Part shown: positions 1 to 64,000 of the stretch, piece by piece | Layout: every line of letters starts with the position of its first letter | Numbering within the stretch: the stretch's first letter is position 1 | From: a virus | Virus record (IMG/VR): IMGVR_UViG_3300012923_000008 | Span: 1 to 64,000 of that record | DNA: 64,000 nucleotides | Strand: one strand, 5' to 3' | Translations under genes and position numbers: made by a program | Notes under the pieces: model-generated | What the model saw: only the letters and a program-made list of their open reading frames with translations | Told to the model about the DNA's origin: nothing | Database searches by the model: none

Positions 1-1
1 A

Positions 2-310
2 GTGTATACGTTCAATACTTCTATCGCCGGGACGCAGTTGGCGATCAGCTACGTCTACACTGATTCCGGCGGGTTCGAGCTCACGATCAATAACAACCTC
101 ATGGGCTTCACCCCGACGTTCCAGACGACGCTGTACCATAATAACCCGACCCTGCGAAGCACAGGTCAGATGACCCTAAGGCTCAACACCTGCATCTCGT
201 CTCGTCTCACGTTCCCGACCCGCGTCGGCGAATACACCATGAGCGATTTCGATTTCATGGCAATCGGCGACGGCGGAAACCGGGTCGGCGTGGTAGCGTT
301 TAGCGAATAG
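2..310 (+). CDS. Hypothetical protein, possibly cut by the window edge
   Basis: An open frame runs from base 2 (GTG) to a TAG at 308-310. It may continue upstream of the window, so the start is not secure. The 102 visible residues are rich in Thr, Asn and Gly with alternating hydrophobic positions, as in beta-rich virion proteins. It lies a few genes before the tail chaperones, where a tail tube or tail completion protein would be expected, but no family is recognised. Confidence 0.5.
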   Translation: MYTFNTSIAGTQLAISYVYTDSGGFELTINNNLMGFTPTFQTTLYHNNPTLRSTGQMTLRLNTCISSRLTFPTRVGEYTMSDFDFMAIGDGGNRVGVVAFSE

Positions 311-322
311 GAAGTGAGATCA

Positions 323-571
323 ATGGAGGTATCTCTTCCTAGTGGTGTACAGGATCATCTAGAGCGACTGGCGAATTTGCAACTGTATGGTACCACACCG
401 GCTGAAGTTGCGGCATATTTCATCATACGTGATTTGGATGAGATACGGTGTAGGGAACCGTCTTTAGGTTCGCCTTCGTTCAATTTGCCTTCAGTGAAAC
501 ATCTCCAACTCGCTGCCAAAGTTTTCGAAAAAGGACGCGGTTACCCCTTCTATAGAGGAGTTCTTCCATGA
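323..571 (+). CDS. Small protein resembling ribbon-helix-helix proteins
   Basis: ATG at 323 is preferred over GTG at 314 because GGAAGTGAG lies just upstream as a ribosome binding site. The 82 residues contain a short polar strand (LPSGVQDHLERLA), then YGTTPAEVAAYFIIRDLDEI, a pattern seen in CopG/Arc-type ribbon-helix-helix proteins. The last four bases overlap the next ATG (ATGA). Role within the tail operon is unknown; DNA binding is inference from the fold pattern only. Confidence 0.6.
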   Translation: MEVSLPSGVQDHLERLANLQLYGTTPAEVAAYFIIRDLDEIRCREPSLGSPSFNLPSVKHLQLAAKVFEKGRGYPFYRGVLP

Positions 572-804
572 CCCAAGGCGTTACGAGTTCTATCTCCGGA
601 ACGACGACCACTTATGTCGTCACTGACTCCGGGGGAAACACGGCAACGGTTACTGCCGCGGCAGTTCCGGGAGGGTTGAGTTTCTCTTCCTCGGGTTCTC
701 TCCGCCTCGATGGACAGATCATGTTCGACACTCTGCTCAAAATGCTCGTCACCGGGCTCCGGCCGAACGTGATGCAGAACACGGTTGAGAGTTTTCAGAA
801 CTAG
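568..804 (+). CDS. Hypothetical small virion-region protein
   Basis: 78 residues, Thr/Ser/Gly rich in the first half (repeated short beta-strand-like stretches) and a hydrophobic helix-like end (FDTLLKMLVTGLRP). Its ATG overlaps the stop of the preceding gene as ATGA, so it is translationally coupled. No family recognised; position between tail genes suggests a minor structural or assembly role. Confidence 0.6.
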   Translation: MTQGVTSSISGTTTTYVVTDSGGNTATVTAAAVPGGLSFSSSGSLRLDGQIMFDTLLKMLVTGLRPNVMQNTVESFQN

Positions 805-815
805 GGAGATAACCC

Positions 816-1133
816 ATGCCGTTTGATGGAACGGGGTTTAAACAACCCCCTGACGACGAGGTTGTCCAGCTACTTCGACGTGGGAGGGAAATCCTCGAAC
901 AAGGCTGGTGTCAGGGGGCAGGACGAACTAGAACTGGGGTTTGTTTGGCGGTCTCCCTACACGGTACGTTGGAGTATGAGGCCTATGTAAAAGCCCACAT
1001 GTTGCTCTTGAGGGCAATAAAAGAAACCGGCTTTGCTCATGGTGGGATTTCGGAGTTTAATGATTTCCCGGGGCGAAGGAAGGAAGAAGTCCTATCAGTG
1101 TGTGATCGAGCCACTGAGCTTGCCCTAAGCTAG
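816..1133 (+). CDS. DUF6197-like protein
   Basis: 105 residues starting after a GGGAGATAACC leader. The arrangement LLRRGREILEQGWCQG at the N-terminus and ISEFNDFPGRRKEEVLSVC near the C-terminus matches the small DUF6197 family common in phages and bacteria, in which a Trp/Cys-containing helix pairs with a final WND-R-like turn. Biochemical function is not known for the family. Family assignment is from memory of the motif pattern. Confidence 0.6.
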   Translation: MPFDGTGFKQPPDDEVVQLLRRGREILEQGWCQGAGRTRTGVCLAVSLHGTLEYEAYVKAHMLLLRAIKETGFAHGGISEFNDFPGRRKEEVLSVCDRATELALS

Positions 1134-1143
1134 GAGTAATACA

Positions 1144-1206
1144 ATGGGGATAGAAATGTGGCTATTTCTTCTAATCGGTGTTCTTATCGAAACCGGTGTG
1201 ATCTAG
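1144..1206 (+). CDS. 20-residue membrane micropeptide (putative)
   Basis: ATG at 1144 follows TAGGAGTAATACA, a good ribosome binding site, and the frame ends in TAG at 1204-1206. The product MGIEMWLFLLIGVLIETGVI is one hydrophobic segment. It fits exactly into the gap between two genes. Very short frames can arise by chance, so this rests on the binding site and position. Confidence 0.35.
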   Translation: MGIEMWLFLLIGVLIETGVI

Positions 1207-1216
1207 GAGAAGAGAG

Positions 1217-1645
1217 ATGAAAAGTGAAAGAAAGCTCATTCCCGGAGCTGAGATCGAGATGGGTGGGGAGACCTACATTCTCCCTCCATTGACTCTTGGA
1301 CAACTCCGTGCGGGGATGCGAGACAAAATGCGAGAAAACGATAAGCTCATTGAAGAGGGTAAGTTCTGGGAAGCTCTGGACGTTAAAAACGTTATTATCG
1401 GTACCGCTCTTCGTCGGAACTATCCTGACATTACCGACGAAGATGTAAGTGGGATGCTGGATCTGAGAAATTATGATCGGGCATGGGAAATCGTTCTCGG
1501 TGGTTCCGGTCTCCGCTCTCAAGCGTCGCGGGAGGCGATGGATAGTCCGACTCCAAACCCTACTCCACTCAATGGGATCTCCGACCCATCTACCGAGCCC
1601 TCACAAGAGCTTACTCCTGGACCTACGACGACATCGATAAATTAA
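1217..1645 (+). CDS. Tail assembly chaperone, short form (gpG-like)
   Basis: 142 residues beginning MKSERKLIPGAEIEMGGETY, followed by a helical core; its last ~35 residues are Pro/Thr/Ser-rich and low in complexity. In siphophages the gene directly before the tape measure gene encodes a chaperone (lambda gpG) that coats the tape measure protein during tail assembly. Size, position and an overlapping second frame that can only be reached by a -1 shift all fit. GAGAAGAGAG lies before the ATG. Confidence 0.85.
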   Translation: MKSERKLIPGAEIEMGGETYILPPLTLGQLRAGMRDKMRENDKLIEEGKFWEALDVKNVIIGTALRRNYPDITDEDVSGMLDLRNYDRAWEIVLGGSGLRSQASREAMDSPTPNPTPLNGISDPSTEPSQELTPGPTTTSIN

Positions 1646-2004
1646 CCCTGGTCGAGGTCCATGATCTCACGGAGGATTGGGGAGAGAACCCCCCGCTAGT
1701 ACATCTTGTCGAGGCGCTGGTGTACGGTCTGGGAGGTGGGAAGAAAGAAAGAACAACAATAAGTCAGTATCCATCGGCGTCCCTCTCTGATTTCCCTACT
1801 CCCCCGCCGTCTGATTCTATCCGTGGTTCGAGGTTACCTAGTATGGGAGAAATCGCCGAAGCGCTCCCGCCGGGGATGTCTCTATCTGGTCGGCCTGACT
1901 CTGAACTTTCCCGCTTCCAGCCGGTGTTCGACCCGGCGGAACTCCTAAAGAAAAATCAAGAAGCTATCGTAGGTCTTGCCCGGCGAAAGTCGGGAATAGA
2001 ATGA
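1217..2004 (+). CDS. Tail assembly chaperone, frameshift fusion (gpGT-like)
   Basis: A -1 slip at 1555-1561 joins the first 115 codons of the gpG-like gene to a second frame that is open from 1546 to 2004, giving about 262 residues. The second frame has no good start of its own: its first ATG/GTG-type codon is at 1720, yet clearly protein-like sequence (YSWTYDDIDKLTLVEVHDL, then TEDWGENPPLVHLVEALVYG) lies upstream of it. That is the usual appearance of the T domain, which recruits tail tube subunits in lambda. The fusion is inferred, not observed. Confidence 0.8.
1555..1561 (+). promoter_or_regulatory. Programmed -1 frameshift slippery site
   Basis: AAACCCT is read A AAC CCT in the gpG frame, so both tRNAs can re-pair with AAA and CCC after a one-base slip (X XXY YYZ format). 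The shift must occur between 1546 (first base after a TAG in the second frame) and 1643 (the stop of the first frame); this is the only clear heptamer in that span. Confidence 0.7.
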
Positions 2005-2016
2005 GGATCTCTTTTT

Positions 2017-5000
2017 GTGCCTGATAATGAATTAGGTATCGTCTTTCGGGGCCGTGACGAGTCGGCCTCGTCAACGATAAAGAAAATTGAGGCCAACATA
2101 AAAGGTCTTGAAGCTGATATTATTGCATTACAGACACGCATAACCAGTGCGTCACAGACGGATTTGACTATTAAGACCAACGTGGAAGGTCTTCAGGCAC
2201 TTCATGCAAATCTAAAGAGTCTGGAAGGTGTATTAGTTGAGAATAAGGTTCTCTTACAAGAGTATCAGGATAAGCTGAACTCTCTGAGGGCCGGCGGCGT
2301 CGTCGATGCAGGACTTGCGAGAGAGAAAGAATTAAGTCCGTTTACTAAGGCCCCGGCTGAAAGTCTGGCTACGAATGTAATTGGTCAGGGAAATCTCTCT
2401 GGAGCTACGGCCGAGCTAGAGCGGCAGTTGGCCGTTATGCGTCAACTTGGCGCTACGGCGGGGGAATATACCTCTATCCAGTCTTCCCAACTTGCTACTC
2501 GCTTGGCTGTCCTTCAGGCTGAAACCCAGGCAATGAAGGATTTAGCTAAAGAGAAAGAAGCCGCGAATGTAGCCCAATTCGCTTTTGCCCAGAGAATTGC
2601 TCCACAAGAAAGCATTACTAATTATAGACGGGAGTTACAAAGGACAGTAGAAGAAGCTGAGAAACTTTCAGTAGCCCAATTTAAATTTGCAGAGCAGATT
2701 GCCCCTAGCTCTAATATTGCTGAGCGGTTGCAATTAGAGAAAAACTTAGCTACGGCCGAGTCTAATATTCGTCGTATGGGACTAGAGGAAGAAAAGCGGC
2801 TCGGGGCTGAAGCGGTAGAACTGAAAAGACAGGCGTATAGGAATATTGCTGACGACGCCGCAAAGGCAGCCGCGGCCGAGATTGCTGCACAGTCTAAGGT
2901 AGCACTTAGTGCGGCCGCGATTCGGCAAATGCCGATAGTGGGGAGAGTCAGGCTTTGGGGCGCGGATGATGCAACGAAGGAAGCAGCAGGATTAGATTTC
3001 TACGCCAATGCCACCGCCCGTGTCAGAGCGGCCATCGAGAATACAGCTAATTCCGCCCGTCGAATGCAAGGTGCAATAAGTGATTTTCATAGAGAACTCA
3101 GCCACGCTGGTGGTAATATTGATCAAACCACCTATGCGGTACGGAAACTAATTACGGTTCTCGATGAAACGGCTCGTGGTCAGTCGGGACAGAGAATATC
3201 GACCATTGGGAGTGCTATCCGTGACTTAGGCGTCGGCCGGGCATTACCGATAATAGCGCCTATTGGGCTTGGTCTGGCCGCGATTGAAGTCACCCATTTA
3301 GTTTCGGAATATTCTAAACTTGCAACTAAGACTGACGACGCGGCCCGGGCTGCTGGGGTAGGAGTAGAGGAGTACTCCCGTCTTGCGAGGGTTTTACAGC
3401 TCGCCGGAATTAGCGCGGAACGCCTCCCTACGGCGATGGGGCAACTCTCCCAGTCCATCCGTACCGCTATCACTGAGCCGCTTAGTGCTAAAGGCACCGC
3501 GTTTGCCGAGATCTTTGGCAAGGATTTCTTCACTGATCTTCCCAAGTTCGAAGAGGAACCGCTTAAGTCCGAGAATATTGACAAATTACGGCAGAAGTAT
3601 CAAGAACTCGCCCGGACCGTGGGTGAGTTCCAGGCGATGGGGGTGTTTAGGGCGGCGCTTGGTAGAACCGAATGGGTAGAACTGGCCCCGCTGATAACGG
3701 CTGCCGAGACGGAATATCAGAAATGGAACAAAGCCGTCGCCGATTCGCACTTGCCGTTTACCTCGGGTGAGGTTGAGAAGCTGCGGGAGGTTGATTTCGC
3801 GACTAAGAAACTTGCTGAGGATTGGGAATACCTCGGCAAGGCGACAGCTCTGTTTGCTGGGAATACGGGACTTATTGCCTTTATCGATAGTGTGGTGCTT
3901 AAGCTCGGTGCTCTTGCCCGGAATTCAAGGGAAGCTGGGATTGCTCTCGAAAGTATTGGTACCGGGATAGTAGTTGGTGGTGCTGTTGGGACTGCCGTTA
4001 TGCCGGGGCTTGGTACTGTTGTAGGTGCTGGTCTTGGAGCTATAGGTGGTGGAGTAGCCGGGGCAAAGATAGCAGAAGGGACTAGACCGGCGACGGGGCC
4101 GAGACCTGGACCAGAGCCGGGAAGTATAATTGTCCCTGTTCCACCGAGACCGCCCGGAACACCGATTAGTACCCCGTCGGAGGCTAGTACTAGAGAAGAA
4201 GCTGGTAGACGCGCTAATATCCCAACGACGACCTCAGACGACGAGCGATCTCAGTATCCACAGCTCTATGGGTTCGGCGGGGCAAAGATAGCCCCTGAGA
4301 GTCTTGTCTCCGAAGCGGTGAAATATCGAGAGGAGATAGAGCAGACCCATAGGGTAATAGAGGCTCGTCTTGACGCTGAGAAGACTGAGGCATTGGGGCG
4401 TGCCCGGTCGGAGACGGATCGACAGAGAATTGAGGAGGACTTCTCTCGTCGAGAAGCCGCGAACCGGGCCAAAGCTGTACAAGAAGAACGAGATATGCTA
4501 ACGCTGTATCGGCAGCGTATGCAGGATGTTTCTGAACCAGTAAGGCCCCTAGCGGAGAAGGACCTAAGTCGCCGGGTTGGGGTGCAGATAGAGGTAGAAG
4601 AGTTTAATACTAGAAAGAAACTGGCTCAGGAAGAAGAACGGTTTAGGAGAGAGGGGTTCAGAGTTTATGACGAGGAGAAGCGGGTAGAGCTTCAGTTAGC
4701 CAAGGGGAATGCAGCACAGATAGAGCAAATTTATCAAGAGAGACTGGCCGCGGCAAAGGCAGCGTTTGGGGAAGAGGGTATCGAGTTCAAACGGCTTCAA
4801 TTAGAACATATTGAAGCGGCACAGGCAGCGACAAATAAGATGCTGCAGGATAGGATGCGAATTCAGGACACTATAGGGAGAATAAGTGAGACCGAGATTA
4901 GAATCACCGCAGCAGGTATGGAAGCGGGAGAATTAGATCAAACCATTGGTAAGAAGGTAGATCATACCGCTGCATATAAGGCTGAGCAAGTATTAATTCA

Positions 5001-8000
5001 GCAAACGGCGGCGAGCCAGATTGAAGCGTATCAAGCTATTGCGGCCGCGGCGGGGGAAAATACTGAAATTAAGATTCAGAATCTCGAGAAGGCCGCTCTT
5101 TGGGCTGAAAACGCGGCAAACCAAGAGGTTCAGCTTGCACGTAAAATTAGTCAAGAAATGCACAAAGCGGCGGAGGAGTCGTCGAAGGTATTCGTGCAGT
5201 TCTTTGACAAGACTGGAAGCGCGTTTGAGACATTCATTGACGATGCAGTGTTTAGAACTAAGACATGGCAACAGGCGACACGGGATCTTATATTGGGGAT
5301 TGACAAAGACCTATTGCATACCACGGAGAAGTTGGGATCGCAGCTCGCTGCACAAGGGTTAGCGCAGACGTTCGGTGTTAAATTAGAGTCAGGGAAAGGA
5401 ATCGGGGATCTTCTCGGGCAGATGGCTGGACGCGCTTTAGGTTTGGCTCCGGGCACTGAAGACAAACAGGCTTTAACAAACAGTCTTGCACAGGATGCCA
5501 AACAGCAGCGTGGCACGGTGATTCAGATTCTTGGTCAGATCCGTGACGCCGCCACGGCACAGGCGCAGAATGTAGGTACTATCCAGGCCGGAGCCGGGAT
5601 TCCAAGGACGGCAGAGAGACTTCCACCGGTAAAAGTTCCGGTGGAACGGGATACATTATCCCCTATTGGCCAGCGAACGGTTACCCCCTCACAGGTCTCA
5701 GCTGCCGGGCAGAAGTATGGCTTTTCCCCCGGGTTTTCTAATGCCGTGGTGGATATTGAGAGTTCTCACGGCGCTAATATGGGTGATCCGAGAAGGACTC
5801 AGTATGGTGGGAATGTTCTTCAATTAAATGAGGGAGAACGGCGAAGGTCTGGTTTCTCAGGTTCTGGTATGGGCACGCCGGAAGAACAGTTGGATTATGG
5901 TTTTCGCAACCTGTCTATGCGTAGGGAAGAGCTCAAAGCCAAACTTGGCCGGGACGTAACAGAAAGGGAGGTGTTTCTTGCGCACAACCAGGGTGTTGCG
6001 GGGGCAAGTGGACTATTGGCAAATCCGACTACCCCGGCCGGGGTAGTTATTCGTCGGACTGGCGAGGGCCCAGAGAATATTAGCGGGAATTTTCAAGGCA
6101 ATCCAAACGCCCCGGCGCAGGAATTTGTAAATCGAGTCTACTCCCGGCTTGAACGTGGGGAAGAGAGGTTCTCTAGAGATAGTTCTGCGACGAGTGCAAC
6201 GAGTGCGACTTCTAGTGTCTCGTCACAGACCAGTGAAAAGGTTCAGCAACTAGGGCAGACTTCTACGACGACGGCGAGTAGTTTGGAAAAACTAGGCCAG
6301 GCCGCGGATAAGATTGGACCAAGCGTTTTTGGTTCTAGTGGGGAATTAAATAGGGGAGAAAAGGACACCCCGGCATGGGCATTTGCTAAGGCGCATAATG
6401 TATCAGCCGAAGAAGAAGCGAAGACTTTCGGGCTCCCCGCCCCATACGCCTATGGTGGCCCGGTGTATGGTTTCCAGTATGGTGGAATGGGTACTGATAC
6501 CATCCAGGCGATGCTTACCCCTGGAGAATTCGTAGTAAAGAATGCCGCCGTTGGGCACTACGGAGTGGATTTTCTTCATAGTATTAACAACATGGCATTG
6601 CCGAAAGGATTTGCCGCAGGTGGGAAAGTCGGAGAGGATAGCTCCCCCGACAGTTCCGGGTGGCTGAGTGACTTATTCGGTAGTAATAAGAAACCGGATC
6701 GCAAACAGGAATTCTGGAATCTCTGGCCACTACCGGAAAGGCAGAAATCCATTGGAATGACATTGGGAGCGAGTAGTCGTAGCGATTTTGCCTCAGCAGC
6801 GGCTCCTTTAGCTCCAATTCCACAGTCATTTCTATCACAGGTCGATCAACTTCCCATTCCTGAGACCACTGCACCTAGGTCGTTCAGTGGTAGTCAGATA
6901 ACAGCAAATGCCTCCAGGTTTCAGTCTGGAGGTGAGGTATCAAAGAGAATAGAAGACTCTGACCGGCCGAGTAGGGAGAAATATTTTCCAGAGGTGGTGG
7001 TGCGTTTACCGGAGACTTCCGAACAGGCCAGCGAGGCGATACGGCAGGAACTGGCCGGCGAGAATCGTACCTATCAAGAAATAATGACATCTTTGTCGTC
7101 GAGTGGATATGCTTTACGACAGGAGGATCGAGAAAGTGGGGCGAGATATGCCGGGAAGACGTTAACTGATTTACCTTCCCGTTCAGAACGTAAGTACTGG
7201 GAAAACTATGCCACAGGGATACATTCTCAGATAGGACAGGGAAAACTCTCCTCACAAGAGGCACTGAAGGACGCAGAGAGGGTTGCGCCGATAGGTAACA
7301 CTGGGATCTATACACAGTCGGTTCGGGAGGCATTTCTTTCCCCGCGGGAACAAACCGATCTCACTATTGGTGAGGCTCAGTATGGGATGTTCCCCGGCTC
7401 GGCACGGGAAATGGTACAGCCGCAGGGGTTTGCACAAGGCGGGAGTGTCGCCTATTTCTCTTTCGGTGGAATCAATACCCCGCCGCCACTGGCCAATACA
7501 CCGCAACCCTATAAGGGTACTGGTTCTCCTATGACTACCCCGACAATTAGTGGGGGATTCACCACGGAGAGCCGGGGGTTCGTATCGCCTACGCTGTATA
7601 CGGTGCATCCAAAGCCGAACCTAGGTGGTCTACTGGCGATCCTTGGTATTGGTGCAGTGGGACTTGCCGGAGTGGTAGGGCTGGAGAAACTTCTCTCTAA
7701 CGACGAGAAAAAGAAGGCTGAGAGGTTACTCGCTGCGAAGGAGACCACGGGTGGTTGGACTGGGCAGGGAATTCCTGATAGGTTATCGGAGGACAGTTTA
7801 AGAAGTCTTTCGACTTCGCAAATCTCTGGTCTCCCGGACGACGTGAGCGGACTGTGTGGGGGTGGCGCTGTTGGGCTTCAGGAGGGTGGCATAGCTAGAG
7901 GTGAAAACACCTCTATAGAAAGTCTTCGGTATGGGATTGATCCGTTAGAAGATCAATTTAGAAGCTTTGGACAACTTCAAAAATCAAGGCCTGGACCTGA

Positions 8001-10119
8001 TTTGTCGACCGCATTGCCAGAATTGCGTAGTTCTGCTGGAGATATACTTGCCCGGGTTAAAGGAGCAAGGCAATATGACGAGTTGACAAGTCAACCGACT
8101 ACGGAGAAACTGACTAGGCAAATCCATGAACACTTGAACACTACTCTCCCGCCAATGGACGTTATGAATCTACGGCAAATGCAGCAGGATGCAGAAATAT
8201 ATGAATCTGAGGTCGGACCGAGAACTTTAACCGGTGAACCTCCTACAGCCGGCCGGGATGTACTTATCGGACGACCAGATATGGACATTCGGGTCAATCG
8301 CGGGGAGGAACTGGATCCTAGAGGATTTACAAGGAACCCGTATGGGGGTGGCACGACAAGAGTATTACCATTCCAGGGGGGTGGGATAGTCGCGGGGATG
8401 CTACAAGAACAGGTAGAGCAGCAGGGGAGTATCTTTCCACAAAGCGAGGGCTATTCTTCCCCATCACTATTCTCTTCTTCTACCCCAACGAGTATCTCTC
8501 GTTCTATTGATCCCGGACTTGCTTCTCTCCCCGGCACGATGGCGAATGAACTCTACCAAGCCCAGGTGGAAAAGGGGATGAACATTGGGCTCGGCTTCGG
8601 TCCCGGAGCGATGAAATTCTCCCGCCTAACGTCTAAGGCTGATACCCTTATGCAAGAGGCGGAACGGGTACAGCTTTATGCCGAAGGTAAAGAAGATCCC
8701 GTTGCCAGTGCAATAATTGCCCGGCGGTCTTACGACCCAACGAGTGCGAAGATTGAGCTCATGAGATCGTATTTACCGTCCGAATATCCCGAGATGAAGG
8801 GTGGGTTTGCCGCTGGTATGGGCAAGGGTGTCCTTGGTTCGAGGTTTATGTTAGAAGCGGCGAGAGAGTACTTTCGTTCTCATCCGGATATTAATGAACT
8901 TTCTGGACTTCGGGTCTCCGGGGCACGGGAACAGGCCGGGTCTGAGAGTTATGCGACGATTTATCGCTCGATGGTCCTTAAGGGGGAAAAGTCAGGTTTT
9001 CAAGAAGGTGGTGTTGCTGAAAAAGAATTTCAGCTTGCTAATGCCCAGATCATTTATCCTGGTGGTCCGTTGATGAAACAATCGTCTATGCCCCGGATAA
9101 TAGTGGACGATAAATATTGGGGTACAGCGTGGGGAGCCGGGCGTAATCAGGAGTTTCCACTCCCGGACCCGGCGAATGCGACAAAGCTAGGAATACCCAA
9201 ATTCCATACTGGTGGGAAGGCATCAAATGAGGTGATAGCGAAGCTTCTTACCAATGAGAGAGTACTGAGCCCAGACGAAACCAAAGCGTATGACTCGTTG
9301 CCGAAGTTCCACTCCGGGGGTTTTGTTTGGCCGGCATTTGCTGAGGGTGGAACGGTCTCCGATGAAGGAATGGTCGGTGGAAGTGCGAGCTATGCCTCGG
9401 CGAGAGGTGGTTCTAGTTCTACCGATGCCCGGGCGGTGTATTCGAGTATTGGCAGTCTTTCGTCGAGTATGTCAGTTTTATCCTCTGATGTGGAGAAAGT
9501 TGCTAGTGGGTTTAAATCCTTAGAACGGGCTACGGGTCCTGCAACACAGTCTACGGGAAGACTTTCCGGTGAACTAAGTGCGGTAGGGAGTGCATTAGGG
9601 ACGTTTAAGGGAATATTGAGTTCCTTTAGTAGTATGGGTAGTGGGGGTGCTGGTGGAGGAGCGGGGGGCGCCGCCGGTGGGATAGGACAGATATTTAGTC
9701 TCTTCGGTACGATAGGTGGCCTTTTTGGTCTCCAGAAGGGTGGTCTACGCGAAGTCACTGGTAGCGGCGGAACTGACTCCCAACTGGTTCAGTTCATGGC
9801 TACCCCCGGCGAAATGGTCAGTGTTACGACACCAGAACAGCATAGAGCATCTATGGTCGGCGGGCTGCCACATTTTGCAGGTGGCGGAAATTTGACTGTG
9901 GGGAAGAGTTTGGCTTCGAATGTATCACAATCCATTCAAGGAGCAGCGAGTCAAATCACTGGTGGACCAGGAACTAGTGGAGTAAATGTTACCATTGGAA
10001 GTATCAATGGTGTGATGAATGCCCATGATGTTAAGGGGCTATTGATGTCTCATTTTGAGACTTTTGCCCGGGCGTTTCAGCGGGCGAGTAGGAATAACTT
10101 TGACTTGCCAGGACGCTGA
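2017..10119 (+). CDS. Tape measure protein with internal lytic transglycosylase domain
   Basis: 2700 residues from GTG 2017. The N-terminal ~320 residues are coiled-coil, with a duplicated VAQF.FA..IAP unit. A Gly/Ala-rich hydrophobic stretch is at about 649-690 and a second at about 1869-1893. Around residues 1222-1360 lies a soluble lytic transglycosylase-like domain with VVDIESSHGANMGDP; Glu1248 is the expected catalytic acid. The C-terminal half has many GG-flanked units with LTPGEFVV (about 1499), LLTNERVLS (about 2410) and MATPGEMVS (about 2594), typical of siphophage tape measures. Using the usual ~0.15 nm per residue this implies a tail near 0.4 micrometre. It sets tail length and probably opens peptidoglycan during DNA entry. 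Confidence 0.95.
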   Translation: MPDNELGIVFRGRDESASSTIKKIEANIKGLEADIIALQTRITSASQTDLTIKTNVEGLQALHANLKSLEGVLVENKVLLQEYQDKLNSLRAGGVVDAGLAREKELSPFTKAPAESLATNVIGQGNLSGATAELERQLAVMRQLGATAGEYTSIQSSQLATRLAVLQAETQAMKDLAKEKEAANVAQFAFAQRIAPQESITNYRRELQRTVEEAEKLSVAQFKFAEQIAPSSNIAERLQLEKNLATAESNIRRMGLEEEKRLGAEAVELKRQAYRNIADDAAKAAAAEIAAQSKVALSAAAIRQMPIVGRVRLWGADDATKEAAGLDFYANATARVRAAIENTANSARRMQGAISDFHRELSHAGGNIDQTTYAVRKLITVLDETARGQSGQRISTIGSAIRDLGVGRALPIIAPIGLGLAAIEVTHLVSEYSKLATKTDDAARAAGVGVEEYSRLARVLQLAGISAERLPTAMGQLSQSIRTAITEPLSAKGTAFAEIFGKDFFTDLPKFEEEPLKSENIDKLRQKYQELARTVGEFQAMGVFRAALGRTEWVELAPLITAAETEYQKWNKAVADSHLPFTSGEVEKLREVDFATKKLAEDWEYLGKATALFAGNTGLIAFIDSVVLKLGALARNSREAGIALESIGTGIVVGGAVGTAVMPGLGTVVGAGLGAIGGGVAGAKIAEGTRPATGPRPGPEPGSIIVPVPPRPPGTPISTPSEASTREEAGRRANIPTTTSDDERSQYPQLYGFGGAKIAPESLVSEAVKYREEIEQTHRVIEARLDAEKTEALGRARSETDRQRIEEDFSRREAANRAKAVQEERDMLTLYRQRMQDVSEPVRPLAEKDLSRRVGVQIEVEEFNTRKKLAQEEERFRREGFRVYDEEKRVELQLAKGNAAQIEQIYQERLAAAKAAFGEEGIEFKRLQLEHIEAAQAATNKMLQDRMRIQDTIGRISETEIRITAAGMEAGELDQTIGKKVDHTAAYKAEQVLIQQTAASQIEAYQAIAAAAGENTEIKIQNLEKAALWAENAANQEVQLARKISQEMHKAAEESSKVFVQFFDKTGSAFETFIDDAVFRTKTWQQATRDLILGIDKDLLHTTEKLGSQLAAQGLAQTFGVKLESGKGIGDLLGQMAGRALGLAPGTEDKQALTNSLAQDAKQQRGTVIQILGQIRDAATAQAQNVGTIQAGAGIPRTAERLPPVKVPVERDTLSPIGQRTVTPSQVSAAGQKYGFSPGFSNAVVDIESSHGANMGDPRRTQYGGNVLQLNEGERRRSGFSGSGMGTPEEQLDYGFRNLSMRREELKAKLGRDVTEREVFLAHNQGVAGASGLLANPTTPAGVVIRRTGEGPENISGNFQGNPNAPAQEFVNRVYSRLERGEERFSRDSSATSATSATSSVSSQTSEKVQQLGQTSTTTASSLEKLGQAADKIGPSVFGSSGELNRGEKDTPAWAFAKAHNVSAEEEAKTFGLPAPYAYGGPVYGFQYGGMGTDTIQAMLTPGEFVVKNAAVGHYGVDFLHSINNMALPKGFAAGGKVGEDSSPDSSGWLSDLFGSNKKPDRKQEFWNLWPLPERQKSIGMTLGASSRSDFASAAAPLAPIPQSFLSQVDQLPIPETTAPRSFSGSQITANASRFQSGGEVSKRIEDSDRPSREKYFPEVVVRLPETSEQASEAIRQELAGENRTYQEIMTSLSSSGYALRQEDRESGARYAGKTLTDLPSRSERKYWENYATGIHSQIGQGKLSSQEALKDAERVAPIGNTGIYTQSVREAFLSPREQTDLTIGEAQYGMFPGSAREMVQPQGFAQGGSVAYFSFGGINTPPPLANTPQPYKGTGSPMTTPTISGGFTTESRGFVSPTLYTVHPKPNLGGLLAILGIGAVGLAGVVGLEKLLSNDEKKKAERLLAAKETTGGWTGQGIPDRLSEDSLRSLSTSQISGLPDDVSGLCGGGAVGLQEGGIARGENTSIESLRYGIDPLEDQFRSFGQLQKSRPGPDLSTALPELRSSAGDILARVKGARQYDELTSQPTTEKLTRQIHEHLNTTLPPMDVMNLRQMQQDAEIYESEVGPRTLTGEPPTAGRDVLIGRPDMDIRVNRGEELDPRGFTRNPYGGGTTRVLPFQGGGIVAGMLQEQVEQQGSIFPQSEGYSSPSLFSSSTPTSISRSIDPGLASLPGTMANELYQAQVEKGMNIGLGFGPGAMKFSRLTSKADTLMQEAERVQLYAEGKEDPVASAIIARRSYDPTSAKIELMRSYLPSEYPEMKGGFAAGMGKGVLGSRFMLEAAREYFRSHPDINELSGLRVSGAREQAGSESYATIYRSMVLKGEKSGFQEGGVAEKEFQLANAQIIYPGGPLMKQSSMPRIIVDDKYWGTAWGAGRNQEFPLPDPANATKLGIPKFHTGGKASNEVIAKLLTNERVLSPDETKAYDSLPKFHSGGFVWPAFAEGGTVSDEGMVGGSASYASARGGSSSTDARAVYSSIGSLSSSMSVLSSDVEKVASGFKSLERATGPATQSTGRLSGELSAVGSALGTFKGILSSFSSMGSGGAGGGAGGAAGGIGQIFSLFGTIGGLFGLQKGGLREVTGSGGTDSQLVQFMATPGEMVSVTTPEQHRASMVGGLPHFAGGGNLTVGKSLASNVSQSIQGAASQITGGPGTSGVNVTIGSINGVMNAHDVKGLLMSHFETFARAFQRASRNNFDLPGR

Positions 10120-10352
10120 TGGAGGGTAAGGTTGTTGATTTTATACCCGAGAAAATCGATAGGTGGAAGTATAAACAGATCTATGATCTTCTCCCCGGGA
10201 AGTCTATTCTATATGAATGGGATTTGTTCAAGAACGTTCCTGATCCTTGGAGTAATATGAGAACGGTCGCTTGGGTCTATGGTAGGAAATTAAATTGGAA
10301 ACTAAGAGCCTTCAAGCGCAAAGAGGGTATTTATATTTCTCGGATCGAGTAG
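10119..10352 (+). CDS. Hypothetical protein after the tape measure gene
   Basis: 77 residues, ATG overlapping the TGA of the tape measure gene by one base. Rich in Trp, Lys and Tyr (WKYKQIYDLLPGK; AWVYGRKLNWKLRAFKR), with a basic C-terminus. No family recognised. It could be a small tail adaptor or a nucleic-acid-binding protein; the sequence does not decide. Confidence 0.65.
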   Translation: MEGKVVDFIPEKIDRWKYKQIYDLLPGKSILYEWDLFKNVPDPWSNMRTVAWVYGRKLNWKLRAFKRKEGIYISRIE

Positions 10353-10365
10353 GTGATGTTTAATC

Positions 10366-10998
10366 ATGGCTCTTAATCAATTCCCTGCTTCTACCCGGAT
10401 CTCATGGTCGGTACTTAAGACTTTGAATTGGGCTACTAGGATGCAGAGGAGCGTGGTCGGAAGAGAACTAACGATCAGTGACTACGTGTTTCCACTTTGT
10501 TCATTTATCCTTACCTGGGAAGTCCTACGAGACTATTGGGACCGGCGGGGACCGGCATCTGGTAATACTGTACTGGACGAGCTGCGGACAATTTGGAACT
10601 TCTATAATCAACAGCAGGCATCGGCCATTCCGTTTGCGTATCTTGATGTGACCGACAACACTACCCGGCCGCCGGGTGCCGGGGCTACGAATTTTATCTT
10701 CGCTACCGGTGACGGAATGACGACGCAGTTTCAGGCACTGTCCCGCCTTTTGGCTCCTGTTGTTCCTAATGTAATAACCACCGTAAATCTCAATGGATCG
10801 CCTACCGGGGCGTACACGATGGATGCTAACACTGGGATAATTACCTTTACCTCGGCCCCCGGGATTGGTATTACTATTGGATGGGACGCCACGTACTACT
10901 ACCGAGTCCGGTTCAACACCGACGGTCTTGAGGCGGAGAACTTCGCCTATCAGTTCTGGCAAATGAAACAGTTGAAACTCTTATCAAAGGCGTATTAG
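10366..10998 (+). CDS. Distal tail protein, DUF2460 family
   Basis: 210 residues. The start MALNQFPASTRISWSV and the later segments DYWDRRGPASG, TNFIFATGDGMTTQFQ and the closing VRFNTDGLEAENFAYQFWQ match the DUF2460 family, the counterpart of the gene transfer agent distal tail protein (ORFg12). This protein forms the ring joining tube and tip. Immediately follows the tape measure genes, as in that cluster. ATG has no strong GGAGG but lies 11 bases after the previous stop. Confidence 0.88.
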   Translation: MALNQFPASTRISWSVLKTLNWATRMQRSVVGRELTISDYVFPLCSFILTWEVLRDYWDRRGPASGNTVLDELRTIWNFYNQQQASAIPFAYLDVTDNTTRPPGAGATNFIFATGDGMTTQFQALSRLLAPVVPNVITTVNLNGSPTGAYTMDANTGIITFTSAPGIGITIGWDATYYYRVRFNTDGLEAENFAYQFWQMKQLKLLSKAY

Positions 10999-10999
10999 G

Positions 11000-11503
11000 A
11001 TGATAAGGCTTATAAACTCGGCTGGATTGGGTCTGGTGGAACAGTGGGAAGGACTATTCCTCACTGCATACCGGGATATTGCCGGGGTGTGGACCATTGG
11101 ATATGGGCATACTGGCGGGGTGTATAAGGGAGAGACGATCACTCCCTATGAGGCGGGTCAGTTGCTCACTGTTGATCTGGCCGAAGCGGCGGTGGAAGTC
11201 CAAGCCCGCGCCCCGCAGGCGACGGATAATCAATTCGCAGCTATGACGAGTTTTACATTTAACGAGGGAATTGGGGCTTTTCGGAGTTCGACCCTATTGA
11301 AACTCTTTAAGGCTGGCGACATCGCCGGGGCGGCGGATCAGTTCCCCCGGTGGGATAAGGCGCACGTTGACGGGCAGTTGGTCGTCGTACAGGGACTTCT
11401 TAATCGACGACTCGCTGAGAGGATGCTGTTTCTTGAAACTCCGGTCCCGGCCCTGGCTACCGAATTACTAGAATACTATCAGGGACGGAAGCAGAGACAG
11501 TGA
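11000..11503 (+). CDS. Endolysin, GH24 lysozyme
   Basis: 167 residues. Glu17, Asp26 and Thr32 are spaced E-x8-D-x5-T exactly as in T4 and P21 lysozymes (EGLFLTAYRDIAGVWTIGYG), followed by the usual NEGIGAFRSSTLLK and WDKAHVDGQ segments. It hydrolyses the MurNAc-GlcNAc bond of peptidoglycan at lysis. The N-terminus shows no clear cleavable signal or SAR segment, so release would need a holin; three membrane-protein genes follow directly. Confidence 0.95.
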   Translation: MIRLINSAGLGLVEQWEGLFLTAYRDIAGVWTIGYGHTGGVYKGETITPYEAGQLLTVDLAEAAVEVQARAPQATDNQFAAMTSFTFNEGIGAFRSSTLLKLFKAGDIAGAADQFPRWDKAHVDGQLVVVQGLLNRRLAERMLFLETPVPALATELLEYYQGRKQRQ

Positions 11504-11531
11504 GCAAGGAAGTCCTTTTGGATCCTCTTTC

Positions 11532-11945
11532 GTGAATGCCTCCACAGTTGCAGCGGCGATTGCAATCATGATTGCAATGCAAGGTGTCACGTTGATCTCC
11601 TGTACCGCAGCCAACGGGGCCATTTCGATGGCTGCGGTTCTTGGGATTGTTGGTGATGATAGAGGTGAACTCGTCGGTTGGTTCATGGTCATCGCTCTGC
11701 CGTTTTCAGTCGTAGCTTTCGCCACCCGGCGTTGGCTCTCCCGGCCACTATTGGGTTTGTGTTTAGGTCCGCAGCTTCTGATTAGTATCGTCTATGCCAC
11801 GGGGGCGATATCGGCGATTATTCGTGGGAGTTATGCTGATGGTGTAGCCCGTCCCCCGCAGTTCATCTTCGTTGACCAAGTGTCAATGATAGTCTTAATG
11901 ATCCTTCACGCAGCTTCGGTTGCAGAAATTATAGTCAAGAAATGA
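11532..11945 (+). CDS. Multi-pass membrane protein, holin candidate
   Basis: 137 residues from GTG, with three to four hydrophobic segments (about 5-40, 48-65, 72-95 and 115-133) and a short charged end EIIVKK. Directly downstream of the endolysin gene, which makes a holin role plausible; no holin family is recognised. Its TGA overlaps the next ATG as ATGA. Confidence 0.7.
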   Translation: MNASTVAAAIAIMIAMQGVTLISCTAANGAISMAAVLGIVGDDRGELVGWFMVIALPFSVVAFATRRWLSRPLLGLCLGPQLLISIVYATGAISAIIRGSYADGVARPPQFIFVDQVSMIVLMILHAASVAEIIVKK

Positions 11946-12376
11946 CCACCTGGAAAGAAGCCCTAGAATTTTTCGACCGTCCCCGTGGCGGAATGGAACT
12001 TGAGGCCGCTTTTGCATTCGCAGAGTTTTGGTTCGGTCTCAGTTTGATCCTATCGCCGGGAGGTCTTGCACTCTGGAACACTGCCGCACTACAGGATTTC
12101 TATGGTATGGCCCCGGCGGTTGCCGTTGGAATTCCTTGGGTCTTATCTAGTTGTGCTACTTTCGCGGGGCTATGGTTTTATCGTGCCGGTAATCCAATCT
12201 ATGCCCCATTGCGTTGTATCGGAGGGTTCATGTCATGTTGGCTTTGGGGGTGGATTTCCATCGTGTCTGCAATCGTTGTCGTTGGGCTTTTACCGGCGTT
12301 AGGACTCTATGTGGCTGGATTCTTAGCTGGTATTCGAGTAATGTTCTCAGCGTGGCGGCAATGGCGGCGGGAATAG
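11942..12376 (+). CDS. Multi-pass membrane protein in lysis cassette
   Basis: 144 residues with an amphipathic N-terminus (WKEALEFFDRPRGGMELE) and four hydrophobic segments rich in Trp, Phe and Gly. The C-terminus is basic (AWRQWRRE). Coupled to the preceding membrane protein by ATGA and overlapping the next gene by 16 bases. Could be a second holin/antiholin or another membrane component; function is inferred only from the cassette. Confidence 0.7.
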   Translation: MTTWKEALEFFDRPRGGMELEAAFAFAEFWFGLSLILSPGGLALWNTAALQDFYGMAPAVAVGIPWVLSSCATFAGLWFYRAGNPIYAPLRCIGGFMSCWLWGWISIVSAIVVVGLLPALGLYVAGFLAGIRVMFSAWRQWRRE

Positions 12377-12795
12377 TAGATCCGAGTATTGCTAAGGGCT
12401 CGATCGAAGCAATTGCGGCGATTATTGTCTCGGTTATTAGCTCCGCGGCGGCATTGGCTTCGGCGTTTTATGCTAATAGACAAAAGACTGACGATGCAAA
12501 AGAGGACAATCGTGACCGGGCGAATAATGCAGAAATCTCAGCGCGAGAACAACTCTATACTGGCTTGAGCGGGGACCTACGCCGATTGCGAGAGGATTAT
12601 GATTCACTTAGGACTGACCGCGCCGATCTGTGGAGGAGATTCTTAGAGGGGCAGGAACATAGTTCTCGGCAGGATAAGGCTTTGGATGATTGTGAAAGGA
12701 CCAGTGCTACGCTTAAGAGAGAACTATTAGAGACTAGACAGCGATTGGCCACTTGTGAGAGAAAACTAGGTATAATAAATGGAACCAGTGAATAA
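12361..12795 (+). CDS. Membrane-anchored coiled-coil protein, spanin-like
   Basis: 144 residues from ATG 12361, inside the end of the previous gene. One N-terminal transmembrane segment (about residues 14-34, EAIAAIIVSVISSAAALASA) is followed by a long charged coiled coil (about 45-135) with two cysteines. This architecture is that of an inner-membrane spanin (Rz-like) after an endolysin and holin. No outer-membrane Rz1 partner was found embedded in it, so the call is tentative. Confidence 0.6.
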   Translation: MAAGIVDPSIAKGSIEAIAAIIVSVISSAAALASAFYANRQKTDDAKEDNRDRANNAEISAREQLYTGLSGDLRRLREDYDSLRTDRADLWRRFLEGQEHSSRQDKALDDCERTSATLKRELLETRQRLATCERKLGIINGTSE

Positions 12796-13766
12796 TGCCC
12801 CGGCCCTGTACAGCGACGCTTCAGACGTTCCTTGACACATGGAACCCAAGTACGGGAGCACAGATCGCGGACCTTTATATCTTTACCCTTATCACAGGTG
12901 AGGTGTTTTATTATTCGGGGTTTCGGACGGCCTTGGCGGCTCCATTGGCAAACACTGACTCACCGAAGTTCCTTTTTGAGCGGGGGCCAGTATTTACCCG
13001 GACTAAGGTCAAGACACAGATTGGCCCACAGATTGATGAGTTAGAGATAGCCATGATCGTGGGGGAGAATGACCTCGTTGCGATGGATTCTGGGGGAACG
13101 CTTACTTGGCAGAGGGCATTTTGGTCGGGGATCTTCGACGGGGCAGACGTGGAGCTTCTCCGGGCATTTATTTCTGTCACCCCCGGAATCCCCGCGACTA
13201 GAACGGTGGTGGGAACCCTCACTTGGTTCTATGGTCGGATAGGGGACGTTGAGATTGGCCGGACGAGATGCATGGTCCGGGTGAAGAGTCTTCTCGATCT
13301 TCTCACGGTCCAGATGCCCCGGCGGCTTTTTCAGTCAGCGTGTAATCATGTATTCGGCTCGCCGATGTGTGGGTTCAATAGAACCACCGGGGTAAGTGCG
13401 ATAGGAAACACTACCGCATTTGGGGCACAGACTATTACCTGTGGGGCGGGGAGTGATCAGAATTCACTTAAGACGAGCTATTCGCCGGCAGTGAGTACGG
13501 CGTATGATAACGGAACAGTGATCGGTTTGGCGGGGCTAAATGCTGGATTTACACGAACTATCGGTAAACTTACCGGCGGGACGATTTATTACCTTAAGCC
13601 TTGGATTTTCCCAGTCGTTGCTGGGGTAGATACATTTACACTCCTGCCGGGGTGTAATAAACTATTGAACACGTGCATTAATACTTTTCAGAACCAGGCG
13701 GCGAATGGAAGTGCGGGGCGGTATGGTGGATTTCCGTATATTCCCCCGCCGGAGAGCGCTGTATGA
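12795..13766 (+). CDS. Tail hub protein, DUF2163 / phage BR0599 family
   Basis: 323 residues, ATG overlapping the previous TAA. The N-terminal DUF2163 part runs to about residue 165 (RTRCMVRVKSLLDLLTVQ); the C-terminal part has the family cysteine pattern FQSACNHVFGSPMCG and later GCNKLLNTCINTFQN, ending in GRYGGFPYIPPPE. In the gene transfer agent structure the equivalent hub (ORFg13) binds an iron-sulphur cluster through conserved cysteines. Forms the central hub of the tail tip and normally stands directly after the DUF2460 gene; here the lysis genes intervene. Confidence 0.92.
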   Translation: MPRPCTATLQTFLDTWNPSTGAQIADLYIFTLITGEVFYYSGFRTALAAPLANTDSPKFLFERGPVFTRTKVKTQIGPQIDELEIAMIVGENDLVAMDSGGTLTWQRAFWSGIFDGADVELLRAFISVTPGIPATRTVVGTLTWFYGRIGDVEIGRTRCMVRVKSLLDLLTVQMPRRLFQSACNHVFGSPMCGFNRTTGVSAIGNTTAFGAQTITCGAGSDQNSLKTSYSPAVSTAYDNGTVIGLAGLNAGFTRTIGKLTGGTIYYLKPWIFPVVAGVDTFTLLPGCNKLLNTCINTFQNQAANGSAGRYGGFPYIPPPESAV

Positions 13767-14278
13767 TATACTCATCTAAGGGCGAATTCTTTACAGCTGA
13801 AAAATGTCGGTATGATGAGGTTAAGTTGAGAGATAAGGTACTGTCCGAAGCGCAGTCTTGGCTTGGAACTCCGTTCGAACATCTTCAGAGGTGCAAAGGT
13901 GCCGGGGTGGATTGTGGACAGTTCCTATTGGGGGTGTATCACAATGCTGGGTGTATCCCCCACGTCATACCTGACTACTACCCCCGAGACTTCCATTTAA
14001 ATAGTGACAGGGAGTGGTATCAGGAGATTATTCTGAGATTTGCCCGGGAGATCCCCGGCCCGCCGAATCCGGGAGATCTAGCACTGTTTAAACTTAATGA
14101 CGGACTGGTTTACTCTCACGGCGCTATTGTTACTTCTTGGCCGAAAGTGATTCACTCTTTCATTCATCGGGGGGTTGTCCCCGCCGATGCGACGCAGGGA
14201 TACCTTAAGGGCAACCCGGTGAAGTTCTTCGAGCCCTTGGCTTTCTTTTCTGGCGACGGTGAGAAGTGTCGTCCGTAA
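13763..14278 (+). CDS. NlpC/P60 cell wall peptidase of the tail tip
   Basis: 171 residues. Catalytic Cys51 sits in GAGVDCGQF and His119 in YSHGAIV, the NlpC/P60 pair; a further histidine is in IHSFIH. This is the ORFg14-type tail peptidase that cleaves peptidoglycan cross-links during genome entry. Coupled to the hub gene by ATGA. Length is normal for the family. Confidence 0.93.
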   Translation: MIYSSKGEFFTAEKCRYDEVKLRDKVLSEAQSWLGTPFEHLQRCKGAGVDCGQFLLGVYHNAGCIPHVIPDYYPRDFHLNSDREWYQEIILRFAREIPGPPNPGDLALFKLNDGLVYSHGAIVTSWPKVIHSFIHRGVVPADATQGYLKGNPVKFFEPLAFFSGDGEKCRP

Positions 14279-14496
14279 GGGATGGGGATTGTAAGGAGGT
14301 GGGCATTTCCCTTCTTCCCCGCCAAATCTTCTCTAACTTGAGCCCAAAGGACGGCGTAACGGACTGGTCCCCCGTTGTCATAACCGCGGATTCGCGGGGT
14401 GTGATAGGCAAGGCAGAGCAAGTCGCGCTATTGTCAAGTCATGCTTGGTACCCCGGCACGGTGGCCGGGGCATACCAAAGAGGGTTTATCTTTTGA
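14266..14496 (+). CDS. Hypothetical small protein between tail peptidase and tail tip genes
   Basis: 76 residues from GTG 14266, inside the end of the peptidase gene. The stop TGA (14494-14496) overlaps the TTG start of the next gene as TTGA, which supports real translation and coupling. A perfect AAGGAGG lies at about 14291 inside the frame, so a shorter internal start is also possible. No family recognised. Confidence 0.4.
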   Translation: MSSVRDGDCKEVGISLLPRQIFSNLSPKDGVTDWSPVVITADSRGVIGKAEQVALLSSHAWYPGTVAGAYQRGFIF

Positions 14497-16670
14497 CCGG
14501 TCTTTTCCGTACCCGGCAGCCGTTTCTCCAGACTAACGCTTGGCAAAACCAGGCTCTTAATGCCTTACACTATAATACCTCTCAGCAGGGCTCGGTCGTT
14601 CCCCTTGTTTACGGTACTGTTCGGCAGCAAATTAATCTTCTTGACTTTCAGGACTACAAAGGTCCTGTGGGGGCAAAGGGTAAGACAGGTTCGTTGCCTA
14701 TAACGGGTACTCAATCTCGCTCGGCCAAGGGTGGTAGTTCGAAGAGTGGTAAGAAATCTTCTCCCGATTATAGCCTTGACGTGATGTTCGGACTTTGTCA
14801 GGGACCTATTACTGGAATAGGGAATGTCTATACTTCGGCCGGGATCGCGAATTTTGGCTCTTTGCCACTGAACTTCTACTCCGGTGCTGATGGGCAGGCG
14901 GCCGATACAACGTTTGTCAGATTCGGTTCTATCGTGGGGTATTCTGGGACGGCTACAGTTTCTGCGACTCCGTTGGATCTTGGTCCGAGTCCGGTTCTGC
15001 CGAACATTGCCGTAGAGATCATAGGGCTCGAGGTCGGAATTAATACTGGTTCTTTTACTTCTGATGCTAACCCGGCGAATGTCATTACAGATTTTCTCAC
15101 TAACTCCCGCTACGGAGTGGGATTTCCCAGTGGAAATCTCTCTGATCTTACAACTCTTACGGGTACTTCATTTGCTGAATACTGCCAAGCCACACCGCTA
15201 TTAATCTCCACTTCGCTTGATGGACATCAGAAGGCCATCGAGTGGCTCGATGCCATTGCTAAACTGTGCAACACGGCGATGTTTTTTGCGGGGAAATTGC
15301 TCTATTTTGTTCCTTTCGGTGATCTATCGCTCAATAACAACTCCGCCACGTGGACACCGAATCTTGTTCCGGAATATTCGCTTACTGATTACCACTTCAT
15401 TCCTTGGCGACAGCATGAACTTGGCCGGGAGCCGCAGCCCGGTGAAGACGATCCGCTACTCGTAACCCGCACTAACTCGGCCGACGCTAATAATTGGAAA
15501 AGTATAGAATACACTGACCGGGACAATTTCTACAATTCAACTACCTTGACCGTGGACGATCAGGGACTCATCGACGCGTATGGTTTGCGTATGGGGGACT
15601 CTATCCAGGGCCGTGCATTTTGTAGCGTCATTCCTGCCCAGGTCTCAGTACAGTTAAATATTCAGCGTGATGCCTATATTCGCAACACCCCGTATAAATT
15701 ACAAATTGGCTGGCAATTCGCCCGGCTGACGCCGATGGATATTATTACCCTCACTGGTCGGCATGGCGACCTTTATCTTAACGAACAACCTGTGAGGATT
15801 CTTTCTATCGAGGAGGACGATCAGGGGGGACTCACTATCGAGGCCGAAGAAATACAGCAGGGCGTATCGTTGCCGCCGGTTGTCCCTGGGCCCCCGCCGA
15901 ACGTTATCGCCTATGGTGCTTCACCGTCGAATTATAGTGCTAACTTTTTAGTCAGGACCGCGGACCTTACAATAAATTCTCCATATCCAATATCCTCTGG
16001 TGCCGCTAAAGAGAATGCGTTTATAATGATGGTGGAGACCAGGGATGATATTTTAGGACCAGTAGCTCCGGTAGTGAGTAGTATTACCAGTATTCCGCCT
16101 CTTACTTGGCAGAAGAGGACCGATTTTTCGGGGACCACTCTGCCCGGCCCGGTCGGGTCTAATATGGAGATTTGGTGGGCTGATTGTAGTAGTCTGGCGT
16201 CAGGGACTCTTGTTACTCCTACGGTGCATTTCTCAGGGGTGGCTTATTTGCCCCAGTTTATCATGCAAGCTGTAGCCAATGTGGGGAACCCGGCTTCGCC
16301 GTGGGATACGAATGCTAGTCTACCACATAAGGTCTCTGGAAATTCTGTACCACCTCAGATCTCAGGGGTTTCTACGACTAAATCTAATACTGTGACTTTC
16401 GTCTGGATGACCTCCCCGCATTTTATGACCAACGTGGGCACTAATGGCGGGATGACTGTCGGATCACCGCCATTTATCGTCAGTCCATTGTCAACCGTTA
16501 TCGGGAGTAGCGTTCTTGAAGTTGATACATGGGCCAATTGTTACGTGGTGTTTAATTCTCCGCAGAGCTCCCTGCTTCTAAAGCCGTTTACGCCGGATGT
16601 GAATTCTGTTGTTGGACCTTATCCGACAGTGGGATATCTCATGATCGCTGACGCTATAGTCGGAGCCTAG
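14493..16670 (+). CDS. Tail tip protein with Phage-tail_3 domain, N-terminal part
   Basis: TTG 14493 is preferred: it overlaps the previous TGA and gives the usual short lead into TNAWQNQALNALHYNTSQQG and VPLVYG. The longer frame from 14445 reads through the coding end of the previous gene. 725 residues: tail-tip head (1-200), then the Phage-tail_3-like region (about 260-480) with ATPLLISTSLDGHQKAIEWL and YTDRDNFYNS, then a beta-rich module that looks like an inserted receptor-facing domain. Counterpart of ORFg15 (megatron). It ends in a TAG followed in the same frame by the next gene, which carries the remaining C-terminal homology. Confidence 0.85.
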   Translation: MTGLFRTRQPFLQTNAWQNQALNALHYNTSQQGSVVPLVYGTVRQQINLLDFQDYKGPVGAKGKTGSLPITGTQSRSAKGGSSKSGKKSSPDYSLDVMFGLCQGPITGIGNVYTSAGIANFGSLPLNFYSGADGQAADTTFVRFGSIVGYSGTATVSATPLDLGPSPVLPNIAVEIIGLEVGINTGSFTSDANPANVITDFLTNSRYGVGFPSGNLSDLTTLTGTSFAEYCQATPLLISTSLDGHQKAIEWLDAIAKLCNTAMFFAGKLLYFVPFGDLSLNNNSATWTPNLVPEYSLTDYHFIPWRQHELGREPQPGEDDPLLVTRTNSADANNWKSIEYTDRDNFYNSTTLTVDDQGLIDAYGLRMGDSIQGRAFCSVIPAQVSVQLNIQRDAYIRNTPYKLQIGWQFARLTPMDIITLTGRHGDLYLNEQPVRILSIEEDDQGGLTIEAEEIQQGVSLPPVVPGPPPNVIAYGASPSNYSANFLVRTADLTINSPYPISSGAAKENAFIMMVETRDDILGPVAPVVSSITSIPPLTWQKRTDFSGTTLPGPVGSNMEIWWADCSSLASGTLVTPTVHFSGVAYLPQFIMQAVANVGNPASPWDTNASLPHKVSGNSVPPQISGVSTTKSNTVTFVWMTSPHFMTNVGTNGGMTVGSPPFIVSPLSTVIGSSVLEVDTWANCYVVFNSPQSSLLLKPFTPDVNSVVGPYPTVGYLMIADAIVGA

Positions 16671-16673
16671 AGC

Positions 16674-17552
16674 GTGCCATTACCTGCGATAAGTCCTTCA
16701 GGAGTTTCCTCCGCGTTTCTCTATCCCACTCAGGTTAGCGGGGGTTCTGGGTTCACGGGTATTATTTCCACACCGCCGTCTTTCGTTAACCCACCGATTA
16801 TTTTCGAACCGAATACTGACTTTACCGGGAATCAAATCAAAGTCGTTATGATCGTCACTGGTGCTCCCCCGAATTGGGGCGGGGCACAGGTCTGGGCGAG
16901 TGCAGATGGAAGCACTTATGGTCAGATTGGTACAGTCTACCAGGGCGGTGTACAGGGAATCCTTACTGCCCTGTTCCCTTCTGGTTCTGACCCGGATACG
17001 GTGAATACAATCTCGGTTGATATTTCTCAGAGCGGGGGGCAGATTATCGCGGGAAGTACTACTGACGCCGATATGGGGATAACTCTCGCGTATGTGGGTG
17101 GGGAACTGGTTGGCTATTCAGCTAGTACTCTCACGAGTGTGAATCAGTACAACTTGGGTACCTATCTGCGTCGCGGACTCTATGGGAGTACTATCGGGTC
17201 CCATGCTATCGGGTCTCGCTTCGGACTTGTAAATGGGAATATTTTCACACAGATCTATCCCGCATCATGGATTGGTAGAACGGTTTATTTTAAGTTCTTA
17301 AGTTTCAATGCTGTCGGGGGGATGATACAGAGTTTAGCCTCGGCGGTCGCGTATCCGTATACGCTTACCGGGAATGGGGTGAGCCCGGTAGGGCCGAGCA
17401 CGACCTGCCCGACTACTATTGTCCTTTTTGGCGGGGCTGCCGAAATCGAATGGGGATCGCTTGATAGCGATTGTATTATCGACTGCGCTGACTGGGGGCA
17501 CTTGACTGATTCGGTGAGTCCGTTTTGTATTGATATGGGAGTACTTGGCTAG
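16674..17552 (+). CDS. Tail tip protein, C-terminal part
   Basis: 292 residues from GTG 16674, in the same frame as the preceding gene and separated only by TAG AGC. The segment GAQVWASADGSTYGQIGT through TYLRRGLYGSTIGSHAIGSR is what normally forms the C-terminal region of one large tail-tip protein (ORFg15 type). So the two genes look like one protein divided by an amber codon, or joined by readthrough. The last 60 residues contain five cysteines and acidic residues (DSDCIIDCADW). Confidence 0.8.
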   Translation: MPLPAISPSGVSSAFLYPTQVSGGSGFTGIISTPPSFVNPPIIFEPNTDFTGNQIKVVMIVTGAPPNWGGAQVWASADGSTYGQIGTVYQGGVQGILTALFPSGSDPDTVNTISVDISQSGGQIIAGSTTDADMGITLAYVGGELVGYSASTLTSVNQYNLGTYLRRGLYGSTIGSHAIGSRFGLVNGNIFTQIYPASWIGRTVYFKFLSFNAVGGMIQSLASAVAYPYTLTGNGVSPVGPSTTCPTTIVLFGGAAEIEWGSLDSDCIIDCADWGHLTDSVSPFCIDMGVLG

Positions 17553-18019
17553 TGGCAACGCAACAGAGAGTGAAGAGGATACGGGGGACTGCGGGGCAGA
17601 ATGCCGCTGCGACTTTGCCGGAGGGAAACTTCGTTGTAAAGACTCCTATAGATGGTACGGTTTGGGTACATGATGGAAGTACTCCTGGTGGATTTCCTAT
17701 CGGGGCTGCTGCTGGCGGGGCCTTTGCTCTTGATCCCGTTACTACCGGTGTACTTCATACTGTGGTCCTTTCTGCTCTTCAAACCTGTACGTATTGGACC
17801 TCGGCTACTGGCGGGGCGAAGACGGCAGTTATTCCCGGAGCGGCCTCTGTTAATAAAGGCTATCTCTGGATTGATAAAACGACCCTGAATAATGGCGATA
17901 CACATAATATAGTCCCTAGTTCTGGTACTGTTGAATCTTTTACGACTCTCACGTTTAATGATTTTCGGGCTTCGATTAGTTTGATCTCGGACGGCGTAAG
18001 TAACTGGATGATCGTTTAG
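17552..18019 (+). CDS. Tail fibre-like protein with Mtd-type N-terminal domain
   Basis: 155 residues from GTG overlapping the previous TAG. The N-terminus RVKRIRGTAGQN, LPEGNFVVKTPIDGTVWVHD and GSTPGG follow the N-terminal domain of the Bordetella phage tropism determinant (Mtd), a trimerising beta module of fibres. The rest is beta-rich and ends at IV. The C-type lectin fold that Mtd carries is absent. Probable short fibre or tip attachment protein. Confidence 0.7.
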   Translation: MATQQRVKRIRGTAGQNAAATLPEGNFVVKTPIDGTVWVHDGSTPGGFPIGAAAGGAFALDPVTTGVLHTVVLSALQTCTYWTSATGGAKTAVIPGAASVNKGYLWIDKTTLNNGDTHNIVPSSGTVESFTTLTFNDFRASISLISDGVSNWMIV

Positions 18020-18034
18020 GAAAGGAAGACTCTC

Positions 18035-19048
18035 ATGACGCGTAAATGGCTGTACATCTTCGGACCGGTTGCGGCGGCTAGTGTTGCCGCAATTGTGTTT
18101 GGTGTTCCTCCTGTTCTTTCTGACTACATTCCGACTTCTCTCGGGGTGTATAATTCTTCTCCGCCAACTCTGACGACTGGTCAGGCTGCTCCGCTTCAGT
18201 TGGATGTTAATGGGCAGCTTAAGATCACTGGCTCGGTTTCGGTTTCCGGTGGGACTGGTACGAGTGCAGTAGATGAGGCGGCGTTTACAGCTGGGAGTGG
18301 ATCATACACCCCTTTCGGGGGGCTTTATCAGACGACCAGTACATCTAATCCTTTGACTTCTGGTCAGGCCGGGGTTGCTCAGCTTACGATTAATCGTGCA
18401 CTGCATGTGAATCTGAGAAACCTAACTGGTGCTGAAACTGGCGTGGCAGCGCTTCCACTTCAGGTTTCTTTGGCTAACACGGCTGCCAATGCTACCCCGG
18501 TAAGTGATAATCTGGCTCAGATTAATGGTCATACAACGGTCGAGGCCGGAGCGAATGGGGTGCTTGCTGTTGGTGGTCAGACGGCCACTAATGTTGCTAT
18601 TACGGAGAACCCCGGGAATCTTGGCGCACAGGCAGTGAGCTCGGAGAACTCTGCCGTCACAACTGCACGTAAGGTGCAACTCGTTGCTACCCTAACTGGG
18701 AAACAAATCGTTCAGCCGTACGCGAATCCGGAGAACTTTGTTAATGGGACCACTGCGGCGATTACTGATACTACGAGCACTTCGACAATCGCCTCGGCGG
18801 GCGGTTCACTACGGAATTACCTAACGCAATGTACGATTACTAATTCTCACGCTACGGTTGGTACGTTTGTGAAGATCCTCGATGGCTCGACGATTATATG
18901 GGAAGTATACGCTGCCGCGGTTGGTGGTGGAGCGGCTGCTACCTTTCCCGTTCCGCTTCGGGGTACGGCGGCAACGGCGGTGAATTGTCAACCTGTAACG
19001 ACCGGGGCTAATGTTATCTGTTCTTGCTCTGGCTACACAGGGACGTGA
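18035..19048 (+). CDS. Virion-like beta protein with N-terminal signal/anchor
   Basis: 337 residues; AAAGGAAG ribosome binding site. The N-terminus MTRKWLYIFGPVAAASVAAI forms a signal or membrane anchor. The body has repeats of the kind seen in phage adhesion/structural proteins: PLTSGQAGVAQLTINRALHV after DEAAFTAGSGSYTPFGG, and an Ig-like C-terminal part with three cysteines. A hydrophobic leader on such a protein is unusual. Either it is exported through Sec or the leader inserts in a membrane; function not established. Confidence 0.75.
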   Translation: MTRKWLYIFGPVAAASVAAIVFGVPPVLSDYIPTSLGVYNSSPPTLTTGQAAPLQLDVNGQLKITGSVSVSGGTGTSAVDEAAFTAGSGSYTPFGGLYQTTSTSNPLTSGQAGVAQLTINRALHVNLRNLTGAETGVAALPLQVSLANTAANATPVSDNLAQINGHTTVEAGANGVLAVGGQTATNVAITENPGNLGAQAVSSENSAVTTARKVQLVATLTGKQIVQPYANPENFVNGTTAAITDTTSTSTIASAGGSLRNYLTQCTITNSHATVGTFVKILDGSTIIWEVYAAAVGGGAAATFPVPLRGTAATAVNCQPVTTGANVICSCSGYTGT

Positions 19049-19935
19049 TGATGAAAAGTTTTCTACGACTTCTCTCTGTCCTGGTTCTACTGTGGCCCCT
19101 TGTTTGTCACTCTGCGGCGCCGACCGTTAGTAACAATGGGGTTTGTACCTCCGCGCTCGGGGTAAGTACTCTTGCATGTAGTGTCACGACTACCGGGACT
19201 AACAAGATCGTTGTTCTCACAGTGGCGACGCAGAATACCAGCGCCACGGCACGAACGGTCACTTCGGTCACTGACAATGGGTCTGCGGCGTTAGTGTTCG
19301 ATTGTGTCCGCAAGGCGGGTGTTTGTACGGGCTCGTCAGCGACGACCGTGTGTCTCGCTGGATCTATCAATCCATGTACTCTCAATGTGGAGCAATGGTG
19401 GGCACTCGCTGCGACGGCGCTCACGACCGAAAGCCTTACTGTAAACTTAAGCGGTTCAGCAACCGTCGTTATCGGTGGATGGAAGGGCGTTGCCGGGGTG
19501 TTTAACACAGCGGCCCCATTTGACAGCAATGCGTCTTTACCCTCGACTAACAATGGTGGTAGTGCCACTGTCCCGACTACCGGGACTTTTAGTACATCAT
19601 CGACGGACGATTTGCTAGTCGATGTCACTGTTGTCGGTCGGAACCAGACAGGGTGGGTTCCTTGTAGTATTGGGACATTTGGTTCGTGGCAAGCCACCTT
19701 TGCGGAGATTTCTTTCACTTCTCAGATAGAACTTACCGAGAGGGCACAGGGGGTGACAACGTTGCAGGCTTCCGCGTCAGGGCATAAGAGCACGAGTGGT
19801 TCCGGCGGGTGCCCGGCCGGGACTTCCACTGCGTCTGGTGATGGTTGGCTTTCACTTACCACCGCAATGAATGGTAACGCGGTGGCGGGAAGTGCCTGTC
19901 CAGGCTATAGGGCTCTCAAAGGGGTTGGATGCTAA
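19048..19935 (+). CDS. Exported Thr/Ser-rich beta protein
   Basis: 295 residues from ATG 19048, overlapping the preceding TGA (a second ATG follows). A clear Sec signal peptide (MMKSFLRLLSVLVLLWPLVC, then HSA) covers residues 1-23. The mature part is Cys-containing and beta-rich (CSVTTTGTNKIVVLTVATQN; WKGVAGVFNTAAPFDSNAS), a pattern seen in secreted Ig-like/lectin-like proteins. No catalytic motif is visible. Confidence 0.75.
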   Translation: MMKSFLRLLSVLVLLWPLVCHSAAPTVSNNGVCTSALGVSTLACSVTTTGTNKIVVLTVATQNTSATARTVTSVTDNGSAALVFDCVRKAGVCTGSSATTVCLAGSINPCTLNVEQWWALAATALTTESLTVNLSGSATVVIGGWKGVAGVFNTAAPFDSNASLPSTNNGGSATVPTTGTFSTSSTDDLLVDVTVVGRNQTGWVPCSIGTFGSWQATFAEISFTSQIELTERAQGVTTLQASASGHKSTSGSGGCPAGTSTASGDGWLSLTTAMNGNAVAGSACPGYRALKGVGC

Positions 19936-20001
19936 AAGGTGAGAGGAATGCTGAGTCTTCTCACTCTTTTCTTTAATCTCAGCTCTTTTAGGAGAACACT
20001 T

Positions 20002-20325
20002 ATGACTTCTACACCGATCACGTCAGTCAATCTTGTTACTGGAACTTCAGAGAATGTCACTATCGTCGATGAGAACGGGGTGGCGTTGCCGGATAGTTCA
20101 ATAGCCTGGTCTGTGGTGGCCGGTACACTTACGTTCGGTACCTCGGGCATTGCGCAGAATCTTATCATTACCCAAGATTCTGTCCATGGTGGTTTTAATT
20201 TCGCCGCGATGAGCGCCGGGGTGGGTACAATGCGGGCGACTCACGGGCCGAGTGGGAAGACCACCGATCTTCCGGTGACTCTTACTAATTCTGTCACTTC
20301 TATCTCGGCCGTGTCGGTGACATAA
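20002..20325 (+). CDS. Ig-like (Big-type) domain protein
   Basis: 107 residues; ATG 20002 follows TTTTAGGAGAACACT, a strong binding site, and is preferred over GTG 19939. The sequence is a single bacterial Ig-like module with VTSVNLVTG-like strands, NGVALPDSSIAWSVVAG, and the final VTLTNSVTSISAVSV. Such domains decorate phage heads and tails and bind surfaces weakly. Last gene of the rightward arm in this part. Confidence 0.75.
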   Translation: MTSTPITSVNLVTGTSENVTIVDENGVALPDSSIAWSVVAGTLTFGTSGIAQNLIITQDSVHGGFNFAAMSAGVGTMRATHGPSGKTTDLPVTLTNSVTSISAVSVT

Positions 20326-20334
20326 GAGAAAAAG

Positions 20335-20361
20335 AGAGGGGAGAAGTCTTTTCTCCCCTCT
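20335..20361. terminator. Bidirectional terminator between converging arms
   Basis: Perfect 11-bp stem AGAGGGGAGAA / TTCTCCCCTCT with a five-base loop, flanked by A-rich sequence on the left and TAAAAAATTTT on the right. It sits between the end of the rightward gene (20325) and the end of the leftward gene (20399), so it can end transcription from both sides. Confidence 0.85.
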
Positions 20362-20398
20362 AAAAAATTTTACCTTAAGTACTATCAGGACTTCATTC

Positions 20399-21352
20399 TT
20401 ATGCTTCTCCGGCGAATCCCCAGGGATCAGCTCCCGTCGTAGTTTGGAGGAGCCCGGCACCTACCTGGGTAAATGCATTCGGATGCGTCTGGTCATCTGT
20501 GGCGGATGTCCAGTCCCAAACGTAATTCGCGGGGTTATTTTGGAAGATTGTGTGACCACCGTAGAGGTAGATTTGTGGCTTAATGAGATTCCCAGATCCG
20601 TCGACGATTAAGTTACTCCCTGATGGTGGGTTTCTCACAGGTAGGTTTGTCGAGGGATCTACAAATGCGCCCTGTATCGCAGGGTCGGCAATGTTTACCG
20701 GGGCAGAATAGAAATAATATTCTGCCATGTTACCGACGTAGTAGGTTCCGCGTTGTCCGATAGTCCATCTAAATGTCTGGCCGAGATAGTTAGCTGTCAC
20801 TAGGGGGACGTTAAATGGCCCGCTCCAGCTAATGGTGTGGAATCCGTTCACCGCGACTTTGTCGATCAGCGCTGAGATTGTTCCTAATTGTGTGTTTGCC
20901 TTGACCCATAGAATGTGCCATCTACCATCGTATGGGATAGAGCCTAGGGAGCTCGCGGCGTGAAGTTCTCGATTGGACCGCCAGTCGTAAAGATCTACGT
21001 CTAAGAATGCAGTGTTTTTCCGGAGGTTACTACTGATTTGTATTACAATCGAGGTATTACTTCCAGATCCCCCGGCAGTGTCTGTAACGAGTAGACCTTG
21101 GCTATTCGGATAGCCTGTAGCGTTGAATATTACGCTGAGGAATAGATCTGGGCTATCGGCGGGTAGGGATGCCCAGGACCCGGCGTTTCGAAGGAGTACT
21201 GATCCCGGGAAGTTTACTGCGAATTTCCCATCCGTCGGGGGCGGTGGCGGTGCCCAGGCGTGACGGGGTGACATGATCGCTCCCCCGGCGATTCCGACGC
21301 CTGTTGATTTCAGCAGGGCTCTACGCGTGATTACTGATGTTCTTTTTAGCAT
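20399..21352 (-). CDS. Exported lectin-like protein with Tat signal peptide
   Basis: 317 residues; ATG 21352 follows GAAAGGAAAAACATC. The N-terminus carries TRRALLK (Arg10-Arg11) of the twin-arginine consensus, a weakly hydrophobic Gly/Ala stretch and AWA at 32-34, a good cleavage site before a Pro run. The mature part looks like a concanavalin/LamG-type jelly roll (DGRWHILWVKANTQLGT; GNMAEYYFYS) and ends DPWGFAGEA. Paralogous to its upstream neighbour. A folded protein exported by the host Tat system is inferred; a role at the cell surface or in the extracellular space is open. Confidence 0.8.
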   Translation of the reverse strand: MLKRTSVITRRALLKSTGVGIAGGAIMSPRHAWAPPPPPTDGKFAVNFPGSVLLRNAGSWASLPADSPDLFLSVIFNATGYPNSQGLLVTDTAGGSGSNTSIVIQISSNLRKNTAFLDVDLYDWRSNRELHAASSLGSIPYDGRWHILWVKANTQLGTISALIDKVAVNGFHTISWSGPFNVPLVTANYLGQTFRWTIGQRGTYYVGNMAEYYFYSAPVNIADPAIQGAFVDPSTNLPVRNPPSGSNLIVDGSGNLIKPQIYLYGGHTIFQNNPANYVWDWTSATDDQTHPNAFTQVGAGLLQTTTGADPWGFAGEA

Positions 21353-21372
21353 GATGTTTTTCCTTTCTTCGT

Positions 21373-22341
21373 TCATGGCATGGAGCCCCAGGGGTCTATG
21401 ATTGCAGTGGTTATGGAGGGGTAGCCCTGTGGCTCTAGAAATGAGGTTGCCCCGCCTTGATTGTAAAGGAATTGGGGCATTCCATCCCTTAGGCACAGTG
21501 CTGCATCGGTCAAGGTAGTACCGTATAGGGGATTTCTACACTTTGGGCCTAGGTTTTCGGGGAAGAAGTATGTCACTGGCGGCAGTCCCGGCGGGGCGTA
21601 TGTTGTGATACGGGCGAACCCGGATCTTGTGTGTAGCTGCTCTATGGCAGCGTTGTCACCGATTTCGAAATGCCCGTAGACTTGTGAGAGAAATCCGTTG
21701 TAGAAGTCTGTTGGGAAGCCAACGAGGTTCACATCTGCACAGCCGTACCAGGGTGCGTTTTCGAATGGTACAGAAAAACTCTGCGCGCTCCCGTCTGACC
21801 CTGACCATGGTGCCGGTGCCCACGTCATAATATCCGGAACAGCGTTCCCGTCTATGTGGTAGGCGTTTGCGTACCATGTTTGGTTTGTGGGGTCGTAGTT
21901 ATTCGTGTTGAACCGAAGCGCAATCATGTGGTAAAGATTGTCGTTTCTTACCAGTTCGTTGGATGTCCAGTAAGCATAGTGTGAAGTGCCGCCTGTGCCG
22001 TCAGATACGAAGATCCGCAGGTGAATGCCGTCCTGCAGAGGCGGTCTATTGACGTAGTTCTCGAAGGTCACGCGAAAGATTAGGAATCCCTGATATATTG
22101 GGCTCCAGGCTTCCATTATCGAAGCCCTTCCGTTAGTCGGGATCGCCTGGTCGGAATTCCAGAAGAAAGAGAATACTCCTTCTGGAGAATTGGTTATGTT
22201 GTCGGTGAAGCCGAGATTGTAGAAATACGAATTTCCGGGGCAATCTACCGCCCTGACTCCCTGCGATTGGCTCGGGGTGGATAGTAAGATACCACTTAGT
22301 GCGGTGGCTGCTAAGAGGGCTGACTTGAATAGGCTTTTCAT
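21373..22341 (-). CDS. Exported lectin-like protein with Sec signal peptide
   Basis: 322 residues. Signal peptide MKSLFKSALLAATALSGILL, ending near TPSQSQ. The mature protein has the same overall plan as the Tat-exported neighbour: beta-rich body with DNLYHMIALRFNTNNYDP, a late PENLGPKCRNP turn, and the ending IDPWGSMP matching DPWGFAGEA. Five or so cysteines are present. Probably a diverged tandem duplicate. No catalytic residues recognised. Confidence 0.78.
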   Translation of the reverse strand: MKSLFKSALLAATALSGILLSTPSQSQGVRAVDCPGNSYFYNLGFTDNITNSPEGVFSFFWNSDQAIPTNGRASIMEAWSPIYQGFLIFRVTFENYVNRPPLQDGIHLRIFVSDGTGGTSHYAYWTSNELVRNDNLYHMIALRFNTNNYDPTNQTWYANAYHIDGNAVPDIMTWAPAPWSGSDGSAQSFSVPFENAPWYGCADVNLVGFPTDFYNGFLSQVYGHFEIGDNAAIEQLHTRSGFARITTYAPPGLPPVTYFFPENLGPKCRNPLYGTTLTDAALCLRDGMPQFLYNQGGATSFLEPQGYPSITTAIIDPWGSMP

Positions 22342-22353
22342 TTTGGTCCTCTG

Positions 22354-22947
22354 TTAGAAGGTTCGGGGTGTATTGTTTCGGGTCGTGTTGTTTTCTTGTA
22401 GCCATGTTTCTAGTTCTTGGAGCATGTGCTCGGGGGTGGAGGAGTTGTGAATCACCAGATCCACTTCGATCCGGAGATATTCTAACTCGCTTACGTGGTC
22501 GTCCACGAGTTCTAATCCGGGGCGTTCGATACGGATTATTTTCCCGCCGTGGTGTCGGATCACTTCTGCCTCATTTAAGAAGCGTAGGTCTTCGGCGACG
22601 ATATTTTGATAAACGTCATTCGCTCTTCTGTGGTAAATTATTCTCCTTTCCCATTGCCCGATCCAGAGATCCCAGTCGACTAGTTCTCTTCCCCACTCTG
22701 TGCCGAGGGTTTTCTGTACATGGCGATTGGACCTCCCGTTAAAATACTCGCATTCTTCTTCTTTTCCGTCTCCCCAGACTAGACGGCTGATCTCATCCTC
22801 TGGCACTCCTTGTAGTCTTAGCATTACCGCGACTGATTCCTTAATCGGATCTGCAAAGGCGAAGCGCCAGTAGCCGAGGCGCTGGTTTAGCTGTTTTGCC
22901 AGTTCGGTTTTACCACTTGTTTTTGGTCCACAGAGTCCGAGGATCAT
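22354..22947 (-). CDS. Deoxynucleoside monophosphate kinase
   Basis: 197 residues. P-loop GPKTSGKT at 7-14 after a single strand (MILGLC), then FAFADPIKESVAVML, the ADP-type substrate segment of phage T4 gp1-like dNMP kinases, and LGTEWGRELVDWDLWIGQWE typical of the same family. It phosphorylates dNMPs to supply precursors for phage DNA synthesis. ATG lies 5 bases after the stop of a small gene. Placed at the end of the replication operon. Confidence 0.9.
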   Translation of the reverse strand: MILGLCGPKTSGKTELAKQLNQRLGYWRFAFADPIKESVAVMLRLQGVPEDEISRLVWGDGKEEECEYFNGRSNRHVQKTLGTEWGRELVDWDLWIGQWERRIIYHRRANDVYQNIVAEDLRFLNEAEVIRHHGGKIIRIERPGLELVDDHVSELEYLRIEVDLVIHNSSTPEHMLQELETWLQENNTTRNNTPRTF

Positions 22948-22952
22948 GAGAT

Positions 22953-23096
22953 TTAATACCTCTTATGTCGATCGGAAGAGTCGCCACTGCCGAATAGTTC
23001 TCTTTTTGCTTTGCTCGCTGAATACCAGAAAAATCTATAACCAAGGTACGTATCCGCTAGGCCTGTGATGGGGATGAATAAGTATAGATAGTTCAC
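22953..23096 (-). CDS. 47-residue protein with hydrophobic N-terminus
   Basis: GTG 23096 follows AAAGGAGAATAGACT, a strong binding site, and the GTG overlaps the previous stop as GTGA. Product begins MNYLYLFIPITGLADTYLGY, then YSASKAKRELF and a basic end. It ends just before the dNMP kinase ATG. A small membrane-associated protein of unknown function. Confidence 0.6.
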   Translation of the reverse strand: MNYLYLFIPITGLADTYLGYRFFWYSASKAKRELFGSGDSSDRHKRY

Positions 23097-23203
23097 AGTC
23101 TATTCTCCTTTCTGCGTCCGCCGTTCCATCCGCGGGATCGATAGGTGCCGTTGGTGATCTTTATCTCTTTCTGTCTCGTTCGCCATCTCTGAGTTCGTTT
23201 CAC
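23093..23203 (-). CDS. 36-residue basic protein (putative)
   Basis: GTG 23203 with AGAGG just upstream; TGA overlaps the next GTG. Product MKRTQRWRTRQKEIKITNGT and then a Gly/Arg-rich end; net charge strongly positive. Fits exactly between neighbours, but its size makes it uncertain. Confidence 0.4.
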   Translation of the reverse strand: MKRTQRWRTRQKEIKITNGTYRSRGWNGGRRKENRL

Positions 23204-23225
23204 GTGGTCCTCTTTGCTCTTTTCG

Positions 23226-23618
23226 TTATTCTTCGCTTTTAGCCAAGTCACGTCGAGACTCCCTTCTTCCTGGTGTTTTAGTGGCGTGTTTTGACCATTG
23301 AGTTATGGTCTTAAAGGGGCCTTTGCCACAGGTGCAGAGGATTCCTTTCTCGGGGTTGTCGTGTACGATAAGGTGCTTTGGTAATCCTTTGGTTTGTGCT
23401 TCGTCCCAGAGCTTTCGCCATTGGCCTGAGATTAAGTCGGAGTAGTTTGTGATGAAGGTGTCAAAGGCTAAACTATGTCCTTTCTCCTCTCTCGTCTTCG
23501 TCGGGGAGTTCGTCCTCTTCTGACCAGTCCCCGGCGGATTGCCAGATGTTCCAATCGCGGCAGCTTCTCTGTCTTGTGCGGTTCGGGTTTGAGTCTCCAT
23601 AGCGTCTTGTATCTCCAT
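23226..23618 (-). CDS. Hypothetical Cys/His-containing protein
   Basis: 130 residues from ATG 23618 (GGAG eight bases upstream), overlapping the preceding gene by about 145 bases. The N-terminal 45 residues, inside the overlap, are of low complexity; the C-terminal part (DFxT-like NYSDLISGQWRKLWDEAQTK, then ILCTCGKGPFKTITQWSKH) looks genuine and contains a CxC...H possible zinc site. No other in-frame start codon lies between the overlap and this domain. Confidence 0.55.
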   Translation of the reverse strand: MEIQDAMETQTRTAQDREAAAIGTSGNPPGTGQKRTNSPTKTREEKGHSLAFDTFITNYSDLISGQWRKLWDEAQTKGLPKHLIVHDNPEKGILCTCGKGPFKTITQWSKHATKTPGRRESRRDLAKSEE

Positions 23619-23778
23619 GTTTCCATCTCCAAGCGGTTTTTAGTGAACAGCCGATTAGGTCGGCGGCTCGGGCTAGTGAATCACCACGTTCCAGAGCTTT
23701 TAGGACTGTCTGGCGTTGCGTCTCTGTGTATATAGCGGCGTTTCCGCTGGGTCCGTGGAAAAGAACTGAACTCGGCAT
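23473..23778 (-). CDS. Helix-turn-helix protein
   Basis: 101 residues. Residues about 20-55 (TQRQTVLKALERGDSLARAA, then DLIGCSLKTAWRWKHGD) form a homeodomain-like helix-turn-helix of the sort used in transposase/terminase DNA-binding heads. The acidic tail DWSEEDELPDEDERG follows. ATG overlaps the stop of the helicase-like gene by one base. Possibly a regulator or DNA-targeting helper. Confidence 0.65.
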   Translation of the reverse strand: MPSSVLFHGPSGNAAIYTETQRQTVLKALERGDSLARAADLIGCSLKTAWRWKHGDTRRYGDSNPNRTRQRSCRDWNIWQSAGDWSEEDELPDEDERGERT

Positions 23779-24965
23779 TAGACTACCTCTTGTCTTGGTT
23801 GTGGTACATATGTCCCGGGCTTCGTGCCCCGGCGAATGAGATCGCTCCTTTCCATTGCCTCGATGATGGGTTTGATCTTGTCACTTGTGGTTCGTTCTTG
23901 GATGAAGTTCCAAAGGATAGCTTCGGGTAGTGGCTGTCGTTTTTCGCGGACTACCGAGGCGTATTGGGAATAGAGAAACTGATAGGACTCACGGATTAGT
24001 TGTTCGTCGGACCTTTGCCTCATGGCTTTGAATACATCGGGCATAAATTCCTCTGCAGAGAGAAGCCACTTCTTGGCTCGAAGGAAATCGCCAAGAGTGA
24101 CTGTTAGACTTTGGTGATAACTTACGGCGGAGATCATGGAGAGTTTTAAAACGTGTGGGCCTCGACGACCGCGATAGTGCGTTAGTCTACTATGGTCTGG
24201 CACTGGTGGGAGTTTCTGCCCGAACCATTCGTTCAGAGCCTTCATGGCGTCGGGTTCCCAGAGGCATTCGCCAGAGAGGGAGAAGATTCTGATTAGATCT
24301 TTTTGCAGACTATCTCTTGTAAGTTTATTGGCCTTCTTCTTAAAGACGTCCCTGTTCGGGTCATGCGTCTCTGAACCGTAGATAAAGATCAGGCGACTGG
24401 TAAAGCCGCCGCCCCAGGCGACTTCGGGGAAGATAGTACCAATGTAGTCTGGTGTCGCCCCGCCGAGAATATTCACCGTTGGGCGTTCGATGTGGACAGA
24501 CGAGGTGCTACTTCGCGGGGCGGTGAACTGGTCTTTGTTGTCATATAGGTCTGTCAGGGTCGCGAAGAAGTCTTCGTCACTATTGGCGAAAAGGACACCG
24601 AGCTCGGCACTAGGGACTGACATAGCGGAGTAGATCACGGCTCCGCTGCCATTAGTGTAGTCGCGGGTAGATTTCTGAAGAGTGTCGAGAAAGCTTCTCC
24701 TTGATGGGTTATCCGGGCCGACGTGGAGCTGTGGGACCTCGATCCAGTACTTTCTGGCTTCGTTTATCATTAGGGTCTTCCCACTCGCGGGGAATCCGCA
24801 GAGGATGGTGAACTGGTTTGGAAAGAGCATTCCTCGATCTGTCTCGGTCCAGACCCGACGTTCTAGTGCACCTGCTATGATCGTGATCCCGGTCCAGAGT
24901 CTAAATGATTCCGGACTCTGTATGTCTTCCGTGTCTTGGACGAATGTTTCAATCCAATCTGGCAC
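23778..24965 (-). CDS. DUF3987-type helicase/ATPase
   Basis: 395 residues with Walker A GFPASGKT at 57-64 and the DUF3987 pattern: LWTGITIIAGALERRVWTET before the P-loop, SRRSFLDTLQK, SAELGVLF, LYDNKDQFT, INILGG-like VNILGGATPDYI and GGGFTSRLIFIY. This family stands in for the replicative helicase in many phages and mobile elements that lack DnaB. Neighbouring DNA polymerase genes support a replication role. No primase domain is fused. Confidence 0.8.
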   Translation of the reverse strand: MPDWIETFVQDTEDIQSPESFRLWTGITIIAGALERRVWTETDRGMLFPNQFTILCGFPASGKTLMINEARKYWIEVPQLHVGPDNPSRRSFLDTLQKSTRDYTNGSGAVIYSAMSVPSAELGVLFANSDEDFFATLTDLYDNKDQFTAPRSSTSSVHIERPTVNILGGATPDYIGTIFPEVAWGGGFTSRLIFIYGSETHDPNRDVFKKKANKLTRDSLQKDLIRIFSLSGECLWEPDAMKALNEWFGQKLPPVPDHSRLTHYRGRRGPHVLKLSMISAVSYHQSLTVTLGDFLRAKKWLLSAEEFMPDVFKAMRQRSDEQLIRESYQFLYSQYASVVREKRQPLPEAILWNFIQERTTSDKIKPIIEAMERSDLIRRGTKPGTYVPQPRQEVV

Positions 24966-24983
24966 AAGAAAGGGGTCCTTCTC

Positions 24984-25163
24984 TTAGGTAGGAGTATTTA
25001 GTCTTTCTATTTCGTCGCTTACACTACGGTTTATGTAGTCGATATACAGTCGGGTAAATACCATCTTCATCTCTTCTGGTTTGATTTTTAGTACTCTTGA
25101 ATGGTATAGGCTTTTCCCTTCGCCGCAGACTATTACGATGCTGATTGATTTTAGTTCTTTCAT
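24984..25163 (-). CDS. Hypothetical small protein
   Basis: 59 residues from ATG 25163 (AAGGAAAGACTCTC upstream), overlapping the previous stop as ATGA. Begins MKELKSISIVIVCGEGKSLY and ends EIERLNTPT. No family recognised. Confidence 0.6.
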   Translation of the reverse strand: MKELKSISIVIVCGEGKSLYHSRVLKIKPEEMKMVFTRLYIDYINRSVSDEIERLNTPT

Positions 25164-25525
25164 GAGAGTCTTTCCTTCCAAAGTTTGAGCATTTCTTCCC
25201 GGCGCTGTATGAGTATGTTACGCTCCGCTAGCGTTGTGATGTGTTTACAGTTGGAGCAATGTCCTAGACTATCTTTTAGAGTTCGACTGATTTGTAGTCC
25301 ATTGATCCTTTCGGTTTCGCCGGGGACCATGAAACCGCCGCTGTTTGAACATGTGAAACATGGACTGCAACTGTCCATAGTACGATCAGCGGCGTCGAAT
25401 AGTCTTTGTAAGGCTTTATCTTCTCTCTTTATTTCTTCACTCCCACGTTCTTCACTTTCGAACTCGAAACAACGGCCTTTTCGTAGACACTCGTGTTGAG
25501 TAGTACAGATTTCACAAAAAGCCAT
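25160..25525 (-). CDS. Cys-rich, probably zinc-binding protein
   Basis: 121 residues with eleven cysteines in pairs: CEICTTQHEC at the start, CSPCFTCSNSGGF in the middle and GHCSNCKHIT near the end. The spacing suggests two or three zinc knuckles. The central DAADRTMDSCSPCFTCSNSG resembles small conserved phage proteins of unknown function. Lies in the replication operon. Confidence 0.65.
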   Translation of the reverse strand: MAFCEICTTQHECLRKGRCFEFESEERGSEEIKREDKALQRLFDAADRTMDSCSPCFTCSNSGGFMVPGETERINGLQISRTLKDSLGHCSNCKHITTLAERNILIQRREEMLKLWKERLS

Positions 25526-25741
25526 TTATCGCTTTGCTCCCGGTTTGTCGAGGGTTTCCCATCGCTGTGGATAGCAATCAATAGAATTAATGGGCCATCC
25601 GGCTTCCTGAAGTTCTTGGGAGAATTTCTCGATGGCATCCATTACCTCTTCTAATGGAATGTATTCGGGGTCTTTTTGCCTAATGTGGACGTTTATACCG
25701 GCGGTGTGAATGTCGGCGCACATTTGCCACAGGGTTGTCAT
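25526..25741 (-). CDS. Hypothetical small protein after DNA polymerase
   Basis: 71 residues, ATG overlapping the polymerase stop by four bases. Helical, acidic (IPLEEVMDAIEKFSQELQEA). No family recognised; translationally coupled to the polymerase. Confidence 0.6.
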   Translation of the reverse strand: MTTLWQMCADIHTAGINVHIRQKDPEYIPLEEVMDAIEKFSQELQEAGWPINSIDCYPQRWETLDKPGAKR

Positions 25742-27228
25742 CTCTTCATTCCCGGCTTGTCGAGTCCTCGGGGGTTGATTTCGATCTGCTTTCCGTTCTC
25801 GTACTTGTATCGCATTCCTTTGTTCCAGCCGGTTTTGGCTTCGGTGGGAACAGAGAAGGATCTAGATTTGGTAAGAGGGATTTCAACTCTGAGTAGTTCT
25901 TGAGCAATACGCAGGACCTCGTCTTCATCGTCATCCTCGCGGAATTGGAAGTACCACGCGTCGTGTTCTTGAGTGAGGAGCTGTATTCGTTCTTTCATCT
26001 TAGTCCACATTCGATAACCACCGAGGTTTATATCGTCGGCGTTGGCACTGGCTTGCATAAATGCCGCGGCTTGACGGATAGTTTCTTCGGAGTCGGGCCG
26101 GTCAAAGAAGTCTCTGCGGCGGCCGAAAATATTGACTAGATACTGTTTTGTTTGGATTTGATGCGCGAGCCAGCGGTGATATTTGGGAATTGCAGGGAAG
26201 GCACGGAAGTACCTTTCTTGAAAGTCAATCACCGTTTGGACAGGGAGGTTGTTGTAAATTGATATTGTCGGGGGTTTTCCCAGAATGTTTGTGGCGTGGC
26301 CGACCTTTTTTGCTACTTGTCGGTAAGTGTCTTTGGCGATTAGGAGTGGACCTTCTGCCACTCGGCGGTCTTTTTTAAGATCCCCGGTCCAAGGAAGTTC
26401 GTTTGGCCAAGCCATACGGGCTATTGTGGTGTGTCCATCGCTGGTCTCCAGGGCGTCTAGATAGGTCCAGTCATCGAAGAGGATACCACATAGAAGTCCC
26501 ACGTGTCGGCTCTCGGCTTGTTCTTTGTCTATCCCGCAGAGCTTGTAGCCGGGGTCCGCGATGAACATCCGGCGAAGCTTTTCGTCTACGTTTTGGAGAT
26601 TCCCCCCGGTGCCGGTGAAAGACTTCGAGCTACTCCAGCGACCCTCGTTTGTCCCGGCGATATTGAAGGAGGTCCGTATTCGCCAGTCGGGGTCGATTTC
26701 CATCTCGAGTTTTTCCCGCTGTTTTGAAAGGCTACGACAGGCGAGAATTGCTGCGGCGATGATCCTCGCCCGGGGGAATCTGGTCCGGATCTTCTCCAGG
26801 GTCTCTTCATCCATTGGACGTTTAGTCTCGCCTCCGAAGTGAGTCTCTATAGGATGGATTCTCATTACGTTGTAAAAGAGGTTTTGGATTTGCTGAGAGG
26901 AATTGAAAAAATACGGGGCTTGATCGAACCCTGTGGTTTGACCGGAGGCGGCGTGTACTAATTCGGCGAGGAAAGAGTTAATCCCCTTGAGTCGCTCTTT
27001 TATGTCTATTATTCCTCTGTCCTGTTCCATTGGGTCTATTAAGAATCCCCTTAGCATCATCTCCATCGCCGGACCTTGCATGGCGCGGGAGAGAGAATAG
27101 ACTGGATCAGCACCGGGGAGAGAGAGAAGTTTGTCGAGGATTCCGTAGGTTCTACATACGTCATAGCCGTTGTAGATTTGGGGGTCGGAGGAGGGGGCGT
27201 TTAGTTCGTGGGTGGCGACTAGGGGCAT
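25738..27228 (-). CDS. Family A DNA polymerase, polymerase domain (separate from its exonuclease)
   Basis: 496 residues from ATG 27228; the longer start at 27255 has no binding site. Motif A is CGIDKEQAESRHVG, the O-helix region is RQVAKKVGHATNILG and motif C is EHDAWYF, so the second acid of the usual HDE is Ala. The N-terminus has no complete exonuclease but begins with YNGYDVCRT (Tyr19, Asp23), which is the ExoIII motif of a DEDDy proofreading domain whose ExoI and ExoII motifs are in the gene at 29001-30191. So the polymerase is divided inside its exonuclease domain. F762 and Y766 positions of E. coli Pol I correspond to His and Ile here. Confidence 0.9.
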   Translation of the reverse strand: MPLVATHELNAPSSDPQIYNGYDVCRTYGILDKLLSLPGADPVYSLSRAMQGPAMEMMLRGFLIDPMEQDRGIIDIKERLKGINSFLAELVHAASGQTTGFDQAPYFFNSSQQIQNLFYNVMRIHPIETHFGGETKRPMDEETLEKIRTRFPRARIIAAAILACRSLSKQREKLEMEIDPDWRIRTSFNIAGTNEGRWSSSKSFTGTGGNLQNVDEKLRRMFIADPGYKLCGIDKEQAESRHVGLLCGILFDDWTYLDALETSDGHTTIARMAWPNELPWTGDLKKDRRVAEGPLLIAKDTYRQVAKKVGHATNILGKPPTISIYNNLPVQTVIDFQERYFRAFPAIPKYHRWLAHQIQTKQYLVNIFGRRRDFFDRPDSEETIRQAAAFMQASANADDINLGGYRMWTKMKERIQLLTQEHDAWYFQFREDDDEDEVLRIAQELLRVEIPLTKSRSFSVPTEAKTGWNKGMRYKYENGKQIEINPRGLDKPGMKR

Positions 27229-27569
27229 GAGTTGTTCTCTTTTATGGTTCCCCAATGGTTGTTTCTATTTGGGTCTGGCTCGGATAGAAATCTGTGATTA
27301 CCACCGATGTCGGGATCGTGTAGCTTTATCATACTACACTTATATAGTGTCATAATGACTTTTGGTCCCGTTAGTTTTATCTCGAAACTTTCAGGTAACG
27401 GCCATTGTCCGATAGAGATAGCCCGGGCTACGATTGTTATTTTTGTTCGAGAATCGCCTGGGTCATTATGTGTTATTGTCATTTCGAACTCGGCGGAGAC
27501 GTCTTGAAGAATACCGATTCGTTCGCCGTTGGAGTTAATTGTGCCTTCGGGGAAAAGGAGCATTGACAC
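27219..27569 (-). CDS. Hypothetical protein
   Basis: 116 residues, end overlapping the polymerase start by ten bases. Alternating beta-type sequence (SAEFEMTITHNDPGDSRTK, FEIKLTGPKVIMTLYKCSMI). A start at the second Met (MLLFPEG) is possible. No family recognised; it is one of six genes lying between the two polymerase halves. Confidence 0.6.
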   Translation of the reverse strand: MSMLLFPEGTINSNGERIGILQDVSAEFEMTITHNDPGDSRTKITIVARAISIGQWPLPESFEIKLTGPKVIMTLYKCSMIKLHDPDIGGNHRFLSEPDPNRNNHWGTIKENNSCP

Positions 27570-27572
27570 CTT

Positions 27573-28028
27573 TTAATTTCCTTTTTCGAATATTGCGTCC
27601 TGACCAGGCTTCTGGTCTTGGAACTTCCCTTCATAGGGTTGTAGAGTGGGTTCTTCGAGACGGAAAAAGATCACCTGTACTATTCCGGTCCCTTTGTAGA
27701 TCGCGAGTGGTTTCTCCCCGCCGTGCATATTGATCTCGAGTCTCAGTACTCCGCGCCAGCCAGGCTCCACGACGGTCGTGGCGTGTTCCACATGGAGGCG
27801 TGCCCAGGTAGACTTGGAGGTCAGGATTCCTAATACGTCGTCGGGCATGTTGAGACGTTCTATGGTATCGGCTCTAATGGATCGTCCTGGCCAGAGGGTT
27901 ATGTCTTCGGCTAGGCGCAGGTCGTACCCGGCAGGACCTAGACCGTAGGTCACTCCGTTGAAACGAGTGCGGGGGGCGCAAGGGGAGATGAGACCGAGTC
28001 GTTGTATGGTCTGCGCGGGGAGGATCAT
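27573..28028 (-). CDS. dcd: dCTP deaminase / dUTPase family protein
   Basis: 151 residues from ATG 28028 (GAGG ten bases upstream); 28046 is an alternative. The trimeric dUTPase-like fold is shown by LTSKSTWARLHVEHATTVVE, GWRGVLRLEI and the C-terminal YEGKFQDQKPG. The SxR and VE-x-GW motifs are those of dCTP deaminases, whose Glu is catalytic. It would convert dCTP to dUTP or hydrolyse dUTP, feeding dTTP synthesis and keeping uracil out of DNA. Fits with the uracil-DNA-glycosylase-like domain on the nearby polymerase half. Confidence 0.85.
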   Translation of the reverse strand: MILPAQTIQRLGLISPCAPRTRFNGVTYGLGPAGYDLRLAEDITLWPGRSIRADTIERLNMPDDVLGILTSKSTWARLHVEHATTVVEPGWRGVLRLEINMHGGEKPLAIYKGTGIVQVIFFRLEEPTLQPYEGKFQDQKPGQDAIFEKGN

Positions 28029-28411
28029 TGGTGATTTTCCTCGCATAGAATATGTCCACAGACCTTGCAGGTGGGGTATTTTTCTATCTCATGTTCTAAG
28101 GGAACCGGCAAGTGTTTTCCTTTCACCCGCTTCGCACGCATCTCGAGCATTAGTATCATATGTCGGGCATGGCCGATGCAGATCTCTGTCTCGGCACAAG
28201 GGATTTGGTTATTGAGATAAAGCAAGCGATCTATTAGAGCCCGGAGGACTTCTTGGCAGTTCGTTCCAGGATGTGGAGATCCTTCATTTCCGGGGTATCT
28301 TTCTCCGATTCGTTTCATGAAGAAAAGATATTGACGAAATGGAGCCGGATCTTTTGGCACAACGTCGTAAACTTCTAGTACGTACGAGTGTCCGGGGGTT
28401 ATATACTTCAT
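28025..28411 (-). CDS. Conserved phage protein with C-terminal zinc-like site
   Basis: 128 residues. The core HPGTNCQEVLRALIDRLLYL followed by a helix with ARHMILMLEMRAKR and a C-terminal CKVCGHILCEENH (three Cys and a His) is a recurring small phage protein type whose function is unknown. Overlaps both neighbours by four bases. Confidence 0.7.
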   Translation of the reverse strand: MKYITPGHSYVLEVYDVVPKDPAPFRQYLFFMKRIGERYPGNEGSPHPGTNCQEVLRALIDRLLYLNNQIPCAETEICIGHARHMILMLEMRAKRVKGKHLPVPLEHEIEKYPTCKVCGHILCEENHQ

Positions 28412-28608
28412 TTTAGTGGTATTCCTGTTCCTTTAACACTGTTCACAAGCCATTCACCAAAGGCGAGAAGATCCTCCGGGCTGAATAGAATTTCCGGGCC
28501 GCCTTGGAGTGATAAAGAATAACCCAATGGTCCTACGACCGAGTGTGAACAGCAAAATACTGTAATAAAGGCACCGTGTTTTGTTGAGAACGATGTTGTC
28601 GAGTTCAT
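28408..28608 (-). CDS. Hypothetical protein
   Basis: 66 residues if started at ATG 28608 (ATG 28617 and 28680 are alternatives). The start lies in the third copy of a repeated ribosome-binding-site element (28606-28635). Sequence is mixed alpha/beta with GGPEILFSPEDLLAFGEWLV. No family recognised. Confidence 0.55.
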   Translation of the reverse strand: MNSTTSFSTKHGAFITVFCCSHSVVGPLGYSLSLQGGPEILFSPEDLLAFGEWLVNSVKGTGIPLK

Positions 28609-28635
28609 CTCAGTCATCCCGTTTGAGTGATTCAC
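28606..28635 (-). repeat. Gene-junction repeat, copy 3
   Basis: On the minus strand this reads TGAATCACTCAAACGGGATG then ACTGAGATGA. It encodes ESLKRDD and the stop of the upstream gene and supplies the GGGA box and ATG for the downstream gene. Two more copies are at 28808-28838 and 28997-29025. Confidence 0.6.
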
Positions 28636-28810
28636 CATTTCCTGTGAGAGCGTACTGAGCAAACTTTTCCCTCTGTTCATCTGATATTGAACGCTGTAAT
28701 CGAGCTACAATCGAAAGTAAAGCATATCTCGAAACCAGTCCCTGATTAGTAAGGGAATATAACAGGAGGGCCAAATCTATGACCGTGACGTCGTCCATGT
28801 GTATTTGCAT
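28610..28810 (-). CDS. Hypothetical protein ending ESLKRDD
   Basis: 66 residues, helical (VIDLALLLYSLTNQG; IVARLQRSISDEQREKFAQY). Its last seven residues, ESLKRDD, are identical to the last seven of the UDG/exonuclease gene, because both ends lie in a repeated DNA element. ATG 28810 follows another copy of that element. Confidence 0.55.
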   Translation of the reverse strand: MQIHMDDVTVIDLALLLYSLTNQGLVSRYALLSIVARLQRSISDEQREKFAQYALTGNGESLKRDD

Positions 28811-28838
28811 CTTTAGTTATCTTTCCCTCTTGAGAGAG
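28808..28838 (-). repeat. Gene-junction repeat, copy 2
   Basis: Minus strand TTCTCTCTCAAGAGGGAAAG then ATAACTAAAGATG. Shares CTCTCAAGAGGGA with copy 1 and encodes SLKRER plus the stop of the upstream gene, followed by the ATG of the next. Most diverged of the three copies. Confidence 0.55.
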
Positions 28839-28999
28839 AAGAGTCTTCGGTGATCGAGATAGATATTACCCATTAATAAAAGTAGTACTGGAACTATTTC
28901 TCGTGGATGGGAATCACAAGTCCATAATAATAAAAGAAGAGTGAATCCAGTACCCAAACCGTAGAGATATGGACGCATGTTGGGATTACGATTGCTCAT
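28817..28999 (-). CDS. Small membrane protein
   Basis: 60 residues from ATG 28999; GAGGGA nine bases upstream favours this over ATG 29008. Two hydrophobic segments (YGLGTGFTLLLLLW and EIVPVLLLLMGNIYL) with a basic C-terminus SLKRER. It is the first of six genes between the polymerase halves. Function unknown. Confidence 0.6.
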   Translation of the reverse strand: MSNRNPNMRPYLYGLGTGFTLLLLLWTCDSHPREIVPVLLLLMGNIYLDHRRLFSLKRER

Positions 29000-29025
29000 T
29001 TTAGTCATCCCTCTTGAGAGATTCA
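28997..29025 (-). repeat. Gene-junction repeat, copy 1
   Basis: Minus strand TGAATCTCTCAAGAGGGATG then ACTAAAATG. It encodes the ESLKRDD end of the UDG/exonuclease protein and the ribosome binding site and ATG of the next gene. Copies 2 and 3 lie 190 and 390 bases downstream. Confidence 0.65.
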
Positions 29026-30191
29026 CTGCCGTACATGGTCTTCCAGGGTGAGTCATTACGATAGATCGAGTCCAGGTAGCCTAGTCCTTTTGGCATTTCG
29101 GGGTACAGGGCATGATGAAGGAGCATTGTGTCGTGGACACAATTTCTGGGTCTTATTCCACAGCAGAGGAGTCTATTCACGTCGTACATGCCGTTTTGAA
29201 ACACCAGCTCGGCACCGGTGTTAAGGCCATACTCGACCCAATCCCACGCCCTGACTTCGTGCCACTGATCGGACCAGAAGGAAGCGAGCTCTCCATTGTC
29301 CTCACGTCTCGTCATAAAGGGGATACAGAGACTCTGACTCTCGCTCCGGGCGAAGCCGACCATAGAGATTTGCCGGGTGAGGATGTTGTAAGATTTTGGG
29401 GTGTGCTTTTTCATACGCTGTAGTTCAGCCTTAGTGTAGAGTACCGTTCCTGATTCTATGTCGCAGGAGAATCTTTGAGCCGGGACTTTAAACCAATTCT
29501 CGATCTCGTCGAGGGTAGGGTAGTTTAGTTGCCAGGTCTTTGGACGAGTGATGAGCGAAGAGTGACTTTCCTGTGCGGCTTTCTTGAGGTCGGAAATAAT
29601 TGTAGGGCGAAGACTCCAGTCGCGTAGTGCTGCCGGGTGATAGGTTGGGAGAGCCTTGATTCCAAACCTAGTATTCTGTACTGTTCCCCTTATGGTGCTG
29701 ATCTTTGTCTGCTGTAATACCGCCCAGCAAGCGGTATTACCAAGAGGAATGAGAATGTTAGGTGAGAGGGAGATGATTTCCTCGAAGAGATTGTCTAAAT
29801 GATGACGGAAGGCTTTAAGAAGATAGAGTTTTTTCGCTCCGACTATGTAGGGCGGAATGTCTAGGCAGACGTCGTCGAGTCTTCCGCCAAAGAAGAGCTG
29901 TTCGTTATCCTTATGAGGGTGTTCGTGGAAGACATTGGTCACTCCTACCCCTTGGTTCCTTACTTGTGCCCAGAACTTGACCATCTGGAGGAAATTCACT
30001 GGGTTGAAGGTTCCGCAGGGGCAGTAGCCGAATGGGACTCGCTGGTGACAGTGACGGCATTCGATGATTAGAGGGAGGCAGAGGCCACTTTCTCCAGCCA
30101 TCCGAGCGAGTTCCTGTCCACTTCTCCCGACAAAGTATGCACCTGGTCCTTCGTTAACTCCCCAGGATTCGCCGATTAGGAGGGCTCGCAA
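29001..30191 (-). CDS. Uracil-DNA-glycosylase-like domain fused to 3'-5' exonuclease (split Pol A, N-terminal half)
   Basis: 396 residues. N-terminal ~215 residues resemble family 4 uracil-DNA glycosylases: GESWGVNEGPGAYFVGRSGQ at the start, LIPLGNTACWAVL, and YHPAALRD as the HPS-like motif; a CRHCHQRVPFGYCPCG cluster could hold iron-sulphur or zinc. The second part is a DEDD exonuclease with ExoI CDIESG (Asp244, Glu246) and ExoII FQNGMYDVNRL (Asn333, Asp337). The frame stops before ExoIII, which is at the start of the polymerase gene 1.8 kb downstream. UDG-exonuclease-polymerase order is known in single phage polymerases. Glycosylase activity is not proven by sequence. Confidence 0.85.
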   Translation of the reverse strand: MRALLIGESWGVNEGPGAYFVGRSGQELARMAGESGLCLPLIIECRHCHQRVPFGYCPCGTFNPVNFLQMVKFWAQVRNQGVGVTNVFHEHPHKDNEQLFFGGRLDDVCLDIPPYIVGAKKLYLLKAFRHHLDNLFEEIISLSPNILIPLGNTACWAVLQQTKISTIRGTVQNTRFGIKALPTYHPAALRDWSLRPTIISDLKKAAQESHSSLITRPKTWQLNYPTLDEIENWFKVPAQRFSCDIESGTVLYTKAELQRMKKHTPKSYNILTRQISMVGFARSESQSLCIPFMTRREDNGELASFWSDQWHEVRAWDWVEYGLNTGAELVFQNGMYDVNRLLCCGIRPRNCVHDTMLLHHALYPEMPKGLGYLDSIYRNDSPWKTMYGSESLKRDD

Positions 30192-30195
30192 AGGA

Positions 30196-30399
30196 TTACA
30201 TTCCTTCTAGGGCACATTTTACTGATGTGATTGTGCTTGTATGATATATTCCCTGTTTTTCCCATAATTCCCGTAGCTCTTTTGCCCGGAGAAGTATCTT
30301 GTCGTTTGGATCATCCTGGTGTTTGTATTCGTATCGTGCCGCTGAGATCATTCCGAATTGGTCGTGTTTGTGTTCGAGATCAAATCCTTTGTAGATCAT
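30196..30399 (-). CDS. Hypothetical protein
   Basis: 67 residues directly before the UDG/exonuclease gene (four-base gap). Begins MIYKGFDLEHKHDQFGMISA and has a helical LLRAKELRELWEKQG centre. No family recognised. Confidence 0.6.
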   Translation of the reverse strand: MIYKGFDLEHKHDQFGMISAARYEYKHQDDPNDKILLRAKELRELWEKQGIYHTSTITSVKCALEGM

Positions 30400-30416
30400 G
30401 TGATTTTCCTTTCCCT

Positions 30417-30635
30417 TTATATTTTAAACCTGCCAAGTGAACTTCGCTGTAGTTGTACCGTTTCTAGATCCATCACGCGCCGGTGAAGAATCTCTAGTGT
30501 GTTCATGTTGCTACGTAATGCCCCGGCGAGTTGATCTATACTTTTCGTATGGTATGCAATTGATACGTTTATTTCATTAATTAGGTCTATTAAGATTTTT
30601 TCACTGTTTTGATTTCTCTTGCGAAAGAATAGCAT
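30417..30635 (-). CDS. Small coiled-coil protein
   Basis: 72 residues, mostly one long amphipathic helix (SEKILIDLINEINVSIAYHT; MNTLEILHRRVMDLETVQ) with basic ends. AAGGAAAAGACA precedes the ATG. Probably a small oligomer; function unknown. The ~130 bases upstream contain an ACACTATA / TATAGTGT inverted repeat at 30697-30704 and 30724-30731 but no gene. Confidence 0.6.
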   Translation of the reverse strand: MLFFRKRNQNSEKILIDLINEINVSIAYHTKSIDQLAGALRSNMNTLEILHRRVMDLETVQLQRSSLGRFKI

Positions 30636-30767
30636 TGTCTTTTCCTTTCTCCTTTTGCCACCGAATTATCCGCCGCTCGGTGGCCACACGACTGCCACAC
30701 TATATCCGCAGGAGGAGGAACGGTATAGTGTTGGATGGGGAGAAGAGGTAGTGGGGTAGAGCTTTCT

Positions 30768-31292
30768 CTATCGTGGGTCTTGACTCAGGGCCGTCATCAC
30801 GTTGAACTCGACGATCCGTTCGTTTGCGGTTCCTTCGTCCCGCTTGTAACTGTCCCGGCCGATTTGCATGAGGACCTTCTTACCTCGCATTTCGGAGATG
30901 CATTCGTCCATGGGCTTCGCTTCGGGGAAACCCATCGAGGTGAAGAACTCCCGGTTCATACTCATGGCGCCAGTGGCGATCCATATCTGCCCGGCGGGTA
31001 GGACTCCACCGCAGCGATCCCGGCGGGGGAATTCGTAGTCGGTGAGGCTTACCCCGTTGAGGAGCTTTTGCATTTCTGGGGTTACGTCAGGGCCGAATTC
31101 GTTTGGTTGACAGATAAAGGCGAAGTACCGGGTACCTTTGTTCGAGCTTTTTCCGGTAACGAGATCGATGCACTCTCCAAAGAGATGACAGAGAGGGAGA
31201 AGAGGCTTTGCTTCCCACTCGCCGATTGGTTTCGCGATCATCTCGCGAAGATCGACAGGGAGGTCATCAAAGACTTGGTCTTGTACAGGCAT
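30768..31292 (-). CDS. Hypothetical protein of the recombination/replication module
   Basis: 174 residues, between RecT and the polymerase genes. Contains KGTRYFAFICQPNEFGPDV and near the end KKVLMQIGRDSYKRDEGTAN followed by IVEFNVM. In phages the gene next to RecT is often a single-strand DNA-binding protein, and the closing beta strands would suit an OB fold, but no motif confirms this. Conserved-looking and of normal composition. Confidence 0.65.
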   Translation of the reverse strand: MPVQDQVFDDLPVDLREMIAKPIGEWEAKPLLPLCHLFGECIDLVTGKSSNKGTRYFAFICQPNEFGPDVTPEMQKLLNGVSLTDYEFPRRDRCGGVLPAGQIWIATGAMSMNREFFTSMGFPEAKPMDECISEMRGKKVLMQIGRDSYKRDEGTANERIVEFNVMTALSQDPR

Positions 31293-31356
31293 AGTGTGTT
31301 GTCCTTCGTCAAAAAGGAAGAAGAGTGATTAGAATAGAGGATTTTAATTCTCTGTT

Positions 31357-32112
31357 TTAGCCTCCTATCTTTAGGGGAGAGGGACGTGTGACCGTGGCAG
31401 GAGTCGAAGCGGGAGGAGGGTTCTTAGTTAAACTATTAGGACTAGCATCTGTTTGTTGTAGTCCTAGTGGTTGGTTGAATCGTTCTTCTAAAGATTCTAT
31501 TGGATAACGCTTTACGTTGAGCTGAATTAGTGGGTTGTCTCGAAGTTCTTCTGCGGTGATAGTTCCACGTAATACGTCTGGGTATAGGTCTCGCAAGAGG
31601 AACCCTCTAGCGCGGAGTACTAGCATTCGGCGGGGATACTCGGTCCAGGGACCTTTCTTATTCCAAAGTGACGCTCTGCGGGCGTCGGTCATTGAGAATC
31701 GGCGTTCGATAGGAATTGGAGTTCCACTACGCCAGGAGCGGGCTACGCCGACCCAAGTCATGGGGTCGTCTGATTGTCCTTCTATGCAGTCGTCATAAGA
31801 TAAGCAGAGTCCGGAGGCCCATACCAGGGCCATTGCCGCGTCACCGAAAATACCGGGTCGGCCATTAATTACAGCAATAGAGTTGAGACTTTGTAGGGGA
31901 CGGAGACCGATCTCGGCCCCCCATTGCACAGCGACCATAATGTCACCGGGTTGTCCACGAAAGGAGTTGGGGACCAGGTTGGATTTAGCCAGTCGGGTAG
32001 CTAGTTCTAATGCCTCGGTAAAGTTTTGTGGCATTAAAGCTGCCCAGGGCACTACTCGCGTATTGGAGGTTTCTTCCTCGGGTTCATGGTCTATGGTGAC
32101 TATTTCTGACAT
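31357..32112 (-). CDS. recT: RecT-family single-strand annealing protein
   Basis: 251 residues from ATG 32112 (AAGGAAAGGAAA upstream). The N-terminal core NFTEALELATRLAKSNLVPN, SFRGQPGDIMVAVQWGAEIG, LRPLQSLNSIAVINGRPGIF and the later ARGFLLRDLYPDVLRG are diagnostic of phage RecT-like annealases. It would pair complementary single strands during recombination-dependent replication or repair. C-terminal 45 residues are Pro/Thr/Ser rich. A RecB/Cas4-type nuclease is encoded two genes upstream, the usual partner. Confidence 0.92.
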   Translation of the reverse strand: MSEIVTIDHEPEEETSNTRVVPWAALMPQNFTEALELATRLAKSNLVPNSFRGQPGDIMVAVQWGAEIGLRPLQSLNSIAVINGRPGIFGDAAMALVWASGLCLSYDDCIEGQSDDPMTWVGVARSWRSGTPIPIERRFSMTDARRASLWNKKGPWTEYPRRMLVLRARGFLLRDLYPDVLRGTITAEELRDNPLIQLNVKRYPIESLEERFNQPLGLQQTDASPNSLTKNPPPASTPATVTRPSPLKIGG

Positions 32113-32131
32113 AAGAGGGCATTTCCTTTCC

Positions 32132-32401
32132 TTAATTTGGTTTTTGGCCGGGGTTTGGTTCGTGATCATATAGGCGAATTCGTTGGTAAGCTATGAGGAT
32201 TCCCTCGGGGATCTTATTTATAACCCTCTCTGCTACTTCCGGAGTTTCTGTTGAAGCATGGAGTAGTCTAGCCAGAACGAAGGCAAGGACTCTTATGGCC
32301 TCGCTGTAAGTTAGTCCACTTTTTGAGATCAGGTCGTAGACGATCTGTTGTACGACTTCGCCGGGAAGCGGAGTGGGGAGTGGTTGATGGTTATTTTCCA
32401 T
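32132..32401 (-). CDS. Hypothetical protein between nuclease and RecT
   Basis: 89 residues; helical with SGLTYSEAIRVLAFVLARLL and EVAERVINKIPEGILIAYQR. Overlaps the upstream membrane protein gene by eleven bases. No family recognised; could be a helper of the recombination proteins by position only. Confidence 0.6.
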   Translation of the reverse strand: MENNHQPLPTPLPGEVVQQIVYDLISKSGLTYSEAIRVLAFVLARLLHASTETPEVAERVINKIPEGILIAYQRIRLYDHEPNPGQKPN

Positions 32402-32573
32402 TCAGTTGATACCTAATTTGGGTGATGAAGAAGAACGTGGTTAACGGCCATATAGCTAGGAATAGAATTATAAGTAACCAATCTTTTCTTTTAGGTAATT
32501 CGTGTTCCGTCATAATTATTACTATCATTATGAATATACCAAGATAGAGGTAATGCGCAAGTATACTGGTCAT
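32391..32573 (-). CDS. Small membrane protein, two segments
   Basis: 60 residues: hydrophobic 1-21 (HYLYLGIFIMIVIIM) and 32-52 (WLLIILFLAIWPLTTFFFI) separated by a charged turn EHELPKRKD. Its first base overlaps the last base of the nuclease gene. Function unknown. Confidence 0.6.
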   Translation of the reverse strand: MTSILAHYLYLGIFIMIVIIMTEHELPKRKDWLLIILFLAIWPLTTFFFITQIRYQLNGK

Positions 32574-33604
32574 CAGAGGCTCCTTACTAGTTCTCGCGGC
32601 TGGGCCGGGTCCCAGGTGCGATGAGAGAAATTGGCTTTGAGAATGAGATCCCTCATACTTGGATCGGCAGAACAGACTTCCCGGAATGGGCAGCCGTAGC
32701 GGGTCTCGCCGGTCTTTGGGTCTGTGTGGGGAAGTCCACAGGCTTTGTCATTACGTGGGAAGTGATTCTTCTCGACGTGACGTTCTAGTTCTTCGAAGAA
32801 GTCGAAGAGATCGACGATCCATTCGTCAAGCTGGGCCGGGGTTCGACCGACAATACCTCGTTGGAACTTAGTACTATTGATTAGGATCTGCGCGGCGTCG
32901 ATTATCATGTCGAGGACGGGAGACGATTGGTTGGTTAGGATAGAGTTTCCTCCGACGAGATACGTGCTGACTTGATTGTCGGGATTAAAGCGAGAGAAGT
33001 AGGATTGGGTTATTTGGAATTTGGTGGTCTTGCGGTCTTGTATGGCTGGACGGCCCTCGAAGAGGGGTATTTTATCCAAATGCCCTACCAGGCGGAATTC
33101 TTCCCCGGTGAGTCGGGATCGGTAGCCCAGGCTAACGTCGAAATGTAGTTCTACCGCGGGTTTTCCACTGTCAAGGATTAGGGTCTCTAATGGATCGTTT
33201 TCAAATTGGGCCAGGTACCAAAGGACACTTCTTATCAGGGTCCCGCGATTCTTATATGGGTCTTCGCTGGTCCAGGGACGGCGAAGTTTTTTGTCCCAGG
33301 TTCGCTGGAGAAGATCACTAGTGACTTCTTCCGTAGCATCCCTGTGAGAATGGCCTTCGGCCTTAAGGTGATCGTAGTACTCTAAGGCATGATGATACTC
33401 TATTCCGAAATAGAAGTGGACGTTGGTGTCCCTGGGTTCGTAGCCGTCGATTATGGTGGTTTTGTATTTCCACCAGCAGAATTTGCCTTCGCCGATGGAG
33501 GTACTGTCCCAGGCGGTCTGTAGGGTAGGGAGAAGGGGGGAGAATGACGTGTTGGTAGGGATAGTGGGATCGAGGGGTTCTAGTTCGACTAGTTCGTCAC
33601 TCAT
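32573..33604 (-). CDS. RecB/Cas4-like PD-(D/E)XK nuclease with Fe-S cluster cysteines
   Basis: 343 residues. Core: HHALEYY, LVGHLDKIPLFEGRPAIQDR (GxxD ... QDxK) and KTTKFQ, as in RecB-type exonucleases. Cys43 (FCWWK) pairs with three C-terminal cysteines in ACGLP and YGCPFREVCSADP, the usual split 4Fe-4S arrangement of AddB/Cas4 nucleases. It would resect double-strand ends so that RecT can load. ATGA overlap with the upstream gene. No helicase domain is attached. Confidence 0.9.
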   Translation of the reverse strand: MSDELVELEPLDPTIPTNTSFSPLLPTLQTAWDSTSIGEGKFCWWKYKTTIIDGYEPRDTNVHFYFGIEYHHALEYYDHLKAEGHSHRDATEEVTSDLLQRTWDKKLRRPWTSEDPYKNRGTLIRSVLWYLAQFENDPLETLILDSGKPAVELHFDVSLGYRSRLTGEEFRLVGHLDKIPLFEGRPAIQDRKTTKFQITQSYFSRFNPDNQVSTYLVGGNSILTNQSSPVLDMIIDAAQILINSTKFQRGIVGRTPAQLDEWIVDLFDFFEELERHVEKNHFPRNDKACGLPHTDPKTGETRYGCPFREVCSADPSMRDLILKANFSHRTWDPAQPRELVRSL

Positions 33605-33972
33605 TCGGAATTGTCCCCGGCAAGAATATCAGCCACGGAAACCGAGAGTGTCGAGACACTCTGTGAGGGTTTTCTCTTTGGCTTTGTGGTGATTCCGAGC
33701 TGTTGTTCAAGGACGAACTGATCTCGCTGGGACCAATAGTAAGAGACAAGCTGTGCACGGTCCTTTGGGTCTGGGACCTGGCCTAGAGCGAGGGCACCGG
33801 AATCTATTCTATTCATTAGTTCGTCGAGGGTCATAGGATCGACCTCGGAGAGTGGACTCGGGTAGGGATCTTTTCCGTTGTCTTTTCTCTCACTGGCCTC
33901 TAACATTGCCTTGAGAGTTTGCTTCGGCTCTAGGCCGGGGCCGAGGAGGAGGGGTTTTGGTTTTTCTATCAT
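33601..33972 (-). CDS. Hypothetical protein ending in a LSVSVADIL tail
   Basis: 123 residues: Pro-rich start (EKPKPLLLGPGLEPKQTLKA), helical middle and the C-terminus STLSVSVADILAGDNSE. That tail closely matches SNLSLSVADLLTSEE at the end of the gene at 35352-35717. Overlaps both neighbours by four bases. Possibly a partner or loader for the nuclease downstream; not recognised. Confidence 0.65.
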   Translation of the reverse strand: MIEKPKPLLLGPGLEPKQTLKAMLEASERKDNGKDPYPSPLSEVDPMTLDELMNRIDSGALALGQVPDPKDRAQLVSYYWSQRDQFVLEQQLGITTKPKRKPSQSVSTLSVSVADILAGDNSE

Positions 33973-34175
33973 AGGGTCAGATCTTCCCTTTCGAGGATCT
34001 CGATTACGGAAAGCTCAGGTCTTTGGATCTTCTTTCCGCGGAGTTTTCTTATGATCTTTCTAAAGAGGTCCGAGATAGTTCTGTCGCCGTTGAGATGAGC
34101 CTTTAGCCACTCGTGGTCATCGTCACTTACCATAATGTGGAGTCTATGGAGGGGTTCCTCGAAGAGTTTTGGCAC
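33969..34175 (-). CDS. Ribbon-helix-helix-like small protein
   Basis: 68 residues. LHRLHIMVSDDDHEWLKAHL followed by NGDRTISDLFRKIIRKLRG is the strand-helix-helix pattern of CopG/Arc-type DNA-binding proteins. Ends PELSVIEILEREDLTL, a weak version of the LSV..IL tail found on neighbours. May regulate this operon. Confidence 0.65.
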   Translation of the reverse strand: MPKLFEEPLHRLHIMVSDDDHEWLKAHLNGDRTISDLFRKIIRKLRGKKIQRPELSVIEILEREDLTL

Positions 34176-34187
34176 AGGGAAAGACTC

Positions 34188-34370
34188 CTAACACTCTGAG
34201 ATTTCGAGTACTGTCAATCGCCGGAGGTAATCAGGTCCACGTCTCTTGAATTGACGCTCGGCCTCGTTATATGACGTAGCAAACTCCGCGGTGTCACCGT
34301 GTAGGTTGTCAATCTCGAAATGTATGCGGAACCAGCGATGGTCGTTCGTTAATTTCGGGTCAGGGTTCAT
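34188..34370 (-). CDS. Hypothetical protein
   Basis: 60 residues, ATG overlapping the previous stop as ATGA. WFRIHFEIDNLHGDTAEFAT and a basic centre (EAERQFKRRGPDYLRR), ending LTVLEISEC. Unknown. Confidence 0.6.
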   Translation of the reverse strand: MNPDPKLTNDHRWFRIHFEIDNLHGDTAEFATSYNEAERQFKRRGPDYLRRLTVLEISEC

Positions 34371-34480
34371 GTAGGGATGCCTACGGCTAAGAGTATCCCT
34401 ATTACCCAGGTGATGATACTGATTATCATTGCGTACGCAATTCCTCTTGCTGGTCGCAAGTCGTCTCGGAGGACTTTCAC
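34367..34480 (-). CDS. 37-residue membrane protein
   Basis: GTG 34480 lies after AGGGAGAAATAAA and overlaps the preceding stop as GTGA; its own TGA overlaps the next ATG. Product MKVLRDDLRPARGIAYAMII then SIITWVIGILLAVGIPT: charged start and one transmembrane segment. The double overlap makes it likely to be translated. Confidence 0.6.
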   Translation of the reverse strand: MKVLRDDLRPARGIAYAMIISIITWVIGILLAVGIPT

Positions 34481-34719
34481 TTTATTTCTCCCTTGATTAG
34501 CCGCAGTCGATGGTCTGGATCGGAAGGACATAGGCGGATTTGGATCACCTCTAGTTCCTTATCGCCGATCTCTTGTCGGAAGCGGTAGAGGATCTGTTTG
34601 ACCCGGAGCGATGGGGTTACTGTGCCCTTCTGCTCTTCGTGGATTAGGATTTGAATCCCGATTCTTGCTTCTAGGGCTTCCCGGAGAATTTTCTCGGCCT
34701 GTTCTCGGAGGATGGTCAA
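34477..34719 (-). CDS. Hypothetical charged helical protein
   Basis: 80 residues if started at TTG 34719, which overlaps the previous TGA (TTGA) and has AAGGA nine bases upstream; the ATG at 34755 would overlap the upstream gene by 40 bases. Sequence ILREQAEKILREALEARIGI then basic/acidic strands ending LRLIKGEIK. No family recognised. Confidence 0.6.
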   Translation of the reverse strand: MTILREQAEKILREALEARIGIQILIHEEQKGTVTPSLRVKQILYRFRQEIGDKELEVIQIRLCPSDPDHRLRLIKGEIK

Positions 34720-34943
34720 GAGGAAGTTCCTTGTGTCGCATAGATTTCTCGACACTTAGGACAGTCTGCTCTATTTGCTATTGAGTCAAGTTTAAATCTG
34801 ATAGTCAGTTGATCATCGTTGGTTTGTATTGTCTGCATTAGGGCTAAAAGAATTACGTAACCAAGGGGATCAGTGATCACTAGGTCCTTTATCTTTTGTC
34901 CACAGAGAGTGGTATTGCCATGGGTTTGAAGATGGGTTGTCAT
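34716..34943 (-). CDS. Hypothetical protein with CPKC motif
   Basis: 75 residues from ATG 34943 (GGGGAG eight bases upstream). One C-terminal CPKCREIY and a second cysteine at TTLCGQ suggest a metal site. Middle is helical (YVILLALMQTIQTNDDQLTI). Overlaps both neighbours. Confidence 0.6.
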   Translation of the reverse strand: MTTHLQTHGNTTLCGQKIKDLVITDPLGYVILLALMQTIQTNDDQLTIRFKLDSIANRADCPKCREIYATQGTSS

Positions 34944-35125
34944 GAGGAAACTCCCGGGGAGGGTTCTTTCTTCTCCCACTGTGCGCGTTCGACCTCGATA
35001 GCTTCGTGTTCCGTGGGGAATGGGCCGTGGGTTTGCCCGTCACGACCTATGAAGTACCAAAGACCGTCGTCCCGCTGAGACACGGACGAATAGTATGGAT
35101 GCTGGGGTTTCTGTGTGTCGGTCAA
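34940..35125 (-). CDS. Hypothetical small protein
   Basis: 61 residues from TTG 35125, which overlaps the upstream TGA and has AAGGA before it. SQRDDGLWYFIGRDGQTHGP and FPTEHEAIEVERAQWEKK look like a small WW-like or KOW-like beta fold: reads as one compact domain. No family claimed. Confidence 0.6.
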   Translation of the reverse strand: MTDTQKPQHPYYSSVSQRDDGLWYFIGRDGQTHGPFPTEHEAIEVERAQWEKKEPSPGVSS

Positions 35126-35349
35126 GACTGTGATCCTTCTTCTAGTTTTGTTCCACAATAAGGGCAGAACTTCATTCCTGCGACTACGAGGCAGCCGCCC
35201 CCGCAGCAGCCGAGGATATTCCAGCCTTCTCCGTCTTCGTCTTTTTCGAACTGGGCAAGTGGTCTCATTGAGAGAGGATAGAGTCCTCTGGCGACCGGGT
35301 CTTGGTATTCTCTGGCCTTTTCGGCGAATTCTTTACAGCAGTAGGTCAT
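35122..35349 (-). CDS. Zinc-ribbon protein
   Basis: 75 residues with MTYCCKEFAEKAREYQD at the start and LGCCGGGC plus FCPYCGTKLEEG at the end; the CPYCGTKL is a classic zinc-ribbon knuckle. Similar small proteins occur in many phages of Gram-negative hosts. Function unknown. Confidence 0.7.
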   Translation of the reverse strand: MTYCCKEFAEKAREYQDPVARGLYPLSMRPLAQFEKDEDGEGWNILGCCGGGCLVVAGMKFCPYCGTKLEEGSQS

Positions 35350-35351
35350 GG

Positions 35352-35717
35352 TTATTCCTCACTCGTTAGGAGATCGGCGACGGATAGGGAAAGGTTAGAA
35401 CGAATAGTCTTGTTCTTTACTATCAGTTCTCCTGGGATAGTGTGGTCTAGCTTGGTGATATCGAGGGAGAAGTATGACAAAACGAATTCCTCTGGGTCTT
35501 GTGTAAATTCTTTAAGCATATCGTGTAGTGTTGTGGAGTGACATTCTATAGAGTACCACTTTCCTGAGAACCGTTGGTCCATGATAGGTAACATCATGGA
35601 AAGTTCTATCTTTCCGTTTTCTTTCGGCCAGATCTGGAGGCGCGGGATTACGTGCCAGCCGGAAGAGAAGGCCGGGCGGTGGAGAATGCGCGGTCGGTTT
35701 GGATCGTGGAGGTTCAT
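35352..35717 (-). CDS. Hypothetical protein ending in a LSLSVADLL tail
   Basis: 121 residues. Beta-rich with GWHVIPRLQIWPKENGKIEL and YSIECHSTTLHDMLKEFTQD. Its end SNLSLSVADLLTSEE matches the tail of the 33601-33972 product (STLSVSVADIL). Overlaps the upstream gene by four bases. Unknown function. Confidence 0.65.
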   Translation of the reverse strand: MNLHDPNRPRILHRPAFSSGWHVIPRLQIWPKENGKIELSMMLPIMDQRFSGKWYSIECHSTTLHDMLKEFTQDPEEFVLSYFSLDITKLDHTIPGELIVKNKTIRSNLSLSVADLLTSEE

Positions 35718-35908
35718 TTACCTTTAAATCCTTGGGCCACCTTTTGAATTTCGATGGTGTCGATGGTTACTCGGTATACGATACGGTTTTCATTTATGAG
35801 TTCACTGAATTCGTAAGTGTACTTTCCCTGATCGGAGGAGATTCGACAAATGGTACCTTCTCCGAGTGTGTCCCAGGAGCCGTGCTTGTTTTGACGTTGA
35901 ATTCTCAT
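35714..35908 (-). CDS. Hypothetical small protein
   Basis: 64 residues, beta-rich (GEGTICRISSDQGKYTYEFS; RIVYRVTIDTIEIQKVAQG). Overlaps both neighbours by four bases. No family recognised. Confidence 0.6.
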   Translation of the reverse strand: MRIQRQNKHGSWDTLGEGTICRISSDQGKYTYEFSELINENRIVYRVTIDTIEIQKVAQGFKGK

Positions 35909-36135
35909 GAAGCTTGTTCCTTAAGTCGAACTTCTACCTTTCGTCGGACCTCGACGACGCAGCCGCGAATGTTCGTGGTGAGATTTTCCCCCACCTTATA
36001 GCGTCGCTTATAGTTCTTCACGGCGTAACGGAAGAGTTCGGCCTCCTTTGGGGAGGCCAGTGGGGCGGTCTCGGAGAAGCCAATGATTTGGGCTTGTTCG
36101 AGAAGTTCACGGATAGTTTCTAGTGGCCATTGCAT
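35905..36135 (-). CDS. Hypothetical small protein
   Basis: 76 residues: helical first half (ETIRELLEQAQIIGFSETAP), basic second half (NYKRRYKVGENLTT; VRRKVEVRLKEQ). Its ATG lies inside the end of the preceding gene (16-base overlap). Unknown. Confidence 0.6.
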   Translation of the reverse strand: MQWPLETIRELLEQAQIIGFSETAPLASPKEAELFRYAVKNYKRRYKVGENLTTNIRGCVVEVRRKVEVRLKEQAS

Positions 36136-36311
36136 GAGAGAATGCCTCTATATTTAATAGCTTTTCTGAGGTTCACTTCGCGCCAGTAACGCCATAGACC
36201 GACGTAGCGAATACGTTTTGTGCGGACTGGGTAGACTATTAGGAGTTTGTCTGATAGTTGGAGTTTGTTTTTGTCCCAAATTTCTCTTAATGTATCGTCT
36301 ATATTTTTCAC
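36120..36311 (-). CDS. Hypothetical basic protein
   Basis: 63 residues, Lys/Arg rich with several Trp (TLREIWDKNKLQLSDKLLIV; YVGLWRYWREVNLRKA). ATG overlaps the HIRAN gene stop as ATGA. Unknown. Confidence 0.55.
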   Translation of the reverse strand: MKNIDDTLREIWDKNKLQLSDKLLIVYPVRTKRIRYVGLWRYWREVNLRKAIKYRGILSCNGH

Positions 36312-36679
36312 AGTTCAAACTCCACCCTTGGACCGCCGGAAGCTCCCACGCAGAACTTGGCACGGAGCGGGCCGTCAAGGTGTATGTCTTTGGCGACTTC
36401 GCGGGGGATGTAGCCAAGGTGCCAGGATTCGGAAACTATCTGGTCCGTGTTAAATCCGTAGGATTGGAGACGTTCTTCGACCTCTTGGAGAGAGGTGTTC
36501 GTGGTAATAGCATTCCCGTCTACCCAGACGGCGATCGCGTTAGGGTCGTCGTGAGATGTGCCGGTGTTTTCCCCGTAGGGGTCGCTCATTAGTTCCAGTT
36601 CTTGTCCAACGGGAAGGATGGAGAGGATTGCTTTCGCGGGGGGCCGGTAATGGGCGCCGACTATTGGGTGGATGGGCAT
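36308..36679 (-). CDS. HIRAN domain protein
   Basis: 123 residues. VGAHYRPPAKAILSILPVGQ, ELELMSDPYG, HDDPNAIAVWVDG and WHLGYIPREVAKDI are the strands and turns of the HIRAN domain, known from HLTF/Rad5 helicases where it binds 3' ends of DNA. Here it stands alone, as in a number of phages. Likely recognises stalled or single-stranded ends in phage DNA; that role is inference. Confidence 0.8.
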   Translation of the reverse strand: MPIHPIVGAHYRPPAKAILSILPVGQELELMSDPYGENTGTSHDDPNAIAVWVDGNAITTNTSLQEVEERLQSYGFNTDQIVSESWHLGYIPREVAKDIHLDGPLRAKFCVGASGGPRVEFEL

Positions 36680-36695
36680 GGGAAGGGATTCCCCT

Positions 36696-36869
36696 TTACA
36701 GTTTTAGTTCTTGTGTTATTCTTTTTCCTTCTTCCAATTCTAGAAAGAAGTCCTCGATCGTGGTCTGGATTCTTTGTGCGAGGTCCTTCTTCTCGTCTTC
36801 GGTCACTGGAGGTTTTTCGTCTTCAAGGAAACTCTCAGCGAGATCGTAGCATTTTTGGTCGTAGGCCAT
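36696..36869 (-). CDS. Small acidic helical protein
   Basis: 57 residues from ATG 36869, six bases after a perfect AGGAGG. The much longer frame to 37505 in this phase runs through other genes and is not used. Sequence MAYDQKCYDLAESFLEDE, then EKKDLAQRIQTTIEDFFLEL: two amphipathic helices. Unknown. Confidence 0.7.
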   Translation of the reverse strand: MAYDQKCYDLAESFLEDEKPPVTEDEKKDLAQRIQTTIEDFFLELEEGKRITQELKL

Positions 36870-36871
36870 TA

Positions 36872-37000
36872 TCAGCCTCCTGTTATTCTTAGAAGGGTCC
36901 ATCCTGGCCTTGGTCCGAGCTGCATGTAGGCGTCGGATAGGGTTTCTGCTGTGATGAACCGCATCTGGCCACCACTGCGGAGGAATACATAGGTTTTCAT
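36872..37000 (-). CDS. 42-residue protein
   Basis: ATG 37000 lies three bases after the previous stop; the frame ends in TGA at 36872-36874, right beside the next gene's ribosome binding site. Product MKTYVFLRSGGQMRFITAET then LSDAYMQLGPRPGWTLLRI: beta-helix-beta type with normal codon use. Small conserved-looking phage protein of unknown role. Confidence 0.6.
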   Translation of the reverse strand: MKTYVFLRSGGQMRFITAETLSDAYMQLGPRPGWTLLRITGG

Positions 37001-37003
37001 TCC

Positions 37004-37312
37004 CTATTTCTCTCTTTGGAAGAAATTCCGGCCGAAGAGTTGCTTTGGTTTTGGTTGGAATTTTGCTTCGGCCTTGTCGAGAGTCTCCCGGAGCTGGTCG
37101 AAGGCTGGTTTTACTTCTTCTTCGTAGGAATATTCGTAGTTCTGTGTGTTGGCACAATTGCCGATGAGTTCGATAGCTCTGCCGGCTTGTGAAATTCGCC
37201 CGCCACCGTATTTGAGAAATCTTTCGCGTTTCGTTAAGGATTGCTTTTCGACGAAATCGGGAACGTTGGTCAGGGGGAGGACTTCTTGGATAGGACTGGT
37301 CTTTGTTTTCAT
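37004..37312 (-). CDS. Hypothetical protein
   Basis: 102 residues. LKYGGGRISQAGRAIELIGN and the helical CANTQNYEYSYEEEVKPAFD suggest a conserved small phage protein; function not known. It is the first gene after the hairpin at 37344-37388, so it may have its own transcript. Confidence 0.65.
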   Translation of the reverse strand: MKTKTSPIQEVLPLTNVPDFVEKQSLTKRERFLKYGGGRISQAGRAIELIGNCANTQNYEYSYEEEVKPAFDQLRETLDKAEAKFQPKPKQLFGRNFFQREK

Positions 37313-37343
37313 CTCTTCGTCTCCAGAGGAGAAAGGGTGGAAA

Positions 37344-37388
37344 AGAGAGGCAGTCTATATTCGGGTTGTGTGTACAGACTGCCTCTCT
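37344..37388 (-). terminator. Leftward terminator hairpin
   Basis: Perfect 13-bp inverted repeat AGAGAGGCAGTCT / AGACTGCCTCTCT with a 19-base loop. On the minus strand the stem is followed by TTTT. It lies between the DUF5672 gene and the next leftward gene. The ~95 bases between it and 37483 hold no gene that I can support. Confidence 0.75.
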
Positions 37389-37482
37389 AACTAACTTGGT
37401 CTCCGTCTCATAAAGGTATGTTGTTTGTTTTCTCTTTAGGGGGCTTTGTAGTTTGTTTCCCCCCGCATGGGCGCCTCCATGG

Positions 37483-38247
37483 TTAGAAGGTAGATCCGGG
37501 ATCACGGTCCGGTAATTCCCGAGCCAGCGATTGCTTCAGGTCTTGGTATTCTTTCTTTTGGGAAATATAGGGACTTTTGTCACAAATTTCCAAACGAGAA
37601 AGAAGGGAGGAATGGTCTAGGACGCTTGGCCAGTTACGGCAGTCGTGGAAGCCGAATGGTTGGGGGTTGAATTTGACAGACGTTATTGGGTGTTCGTGGG
37701 AGAATTGCTTCGCGAGAGCTTCTGATGCCCACTCGAATACGGGGTGCTGACTAGGGTGGTATTCCTGGAGTTCTTTCCTATAGGTTCGGCAAAGAACATC
37801 GTCTTCAAGGGTACCGGGCTGGTAGTGCTTTTTAGCGAGCCAACGCATAAGTTCGGTAGATCTGAGACTGAAGCCGCCGTTACCGACACGGTAGTTCTTG
37901 TGCCAGGGCCACAGGGCTCCGATGTAGTCGAAAGAGAGGAACTCGCTTCTCCAGGCTTTGGGGTTTGTTACCCAGCCGTCCCATTGGATGACGAGGATGT
38001 GAGATGTGGTGATGTATTTCGGGGTTTCCCACCAGAGGAATTGATTGTAAGAGGTGGTAGATGTTATCTCGTCGATCTTTATCGTGTGCCTACGTTCAGA
38101 GAACTTTTCCGGGTTGTCGGTGAAGATAATTATGTTCTCAGGGAAGATTAGATCTAGGGTATCTCTCATAGCCAGGTCTGATAATTCTTCCGCTATTGTG
38201 TCGATTAGGACTATGGTGACGTTGGGGAGGGAGAGCTTCTTATTCAT
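37483..38247 (-). CDS. DUF5672 protein, glycosyltransferase-like
   Basis: 254 residues. ILVIQWDGWVTNPKAWRSEF, LSFDYIGALWPWH, VGNGGFSLRSTELM and LEDDVLCRTYR are the core of DUF5672, a family with a GT-A nucleotide-sugar transferase-like arrangement; the VGNGGFSLRS stretch is its hallmark and acidic LEDD could hold metal. It may glycosylate virion, DNA or host-surface components. A TPR-glycosyltransferase is also present in the head operon. Confidence 0.85.
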   Translation of the reverse strand: MNKKLSLPNVTIVLIDTIAEELSDLAMRDTLDLIFPENIIIFTDNPEKFSERRHTIKIDEITSTTSYNQFLWWETPKYITTSHILVIQWDGWVTNPKAWRSEFLSFDYIGALWPWHKNYRVGNGGFSLRSTELMRWLAKKHYQPGTLEDDVLCRTYRKELQEYHPSQHPVFEWASEALAKQFSHEHPITSVKFNPQPFGFHDCRNWPSVLDHSSLLSRLEICDKSPYISQKKEYQDLKQSLARELPDRDPGSTF

Positions 38248-38504
38248 GACTGTATGATCTCGTTGAAACCTTCGGAGAAGAAAGCCATTCCTCTTGATGA
38301 AAGTTTAGTTTGCAAGTAGACGTTAAATAGCCCTCCGTACACTTTTAATTCTATTGGAGCATTCTTTGACCAGCAGGTGATCTCGCCGTTATAAGTCGCT
38401 AGGTAGGCCGGGTTGCGACCGTCCTCGAAGGCTATCCGCCATATCTGATCTCGGAACGGCATATTGGGAAAAGGAAGTGAGTTTTCTTTGTGGGTTTTTG
38501 ACAT
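38244..38504 (-). CDS. Hypothetical protein
   Basis: 86 residues, ATGA overlap with the DUF5672 gene, so probably co-translated with it. WRIAFEDGRNPAYLATYNGE and LKVYGGLFNVYLQTKLSSRG; no family recognised. Confidence 0.6.
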   Translation of the reverse strand: MSKTHKENSLPFPNMPFRDQIWRIAFEDGRNPAYLATYNGEITCWSKNAPIELKVYGGLFNVYLQTKLSSRGMAFFSEGFNEIIQS

Positions 38505-38581
38505 GGGACCATAGTACTCCGTTTAGGTGGGCCGGGTCAAGTGCGGCGAAGTGTCGCAGGGTCGTGGGCCGGTTAGAGAGT

Positions 38582-38604
38582 AAGGGGTTACTATTTAACC
38601 CCTT
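38582..38604 (-). terminator. Terminator after exported protein gene
   Basis: Eight-bp stem AAGGGGTT / AACCCCTT with a seven-base loop, 23 bases past the stop of the leftward gene at 38627. The run of Ts is weak (ACTCTC follows on the minus strand), so it may act as a processing or partial stop. Confidence 0.55.
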
Positions 38605-38626
38605 TCCCTTCTCCTAGTGTAACTTT

Positions 38627-38932
38627 TTAGTTCACCCAGACGATTTGCGGGGTTTCTTGGGCACCGTCGCTACAAGTCAGGGCACCGCCGAGCTGGTAAT
38701 TCAGGTCTGTTCCATCGTCCATGTGACGGATGATAATGTTCTGGATGTCAGTGCGTCCGGTTGGGTATGCGTAGGGGGTGACAACGCCGACGATTTCTAC
38801 TTTATCACAGACCTTCCCGGCTTGAACGGTGCCGGGTTTAACCTGTCCGTGGAAGACAGTAGGTTCGGCGGAGAGTGAAAAGGAAACCAGTATAAATGCT
38901 GCTGCGTATAGAGTGTATTTCGTGTGTTTCAT
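38627..38932 (-). CDS. Exported small protein with Sec signal peptide
   Basis: 101 residues from ATG 38932 (AAGAGGGACAAAA upstream). Signal peptide MKHTKYTLYAAAFILVSFSL ending at SA, cleavage before EPTVFHG. Mature part is beta-rich with two cysteines (VCDKVEIVGVV; GGALTCSDGAQE) that could form a disulphide. Standing in the middle of an early-type operon, it may act on the host envelope. Confidence 0.75.
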   Translation of the reverse strand: MKHTKYTLYAAAFILVSFSLSAEPTVFHGQVKPGTVQAGKVCDKVEIVGVVTPYAYPTGRTDIQNIIIRHMDDGTDLNYQLGGALTCSDGAQETPQIVWVN

Positions 38933-39000
38933 TTTTGTCCCTCTTGGGCATGATTGCCCCACCTGCCCGGTAGGGAGAATATTACCGGGCAGATAAAGAA

Positions 39001-39249
39001 TCATGAAGAATGGGGATTGGAGGTTATTATTCGCATTGGATTTTTGTTCTTTCTCTTCGGATCTCGCCAGGCGGTGATGGGTTTACTGACGTGGACATTG
39101 TTGAGGGAATGGAATAAGGAATCGTTGGGGTGACGATTGCCGCCGGCACTTTCTAGTTCAAGAATAATAAAGTTTCGGATCTCGTTGAAACTTGCATGGT
39201 TAGGTGGGTCGAATTTGATAAGGACTGTGATCGGTGGACGTTTTCTCAT
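39001..39249 (-). CDS. Hypothetical protein
   Basis: 82 residues: ITVLIKFDPPNHASFNEIRN resembles a small ferredoxin-like beta-alpha unit; basic tail (WRDPKRKNKNP). ATGA overlap with the CobT-like gene. Confidence 0.6.
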   Translation of the reverse strand: MRKRPPITVLIKFDPPNHASFNEIRNFIILELESAGGNRHPNDSLFHSLNNVHVSKPITAWRDPKRKNKNPMRIITSNPHSS

Positions 39250-41144
39250 CTTACGACTCCTTTTAAGATCTGTAGTAGAGTCCGTGGAAGGGTTTCGATG
39301 TCTTGTATCCTTTCACACTTATCGACGTAACGGCGGAGAAATGAGACTGTCCTTTCCGTTCCTATTCCAAGACCTAGAGTTTCTATTCCTAATCTCTTGG
39401 CTTTTTTATGGATGGTTTCCATGAGAAGATAATCACTATGTCTTCGGTCAGCTTTGAGGAAATCGGGGGTTCCGTCGGTGACTAGAAAGATTATTCTTCT
39501 GGGTTCGGTTCTATTTAGGATTCTTTCTAGTGCTTTTCCGTAGGCGCAACCGAGAGGGGTAGAGCCATAAGTTTCTATTGCGCCGAGTTTAGCTCGGGAT
39601 TTGGTATAGGGTTCGGAGTAGTCCTTGAAGATGAGAATGTCCATTCCTTGTAGGCGGCCAATGCCGGGGCCTGAACGGCTTGAATAACGTCCATTGGTCG
39701 TGAAGCCGGAAATAGAAAGTTTTATCTCGGGTATTGCACCTAGTGCTTCTGCGAGAACTATTGCCGCGGATCGGACTAAAATTTCGTTCATAGAGACGCT
39801 TAGATCAAGGAGAAGCTCGACAGAGGTGTTAATGAGATTTTTGTCACGCCGTTCTTTGAAGATAGAGCTTTGACCAAGGGCTGTGATGTGAAGACGTTCC
39901 CGGTCTAGGGTTTCGGCATCTTCGAGGCCGCGGAGCCAGGACTTCTTGCTCTTTGCCTGAAGGTGTATGCGGAACATTTTCTTTAGAGAGAGGATTTGCG
40001 GGGCGAGGGAAGCACGAGTGTAAAGGTAGGTTTCCAGGTCTTCTTCACTCGGGACGAAAATTCTGTCGAGGGAAAGGTCGGCGGGAGGAGAGATAGAGTC
40101 ACCGGTGTGTGGGGGGGATTGATGAGGAAGAGGATCATGAAAAGAATTATAAGACGATATGGCTTCGATGAGGGAGTTTAATAGGTTTTTGACTTCGGTT
40201 AGAGTGTTCCATTCTTGGGCGGAAGAAGAGAGGCTTGATGGAGATGGAGTTTCACTTGGATCTTCGCCCGGCGAGGGAAATGGAAAATTCCCAATGCTAT
40301 CGGAGTGTTCCGGATTATCGCCGGGTGATAGGTTGGTTTCGTCTAGGGGAAATTCACTAGGATTAGAACTAGAACTAGTATCTCCATTCCCGGGGTCTCG
40401 TTCCTTGTTATCCTCTTCGTTTGCATCGCTTTGCTCCTGGAATAGGGCTGTTATCTTCTCGGCGAGAACGATACAGTCCGCCGTGGATTGGCAGAGAGGG
40501 AGATTTGCCATCTCGATGGCAATTTCTGGGTGGAGAGTTTCTAATTCTCCCTGAAGTCTCTTCGTGTCGATGTTGCGGTACTTCTTATAGGCTTCTTTGT
40601 AAAGGAGGCCCATTATGTCAGGGTTTTGACATTTCTCGATGGGTATTCTATCGTCGAGATATTGCGCGAGAGCGTTGAGATACTTCTTGTCGCCGGGGTA
40701 TTTCCTTATGTCGAGGTTTTCTATCCTTATGTCTTCGAGGACGTTTAAGACGTAGGAGAATACTGAATCGTGTTTCTGTTTTATTGTTTTCAGGTAGAGT
40801 GGGAGATCGGTGTGGGTCTGGTGTCCCGGCCCCTCGTGGAGGGCATAGCCGAAGAAGATAGAGAATTGAGATGGGGTTAGGAAGGTCCCGGCGGGTAGGG
40901 CGGGGAGTTGGACGAGGGATTCGGTGGTATAGCCTTCATTGCCGCCGAAACGGATGGAGAGGTGATGGCCATCGCGGGTGGAGAGGTGGATAACGCGGGT
41001 GACTAGTTCTTGAAAGCTGTGAAGTTTCACAGGGGATAATCCTCTTTCTCTTTCATGTCGGGGTTCCAGGCCATCCCCCACCACATTAGTTTCCAGAGGA
41101 GAAACTCTATGAGGGCGGCGAACCAGTTTATTGGACAATACCAC
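39246..41144 (-). CDS. CobT-like VWA domain protein
   Basis: 632 residues from GTG. Three parts: an N-terminal region with ALHEGPGHQTHTDLPLYL (His103-Glu-x3-His108), like the CobT N-terminus but with an HExxxH spacing; a long acidic Ser/Pro/Glu linker (about 240-330); and a VWA domain whose metal site is LLLDLSVSM (Asp447-x-Ser-x-Ser451) with a later LVTDGTPD. CobT pairs with AAA+ CobS in cobalt chelatase, but CobS/CobT-like pairs also occur in phages without cobalamin genes. The partner AAA+ gene is directly upstream. Likely a remodelling machine of unknown target. Confidence 0.85.
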   Translation of the reverse strand: MVLSNKLVRRPHRVSPLETNVVGDGLEPRHERERGLSPVKLHSFQELVTRVIHLSTRDGHHLSIRFGGNEGYTTESLVQLPALPAGTFLTPSQFSIFFGYALHEGPGHQTHTDLPLYLKTIKQKHDSVFSYVLNVLEDIRIENLDIRKYPGDKKYLNALAQYLDDRIPIEKCQNPDIMGLLYKEAYKKYRNIDTKRLQGELETLHPEIAIEMANLPLCQSTADCIVLAEKITALFQEQSDANEEDNKERDPGNGDTSSSSNPSEFPLDETNLSPGDNPEHSDSIGNFPFPSPGEDPSETPSPSSLSSSAQEWNTLTEVKNLLNSLIEAISSYNSFHDPLPHQSPPHTGDSISPPADLSLDRIFVPSEEDLETYLYTRASLAPQILSLKKMFRIHLQAKSKKSWLRGLEDAETLDRERLHITALGQSSIFKERRDKNLINTSVELLLDLSVSMNEILVRSAAIVLAEALGAIPEIKLSISGFTTNGRYSSRSGPGIGRLQGMDILIFKDYSEPYTKSRAKLGAIETYGSTPLGCAYGKALERILNRTEPRRIIFLVTDGTPDFLKADRRHSDYLLMETIHKKAKRLGIETLGLGIGTERTVSFLRRYVDKCERIQDIETLPRTLLQILKGVVR

Positions 41145-41177
41145 TTGAGTCCTTGAAACGATGGATGAAGTTTCATT

Positions 41178-42797
41178 CTATTCCTCCTCTAACGTGATGT
41201 CTAGTCTATCGAGGAAGGTCTTTACGAGTTCTCTATCGTCGTCATCGAGCCAGGAGAGGAGGCAAAGAGAAAGGGCCTCTGTGAGTGAGAAGCCTTGCTG
41301 TCTTTGTTCGAAGAAGGAGATGAGCTTTCTTGTGGAAAGTGTTATGGCGAGTTCGCCTCTTGAGAAGGCTTTGCGGACTTCTTCGGCGAGGGAGAGAATT
41401 TTATCAAGTTCTATCTCTGGACCATCTACCTCGATGTAGTCATTGAACCTGTCTAGGAGCATTTCTTCTTCTTTGGTCCGAGGTAAATAGTCCATTATCA
41501 CACTATAGTCGAATCTATCTAGTGTGGCGGTGTTTTGTACCTCTGTCCCCGTGAACTGGCCAGTGCTGTCACCTTTCCCGCCGGTGTTGTCGGTAGCGAG
41601 GACGCAAAAACCAGGAGAGGCACGAAGGATTTCTCCTGTCTCTGGGATAAAAAGCTTCCCATTGCGTTCTAGGACTGGGTGGAGAATGGCGGCCAGGTTC
41701 GGTGGAAGAAAAGAGAACTCATCGACTAGAAGGGCGAGCCCGTTTCGCATTGCCGTGGGTAGTGCCCCGTCTTGAAAATAGGTCTCCCCGTTCTTTAGTT
41801 TTATTCCACCGAGGAAGAATTCTCTCGTTATCCCGTCGTGGGGATTGATCCGGAATAGGCCGTGGCTTAGCAGGGCACAGACCTGTTCGACGAGCATGGT
41901 TTTCCCACACCCGGCCGGGCCGTGGAGGTAGACGTGTCGATCAGTTGTGAGGGCCTTTCTGACTACCCTACTGGCAAAGGGATCGAAGTAGAATTTGTGA
42001 TCAATGACGGGTACGAATGGAGAGTGAGTAGCCTCTCTATCTAAATCTATTCCAAAGTCTAGCTCCGGCTCTAGTTCTTCTTTCTGTTCCGCCGTGGCGG
42101 GGCTCTGTTTTCCGGTACGCCCTGTCGAGCGGGGATTGCTTCGCAGAGCTTGAAACACTATCTCGTCGGCGGTCTTTTGGACTAGGGAGATGATTTTTTT
42201 CTCCACCCCTTCACTGATTTTAAATTCTATTGTTTCGTTTTCTAATGATGATTTGATATTCTTGATGATGTCGGGTCTTAATTGGGTAACGACTTGCTGT
42301 ACTGCGTCAGTGGTTTGGATTCTGATTTCCTCTCTAAAGAAAATGAGTTTTTTCTCTATCGTTGCATCGACTGTGCGTAATAATTCTTCCACCGGATCTT
42401 TTGGGCGAAAGTTTAATGGGACGGTGGGAAATGGATTAGGGAGATTTACTTTAGGAATAGCCGAAGCCTTCTCGAAAGCCGAAGCCCTTTCGAAGAGGTT
42501 TCTCATTTCGTCGGGGTCGTTTAGGATATTTTCGACATCTAGGGCGTTCTGAGACCTTCGCCCTTTGGCGAGATTCTTTGGCCGATTTCCTAGTATTACG
42601 TCGAAGTAGTTCTTAATGCAATAGCACTTTTCTAATTGTTCGTGGCGGAGTTGATTTATTTTCTCTTGTGGCATACCTTTGAGGTTGAGCCATTGACATA
42701 GGTCAAGGCTGTTTGCGTTTTCGATGAAATGATTTGGGTGTTTTCCTTGCCAGGGTATCCCGCCGATGCGGTTTTCGAGAGAAAGGAGGTCGGTCAT
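41178..42797 (-). CDS. CobS/MoxR-like AAA+ ATPase
   Basis: 539 residues. The C-terminal ~270 residues are an AAA+ domain: Walker A GPAGCGKTM near 292-300, LALLVDEFSFL as Walker B near 345, LDRFDYSVIMDYLP as the arginine-finger/sensor region. Around 100-200 is a coiled-coil spacer. N-terminal ~70 residues (IPWQGKHPNHFIENANSLDL; HEQLEKCYCIKNYFDV) form a separate small domain. MoxR/CobS ATPases act with VWA partners; the CobT-like gene follows. Codon use is like its neighbours. Confidence 0.88.
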   Translation of the reverse strand: MTDLLSLENRIGGIPWQGKHPNHFIENANSLDLCQWLNLKGMPQEKINQLRHEQLEKCYCIKNYFDVILGNRPKNLAKGRRSQNALDVENILNDPDEMRNLFERASAFEKASAIPKVNLPNPFPTVPLNFRPKDPVEELLRTVDATIEKKLIFFREEIRIQTTDAVQQVVTQLRPDIIKNIKSSLENETIEFKISEGVEKKIISLVQKTADEIVFQALRSNPRSTGRTGKQSPATAEQKEELEPELDFGIDLDREATHSPFVPVIDHKFYFDPFASRVVRKALTTDRHVYLHGPAGCGKTMLVEQVCALLSHGLFRINPHDGITREFFLGGIKLKNGETYFQDGALPTAMRNGLALLVDEFSFLPPNLAAILHPVLERNGKLFIPETGEILRASPGFCVLATDNTGGKGDSTGQFTGTEVQNTATLDRFDYSVIMDYLPRTKEEEMLLDRFNDYIEVDGPEIELDKILSLAEEVRKAFSRGELAITLSTRKLISFFEQRQQGFSLTEALSLCLLSWLDDDDRELVKTFLDRLDITLEEE

Positions 42798-42840
42798 TTA
42801 GAGAGGTCTCCGAAGATGGGGAAAAGGTTTCCTTTTTTCT

Positions 42841-43077
42841 CTATTCTTCCGGTTTGAAGAATAGAAGGGTTCCGATAGGAAAGCCGAAGCCCTTTTGGAT
42901 TTTCCAAGGCTCTAGGAACCAACGCTGGGTAGAAAGGAGGTTTTTCTTATCGGTTCTGGCGCGAAATTCCTTTGTGCTACTAGCACAGAGATCGGAGATA
43001 TGGATGCCCCGTTGTCTTGCGGACTGTTTTGCTTGGTGAAAGGTTTCGGCCTTGATGATTAGGAGGATCTTGTTCAC
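42841..43077 (-). CDS. Hypothetical protein
   Basis: 78 residues. KILLIIKAETFHQAKQSARQ and the C-terminal GFPIGTLLFFKPEE look like a conserved small phage protein; often found in early regions. Upstream of the AAA+ gene. Function unknown. Confidence 0.65.
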   Translation of the reverse strand: MNKILLIIKAETFHQAKQSARQRGIHISDLCASSTKEFRARTDKKNLLSTQRWFLEPWKIQKGFGFPIGTLLFFKPEE

Positions 43078-43079
43078 TG

Positions 43080-43325
43080 TTAGATCCTCCCCCGCAGTAT
43101 GTCATGGTAAAGATTTCTCTGTTCGTTATGGACACAGAGGGCATACTTCATACAGGCTTTATGCATGTTGGTTGAGATGTTACTTGTGACACAGCGTAGT
43201 CGAATGTCTTCCTGAACTTTCACGTCTGGTGTGTCACAGTGTATTCGGTGTACGAGGAATTTTATACTGTTCCTCGGGAGTTTTGCGTTCCAGCGCTTTC
43301 CGTATTCGTAACGGTAATCTGTCAT
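43080..43325 (-). CDS. Hypothetical protein
   Basis: 81 residues with several His/Cys (HRIHCDTPDVKVQEDIRLRC; NMHKACMKYALCVHNEQRNL), which could bind metal. Stop lies two bases before the next ATG. Unknown. Confidence 0.6.
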   Translation of the reverse strand: MTDYRYEYGKRWNAKLPRNSIKFLVHRIHCDTPDVKVQEDIRLRCVTSNISTNMHKACMKYALCVHNEQRNLYHDILRGRI

Positions 43326-43336
43326 GGAGAGGTCTC

Positions 43337-43543
43337 CTAGAAAGAGGAACTGATCTTGCGAAGTTCCAGGCGTAGCACTGTCGTGCTATTAGCACTCGCG
43401 ATAGTGCCATTTATATACACCTTTTCGTCTTCTTCATAGAGGATGTCTTGGTTTACTTTCCAGGTCTCCCTTGTGGCTTCTAGGTCGAAGTAGAGCTTAG
43501 GGCCGAAAGGAGTTTTACGCCTTATTGGGATGATCTTGGACAT
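43337..43543 (-). CDS. Hypothetical small beta protein
   Basis: 68 residues: basic start MSKIIPIRRKTPFGPKLYFD and beta strands (EDEKVYINGTIASANSTTVL). GGAGATCTC precedes the ATG. Unknown. Confidence 0.6.
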   Translation of the reverse strand: MSKIIPIRRKTPFGPKLYFDLEATRETWKVNQDILYEEDEKVYINGTIASANSTTVLRLELRKISSSF

Positions 43544-43563
43544 TGGAGAGATCTCCTTAGGGG

Positions 43564-43590
43564 GTACTTGATACTTTGTACTTGATACTT
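43564..43590. repeat. Tandem 13-base direct repeat in intergenic gap
   Basis: GTACTTGATACTT occurs at 43564-43576 and again at 43578-43590, followed by a partial third unit TTGATTAG. The gap between 43543 and 43618 holds no gene. Two or three 13-14 base units next to a gene start could be an operator. Confidence 0.6.
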
Positions 43591-43617
43591 GATTAGTCAG
43601 GTATACTGGCCTTCGGC

Positions 43618-43833
43618 CTAAGAGAGTTGGGGATTTCCCTCTAACAGTTTTGAAAGTCGCTTTGGTGATGTGGTGTAGCGTCTCGCGTCCATTTTGTACA
43701 CCCGGTCGTCGGGCGCGTTTTCATCGACGCAGAAGATTTCGATCATTGTGTCGGTCTTGACAGACCAGTCACCTTTTTTATCTATTATGATGGCAACGCG
43801 AGGTAACACTGTGTCGTGTACGCTTCTGGTCAT
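43618..43833 (-). CDS. Hypothetical protein
   Basis: 71 residues, beta-rich (PRVAIIIDKKGDWSVKTDTM; RVYKMDARRYTTSPKRLSKL). Unknown. Confidence 0.6.
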   Translation of the reverse strand: MTRSVHDTVLPRVAIIIDKKGDWSVKTDTMIEIFCVDENAPDDRVYKMDARRYTTSPKRLSKLLEGNPQLS

Positions 43834-43836
43834 TCT

Positions 43837-43911
43837 CTATTTCCTTCTCAGTGCGTTGAGGATGAGGATCAGTAGCCAGATTGAGGCTAGGAAGTAGAAG
43901 AGGGTGCGCAA
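43837..43911 (-). CDS. 24-residue membrane micropeptide (putative)
   Basis: TTG 43911 with GGAG nine bases upstream; TAG three bases before the next ATG. Product starts LRTLFYFLASIWLLILILNA and ends LRRK: one hydrophobic span and a basic end. A perfect 12-base repeat GGTCTCCGTTTC (43918-43929, again 17 bases on) covers its leader. Confidence 0.4.
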   Translation of the reverse strand: MRTLFYFLASIWLLILILNALRRK

Positions 43912-43950
43912 GAGAAAGGTCTCCGTTTCGCTTAGGTCTCCGTTTCACTT

Positions 43951-44133
43951 CTATTCCTTTTCTGGAGTTTCTATTATCCCTAAGTTTCCTCTACTGAAGT
44001 AGCCATCGGCGGTGTAGCCCCTTATGTATTCCTCTGCTTCGTCTTTGGTTGCGACTGAGGTTAGTAAGTGTGTTCTACCCTCGTCTTCAGGCAAACACGG
44101 ATATCGTACTACGATCCAAGACATGGGAGACAC
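43951..44133 (-). CDS. Hypothetical small protein
   Basis: 60 residues: SWIVVRYPCLPEDEGRTHLL, then a helical KDEAEEYIRGY and ending IIETPEKE. Alpha/beta pattern, unknown family. Confidence 0.6.
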   Translation of the reverse strand: MSPMSWIVVRYPCLPEDEGRTHLLTSVATKDEAEEYIRGYTADGYFSRGNLGIIETPEKE

Positions 44134-44145
44134 CTATTTCCTTTC

Positions 44146-44526
44146 TTAGAGGATCTTCTCGACGCTTATGACTAGAGAGTTTGGGTCTCGTTTGCTTCCG
44201 AATTTTTCGTCAGCAAACTCTATTCCCTGTCCACGTGTATTTGCACTTGTATGATGAACCCGTCTGTGTAAGGCCATGTGTTCACGGACTTTGAGCTGAA
44301 CGAGTAGTTTCGCGTTCTCTCTTTCCTGCTCGACTTTTCTCTCTTCCTGATCTCTCAGCCAGGAATTGAGCTCGAGAAGCTCTATACCAATAGTGTCACC
44401 CCAGAGATAAGTGTCTTGTGGGAGTTCTATCTTACGTCTACTCCCGTTCGGAGATCCCATCTCAGCACGGAACTCGTTCGTTTCTGGGTCTAGGAGGATT
44501 ACTATCTGGGCAGTCGCCCGGGTCAT
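44146..44526 (-). CDS. Hypothetical protein
   Basis: 126 residues. N-terminus MTRATAQIVILL parallels MPRATAQKYQYQ of the gene just upstream. A central charged coiled coil (LRDQEERKVEQERENAKLLV) follows, and the end reads NSLVISVEKIL. Overlaps the upstream stop as ATGA. Confidence 0.6.
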   Translation of the reverse strand: MTRATAQIVILLDPETNEFRAEMGSPNGSRRKIELPQDTYLWGDTIGIELLELNSWLRDQEERKVEQERENAKLLVQLKVREHMALHRRVHHTSANTRGQGIEFADEKFGSKRDPNSLVISVEKIL

Positions 44527-44753
44527 AATTTACACTCCTCAGGAAGTCCGCCAGGACAGGATGGATACACATCGTCGGAAACATACGCCTTGATGATTTT
44601 CTTTGGAACTGTCGTTAAATCCCATATGACAAATTCACCGTATTCTTGTGCACGTACGATTGCTTGGTTCAGTGTGTTACAACCGTACGCGCGCCGCCAG
44701 GTTTTACAATCGTCTACTTGGTACTGGTACTTTTGAGCAGTCGCTCTGGGCAT
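44523..44753 (-). CDS. Hypothetical protein, first gene after a promoter
   Basis: 76 residues; AAAGGACCAATTCC before the ATG. YQYQVDDCKTWRRAYGCNTL and EFVIWDLTTVPKKIIKAYV. The N-terminal RATAQ is shared with the next gene. A sigma70-like promoter lies about 50 bases upstream, making this a probable start of an early sub-operon. Confidence 0.65.
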   Translation of the reverse strand: MPRATAQKYQYQVDDCKTWRRAYGCNTLNQAIVRAQEYGEFVIWDLTTVPKKIIKAYVSDDVYPSCPGGLPEECKL

Positions 44754-44806
44754 GGAATTGGTCCTTTTTTCTGGAGGATTTTTTAGAGGATTTTCTAGTT
44801 ATAGAG

Positions 44807-44836
44807 AGAATACCATAAAGCAAGGGAACTCGTCAA
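44807..44836 (-). promoter_or_regulatory. Sigma70-like promoter, leftward
   Basis: On the minus strand TTGACG (44836-44831) and TATTCT (44812-44807) are separated by 18 bases. It stands directly in front of the gene at 44523-44753, downstream of a perfect inverted repeat. Confidence 0.55.
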
Positions 44837-44840
44837 TGGG

Positions 44841-44885
44841 ATCGAGGTGCGACATTTTGTCGCACACGCATAGGTTGCCCTCGAT
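44841..44885. promoter_or_regulatory. Nested inverted repeat upstream of promoter
   Basis: Inner perfect stem GTGCGACA / TGTCGCAC (44847-44854, 44858-44865) with a three-base loop, enclosed by ATCGAGG (44841-44847) and CCTCGAT (44879-44885). It follows the stop of the leftward gene at 44889 and precedes the promoter by four bases; may be a terminator without a T run or an operator. Confidence 0.6.
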
Positions 44886-44888
44886 AAC

Positions 44889-45065
44889 CTAGGGTTGGAC
44901 TCCTTTTACAAGTTTACTAGTAACGCTAACTCTTTCTAATAGAAACTTTGGATTACTCATTGTCATTCTTGGCCGGGTCCGGTTCAAGAGTGTGACTAGT
45001 GTTTCCATTATTACCATTTGATTCTCAAGAAGACACTGGATGGTTTTGTTTTCTTTTTCAGTCAT
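44889..45065 (-). CDS. 58-residue helical protein
   Basis: ATG 45065 preceded by AGGAGGGAAATCC, one of the strongest binding sites in the window; frame open to TAG 44889-44891. Product begins MTEKENKTIQCLLENQMVIM, then ETLVTLLNRTRPRM and a basic end. It fills an otherwise empty 320-base gap. Confidence 0.7.
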   Translation of the reverse strand: MTEKENKTIQCLLENQMVIMETLVTLLNRTRPRMTMSNPKFLLERVSVTSKLVKGVQP

Positions 45066-45076
45066 GGATTTCCCTC

Positions 45077-45388
45077 CTATTCGTTACACGGATCGTTATA
45101 GACTTCTGAGAGAAGGATGTCTGATTGCCCTATAAAAGCATAGCCTATACCGTCATACGATACCCAGATGGAAATTATTTCGTTAGAACTTTTCCTTAAC
45201 ATTACATGTGTCGGCGGCTTGTGTGTTGCGAATAGGGGAAACACATGCTGCTTTGTCATGATTTCTCTTCCTCGTCTTGGACAGTGGCCTTGAGTTGTAG
45301 TGAACCCCTTGTAGCCGCAGGTGCAGGTATTTTCGCCGGGGATTATATAGGGACTTATCCATGTGTGTTGATCACGGGTGTTTTCCAT
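45077..45388 (-). CDS. Hypothetical protein with Cys motif
   Basis: 103 residues. GENTCTCGYKGFTTTQGHCP gives a small Cys/His site near the start; the C-terminal half is beta-rich (SSNEIISIWVSYDGIGYAFI). An internal Met (MTKQHVF, residue 44) is a possible second start, so two shorter proteins are conceivable. AGGAGGAATAG precedes the first ATG. Confidence 0.55.
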   Translation of the reverse strand: MENTRDQHTWISPYIIPGENTCTCGYKGFTTTQGHCPRRGREIMTKQHVFPLFATHKPPTHVMLRKSSNEIISIWVSYDGIGYAFIGQSDILLSEVYNDPCNE

Positions 45389-45391
45389 TTT

Positions 45392-45922
45392 CTATTCCTC
45401 CTTTGTCTTTGGTAGCCAGCTCTCATGGTCGAGGACTTCGTCTCCGCTGACGGATGCGTTTGTGTCACTTAGTCTTTGATTTATTTCTTGTGCGGTAAGT
45501 GGGGCGTAATCGTCATCCCTTTCTTCGTCATCGCCGCTTTCTTCTTCGTATGTTTCTTCTATCACTATCCCGTCCTCTGTTTTTCGTTCTCTCTTCACTA
45601 TCTTTCTCTGCCTGTACCCCGCTCGTAGTATTCTCATCCTGTTCTTTGCACTCTTATTCTTCTTGGCATTGTCGAGAAACCTCTGTCGTTCGGAGAAGAG
45701 GTTCTCTAATGAATCTTGGTCTATTTCAAACCTATAGGCGTCCTCGGCTGCGGTCCGGATTATAGCCACCCGGTCGAGAAGACGTTCTATGTCTTTTTCA
45801 TAGAGCATCTCCTTCGCGTCTTTTTCTATTTGCTTTAGGGTCTTTTTCATTTCTTTCGCATTGTTACTACACTCTATGGCGTAGTTAATGATTGTGATTA
45901 CTTGCTCTGCGGTGATTGGCAT
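45392..45922 (-). CDS. Hypothetical coiled-coil protein
   Basis: 176 residues, mostly charged helix (AKEMKKTLKQIEKDAKEMLY), a basic patch (RAGYRQRKIVKRERK) and an acidic tail (EEESGDDEERDDDY). Second gene of the leftward arm. Structure suggests DNA- or protein-binding oligomer; no family recognised. Confidence 0.65.
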   Translation of the reverse strand: MPITAEQVITIINYAIECSNNAKEMKKTLKQIEKDAKEMLYEKDIERLLDRVAIIRTAAEDAYRFEIDQDSLENLFSERQRFLDNAKKNKSAKNRMRILRAGYRQRKIVKRERKTEDGIVIEETYEEESGDDEERDDDYAPLTAQEINQRLSDTNASVSGDEVLDHESWLPKTKEE

Positions 45923-45931
45923 GATGACTCT

Positions 45932-46225
45932 CTATCCTCCCCAGATCTTTAAGTCTAAAGGTTTCGGTGATTGCAATTGTCCTTTGTCTTTTTCTTTGTC
46001 CTTTTCCTTTTCTAATCTATTCTTTTCCTTCTTGTCTCTCATCCACTCTTCTCCGTTGTTCTCTCTATCACAGCCGCAGTTTGTAGTCCTACCCGCTATT
46101 AGGTTACTCATTTGAAATTCCTTCCTTATTCCGCACTCACATTCTACCGTCGCTCTATAGCGCGCGCGGTCTATTTCTATTAGGGTTAGCTGTCCGAACT
46201 TGTGGCCGGGGAAATACTTTGTCAT
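45932..46225 (-). CDS. Small Cys-rich DNA-binding-type protein (AP2/HNH-associated)
   Basis: 97 residues; AGGGAG nine bases before the ATG. HKFGQLTLIEIDRARYRATV, ECECGIRKEFQMSNLIAG and RTTNCGCDR form the compact CxC...CGC unit that often accompanies AP2/HNH endonucleases and phage regulators. No HNH residues follow; instead there is a highly charged Lys/Glu tail. As the first gene of the leftward arm, behind the operator-bearing promoter, it could be a regulator. Confidence 0.7.
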   Translation of the reverse strand: MTKYFPGHKFGQLTLIEIDRARYRATVECECGIRKEFQMSNLIAGRTTNCGCDRENNGEEWMRDKKEKNRLEKEKDKEKDKGQLQSPKPLDLKIWGG

Positions 46226-46284
46226 TCCGGTGAGCTCCCTGGAGTTGGGCGAACGTTCGGGGGGTGTGAAGGTCCTTGAGAGGC

Positions 46285-46314
46285 ATTTTATGTTCGATCG
46301 GAGGTTAAAGTCAA
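46285..46314 (-). promoter_or_regulatory. Leftward promoter of the early arm
   Basis: Minus strand TTGACT (46314-46309), 18-base spacer, TAAAAT (46290-46285). Both hexamers match the sigma70 consensus at five of six positions. The spacer contains the CGATCG-centred palindromic site. First gene starts about 60 bases downstream. Confidence 0.7.
46287..46308. promoter_or_regulatory. Operator-like site A
   Basis: TTTATGTTCGATCGGAGGTT then AA. It agrees at 17 of 22 positions with the reverse complement of site B (46520-46541) and shares its CGATCG centre. Its position inside the promoter spacer suggests repression. Confidence 0.6.
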
Positions 46315-46339
46315 TCCTAAAGTCTCGTGGGCCTTATAA

Positions 46340-46510
46340 AAAAACTCTAATTAAAAAATTTGTTATTCTTTCTCTCTTTAGTAAAAAAATAATTATATAT
46401 ATATTTTTTTTTCTATTCTCTTTTTTTTCTTTGTTTGAAATGTATAAAATTTTTTTTAAATAGAGTTTTTTTTAGAACTTTTAATTTTTTTAACTTTATC
46501 TTTTCTTTTT
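46340..46510. other. AT-rich tract
   Basis: Almost only A and T for about 170 bases, with runs such as AATTATATATATATTTTTTT and TTTTTTTTAAATAG. Contrasts sharply with the rest of the window. Possible DNA-unwinding element of an origin or UP-element for promoters. Confidence 0.65.
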
Positions 46511-46519
46511 GGATTAGCT

Positions 46520-46541
46520 TTAACATACGATCGAATGTTAA
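46520..46541. promoter_or_regulatory. Operator-like palindrome B
   Basis: TTAACATACGATCGAATGTT then AA: seven-bp arms TTAACAT / ATGTTAA around ACGATCGA. Related to site A 230 bases to the left. No clear promoter overlaps it on either strand. Confidence 0.65.
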
Positions 46542-46825
46542 CCCTTTATGAAGGACCTTGTGAAGGGCGAACCAAAGGGTGAACAAACGACTCTCTCTTC
46601 TGTTTTCAACGGCTTTTGCCTTTCAAGTTTTTTGAACTAAATTCGGCTTTAGGGCTTACATTTCCCTTTTTCATCACCATCTATTCCTTGTCCGATTGCC
46701 ATCCCCTCCACCGCGGAATATCCCGCGAGGTCTAAGGAATAGACTGGGTGTTTGGAACGAGACCGCCGCGAATGGGTGCGAGCTCATTCCCGATGCGAAA
46801 AGTAGAGCCTAATACTTTGACTAGG

Positions 46826-46846
46826 CCAGTGTCATTCCGACACTGG
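46826..46846 (+). promoter_or_regulatory. Leader hairpin before the rightward arm
   Basis: Perfect eight-bp stem CCAGTGTC / GACACTGG, five-base loop, then TTTGTTTTCT. Located 27 bases before the first rightward ATG. Could be an attenuator/terminator or a 5' stabilising stem. Confidence 0.6.
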
Positions 46847-46872
46847 TTTGTTTTCTATCGGAGAACGAGACT

Positions 46873-47568
46873 ATGGCAAAGGGAAAGACGTTAGAGAACC
46901 TTGAGAGCAGCAACGGGGCGAGTGAGCCCACGGTTGTTGTTGACTTCGCGGCGTTTTCGACGATTGACGAGACGGCGCCAAAGGTGCGTGACGCTTTCGA
47001 ACTCGCGGATAGTGCCGTTACGTTCGGGTGCGGACAGTGGCCACATGTGCCCGTTGCGTTCGATCGCTCGGCGCTTGATATGCGTATGGCACAGAACGCT
47101 CTCGCCCTCGCACAAGCGCGCAAAGGGTCTGGCGCCTGGGATGACGAAACCCTGGAGGGCGTCGCCTCGAAGGCCGCTCTTGCCGTTACCGAGACCGTGT
47201 TTCAACCTACGCTTCTTGAAGACGCGGTTGACAATTACCTGCGCCGCTACGTTGAACTTCCTAAGCGGGAAGGGAAAACCCTCGACACGTCGGCTTGGAG
47301 TAGTGCCGAAAAGCGTTTCTCGGCCGTAACACGTATTCTCAACTACTCTCTCGATCAGGTCATCCCCGCGACCATCCCTGACGGGCAAGGTGGTGAAATC
47401 GTTACCAATTTCCCACTTGCCGGTTCGCGCTGGGTTGACGCAATCGCCAACGAGATCGGCGAATACATCCTGGAACAGCGGCCGGATAACAAAAAGGACA
47501 TGAAAAAGCCGGGCGAAAAGGCCGCGAAAACTGCCAACGGTCCTCAGTCGGCCGCCGCCGCGCTGTAA
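46873..47568 (+). CDS. First rightward gene, unknown protein with distinct codon use
   Basis: 231 residues; GGAGAACGAGACT before the ATG. Ala-rich and helical (LADSAVTFGCGQWPHVPVAF; RMAQNALALAQARKGSGAWD), a tyrosine-rich middle (DAVDNYLRRYVELPKREGK) and a flexible Lys/Ala tail. Codons favour GCG, CGC, GAC and CTC, unlike the A/T-tolerant neighbours, which suggests recent transfer or strong expression. Equal-length open frame on the other strand is a result of this bias. Flanked by a leader hairpin and two terminators, so it is a monocistronic unit. Function unknown. Confidence 0.8.
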   Translation: MAKGKTLENLESSNGASEPTVVVDFAAFSTIDETAPKVRDAFELADSAVTFGCGQWPHVPVAFDRSALDMRMAQNALALAQARKGSGAWDDETLEGVASKAALAVTETVFQPTLLEDAVDNYLRRYVELPKREGKTLDTSAWSSAEKRFSAVTRILNYSLDQVIPATIPDGQGGEIVTNFPLAGSRWVDAIANEIGEYILEQRPDNKKDMKKPGEKAAKTANGPQSAAAAL

Positions 47569-47583
47569 TACTTTTTGAAAGGG

Positions 47584-47603
47584 CAAGGGGAGAAATCCCC
47601 TTG
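47584..47603 (+). terminator. Hairpin after first rightward gene
   Basis: CAAGGGG / CCCCTTG seven-bp stem with a six-base loop, extended by GAAAG / CTTTC outside, starting 16 bases after the stop. Followed by TCTTTC. Confidence 0.6.
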
Positions 47604-47666
47604 GTCTTTCTACGGGAAATTGCTCCGACAGTGTATATCTGTGACATCTGCGACTGCGCCGACTAG

Positions 47667-47690
47667 GGGAGGGATTTTCCCTCCCTTTTT
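47667..47690 (+). terminator. Strong rho-independent terminator
   Basis: GGGAGGGA / TCCCTCCC eight-bp stem with a three-base TTT loop and TTTTT directly after. The gap 47604-47813 otherwise contains nothing I can support. Confidence 0.85.
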
Positions 47691-47813
47691 CCCTATCCCC
47701 CTACCGGCTTGGAGCCTCAATCAAAAATTGCGGCTCTACTTCGGGGCCAGGCAACTTGGGGAAAATTGACAGGGTTTTTGATGGGCCGGAAAGAAAAAGA
47801 AAGGAAGAGAACG

Positions 47814-47978
47814 ATGGAAAAAGAACTAGAGTACAAGAGAGATCCAAGACGGGATAGGATAAGAGCGTTACTAAAACTCTGTCCCAAAGAGCGGGTCTGT
47901 AAGATAGAGAAGGTGAAGATGGGAGAAGTAGTATACCCCCGGTTTCCCCGAAAGAAGTCCTTTCCCAGGGCAGCGTAG
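47814..47978 (+). CDS. 54-residue basic protein
   Basis: ATG 47814 after AAGGAAGAGAACG; the longer frame from 47709 crosses non-coding sequence. Product MEKELEYKRDPRRDRIRALL, then KLCPKERVCKIEKVK and a Lys/Arg-rich end. Lies just before the terminase genes. Unknown. Confidence 0.55.
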   Translation: MEKELEYKRDPRRDRIRALLKLCPKERVCKIEKVKMGEVVYPRFPRKKSFPRAA

Positions 47979-47990
47979 AGGGGAGGTTTT

Positions 47991-48152
47991 ATGACTAAAT
48001 GGTTGATCTCCTGGCTAAGACGATATAGAATGTGGAAGCGCTGGCATGGAGGTTATCCCTACCCCGCCAACTGGTATTCTGAGAACCAGCGACGGGAGGC
48101 AATGGCGCGTGGATATAAGGTACGAGACGGATTTCTGGAGAGAGGGTTATGA
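47991..48152 (+). CDS. 53-residue basic Trp-rich protein
   Basis: ATG 47991 after GGGGAGGTTTT; TGA overlaps the terminase small subunit ATG (ATGA). Product MTKWLISWLRRYRMWKRWHG, then YPYPANWYSENQRREAMARG. Strongly basic and aromatic. Codon-by-codon reading shows no stop. Possibly a DNA-binding helper of packaging; that is inference from place only. Confidence 0.65.
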   Translation: MTKWLISWLRRYRMWKRWHGGYPYPANWYSENQRREAMARGYKVRDGFLERGL

Positions 48153-48763
48153 TCTTATTACCAAAACGCGGTGCAATAAGTACCCTTTCCATCGAGGTCG
48201 AGCGGGAGCTCACCGAGGAGGATCTCCTTGAGCTCTCGAATCTCCCCGACAACTCTCCGCCACAAGTGAAGACCATTAGTTCTCGGCACAGACGTACCGC
48301 GATGATGGTCGCCGAGGGGAAGGAGAACCATTTCATTGCTCACGCCCTGGGCTACACCCCGGCCAGGATCTATCAGCTCAAGCAAGATCCGAGCTTTAAG
48401 GAACTAGTACATTACTATTCCGACCAGATCCACGAAAAAAGCCTTGGCGACGAGCAAAGGTTTCAGGAGAAGCTACGCTCCGCCGGGGAGCAGGCGCTAG
48501 ATCTGATTAATGATCGTCTTGAAGATCCAATAATCAGTGACCGGATCTCCACTGCCGAACTTCGTAACATTGTCACGGTCGCTGCCGACCGTACCGTAGC
48601 CCCGCCAAAGGCAATGGTCAATGCCCCGATTCCGCCGCAAAGCATTACCTTAAACTTTGGCACCACTCTAAAGCCAAGGGAAGAAGAGAAAGAAGCTCTT
48701 CCAGAAACTCTCTCTATCCTCACTATCTCTCCTTCCGAAGAAATAGAAAATGAAGAAGACTAA
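48149..48763 (+). CDS. terS: Terminase small subunit
   Basis: 204 residues. Around 40-80, SSRHRRTAMMVAEGKENHFI and AHALGYTPARIYQLKQDPSF form a helix-turn-helix of the kind that recognises the packaging site; FKELVHYYSDQIHEKSLGDE continues as an oligomerisation helix. Pro/Glu-rich tail at the C-terminus may contact the large subunit. Followed within 2.6 kb by the large subunit. Confidence 0.82.
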   Translation: MILLPKRGAISTLSIEVERELTEEDLLELSNLPDNSPPQVKTISSRHRRTAMMVAEGKENHFIAHALGYTPARIYQLKQDPSFKELVHYYSDQIHEKSLGDEQRFQEKLRSAGEQALDLINDRLEDPIISDRISTAELRNIVTVAADRTVAPPKAMVNAPIPPQSITLNFGTTLKPREEEKEALPETLSILTISPSEEIENEED

Positions 48764-48956
48764 AAAACCCATCACACTCTATAGATACGGCGATCGTTCC
48801 ACTGAATCCGTGGAGGCATACCGTGCTTACATGCGAGACCGGTCAAGAGAGTATAGAAGAAAAACAACTAATCCCAAATATCGTATCAAAAAGAATCCCC
48901 CCGAGAATCCTTCCTACACCGACCACGAACTTACAGAAGCAGGGTCTTCGTTATGA
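48750..48956 (+). CDS. Hypothetical basic protein overlapping a nuclease gene
   Basis: 68 residues: MKKTKKPITLYRYGDRSTES then a strongly basic stretch (MRDRSREYRRKTTNPKYRIK). Overlaps the end of the terminase small subunit and the start of the nuclease in a different frame. Probably translated; unknown. Confidence 0.5.
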   Translation: MKKTKKPITLYRYGDRSTESVEAYRAYMRDRSREYRRKTTNPKYRIKKNPPENPSYTDHELTEAGSSL

Positions 48957-49320
48957 GAGAAAGGTGGTACGAGCACTTAGGTCTCGTGGAATTCACCTTG
49001 AGCACAATCCTTGGTTTGAGTATTATGGCAGAGTATATTGCCCTGATATTCTTGTTTATGAATTATCTCTCTCCCGGATCATCGTTATTGAAGTAAAACT
49101 CACCTATACCCCGATGGCATTAGCGAAGCTAAAGTCAATCTATTGTCCTATGGTAAAGTCCGCGACGGTTCTAGAGAGATATAAGATTTTTCCACTAGTG
49201 ATTTGTAAAAACATTACCTCTAACGTCCTAAATGATCTCTTCTTCAACGACTCTATCCACACAGCCATCACGTCTCACCATCCCGTCTATCTCTGGCCCG
49301 GTTTTGGACCAATTTCGTGA
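48823..49320 (+). CDS. PD-(D/E)XK nuclease, small
   Basis: 165 residues if GTG 48823 is used. The recognisable part starts at LQKQGLRYERKVVRALRSRG and continues HNPWFEYYGRVYCPDILVYE and IIVIEVKLTYT: Asp (PDILV) and Glu-x-Lys (EVK) are the catalytic set of PD-(D/E)XK nucleases as in small phage resolvase-like proteins. The only in-frame start codon before this domain is the GTG, giving a 134-base overlap with the previous gene; a shorter start at GTG 48964 would cut the domain. Possible Holliday-junction or packaging-linked nuclease. Confidence 0.7.
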   Translation: MLTCETGQESIEEKQLIPNIVSKRIPPRILPTPTTNLQKQGLRYERKVVRALRSRGIHLEHNPWFEYYGRVYCPDILVYELSLSRIIVIEVKLTYTPMALAKLKSIYCPMVKSATVLERYKIFPLVICKNITSNVLNDLFFNDSIHTAITSHHPVYLWPGFGPIS

Positions 49321-49331
49321 GGACTTCCAAG

Positions 49332-49964
49332 ATGACACGAAAGTACAAGTCGGCACTCACTGTTGCTTTTGCCCTCATATCTCCACCATCGCACGCCGCC
49401 TGTCCAACGTACTCTTTCACCCTAAGCTATTCATCAGCTGACGTACCGGCGCAGTCAGGAACACTAACGGACAGCGATGGCAACACATGGACATGGACAG
49501 CCCCCGATTTTCCCCCGGTAACCCGTAGCACCGTCCCGGTTACTCTGACACCGGTGACCTGTAGTGCTAGTAATGCCTTTAGTAATGTATTCGTCTTTTC
49601 CAATGGCGGACTGTCTCCCGACGATGGATTTAACGGATGCGGCGAGGGTGCAGTAGTTGGAACATATACTACCCTGGGAAACATTGGCCAAAGTTGGACT
49701 TGGGACAATAACTCGCACTTAATCGGTGGATCTTGTACCGGGGCCGGTTTAAAGGACAACGGTAGTGGATTGGCTATAATATCAGCTACCCCGGATGCAC
49801 TGGCCCTCACCCCGGCTGGGGTGTATCCAAACGCAGGATTTACCATAAAATCCACTGTGACGGGGAAGTATCTCGGACGTATCGGCAACTCTCTCAGTGC
49901 CCCCGGCTCACTAGTCTTCGGTACAACCCAAACCGTATGGAAAGTCACGGCGACGCATAATTAA
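49332..49964 (+). CDS. Exported protein with Sec signal peptide
   Basis: 210 residues from ATG 49332; GAGG nine bases upstream decides it over GTG 49317. Signal peptide MTRKYKSALTVAFALISPPS with HAA cleavage site. The mature part is Cys-containing and beta-rich (CPTYSFTLSYSSADVPAQSG; GGLSPDDGFNGCGEGAVVG). The sequence SGTLTDSDGNTWTW suggests a jelly-roll or Ig-like fold. No known family. Found between nuclease and terminase genes, an odd place for an exported protein. Confidence 0.72.
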   Translation: MTRKYKSALTVAFALISPPSHAACPTYSFTLSYSSADVPAQSGTLTDSDGNTWTWTAPDFPPVTRSTVPVTLTPVTCSASNAFSNVFVFSNGGLSPDDGFNGCGEGAVVGTYTTLGNIGQSWTWDNNSHLIGGSCTGAGLKDNGSGLAIISATPDALALTPAGVYPNAGFTIKSTVTGKYLGRIGNSLSAPGSLVFGTTQTVWKVTATHN

Positions 49965-49977
49965 TCGGATAAGAGAA

Positions 49978-50157
49978 ATGTCATTCTGGTGTAGACTTGG
50001 TTTCCATAGATGGAAATTCATGCACAATAGATATGTTCCACCTGATGCGTTTTATCTCATGGAATATTGTCCTGGATGCAATTCTTATCGAATAAAAGAC
50101 CACGGAAAATGGAGAAGGATTACACAGGATGAGTTTGAAGCCTATCGCATCAGCTAG
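49978..50157 (+). CDS. 59-residue Cys/His protein
   Basis: ATG 49978 after AAGAGAA; reading is open to TAG 50155-50157 and overlaps the next gene by 29 bases. Product MSFWCRLGFHRWKFMHNRYV, then FYLMEYCPGCNSYRIKDHG. Cys5, His10, CPGC and a later His fit a single zinc site. Unknown function. Confidence 0.65.
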   Translation: MSFWCRLGFHRWKFMHNRYVPPDAFYLMEYCPGCNSYRIKDHGKWRRITQDEFEAYRIS

Positions 50158-50587
50158 TCCTTCCCCTTTAGAGATCCAGTCCTGGCTGGAATGGGCCGGG
50201 GGAAGGATGCTCACTATACAGGTCCACGGGGTATGGCCCTCTTCTTATCGTTCTTTCTGGCCTGACTACCCAGATGATCCTAATACAGCCTTTGGTTATA
50301 CTCCGGAAAATTATAGAGCTGCCACTCCTTCTCCTACCGAATTATCATTGACAGATAGAATATCTATGTTAGTTCTTCTAATTTCCATAGCGAAGATTAG
50401 AAGAATTGTGCAAATGAGATCTCTCGTTTCTCCTATTAGAAATAATTACATCTATTCTTGGTCCCGCATCGCCGAAATACTTAATTCGGACCGCCGGATA
50501 GTAAAGTATAACCATGGGAAAGGTTTATCTATTATCTCAACCAAAATCGAGATGTCTGAAGCAAAGTACATTAGGGACAAACTCTAA
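50129..50587 (+). CDS. DUF6362-like DNA-binding protein
   Basis: 152 residues. LEWAGGRMLTIQVHGVWPSS, YRSFWPDYPDDPNTAFGY and the helical end YSWSRIAEILNSDRRIVKYN match a phage family with a C-terminal helix-turn-helix (DUF6362) usually located next to terminase genes. ATG lies within the previous gene and its TAA overlaps the HNH start by one base. May act in packaging-site recognition; not proven. Confidence 0.65.
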   Translation: MSLKPIASASPSPLEIQSWLEWAGGRMLTIQVHGVWPSSYRSFWPDYPDDPNTAFGYTPENYRAATPSPTELSLTDRISMLVLLISIAKIRRIVQMRSLVSPIRNNYIYSWSRIAEILNSDRRIVKYNHGKGLSIISTKIEMSEAKYIRDKL

Positions 50588-51165
50588 TGTCTATATACAC
50601 AGAAGGTATATTTGTCAACGGGACGAAGTTCTGTAAGAAATGCAATTTAAGAAGGTCGATCGAAGATTTCCCCGTTTCTCGTAAAGGTCACACTAGCCGC
50701 TACTGTGTCACTTGTTTCACATCAATAGTGAGAGAAGTAAAACCGATCTCTGATCGTAGAGGTACCATTTTTTACCATATAAAAGCTCTCTTTTTATCAG
50801 CAAGACAACGCACAGAAAAGTCGAAGTACAAAGCAGCTAATGTAAACAACTATGAAGGAGTTATCCAGTTCGATATTACAGAGAACTATCTGTACTCAAT
50901 TTATGAGAGTCAGCGCGGAAAATGTGCTCTATCAGGGCGAGAGATGACTTTAGGTAAACCGGAGAACGGCTTCCCTGATAAAAACGCGATGTCACTTGAT
51001 CGCATAATTCCGTTATTGGGATACGTTAAAGGAAATGTACGTTTTGTCACACATCAAGTTAATATGGCAAAAGGGATGTATAATGACGAAGACTTGATTC
51101 AGTTAGTTTTTGATATAACGGCCCATCAGAAATATCTTGACAAAGCCCGGACGGTTGCCCCATGA
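50587..51165 (+). CDS. HNH-type homing endonuclease-like protein
   Basis: 192 residues. N-terminal zinc knuckle FCKKCNLRRSIEDFPVSRKG / RYCVTCF; middle helix; then CALSGREM, MSLDRIIPLLGYVKGNVRFV and THQVNMAKGMYNDEDLIQLV, which is the standard HNH-fold sequence SLDRI-x-GY-x-GNV-x-VN-x-K. Catalytic His appears in TH after the GNV strand. Freestanding or intron-borne endonucleases of this type spread by cutting terminase genes; its placement directly before terminase large subunit fits that. Confidence 0.82.
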   Translation: MSIYTEGIFVNGTKFCKKCNLRRSIEDFPVSRKGHTSRYCVTCFTSIVREVKPISDRRGTIFYHIKALFLSARQRTEKSKYKAANVNNYEGVIQFDITENYLYSIYESQRGKCALSGREMTLGKPENGFPDKNAMSLDRIIPLLGYVKGNVRFVTHQVNMAKGMYNDEDLIQLVFDITAHQKYLDKARTVAP

Positions 51166-51335
51166 TCTTTGCTATGCTCGGGACCGTGTACCCCGAGTAT
51201 GCCGGTCCCCCGGCTCTTTAGCACTTTGTCATCTCTCGTCTCCTTCGTCAAGACTAGGGCCAGAAGCGGAAGGTAGTAGGGGCCATCTCCTCCTCCTTTC
51301 TCTCCTGGCCCTAAACTTTTAGGAAAGCCCTTCCT
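51166..51335 (+). other. Structured gap before terminase large subunit
   Basis: 170 bases with no supported gene. Two perfect inverted repeats: GGGACCG / CGGTCCC (51180-51186, 51203-51209) and TAGGGCCAG / CTGGCCCTA (51255-51263, 51305-51313). The second is followed at once by the terminase frame. Could be a riboregulatory leader or the 3' part of an intron; no group I core was identified with confidence. Confidence 0.6.
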
Positions 51336-52856
51336 ATCTCCACTTTCTCTACCTTCACCCGGCCGGTCCTGTATCCAAAACAGGAAGCAGCGATCTTCTG
51401 CAAAGAAAGATTTGCCGCTGTAGAAGCTTCGACGAAATCTGGCAAAACCGTCGGCTGCATTGCCTGGATCGTAGAGAAAGCCTTCCAATACCGTCCCGGT
51501 CAGAACGCCTGGTGGGTAGCTCCAGTCTATCCCCAGGCAGACATTGCCTACCGGCGGATAAAGAACTTTCTCACCCCGGGCTCGTTCACGGCCTACGCGT
51601 CTCCTTTCCCCCGGATCGAGTTAATCTCCGGGGGAACTATTTGGATAAAGAGCGCCGACAATCCGGATAGTCTCTTTGGTGAAGACGTATATGATGTGGT
51701 CTTGGACGAAGCCTCCCGGTCAAAGCCTGAGACTTGGCCGGCTATTAGGTCAACTCTGTCTGCTACTCGTGGCAATGCTCGCCTTATCGGCAACGTTAAA
51801 GGTAGAAAGAATTTCTTCTATAATCTCGCAAGACTTGCGGAACGCGGGGAACTTCCCGGCTGGCACTATGCCAAGATTACCTATCAAGACGCCATAGACG
51901 CGGGAGTCTTAGACCCTGCCGATATCGAAGATGCCCGGCGAACTATGCCGGAGATGGTATTCCGGGAACTCTACGAGGCCGTGGCCTCTGACGACACCGC
52001 GAACCCATTTGGAAATGAGCACATAAGACAGTGTGTCGTAAAGAAATTGTCCGCCCTTCCTGTTGTGTCTTGGGGAATTGACCTTGCAAAGAAAGAAGAC
52101 TATCTCGTTCTCGTGGGGCTCGACCAGTCCGGCGCCGTCTCAGGATTTCATCGTTGGCGGGGTGTCCCTTGGCGAGATTCAATTAGACGAATTCACTCCA
52201 TCGTTGGAGAAGATACTCCCGCGCTCGTTGACAGTACAGGTGTTGGGGACCCGGTCCTCGAAGAACTCCAGGTCGAACATGGTAACTTTACCGGCTACAT
52301 TTTCTCGACGATTTCGAAACAGAAACTAATGGAAGGATTAGCGGTAAGTATTCAGTCTCACGAGATTCATTTTCCTGACGGGCCTATCCGTCAGGAACTC
52401 GACTCTTTCGAGTACCACACCACCCCAGCTGGTCGGACTCTCTACTCTGCCCCCGAAGGTCACCCCGACGACTGTGTATGTGCCCTCGCCCTAGCCCGAC
52501 AGTCCTGGTCAGAGTCTCAGCCCGGTGCTAACATTACCGCCTGGATAAGAGACGAGACAGAGAAGGCGAAAGAGAAAACCAGGGTCGAAATCGAAAGCGA
52601 TTTCGATGGGATTTCCCATCCCTCTCCGTTCCCCCGCCGAGAGGATCAGAGTCTTTCTCTTGACAATGAGCTCACACAGCTCTATCAAGACACCCTCGCC
52701 GGGCTCTCTGAACCGGATGCCAAGCTCTGTCGTCGTTGTGGGCAGGAGGTGACCGATTCTTCTCGTATTTCCGACGGGCAGTTCGTCTGGCATATGAACT
52801 GTGTAGTTGGGACAGCGACAAGGGACTCCCAAACTCAAATGGTGAGAATGCTCTAA
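51336..52856 (+). CDS. terL: Terminase large subunit (start codon uncertain)
   Basis: The frame is open from 51315 (after TAA 51312-51314) to 52856. Read from ATC 51336 it gives 506 residues: STFSTFTRPVLYPKQEAAIF, Walker A ASTKSGKT (31-38), Walker B VVLDE (Glu125), coupling motif IGNVKGRKN and the RNase H-like nuclease beginning WGIDLAKKEDYLVLVGLD and ending near HPDDCVCALALA. The C-terminus adds a CRRCGQEV zinc-like tail. No ATG, GTG or TTG lies in frame before GTG 51696, which is past Walker A. Start therefore non-standard, or the 5' end is reached by splicing or frameshift. Length with ATC is normal for the family. Confidence 0.85.
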   Translation: MSTFSTFTRPVLYPKQEAAIFCKERFAAVEASTKSGKTVGCIAWIVEKAFQYRPGQNAWWVAPVYPQADIAYRRIKNFLTPGSFTAYASPFPRIELISGGTIWIKSADNPDSLFGEDVYDVVLDEASRSKPETWPAIRSTLSATRGNARLIGNVKGRKNFFYNLARLAERGELPGWHYAKITYQDAIDAGVLDPADIEDARRTMPEMVFRELYEAVASDDTANPFGNEHIRQCVVKKLSALPVVSWGIDLAKKEDYLVLVGLDQSGAVSGFHRWRGVPWRDSIRRIHSIVGEDTPALVDSTGVGDPVLEELQVEHGNFTGYIFSTISKQKLMEGLAVSIQSHEIHFPDGPIRQELDSFEYHTTPAGRTLYSAPEGHPDDCVCALALARQSWSESQPGANITAWIRDETEKAKEKTRVEIESDFDGISHPSPFPRREDQSLSLDNELTQLYQDTLAGLSEPDAKLCRRCGQEVTDSSRISDGQFVWHMNCVVGTATRDSQTQMVRML

Positions 52857-53239
52857 TGTCTCACACAGCAGCCAAAATTGTCTCCTATTTCGTTGACGGT
52901 CAACAGGTAAGCACTTCCACCTTCACTTACACCGCCGACGACCAGAATAATCTCAGCACTGTCGTTCCCCCGCACACTACGAATTTTCTCTCCTCTTTTA
53001 ATATCACTCTTTCAGCACTTCGTTCCATGTGCATGATCTCCGACGAATCCTTGACCGTCAAGACCAATAGCTCCAGTGCTCCGCAGGAGACAATTTCTCT
53101 CGTCGCCGGGAAACCTTTGACTTGGGACACTGACGAATCCTACCCAGAACCATTTGCGGGAAACGTCACGGCCCTGTACCTGACGAATTCTGGTGCGCTC
53201 AGTGCCAACTTCAATTTCTGGTCCTTGTCTCAACAATGA
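52856..53239 (+). CDS. Hypothetical beta-rich virion-region protein
   Basis: 127 residues, ATG overlapping the terminase TAA by one base. TAAKIVSYFVDGQQVSTSTF and the Ig-like body with NFLSSFNITLSALRSMCMIS and TVKTNSSSAPQETISLVAG; ends FNFWSLSQQ. Probably a structural or decoration protein. No family recognised. Confidence 0.65.
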   Translation: MSHTAAKIVSYFVDGQQVSTSTFTYTADDQNNLSTVVPPHTTNFLSSFNITLSALRSMCMISDESLTVKTNSSSAPQETISLVAGKPLTWDTDESYPEPFAGNVTALYLTNSGALSANFNFWSLSQQ

Positions 53240-53254
53240 CCTCGGAGTCCTTCT

Positions 53255-53638
53255 ATGGCAACTGACTCCCTTTCGGCTCTGAAGGCCGAACTCACCGCTG
53301 CTATCGCGGCACTTGATCCCGAGATCCTCGACGTAGACCACCTTAGCATTGCCGTCATTGACCAGGATCTCGCGGCGGCTCTAAGGGTGGCCGAAGGAAT
53401 AATACGTCATCGGCGAGACCTAGTTCAGACGTGTCTGAACGATATAGCACAACTCAATGAAGACCTCCTCGCTCTCGCTAATGAGGGCTACCCTAATCCT
53501 GAGGTCTTTACAATAAGTCCAGAACTTTTAGCACAGCTAGGCCGAGAGATCGCCGATCTAAATGCCGGTGCGGCTGTGTTTACCGGAGGTCAACCCGAAA
53601 GGGGTGACTTTAATCCTCAGAGGAGTGTACCTGTATGA
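53255..53638 (+). CDS. Hypothetical helical protein
   Basis: 127 residues, helical N-terminus (LSALKAELTAAIAALDPEIL) and a GDFNP motif near the end (PERGDFNPQRSVPV). The same GDFNP occurs at the end of the next protein (ETGDFNPAAATDVPG), so the two may have arisen together. ATGA overlap with the next gene. Confidence 0.6.
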   Translation: MATDSLSALKAELTAAIAALDPEILDVDHLSIAVIDQDLAAALRVAEGIIRHRRDLVQTCLNDIAQLNEDLLALANEGYPNPEVFTISPELLAQLGREIADLNAGAAVFTGGQPERGDFNPQRSVPV

Positions 53639-53952
53639 GTGAACTAACTGTAGTCGTTGGCCGCGGAAAGACTGGAGTACTGACCTTCGATGAAGTAACA
53701 CCACCCCTCGATGGGGCCGTTGCCACTGACAACGCCGCCGTTGCTACGATTTCCCTTGCCCCCGATCATGTCACCTGGGTTGCCCAGGGCGTATCTCTTG
53801 GCGATGCGAACATCAGCTACACCGGCACCTCTGTTCTACCCGATGTCGGCCCGGCGGTGGTTCCCAATATGATCGTCCACGTCGTTGCAGCGCCATTAGC
53901 AGAAACGGGAGACTTCAACCCCGCCGCCGCGACAGACGTACCTGGACCATAA
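53635..53952 (+). CDS. Ig-like domain protein
   Basis: 105 residues; one Ig-like (Big-type) module: MSELTVVVGRGKTGVLTFDE, VATISLAPDHVTWVAQG and the final VPNMIVHVVAAPLAETGDFN. Coupled to the upstream gene. Likely virion decoration. Confidence 0.65.
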   Translation: MSELTVVVGRGKTGVLTFDEVTPPLDGAVATDNAAVATISLAPDHVTWVAQGVSLGDANISYTGTSVLPDVGPAVVPNMIVHVVAAPLAETGDFNPAAATDVPGP

Positions 53953-53978
53953 AAACCTCTCCTTGGGAAATAATTCCG

Positions 53979-54383
53979 GTGACCGTAGCTGTAGGCATAT
54001 CACAAATCCAGTTTACTGTTACGGTCACCGGTGGTCCCGGTGGGGTAAGGGATTGGGTAGGACTATTCGGGATAAACGCCGATAATAGTATGTATCTCGA
54101 CTGGCGCTACCTGGCTAATAATAGCAGGACAGTACGCCCCACTGTGGGAGTTAGTACTGGTACTGTGACACTCGCTATGCCTAGTGTCAGTGGTAGCTAC
54201 GAGGTGCGTTTTCTATCGGCTTCCGGAGTTGAAGAGTTCACGATGCTTGCCCCGCCTAGCCCGATGTTTTCATTCGGCGACACTAAAGGTGCCGCGATCA
54301 ATCTCTCACCACTTCCGCCAGGCGGGAACTTCACACTAGTCAAACCTGATGGGACAGTCTGGGGAACCGTACATGTTCCCTAA
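53979..54383 (+). CDS. Fibronectin/Ig-like beta protein
   Basis: 134 residues from GTG. ISQIQFTVTVTGGPGGVRDW, VTLAMPSVSGSYEVRFLSAS and VKPDGTVWGTVHVP form a beta sandwich of the fn3/Ig type with the GSYEVRFL strand frequent in secreted and phage proteins. Unknown binding partner. Confidence 0.6.
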   Translation: MTVAVGISQIQFTVTVTGGPGGVRDWVGLFGINADNSMYLDWRYLANNSRTVRPTVGVSTGTVTLAMPSVSGSYEVRFLSASGVEEFTMLAPPSPMFSFGDTKGAAINLSPLPPGGNFTLVKPDGTVWGTVHVP

Positions 54384-54402
54384 CGAAAGGGTCAAATCGC
54401 TT

Positions 54403-54648
54403 ATGACTAAGCATTTAGGAATAGTACTATCCCTTTTTATTCTCTCTTCCTGTGCGGGTACGGTAGATCCCGTTACTCGTGGAGCAGAGGGCGTTACCGG
54501 CGGGGCGGTGATGGGTTGCGCTGTAGGGGCAGCGATGACAATCTGGACCGGACCGATCGCCGCCGTCGGTTGTGGACTAGGAGCTATGGCCGGGGCCGGT
54601 ATGGGTGGAATGCTCGGCGTGGCAACCGCGCCTCAGATAGGATTCTAG
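54403..54648 (+). CDS. Lipoprotein with glycine-zipper
   Basis: 81 residues from ATG 54403. MTKHLGIVLSLFILSSC is a lipoprotein signal with lipobox LSSC (Cys17). The mature part contains a Gly zipper (GGAVMGCAVGAAMTIW; GLGAMAGAGMGGMLG). The ATG at 54373 would add ten residues. Small phage lipoproteins of this size often block superinfection or adsorption at the outer membrane (for example T5 Llp); that function is inference. Confidence 0.75.
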   Translation: MTKHLGIVLSLFILSSCAGTVDPVTRGAEGVTGGAVMGCAVGAAMTIWTGPIAAVGCGLGAMAGAGMGGMLGVATAPQIGF

Positions 54649-54651
54649 TTC

Positions 54652-57093
54652 TTGGACCTCCTGGCACTTCTTCGTGACCACCAGGATCGGCAAGATCCTT
54701 TTGGGCAGAGAATGTCCCATGAGGAATGGAGAGTCGAGAAACAGCAAGGTCGAATCTCTGCCCCCGGCACAGGGATGATGGGACACCTGAATACCTACAG
54801 TCAGGCTCCGACAGGACCTAGTTCTCGCCGGTCAGGTATGATCGGAGCCGGATACAATGGCTCTAATCCCCCCGACAAGGACCCTTGGTTCGGACAACAG
54901 TACCGGATGGGATCTGGCCAGGAAGGCTCCCAGCCTAGTCAGTACCGAGATCAGCGAACTTCTCAACCTCCTCCTTGGATCGACGACGTGGACATGGCGA
55001 GTATCTGGTACTCTCCTATGGAACCCGTCTGGCCATTCGGACCGCCGTACTATAACAGACCTCGTGAATGGTCTTATCCCGTCGGGTATAACCTTAACTA
55101 CATTCAGCCCCGGATGGAGCTTATGCAAAAGCTCCGTGGAATGCGTGCCTCGTGGGGCCTTCTTTCCACAGTCGAGACCACTCGCCAGGACCAGCTTCTT
55201 CGTCTTCCTTGGACCATCCAGCGTCGGGATAAACCCAGGGCCAGTTCTAAGGTCGTGGACAGTGTTCGTCAGTTCTTCCGCCGACCAGATGGAAAACTCA
55301 CCTACGGTCAGTGGTCGAGAAAACTTATGTTCGACCTCTTTGATATAGATTCACCCTATATCTACATGGACAGAGACCGGACCGGGAAACTCCAGCACGT
55401 AGAGGTTCTCGACGGGGCGACAATATTCCCACTTATCGACGATGCCGGAAAACGACCATCAACAGAGTATCGTACCGATGAATCTGGAATAGTCTACCTT
55501 CATCGGCAGCCAGCCTTTCAACAGATTATATACGGCCTTCCGATGATAAACATGTCGGAAGACGAACTCATTTACGCCATGATGCGGCCCCGGCCGGAAG
55601 CGCCAATGTTTGGCTATTCCCCCGTCGAGCAGATCATGGTCGAAGCGATGGAAGGTATACGCAAAACCTTCTATCAGTTAGAGTTCTGGCGTAGTGGCTC
55701 TATGCCAGAATTGATTATCACCGTCCCTGATGCCTGGACGCCGAAGCAGATCGCCATGTTCCAGGCTCATTTCGACGCCTTGCTCTCGGGGCAGCTCTCC
55801 CTTAAGTCCAAGGTTCGCTTCGTCCCCGGCGGAATGAAGCCATTCGACATCAAGAACGCTTCTGGAGAGTCGCTATGGTCCCAGCGGGACGAACTCCTAG
55901 CCAGGCTCGTCTGTTTCGCTTTTTCCATTCCACCTACTCCTTTCGTCCGGCAGATGAATCGGGCGACGGCCCAGACGGCGCAGCAGACCGCACAAGAAGA
56001 AGGTTTGTATCCCTTAATGTCGTGGTGGAAAGACGACATTATGGATACGATAATACAAGAAAAGCTTGGCTACGATGACATAGAGTTCGTCTTTCTCCCA
56101 CGGCCCGAGGTAGACCTTCTAAAGCAGGCCCAGATTCATCAGATACAGTTTCATAACGCGATAGGATCGGTGAATGAAATCCGGGACGAGCTTGGCCGGG
56201 AACCAATTGAGGGTGGTGATGGGCACTTCTTTGTCTTTGGATCAGGAGCGGTAAAATACGAAGATGTCGTCGAAGGGAAAGCACTCCTTCCCGGGGCACC
56301 AGCGCCAGGTAATCAAGGTCAAGGACCAGAGAAAAGTAAAGACCCTTCTACCTCTTCGTCCTCTTCACCTATCCGTGGCCCGGCGAAACCCCACGGGGCG
56401 AGTCCACTACCACAGCCCGGACAGAAGCTCCTCAAGGTCTCTCAGGACAAAGCTAGTCAAGAACAGAAGAAGGCGGGAAATTTCAAGAAAGACCATATAC
56501 GACTACATGGACTAGACATCTCGATAGAGAACCCGAAAGGGTCAGTTCGTTCCACGAAGGACGAGTTCGGCCGGGGCTGGTCCGGCAAGATGCCCGTGCC
56601 CTACGGCTATATCCGGGGCACCCTTGGCGCTGACGGCGAACAGATGGACGTCTTTCTAGGGAAAAAGAAATCTTCCCCGGTGGCATTCGTTATAGATCAG
56701 GACAAAGTCTCTCACGAAGGGCTCGATCAGGGATTCGACGAACACAAAATTGCCCTATGTTATCTCTCTCTTCATCGAGTCCTTAAGGATTACTTCAAGG
56801 CTAACAGCGATGGTAAGGGTCCCCTCCGCTGTGGCACCGTGACAAGGCTCTCTCTCCACGACCTCAAAACTTGGCTCTCTTCTTGTGATCCTAAGAAGCC
56901 CATTTCCGAACAGGGCGTCGGACAAGTCGTTTACCGCCGGGGCGTGAAATCGGACACGATTTCCAAATCTGATACCATTTCCTCCTCTACCGGCCACCTG
57001 TGGTACGATCAAGGGCAAAAGAGAAAGAAGAAGAAAAAGAAAACATTCTCTAGTTCTTCTGGTCCCCGCTGGTTAGAACTAAGCGCCTCGTAA
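54652..57093 (+). CDS. Portal protein fused to a pyrophosphatase-like domain
   Basis: 813 residues from TTG, three bases after the lipoprotein stop. Residues ~110-500 are an HK97/SPP1-type portal: MMRPRPEAPMFGYSPVEQIM, IRKTFYQLEFWRSGSMPELI, RLVCFAFSIPPTPFVRQMNR. A Ser/Pro linker follows, then about 605-742 a domain with AGNFKKDHIRLHGLDISIEN, GYIRGTLGADGEQMDVFLGK, FDEHKIALCYLS, matching the phage InPase (predicted inorganic pyrophosphatase) domain known from polyvalent and head proteins. The end is Lys-rich. A portal carrying such a domain is unusual. Confidence 0.9.
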   Translation: MDLLALLRDHQDRQDPFGQRMSHEEWRVEKQQGRISAPGTGMMGHLNTYSQAPTGPSSRRSGMIGAGYNGSNPPDKDPWFGQQYRMGSGQEGSQPSQYRDQRTSQPPPWIDDVDMASIWYSPMEPVWPFGPPYYNRPREWSYPVGYNLNYIQPRMELMQKLRGMRASWGLLSTVETTRQDQLLRLPWTIQRRDKPRASSKVVDSVRQFFRRPDGKLTYGQWSRKLMFDLFDIDSPYIYMDRDRTGKLQHVEVLDGATIFPLIDDAGKRPSTEYRTDESGIVYLHRQPAFQQIIYGLPMINMSEDELIYAMMRPRPEAPMFGYSPVEQIMVEAMEGIRKTFYQLEFWRSGSMPELIITVPDAWTPKQIAMFQAHFDALLSGQLSLKSKVRFVPGGMKPFDIKNASGESLWSQRDELLARLVCFAFSIPPTPFVRQMNRATAQTAQQTAQEEGLYPLMSWWKDDIMDTIIQEKLGYDDIEFVFLPRPEVDLLKQAQIHQIQFHNAIGSVNEIRDELGREPIEGGDGHFFVFGSGAVKYEDVVEGKALLPGAPAPGNQGQGPEKSKDPSTSSSSSPIRGPAKPHGASPLPQPGQKLLKVSQDKASQEQKKAGNFKKDHIRLHGLDISIENPKGSVRSTKDEFGRGWSGKMPVPYGYIRGTLGADGEQMDVFLGKKKSSPVAFVIDQDKVSHEGLDQGFDEHKIALCYLSLHRVLKDYFKANSDGKGPLRCGTVTRLSLHDLKTWLSSCDPKKPISEQGVGQVVYRRGVKSDTISKSDTISSSTGHLWYDQGQKRKKKKKKTFSSSSGPRWLELSAS

Positions 57094-57124
57094 GAACAGT
57101 CTTTTTCGCTAGGAGAACAATACC

Positions 57125-57808
57125 ATGCCAACAGCACGTATCGCCTTCACGGGTGGAGTAATTCAGGGTCAGTATGGAACCTACCAGGTCGGGAGCGACG
57201 GAACCGCAACCGTCGATACCAGGGATGTCATTCCCCTGTTAGGGAAAGGGGCTTCACTCCTGAGTAACCGGTCAGCATTTTACACCACGCCGGTGGGACC
57301 ACTAGCGGCAACTAGTGGTCGTATTATTGCCTCTGGTGCCCTATCCAACGGGACACTTTCTATCTCTAATCAGCCGGACGTAATGCGACAGGTAAACGTC
57401 GTCTGGGGAACCGGAACCGCCCCGATCAGTGCAGGGAATATGGCAATTACCTACGTCGCCAACGACGGGCAGACCTATACCGAAAACCTGGCCCTTGCCC
57501 TCGCCGCGAGTTCTATCGGAACCTACCCGCTCTCCCGCGGCTGTATTCACATCTCTACCCCAATCGTCACTGCCCTCGCCGGCGGAACTTCTCCATTCCG
57601 TCACCTCGACACTACTGCATTCCTCGCTGTCCCTGTCGATCCAGTGGCTCAGGACTATGCCACTGTCTCCGAGGCCGCCGACGGCACGATCGAGACCGGC
57701 GGATGGTCGGATAGTACAACGAGCATTGGCTGTGTCTCCCCGCTCACGGCTCCGAACGGAACGCACACCTTCTCTATGTTCTATCAGTTCGTAGCCCCGG
57801 TGATCTAA
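57125..57808 (+). CDS. Head decoration-type structural protein
   Basis: 227 residues, TAGGAGAACAATACC before the ATG. Beta-rich, Gly/Thr/Ser-rich throughout (TGGVIQGQYGTYQVGSDGTA; WSDSTTSIGCVSPLTAPNGT), with single hydrophobic strands. It lies between portal and protease, where decoration or scaffold proteins are often found. No family recognised. Confidence 0.65.
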   Translation: MPTARIAFTGGVIQGQYGTYQVGSDGTATVDTRDVIPLLGKGASLLSNRSAFYTTPVGPLAATSGRIIASGALSNGTLSISNQPDVMRQVNVVWGTGTAPISAGNMAITYVANDGQTYTENLALALAASSIGTYPLSRGCIHISTPIVTALAGGTSPFRHLDTTAFLAVPVDPVAQDYATVSEAADGTIETGGWSDSTTSIGCVSPLTAPNGTHTFSMFYQFVAPVI

Positions 57809-58006
57809 ATGCCTGGCTTTGACAAGGAAGTCGCTGATTTTCATCGTGAACTTCGAAAGTCAGTGGAAGGGAAAGAGGTTAACACTTCAGAGACAGACGC
57901 TCCTAATGGCATGGACAAGTCCGTCAAGGAGCAGGTTATCTCTGACCTCGACGGACTAATAGAGAAGCGGGAGAAGCCGAAACCATCTATGGGTATTCTC
58001 CCGTGA
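57809..58006 (+). CDS. Small charged protein
   Basis: 65 residues, starting directly after the previous stop. Charged helical (EVADFHRELRKSVEGKEVNT; KEQVISDLDGLIEKREK). Its TGA overlaps the next GTG. Unknown. Confidence 0.6.
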   Translation: MPGFDKEVADFHRELRKSVEGKEVNTSETDAPNGMDKSVKEQVISDLDGLIEKREKPKPSMGILP

Positions 58007-58176
58007 AGTCATCCTTAGACGAAGACGTGGCAGGGAATATTAAAAACAAAGAGCACCAGTGGGAAACGATTACGGCTTCTGGGACTAGTCACGACTTCTG
58101 CACACGCTGTGGGAGGAAGAAAGAAGATTCTCAGCTCCCCGATGGCAATTTTCTCCCCTGTAAAGGTTTCATTTAA
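58003..58176 (+). CDS. 57-residue zinc-binding-type protein
   Basis: GTG 58003 overlaps the previous TGA (GTGA) and the TAA overlaps the next ATG. Product begins MKSSLDEDVAGNIKNKEHQW, with SHDFCTRCGRKK and a later LPCKGFI: His, two Cys and a third Cys are a plausible zinc site. Exact fit between neighbours supports it. Confidence 0.65.
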   Translation: MKSSLDEDVAGNIKNKEHQWETITASGTSHDFCTRCGRKKEDSQLPDGNFLPCKGFI

Positions 58177-59603
58177 TGCCCGAAGAGATCACCGAGTCTA
58201 AATCGGCTGACGAGCTGGTTGATATCGGTACCCAGTTCTTTCTTCAAAAGCGGGTCGACATTGCAAGACTATATTTCGATGCGGCACTTCTCAAGGAGCC
58301 CGATCATGGTCGGGCATTGCATAATCTTAGTAGTGCTCTAATACAGGGTCATTTGCTTCCAGCGGCATTAAGTACAGCCCGAAGAGCTCTAAACTCCGGC
58401 CTCGATAACAACGGCGTGTTGATGAATATCACAGCCGCCCTAAATGGTCTAGGACAATTCGAGGAAGTCTTAGAAGGGACGGATAAGATCATTAGAAGTA
58501 TGCCTCCCTTTGATCCCCGCCTCCCTGCGGTACTTCACAATCGCGGTCTCGTCCTAAATCATCTCGAACAGTATGAAGAGGCTGTGAAGTCTTACGAAAA
58601 AGCACTGATCCTAGCTAGTTCTGAGGATCAAAAGAACATGATCCTTAGTGATCGGGCACTGGCCATTCTCGCTATAGGGAAGATCGTCGAGGGTTGCCGG
58701 GAGTACGAAGTCCGGTGGACAAATCGGCTCTATAAGTCCAAGGTTTGGGAACTTGGCATTCCTCAGTGGCAAGGGGAAAGCCTAGAGGGTAAAAGAATTA
58801 TTCTTCAGCACGAGCAGGGGTTCGGCGACGGAGTGATGCTAGTGAGACTAGTTCCGGAGCTATTACTACGTGGCGCAAATGTTTCTCTCGCCGTGCCAGG
58901 TCCGCTGGTGGAACTCTTTACCCATCACGTCCCCTGGCAAGGGGTTCCCGTCTTCGAATGGAACGACGACGAAGAAAGGATGCGAGAATGGCGGGCAGAC
59001 TACCAAGTCCCTATGCTCACCGCGCTGGGACTTTTAGGATATAAACCTAAGCACATATTTGATAATCCTTATCTTCATGCAACACCGGATAAGGACAATC
59101 TTGGTCCCCCGGGATTTCGAGTGGGCTTATGCTGGGCCAGTGGATATCATAGCTTCGCCCTCGCCATTCGTCGCCGATATGTCCCGCTGAGTTTGTTTTT
59201 TCCTCTCGCTGAAATCCCAGGCGTAAGATTAGTCTCTCTCCAGAAAGACGACCCGGCGAAGGACATCCTGAATCTCGGCGCGGAGAGTTTTATCCATGAC
59301 GCTATGGCTCGGTGCTCTGACTTTGCCGATACAGCGAGGGTTATCGCCGGGCTTGACCTTGTCGTTTCCGTTGATTCTGCGGTGGTACACATTGCTGGCG
59401 CCCTCGGTATTCCCTGCATTATGCTCGGTCCCTACGTCCGTTGCTGGCGCTGGTGGGGTGGGGAGACTGGCTGGCCTTGGTATAAGGACTTCCGAATATT
59501 CAAACAGTCGCAGTGGGGGGTTTGGAACAAAGAGGTCGAAAGGGTGATTGACCTTGTGAAAGAATTAAAACTAGACCAAGATGAAACTAGGAACGTGGCA
59601 TGA
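58176..59603 (+). CDS. TPR protein with GT9-like glycosyltransferase domain
   Basis: 475 residues. Residues 1-190 hold at least three TPR units (DIARLYFDAALLKEPDHGRA; VLHNRGLVLNHLEQYEEAVK; SYEKALILASS). Residues ~200-470 resemble heptosyltransferase-like GT9/SPINDLY-type domains: LEGKRIILQHEQGFGDGVML, FRVGLCWASG, LDLVVSVDSAVVHIAGALGI and PCIMLG. Such proteins glycosylate protein or surface targets; in a head operon the target may be a virion protein. Catalytic Asp/Glu cannot be assigned here. Confidence 0.85.
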   Translation: MPEEITESKSADELVDIGTQFFLQKRVDIARLYFDAALLKEPDHGRALHNLSSALIQGHLLPAALSTARRALNSGLDNNGVLMNITAALNGLGQFEEVLEGTDKIIRSMPPFDPRLPAVLHNRGLVLNHLEQYEEAVKSYEKALILASSEDQKNMILSDRALAILAIGKIVEGCREYEVRWTNRLYKSKVWELGIPQWQGESLEGKRIILQHEQGFGDGVMLVRLVPELLLRGANVSLAVPGPLVELFTHHVPWQGVPVFEWNDDEERMREWRADYQVPMLTALGLLGYKPKHIFDNPYLHATPDKDNLGPPGFRVGLCWASGYHSFALAIRRRYVPLSLFFPLAEIPGVRLVSLQKDDPAKDILNLGAESFIHDAMARCSDFADTARVIAGLDLVVSVDSAVVHIAGALGIPCIMLGPYVRCWRWWGGETGWPWYKDFRIFKQSQWGVWNKEVERVIDLVKELKLDQDETRNVA

Positions 59604-59623
59604 GAAAGGTGGAGTTTTAGTTA

Positions 59624-59845
59624 ATGCCATCGATCGTCTGGGATTTTCGTACAGGTAAGCCAGCACCGGTGCTGGCTCCGTTGCGGTCAAATGGTGGAGC
59701 GGTAGCTAAGACTGTCTGGTGTGCAGCGGTCTCCAGAGACGTGGAGGGAATTGCCTGCGAATGCTATATGAAATGTAATTATTACTATACTGGTAAGTGT
59801 ACGGCTGGCCTCGATGGGCGCACCTTCCGAGATCCACATGACTGA
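59624..59845 (+). CDS. Hypothetical Cys-rich protein
   Basis: 73 residues. TVWCAAVSRDVEGIACECYM, then KCNYYYTGKCT: six cysteines in about 40 residues suggest a disulphide or metal knot. Weak binding site. Unknown. Confidence 0.5.
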   Translation: MPSIVWDFRTGKPAPVLAPLRSNGGAVAKTVWCAAVSRDVEGIACECYMKCNYYYTGKCTAGLDGRTFRDPHD

Positions 59846-59856
59846 AGACCATTTTT

Positions 59857-60417
59857 ATGCATGACACAGCAATGACAACCGGGAACGCCTTCTTTCGCTG
59901 TTACGGTGACGTGATAGGACGACCGAAGATCCTGGACGTGGGAAGTATGGACGTCAATGGAACTCTGCGAGACTGTATGCCACAGGGCTCGATGTATCTA
60001 GGGATGGATATCTCCCCCGGGCCAGGTGTCGATAAAGTGATAGCTGAGCCTGGAAAACTCCTCATTCCGAGTGAGGCTTTCGACCTAGTGGTTTCCACCT
60101 CCTGTCTAGAGCACGACCCTGCGTTCTGGCTCACCTTTGCCGAGATGGCTAGAGTAGTCTCTCCGGCAGGGTTTGTCTATGTTTCCGTCCCATCCAATGG
60201 CCCCTATCACGGGCATCCCGGCGACTACTGGCGATTCTACAAGGACACCCCCAATGCCCTATCCTCATGGGCCTACAAGTGCGGGTACTTCCTAGACGTG
60301 ATAGAGAGCTTTCAGATGTCCCCCTCCCAGGACGGCTGGATAGATCAAGTCATGGTCTTCGGAAAAAGACCATCCCCGGAAAGGAAGTCTATTCGGGAGT
60401 TTCTCACAGGTGTCTAA
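59857..60417 (+). CDS. SAM-dependent methyltransferase
   Basis: 186 residues (ATG 59857; a second ATG at 59872 is possible). Rossmann motif I is KILDVGSMDVNG, acidic strand end YLGMDISPGPGVD, then AFDLVVSTSCLEHDPAFWLT, VVSPAGFVYVSVPSNGPYHG and DYWRFYKDTP. This is the class I Methyltransf_11-type, of the group that acts on sugars or small molecules. Next to the glycosyltransferase, it may modify the same glycan. Confidence 0.85.
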   Translation: MHDTAMTTGNAFFRCYGDVIGRPKILDVGSMDVNGTLRDCMPQGSMYLGMDISPGPGVDKVIAEPGKLLIPSEAFDLVVSTSCLEHDPAFWLTFAEMARVVSPAGFVYVSVPSNGPYHGHPGDYWRFYKDTPNALSSWAYKCGYFLDVIESFQMSPSQDGWIDQVMVFGKRPSPERKSIREFLTGV

Positions 60418-60715
60418 TAGCTCTACTATCAAGGTAATCGACATTAGTCCTGGTGAATATTCTTCTGACGTGAAAGATCTTTTTCCTTATGAGATTAAGG
60501 ATTCTCCCTTAACAATAAAAGATGCCCGGGAGAAAAATAAATTCAAACGGCAAAATGATTTTCTGAAAAAGCTCCCAGTCAGGAAGATGTTTGTTGTCGA
60601 TTTTGAATCAAAGGATGCAAGTAAGTGGGTCAGCCGCTGGGGAAAACGCCTCGGTCGCAGGTTCATCGTCCGAAAGCTCACCGATAAACTCACGGAGATA
60701 CATCGTGTCGAATAG
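60410..60715 (+). CDS. Hypothetical protein
   Basis: 101 residues from GTG within the end of the methyltransferase gene. Charged/basic with TIKDAREKNKFKRQNDFLKK and a C-terminal RFIVRKLTDKLTEI. Unknown. Confidence 0.6.
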   Translation: MSNSSTIKVIDISPGEYSSDVKDLFPYEIKDSPLTIKDAREKNKFKRQNDFLKKLPVRKMFVVDFESKDASKWVSRWGKRLGRRFIVRKLTDKLTEIHRVE

Positions 60716-60977
60716 TCTTGAAGACGTATACAGTCCCTGGCACAGTGGTCATTCGAGGATGATTCCGATATATTCTGGGCAGGATGGCTGCCTAAATCAC
60801 TGGGTTAGTTGGAATAGAGGTCCTATCGTTATAGAACGCCCACAGTGGAATCAGCCGGCACTTCCCCCCCCAACTCCCGGGGATAACGCGATAGATGTTA
60901 CCGAAAAGAAAATAGATGATCCATTCGTTGACGACTTCGGGGATGGTATCAGTGACACTTCGTCGTACGAGTCGTAG
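60705..60977 (+). CDS. Hypothetical acidic protein
   Basis: 90 residues from GTG 60705 (GGAG upstream); the longer frame from 60591 overlaps the previous gene heavily. SLEDVYSPWHSGHSRMIPIY, Pro-rich centre, and acidic end DDPFVDDFGDGISDTSS. Unknown. Confidence 0.55.
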   Translation: MSNSLEDVYSPWHSGHSRMIPIYSGQDGCLNHWVSWNRGPIVIERPQWNQPALPPPTPGDNAIDVTEKKIDDPFVDDFGDGISDTSSYES

Positions 60978-61067
60978 GGCGAGCCGCCCCATACGGGGTT
61001 CACGACGTAGCGGGTCTCACAGAGGTTATGGACACTCTGCCGGTCGGGGTCCAAGGAGAAAGAGATA

Positions 61068-63155
61068 ATGGAAGAAAAAGAAGGTTTTAGTCTTTATCTG
61101 CCACTTACAAAAGTAGAGAAACAAAAAGACGGCACGTGCATTGTCTCCGGCTACGCTTCCACCCCGACACTGGATTGGGACAACGAGGTCGTAACCCTCG
61201 ACGCAATACGCAAGGCCCTGCCGGGTTATTGGGAGTACGCCAATATCCGCGAGATGCACCAGCCAAAGGCGGCCGGGGTGGGGGTGGATTATAAGTTCGA
61301 CGACGTAGGCTGGTGGTTAAAGGCAAGAATCAGTGACCCGGTAGCGGTTCAGAAATGTGTCGATAGAGTCTATAAAGGCTATTCTATTGGCGGACGGAAG
61401 ACCGACTTTGACCCTTTGAAGAAGAACCACGTTACCGGGGTGGAGATCGTCGAGGTCTCACTAGTGGATCGCCCGGCGAATCCTGACTGTAAGATCGCTT
61501 TGGCGAAGCGGGCGAAAGACAGCTCGGAAGGTGCGTATTTAATAAAGGCTAAAGCTCCCCGCCGAGACGCTTCTTCTCGTGCTCTTTCAAAGATGGCTCA
61601 GGCGGTAGAACTTATGTCCAAGGCCGGTCCCCCGGCGGCGAAGGACGGATTTAGTCTTCCAGCGGAAAAGACCACTCGGGAGTCGTCTCCTAAAGATCCA
61701 GAGGTACAGAATAACAAATCCTCGGGTGCCTGTGAAGAACACGGGGTAGTGGGTTGCAAAGACTGCATGGACAAAAGGGAAGTTAAGCCTAAGGAACGGG
61801 AAAGGCTCGCTGGAGAAGGAAAAGCCAACCCAGACGGGTCGTTTCCTATCAAGAATAAATCCGACCTCGACAACGCTAGACAAGCTATCGGCCGGAGCAA
61901 GAACCCCGGGAAGACTAGAAGTCTCATTCGTACCCGGGCTCGCGAATTCGGTGTTAAGCTTCCTTCCAAGTGGAAAAAGAAAACAGCCCGGAAACTGATT
62001 AAAGAAGCTGAGAAGAGTGCCAAACTTGCTAAGGTCCTCTCTCTGTCTTCCATTTCTCCAGCAGCGCCAACGCCATCCTTCCTTACCCTGAAAGGCGCAC
62101 TAGTGGAGCAGGGTCGAAGAAGAAAGGATTTGTCCCCCATTCTTTCTTCTTCAGAGTCGAATCCCCTTCCCCGACTACGGAAGGGTGGCAAAAACGAGAA
62201 CTACACCAACAAGCAGAATTTCTCTGGTTTTCTCAACAGCGAGGACACAATGGATCTTTCAGCAGTGTCGAATGGCGGTTCGGGTGATCTCGACACTGCT
62301 ATTCTAAATGTTATCAAGCGGGCAAGTACTCCTTCTCGCGACAAGCGTATGACTATGGCCCGCGGAAATCTCAATAAGGCCAGGAAAGCTCGCAAGGACG
62401 CCGCGGACGAAATTAAGAACTGTCACGCGGCGATTTCCAAGCGGTTTATGGCCAAACTGGCTAAGAACGGCCGTCCGGGTCATAAGCCCGGTGACGATGA
62501 CGACGATGACGACATGGCCGAGACCGAAAAGGTCCTAAAAGGGCTTCAGAAAGCCTATTCGTCCCTCACGACTATGAAGACCTTCATTAAGGCTGCCGAT
62601 TCGCAGATCGAGAAGGCCGTAGCCAGAAGTGGACAACGGGGCCAGGAGGCAAATGATCCCGCCGGTGGAACCCCAATCAATAAGCCCACCGGATTGGAGG
62701 ATCTCTCGCCAGGCGAAATGGCCACTGCTGGTGGCGGCCGGGAACCCCCAATGTATCCCACAGACGGTGGAGTCTATCCCGGTAAGTTGGCAAAACTCGC
62801 TGACAAGAACGGCATGATCTCCGCCGGGGTGGCAGAAATGCTCGCCGAAAACGCCCGCCTCGAAGGGCAGGTGTCCCTCTTAGGCAAGGTCTCTAATCCT
62901 GGTCCCCGCCCCTACGCGTTCGATATGGCCAAGGTCTACGGTGTAGATCAATCGCCCCGCTCCGAGAACCGGCAAAAGGCTGACATTCTCTTCAATGGGG
63001 TAGACCCAACGGCTCTTCAGTCCCAGGATGAAAATGCACGCAATACCGCCGCCGCGACCGTCGCTGGAAACTATCTCATGTCCAGCACTTTTGGCAAATC
63101 CATTGTCGATCCGAATTTCCGGGGTAAGGCCGGAATGGGAAGAGAAGGAAGATAA
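61068..63155 (+). CDS. Prohead protease with extended scaffold-like tail
   Basis: 695 residues; AAGGAGAAAGAGATA before the ATG. Residues 1-155 are a serine protease of the herpesvirus-assemblin/XkdF type: GYASTPTLDWDNEVVTLDAI, His64 in REMHQPKAAG, Ser106 in YKGYSIGGR, and SLVDRPANP. From about 230 a DUF6582-like segment (DGSFPIKNKSDLDNARQAIG) follows. The rest is Lys/Ala-rich helix, a poly-Asp patch (about 480) and a conserved C-terminal region that may be scaffold cleaved at maturation. Directly before the major capsid gene, as expected. Confidence 0.88.
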   Translation: MEEKEGFSLYLPLTKVEKQKDGTCIVSGYASTPTLDWDNEVVTLDAIRKALPGYWEYANIREMHQPKAAGVGVDYKFDDVGWWLKARISDPVAVQKCVDRVYKGYSIGGRKTDFDPLKKNHVTGVEIVEVSLVDRPANPDCKIALAKRAKDSSEGAYLIKAKAPRRDASSRALSKMAQAVELMSKAGPPAAKDGFSLPAEKTTRESSPKDPEVQNNKSSGACEEHGVVGCKDCMDKREVKPKERERLAGEGKANPDGSFPIKNKSDLDNARQAIGRSKNPGKTRSLIRTRAREFGVKLPSKWKKKTARKLIKEAEKSAKLAKVLSLSSISPAAPTPSFLTLKGALVEQGRRRKDLSPILSSSESNPLPRLRKGGKNENYTNKQNFSGFLNSEDTMDLSAVSNGGSGDLDTAILNVIKRASTPSRDKRMTMARGNLNKARKARKDAADEIKNCHAAISKRFMAKLAKNGRPGHKPGDDDDDDDMAETEKVLKGLQKAYSSLTTMKTFIKAADSQIEKAVARSGQRGQEANDPAGGTPINKPTGLEDLSPGEMATAGGGREPPMYPTDGGVYPGKLAKLADKNGMISAGVAEMLAENARLEGQVSLLGKVSNPGPRPYAFDMAKVYGVDQSPRSENRQKADILFNGVDPTALQSQDENARNTAAATVAGNYLMSSTFGKSIVDPNFRGKAGMGREGR

Positions 63156-63220
63156 GAGAAACAATGGAAAATAGACGAGTCATTAATTCCCTCTTTTTCC
63201 CTCTCTAGGAGCCTTTTCTC

Positions 63221-64000
63221 ATGGATGGTCTACCAGTTGCTTTCACCGGAAACGGTGGTGTCGGAAATGAATTCATCGGGGCACTGCTGAGTAATCCGCA
63301 GTTCGTCGAAGGTCTTGCGAAGAAACTTGGCTGGGACCTGAGCAAAGCTGATACGATCTCGCAGGCGACGAATCTCCTCTGGTACGATCTCGCCCCGATC
63401 GTGCAAATGCTGTACCCCTATAGGGAGTTGATCCCCAGGATTTCCCGTCTCGCTAGGGTCGCCGGTGATGGTGGTAATGCGTACCACTGGAAACGGATAG
63501 TGGGCGTGAACGTGAGTGGGATCTCGTCCGGCGTCAGTGAAGGGAATCGCGGGGCCAGGATTGCCATCGCCGAACAGGATATGATGGCAAAATACAGTGG
63601 ACTCGGCTTCGAAAGCTCGGTCTCGTTCGAGGCCCGGTACGGCGGCCGGAACCTCTCTCCGGAAACCCTTGGTCTTGCCACGCAGTCTTCGCTCCGTTCT
63701 CTCATGATCGACGAAGAGAAGATCCTAATCAATGGGAACGGCAACTTCCCCGTCGGAGTCACTCCCACGCCGACAATTGCCAGTACTGCTGTGGTAGGGG
63801 TTACCGGTGTCTGGGCTGGGGCGACGGCGTTTGTGATCTGTGTTGCTCTAACGGGCATGGGCCGACTAGGGTATTCGGCGTATAATTCGACGACCAATCT
63901 CGGCGGAGTACCGGGGCAGGTATCGAAGACCAACGCCGACGGGAGTATTGACACTTATGGCGGCGGTAGTGCCCAGCCGAGTGCTGAGACAAGTCTGGTA
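63221..64000 (+). CDS. Major capsid protein, cut by the window end
   Basis: ATG 63221 follows CTAGGAGCCTTTTCTC. The frame is open to the last base (260 residues, C-terminus missing). YPYRELIPRISRLARVAGDG, NAYHWKRIVGVN, AKYSGLGFESSVSFEARYGG and SLRSLMIDEEKILINGNGNF match HK97-fold capsid proteins: N-arm, E-loop and spine helix. Gene order protease then capsid supports it. Confidence 0.88.
   Translation, partial: MDGLPVAFTGNGGVGNEFIGALLSNPQFVEGLAKKLGWDLSKADTISQATNLLWYDLAPIVQMLYPYRELIPRISRLARVAGDGGNAYHWKRIVGVNVSGISSGVSEGNRGARIAIAEQDMMAKYSGLGFESSVSFEARYGGRNLSPETLGLATQSSLRSLMIDEEKILINGNGNFPVGVTPTPTIASTAVVGVTGVWAGATAFVICVALTGMGRLGYSAYNSTTNLGGVPGQVSKTNADGSIDTYGGGSAQPSAETSLV

Follow-up and report, generated by a model that had tools for sequence, protein, structure and literature searches.

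Replicative DNA polymerases divided between two polypeptides have been described before. The split gp43 of Aeromonas phage 25 is produced as two proteins, 43A and 43B, that co-purify and are active (PMC2988022), and the PolB of Methanothermobacter thermautotrophicus is a natural two-polypeptide polymerase (PMC7776575). The OM43 phages MEP401 and MEP402 encode a family-A polymerase as two ORFs separated by a small gene, an arrangement found in most related genomes (PMC10580990). Phage ctLwi270 (MW202554) and Vibrio phage VS-ABTNL-3 carry UDG-exonuclease-polymerase enzymes related to the one described here, and these too are interrupted by an inserted gene. A split polymerase as such is therefore not new. 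What is new in the locus that we describe, which lies in a 64,000-nucleotide stretch of viral DNA (the window), is that the cut passes through the exonuclease active site, that it has a single old origin with broad conservation, and that the gap holds a variable gene cassette. We refer to the two genes as EXO and POL.

The T4-related Aeromonas gp43 resembles EXO and POL in being a phage replicative polymerase made as two separately encoded proteins, but it belongs to family B and is associated, in a few phages, with a seg endonuclease or with an untranslated stretch between the cistrons; the M. thermautotrophicus enzyme is archaeal and likewise of family B. In MEP401 and MEP402 the cut falls inside the polymerase domain and leaves the exonuclease domain whole on one ORF, while the cut points of ctLwi270 (after ExoIII) and VS-ABTNL-3 (inside the polymerase domain) also differ from that of the window. 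Microcystis phage Mel-JY34 and the isolate ctMlz233 share with the window the UDG-exonuclease-polymerase order and a DUF3987 helicase/primase-like neighbor, and their polymerases are homologous over nearly the full length of both window halves. Unlike the window, however, they have one continuous ORF with a short ExoII-ExoIII loop; an unsplit homologue, for which a search had been proposed at the outset, thus exists only as this separate clade, ~25 to 30% identical, in which the polymerase has its ancestral, continuous state. Caulobacter phage Kuura (OQ067476), the sole isolate among the matches listed, is a member of the split clade, with the identical cut point, a gap of 612 bases holding two genes, and an EXO annotated only as "hypothetical protein." The Kuura paper, in the text searched, does not mention the split (PMC9959647), and we found no description of an EXO/POL-type split in the open-access literature, subscription papers and most preprints being outside the scope of that search.

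Table 1. Features of the divided polymerase locus (positions in the window)
Feature	Position	Strand	Remarks
EXO subunit	29001..30191	(-)	396 aa; UDG-superfamily domain and N-terminal part of DnaQ-like 3'-5' exonuclease domain (ExoI, ExoII)
ExoI Asp244-x-Glu246 codons, in EXO	29454..29462	(-)	invariant 96/96
ExoII Asn333...Asp337 codons, in EXO	29181..29195	(-)	invariant 96/96
EXO C-terminal tail Lys-Arg-Asp-Asp	29004..29015	(-)	directly before stop; family consensus K-[RK]-[DE]-[DEA]
Gap between polymerase genes	27229..29000	(-)	1772 nt; variable gene cassette, six small sense-strand ORFs
Gap ORF 1, small hydrophobic protein	28817..28999	(-)	ORF list
Gap ORF 2, 66 aa	28610..28810	(-)	ORF list
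Gap ORF 3, up to 90 aa	28408..28680	(-)	ORF list
Gap ORF 4, 128 aa	28025..28411	(-)	homologue in gap of a relative (L094)
Gap ORF 5, dCTP deaminase/dUTPase-like	27573..28046	(-)	PF22769 E=1e-17; phrog_1663 E=4.5e-38
Gap ORF 6, 116 aa	27219..27569	(-)	overlaps POL start by 10 nt
POL subunit	25738..27228	(-)	496 aa; new N-terminal segment MPLVATHEL, ExoIII, family-A polymerase domain
ExoIII Tyr19...Asp23 codons, in POL	27160..27174	(-)	invariant 96/96; completes exonuclease site from second chain

The window encodes two separate chains, both conserved, as expected of a naturally split phage polymerase (Table 1). EXO matches PF03167 at 36.2 bits against a cutoff of 24.3, which places a UDG fold at the curated threshold; it is not typed to UDG family 4, the NCBIfam model UDG_fam4 scoring 37.6 against a cutoff of 125.3. 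The polymerase domain of POL matches PF00476 (DNA_pol_A) at 78.7 bits. By the ORF reading, POL starts at the ATG at 27228 and stops at 25738, with a TTG 9 codons upstream as another possible start. The "DNA polymerase" family PHROG_17 matches both proteins without overlap (model positions 552 to 779 in EXO and 894 to 1242 in POL), and the EXO and POL profiles match residues 14 to 124 and 168 to 587, respectively, of the Klenow fragment chain. The ExoI, ExoII, and ExoIII residues are not in one polypeptide: ExoI and ExoII lie on EXO and ExoIII lies on POL, and the set is complete only jointly. All six exonuclease residues (D244/E246 and N333/D337 of EXO, Y19/D23 of POL) are invariant across the 96 aligned pairs, as are D234, K307, and D423 of POL, which are the motif A aspartate, the motif B lysine, and the motif C aspartate, respectively. 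ORFs, families, and these residues agree with the initial annotation that the polymerase is split here, with ExoI and ExoII on one gene and ExoIII opening the polymerase gene; ORFs and the PF22769 match agree equally with its account of a 1772-base separation holding six small genes, a dCTP deaminase among them. The deaminase is the only one of the six gap ORFs with a family at threshold, the other five, gap ORF 4 included, having none.

The arrangement is not a chance one, since it recurs in more than 100 divergent loci. Single-sequence scans of IMG/VR yielded 12 POL and 3 EXO relatives, every one of them cut at the identical place. Profile scans yielded at least 590 POL and at least 545 EXO candidates, from which the best 80 of each were taken together with 8 MAG loci; the sampled material comprises viral contigs, MAGs, and cultured phages. 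At least 171 loci with both halves and a stop between them were obtained from this material (111 non-redundant after removal of near copies), and these counts, given the similarity-based picking, describe the nearest part of the family rather than the whole of it. The common cut point is seen in 110 of the 111; the exception (L052), in which EXO is cut short by an early stop, looks frameshifted. Judged by this comparison, the split is a trait of a widespread, almost uncultured phage group. A cut between ExoII and ExoIII is indeed unusual, as had been remarked, when set against family-A polymerases generally; within this phage group, however, it is universal in all that was sampled.

We sampled the fused sister clade of Mel-JY34 and ctMlz233 by fetching or examining 82 loci, 77 of which are a continuous ORF. 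On a POL tree of 134 rows, split versus fused maps as one change (SH-aLRT 99); with three deeper fused outgroups added it is still one change, with weaker support (68) and long branches. The tree places a single fission at the base of a large phage clade, never undone in anything sampled. Whether EXO and POL are adjacent, by comparison, has switched at least 11 times over this tree, and well-supported branches force 8 of these switches.

Gap length among the loci listed ranges from −4 to 2793 bases, and within one close trio (L061, L074, and L075) the gaps are 156, 571, and −4 bases. In about 14% of the loci listed the two genes abut or overlap, with spacings of −4 to 29 nt, in differing frames. 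The 190 gap proteins of the loci listed fall into 123 clusters; they are encoded on the sense strand and cover about the entire gap, and the recognized families include dCTP deaminase, nucleotide pyrophosphohydrolase-like, nucleoside deoxyribosyltransferase-like, DNA ligase, HNH, GIY-YIG, and methyltransferase. Comparison among loci indicates that small unrelated genes are gained and lost at the junction. The initial annotation had genes inserted into a polymerase gene; the split itself is clade-wide and ancestral, whereas the contents of the gap are variable later additions, and only for the latter does the description hold.

The two ends at the junction are short. EXO ends 13 to 20 residues past an invariant Trp-Lys motif, and 17 to 31 residues separate the POL methionine from the ExoIII tyrosine, the start of POL being mostly M-x-[IV]-I-x-T; the distance from Trp-Lys to the ExoIII tyrosine is 18 to 25 residues in fused relatives, and the split ends summed come to ~32 to 48. 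The tail of EXO is conserved, with K at position −4 in 100 of 109 sequences and D or E at −2 in 103 of 109. The tail arginine is encoded by AGG in 32 of 65 cases against a background of 9%, an enrichment which suggests that the AAG-AGG tail codons double as a Shine-Dalgarno sequence for the next gene. We considered whether tail conservation is a mere Shine-Dalgarno effect; this is partly true by codon, but the lysine at −4 is kept in 26 of the 27 loci without an SD-like 4-mer. The tail is thus perhaps kept partly as a ribosome-binding site and mainly at the protein level, where we infer a role for it. A 31-nt stretch at the EXO 3' end recurs, at 84% identity, at the 3' end of gap ORF 2, and both proteins end in ESLKRDD. 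EXO, gap ORF 1, and gap ORF 2 carry at their ends repeats of 14 to 31 nt, which we considered as splice or recombination sites and set aside, since their positions are those of an AAGAGGG motif resembling a ribosome-binding site and of the conserved tail; elsewhere in the window the repeat patterns searched do not recur beyond chance.

The halves are predicted to assemble. The window's own halves are in different frames, and the modeled pairs are from two relatives (L109 and L161) with both halves in one frame, whose stops were read through to give an artificial, not natural, linker of ~65 residues. The AlphaFold alignment combined homologues of either half with a small number of read-through rows and left out the Kuura row. 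The two read-through models reached pTM 0.85 and pLDDT 88 (first) and pTM 0.87 and pLDDT 90.5 (second); pLDDT fell below 50 only in the linker, in the ends next to it (the EXO tail among them), and at the extreme C terminus of the second model. Foldseek aligned the first model to the Klenow structure 8oo6 over 730 columns (E=3.8e-24, TM 0.77 by target length), and a beta strand is predicted at the POL N terminus in both models. Both models confidently show the halves assembled as one Klenow-like enzyme, with the caveat that the linker is artificial and that fused homologues train docking of this kind. Distances among EXO proteins agree with those among POL proteins (r=0.85, against at most 0.09 on permutation), as would be expected if the partners are inherited together, although shared phylogeny alone gives an equal outcome. 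Coupling analysis of the 96 pairs, a set too shallow for inter-chain contacts, placed its top pairs in variable columns.

Several other explanations of the locus must be weighed against these data. That the 1772-base gap consists of one or more introns, the exons being joined in RNA, deserves thought, given that group I introns are frequent in phage polymerase genes and that one was weighed as an explanation for the split polymerase of the OM43 phages (PMC10580990). Rfam, however, finds no intron family above noise across 25000 to 31000, a region that includes the 27230 to 29000 interval for which a search for intron cores had been proposed, and ten related loci likewise gave no match at threshold. 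From one relative to the next the gap holds unrelated genes, and packed sense-strand genes leave little of it uncovered; in gene pairs that abut or overlap in another frame, moreover, there is no room for an intron and nothing to splice. We thus consider removal of an intervening sequence at the RNA level, one of two options initially offered, very improbable. Protein trans-splicing by a split intein is less probable still. Inteins do exist in this phage group, in the POL of one relative (L013, at motif B) and in the DUF3987 helicase of another (L007, at Walker A), but these are other sites; neither junction end carries intein sequence, as had already been observed, and intein halves could not fit in the short EXO and POL ends.

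Separate genes, sometimes far apart, and a UDG domain on EXO could also be read as two independent proteins, EXO a free-standing UDG/nuclease and POL a non-proofreading polymerase. Neither half alone, however, holds the full exonuclease ligand set, and drift would be expected in six residues that are in fact invariant; the predicted assembly of the halves also speaks against independence, which we regard as improbable, if somewhat less so than splicing of either kind. The source of the window is a single metagenome-derived virus record, which could raise suspicion of an assembly artefact or of a polymerase decaying in one phage, but more than 100 independent contigs and an isolated phage, Kuura, share the identical split with polymerase and exonuclease motifs intact, and the probability of either is negligible. 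We give scarcely any credence to a recent split in the window's own lineage by a homing endonuclease or other mobile element: HNH and GIY-YIG genes do occur in the gaps of some relatives, yet no such element was recognized in the window's gap and the tree makes the split older than the clade. A mobile element may have made the original split.

We hold with high confidence that EXO and POL are an obligate two-chain polymerase derived from an ancient fission and joined without splicing, and that the gap became a site for a changing cassette. Because the cut divides the proofreading domain at its middle, two chains must contribute to a single active site. The two proteins would be translated separately as subunits of one family-A replicative DNA polymerase and would dock non-covalently into a Klenow-like enzyme, with a shared 3'-5' exonuclease site built from Asp244, Glu246, Asn333, and Asp337 of EXO and Tyr19 and Asp23 of POL; the fission point would correspond to a surface loop between ExoII and ExoIII. 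Non-covalent joining, the other option initially offered, draws support from ligands conserved across both chains, from touching or overlapping genes in different frames, and from models that assemble; the complex that AlphaFold predicts would have enzymatic activity. Once split, the junction would tolerate gene gain and loss, and hence a changing set of small genes would come to sit in the gap. A further proposal, which we consider unlikely though worth stating, is that EXO is an exchangeable UDG-exonuclease subunit, with proofreading, and uracil handling by its UDG domain, tuned by its amount or release and the K-[RK]-[DE]-[DE] tail serving as a docking or release signal. If this were true, the split would be kept for function, and the dCTP deaminase and other nucleotide genes in the gap would join uracil handling.

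EXO and POL offer a ready split-enzyme scaffold, and the Kuura annotation is a warning that a "hypothetical protein" label can hide half of a replicase. The locus is a clear example of a gene junction turned into a gene-exchange site, and why the polymerase stays split is a directly testable question. These phages would offer a natural example of two gene products sharing one proofreading active site, an arrangement retained in more than 100 divergent phage lineages and re-fused in none.

The genes that encode the UDG and ExoI/ExoII half of the split family-A DNA polymerase (EXO) and gap ORF 2, one of the small genes lying between it and the ExoIII and polymerase half (POL), share at their 3' ends a direct repeat of 31 nt (84% identical), so both proteins end in ESLKRDD; a 14-nt piece of this repeat is present in gap ORF 1.

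Related polymerases are divided at other points. In isolate ctLwi270 (MW202554), the split falls directly past ExoIII, and an NrdR-like zinc-ribbon gene separates the halves. Two related loci (L243 and L264), exceptions within an otherwise fused sister clade, have the UDG part separate from the exo-polymerase part, with the break at about residue 214. At another (L013), POL is interrupted in frame by an intein-like insert of ~290 aa, which matched none of the Pfam and NCBIfam intein models. An intein-like insert also occupies a DUF3987 helicase/primase-like gene at L007, and this gene is interrupted in the same way at L008 and L009.

Coordinates and boundaries of the features (slashes mark insert boundaries)
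Feature	Location	Strand	Detail
31-nt repeat	window 28605-28635 and 28996-29026
ctLwi270 split polymerase	L272:1727-4364
POL with insert	L013:8001-10349		motif B; GHG/CLTEDHEVLTPLGW...ITGN/SNYLG
DUF3987 gene with insert	L007:9506-11152		Walker A; GK/CLAYGEHVLTYDG...VIHN/TQ
Terminase large subunit region	window 50587-52856	+	Walker A (STKSGKT)
AAA ATPase (CbbQ/CobS-like) and adjoining CobT-like VWA protein	window 39249-42797	-
Portal protein fused with inorganic-pyrophosphatase-like domain	window 54652-57093	+	PF18823, E=7e-36

The open frame of the terminase large subunit, which includes the Walker A motif, begins at 51315 and holds no ATG, GTG, or TTG until 51696. The start may have been displaced by an insertion or intron; no Rfam intron was found. 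An endonuclease VII/HNH-like gene lies immediately upstream of the frame. Elsewhere in the window, the AAA ATPase and the VWA protein constitute a phage-borne MoxR/VWA-type pair.
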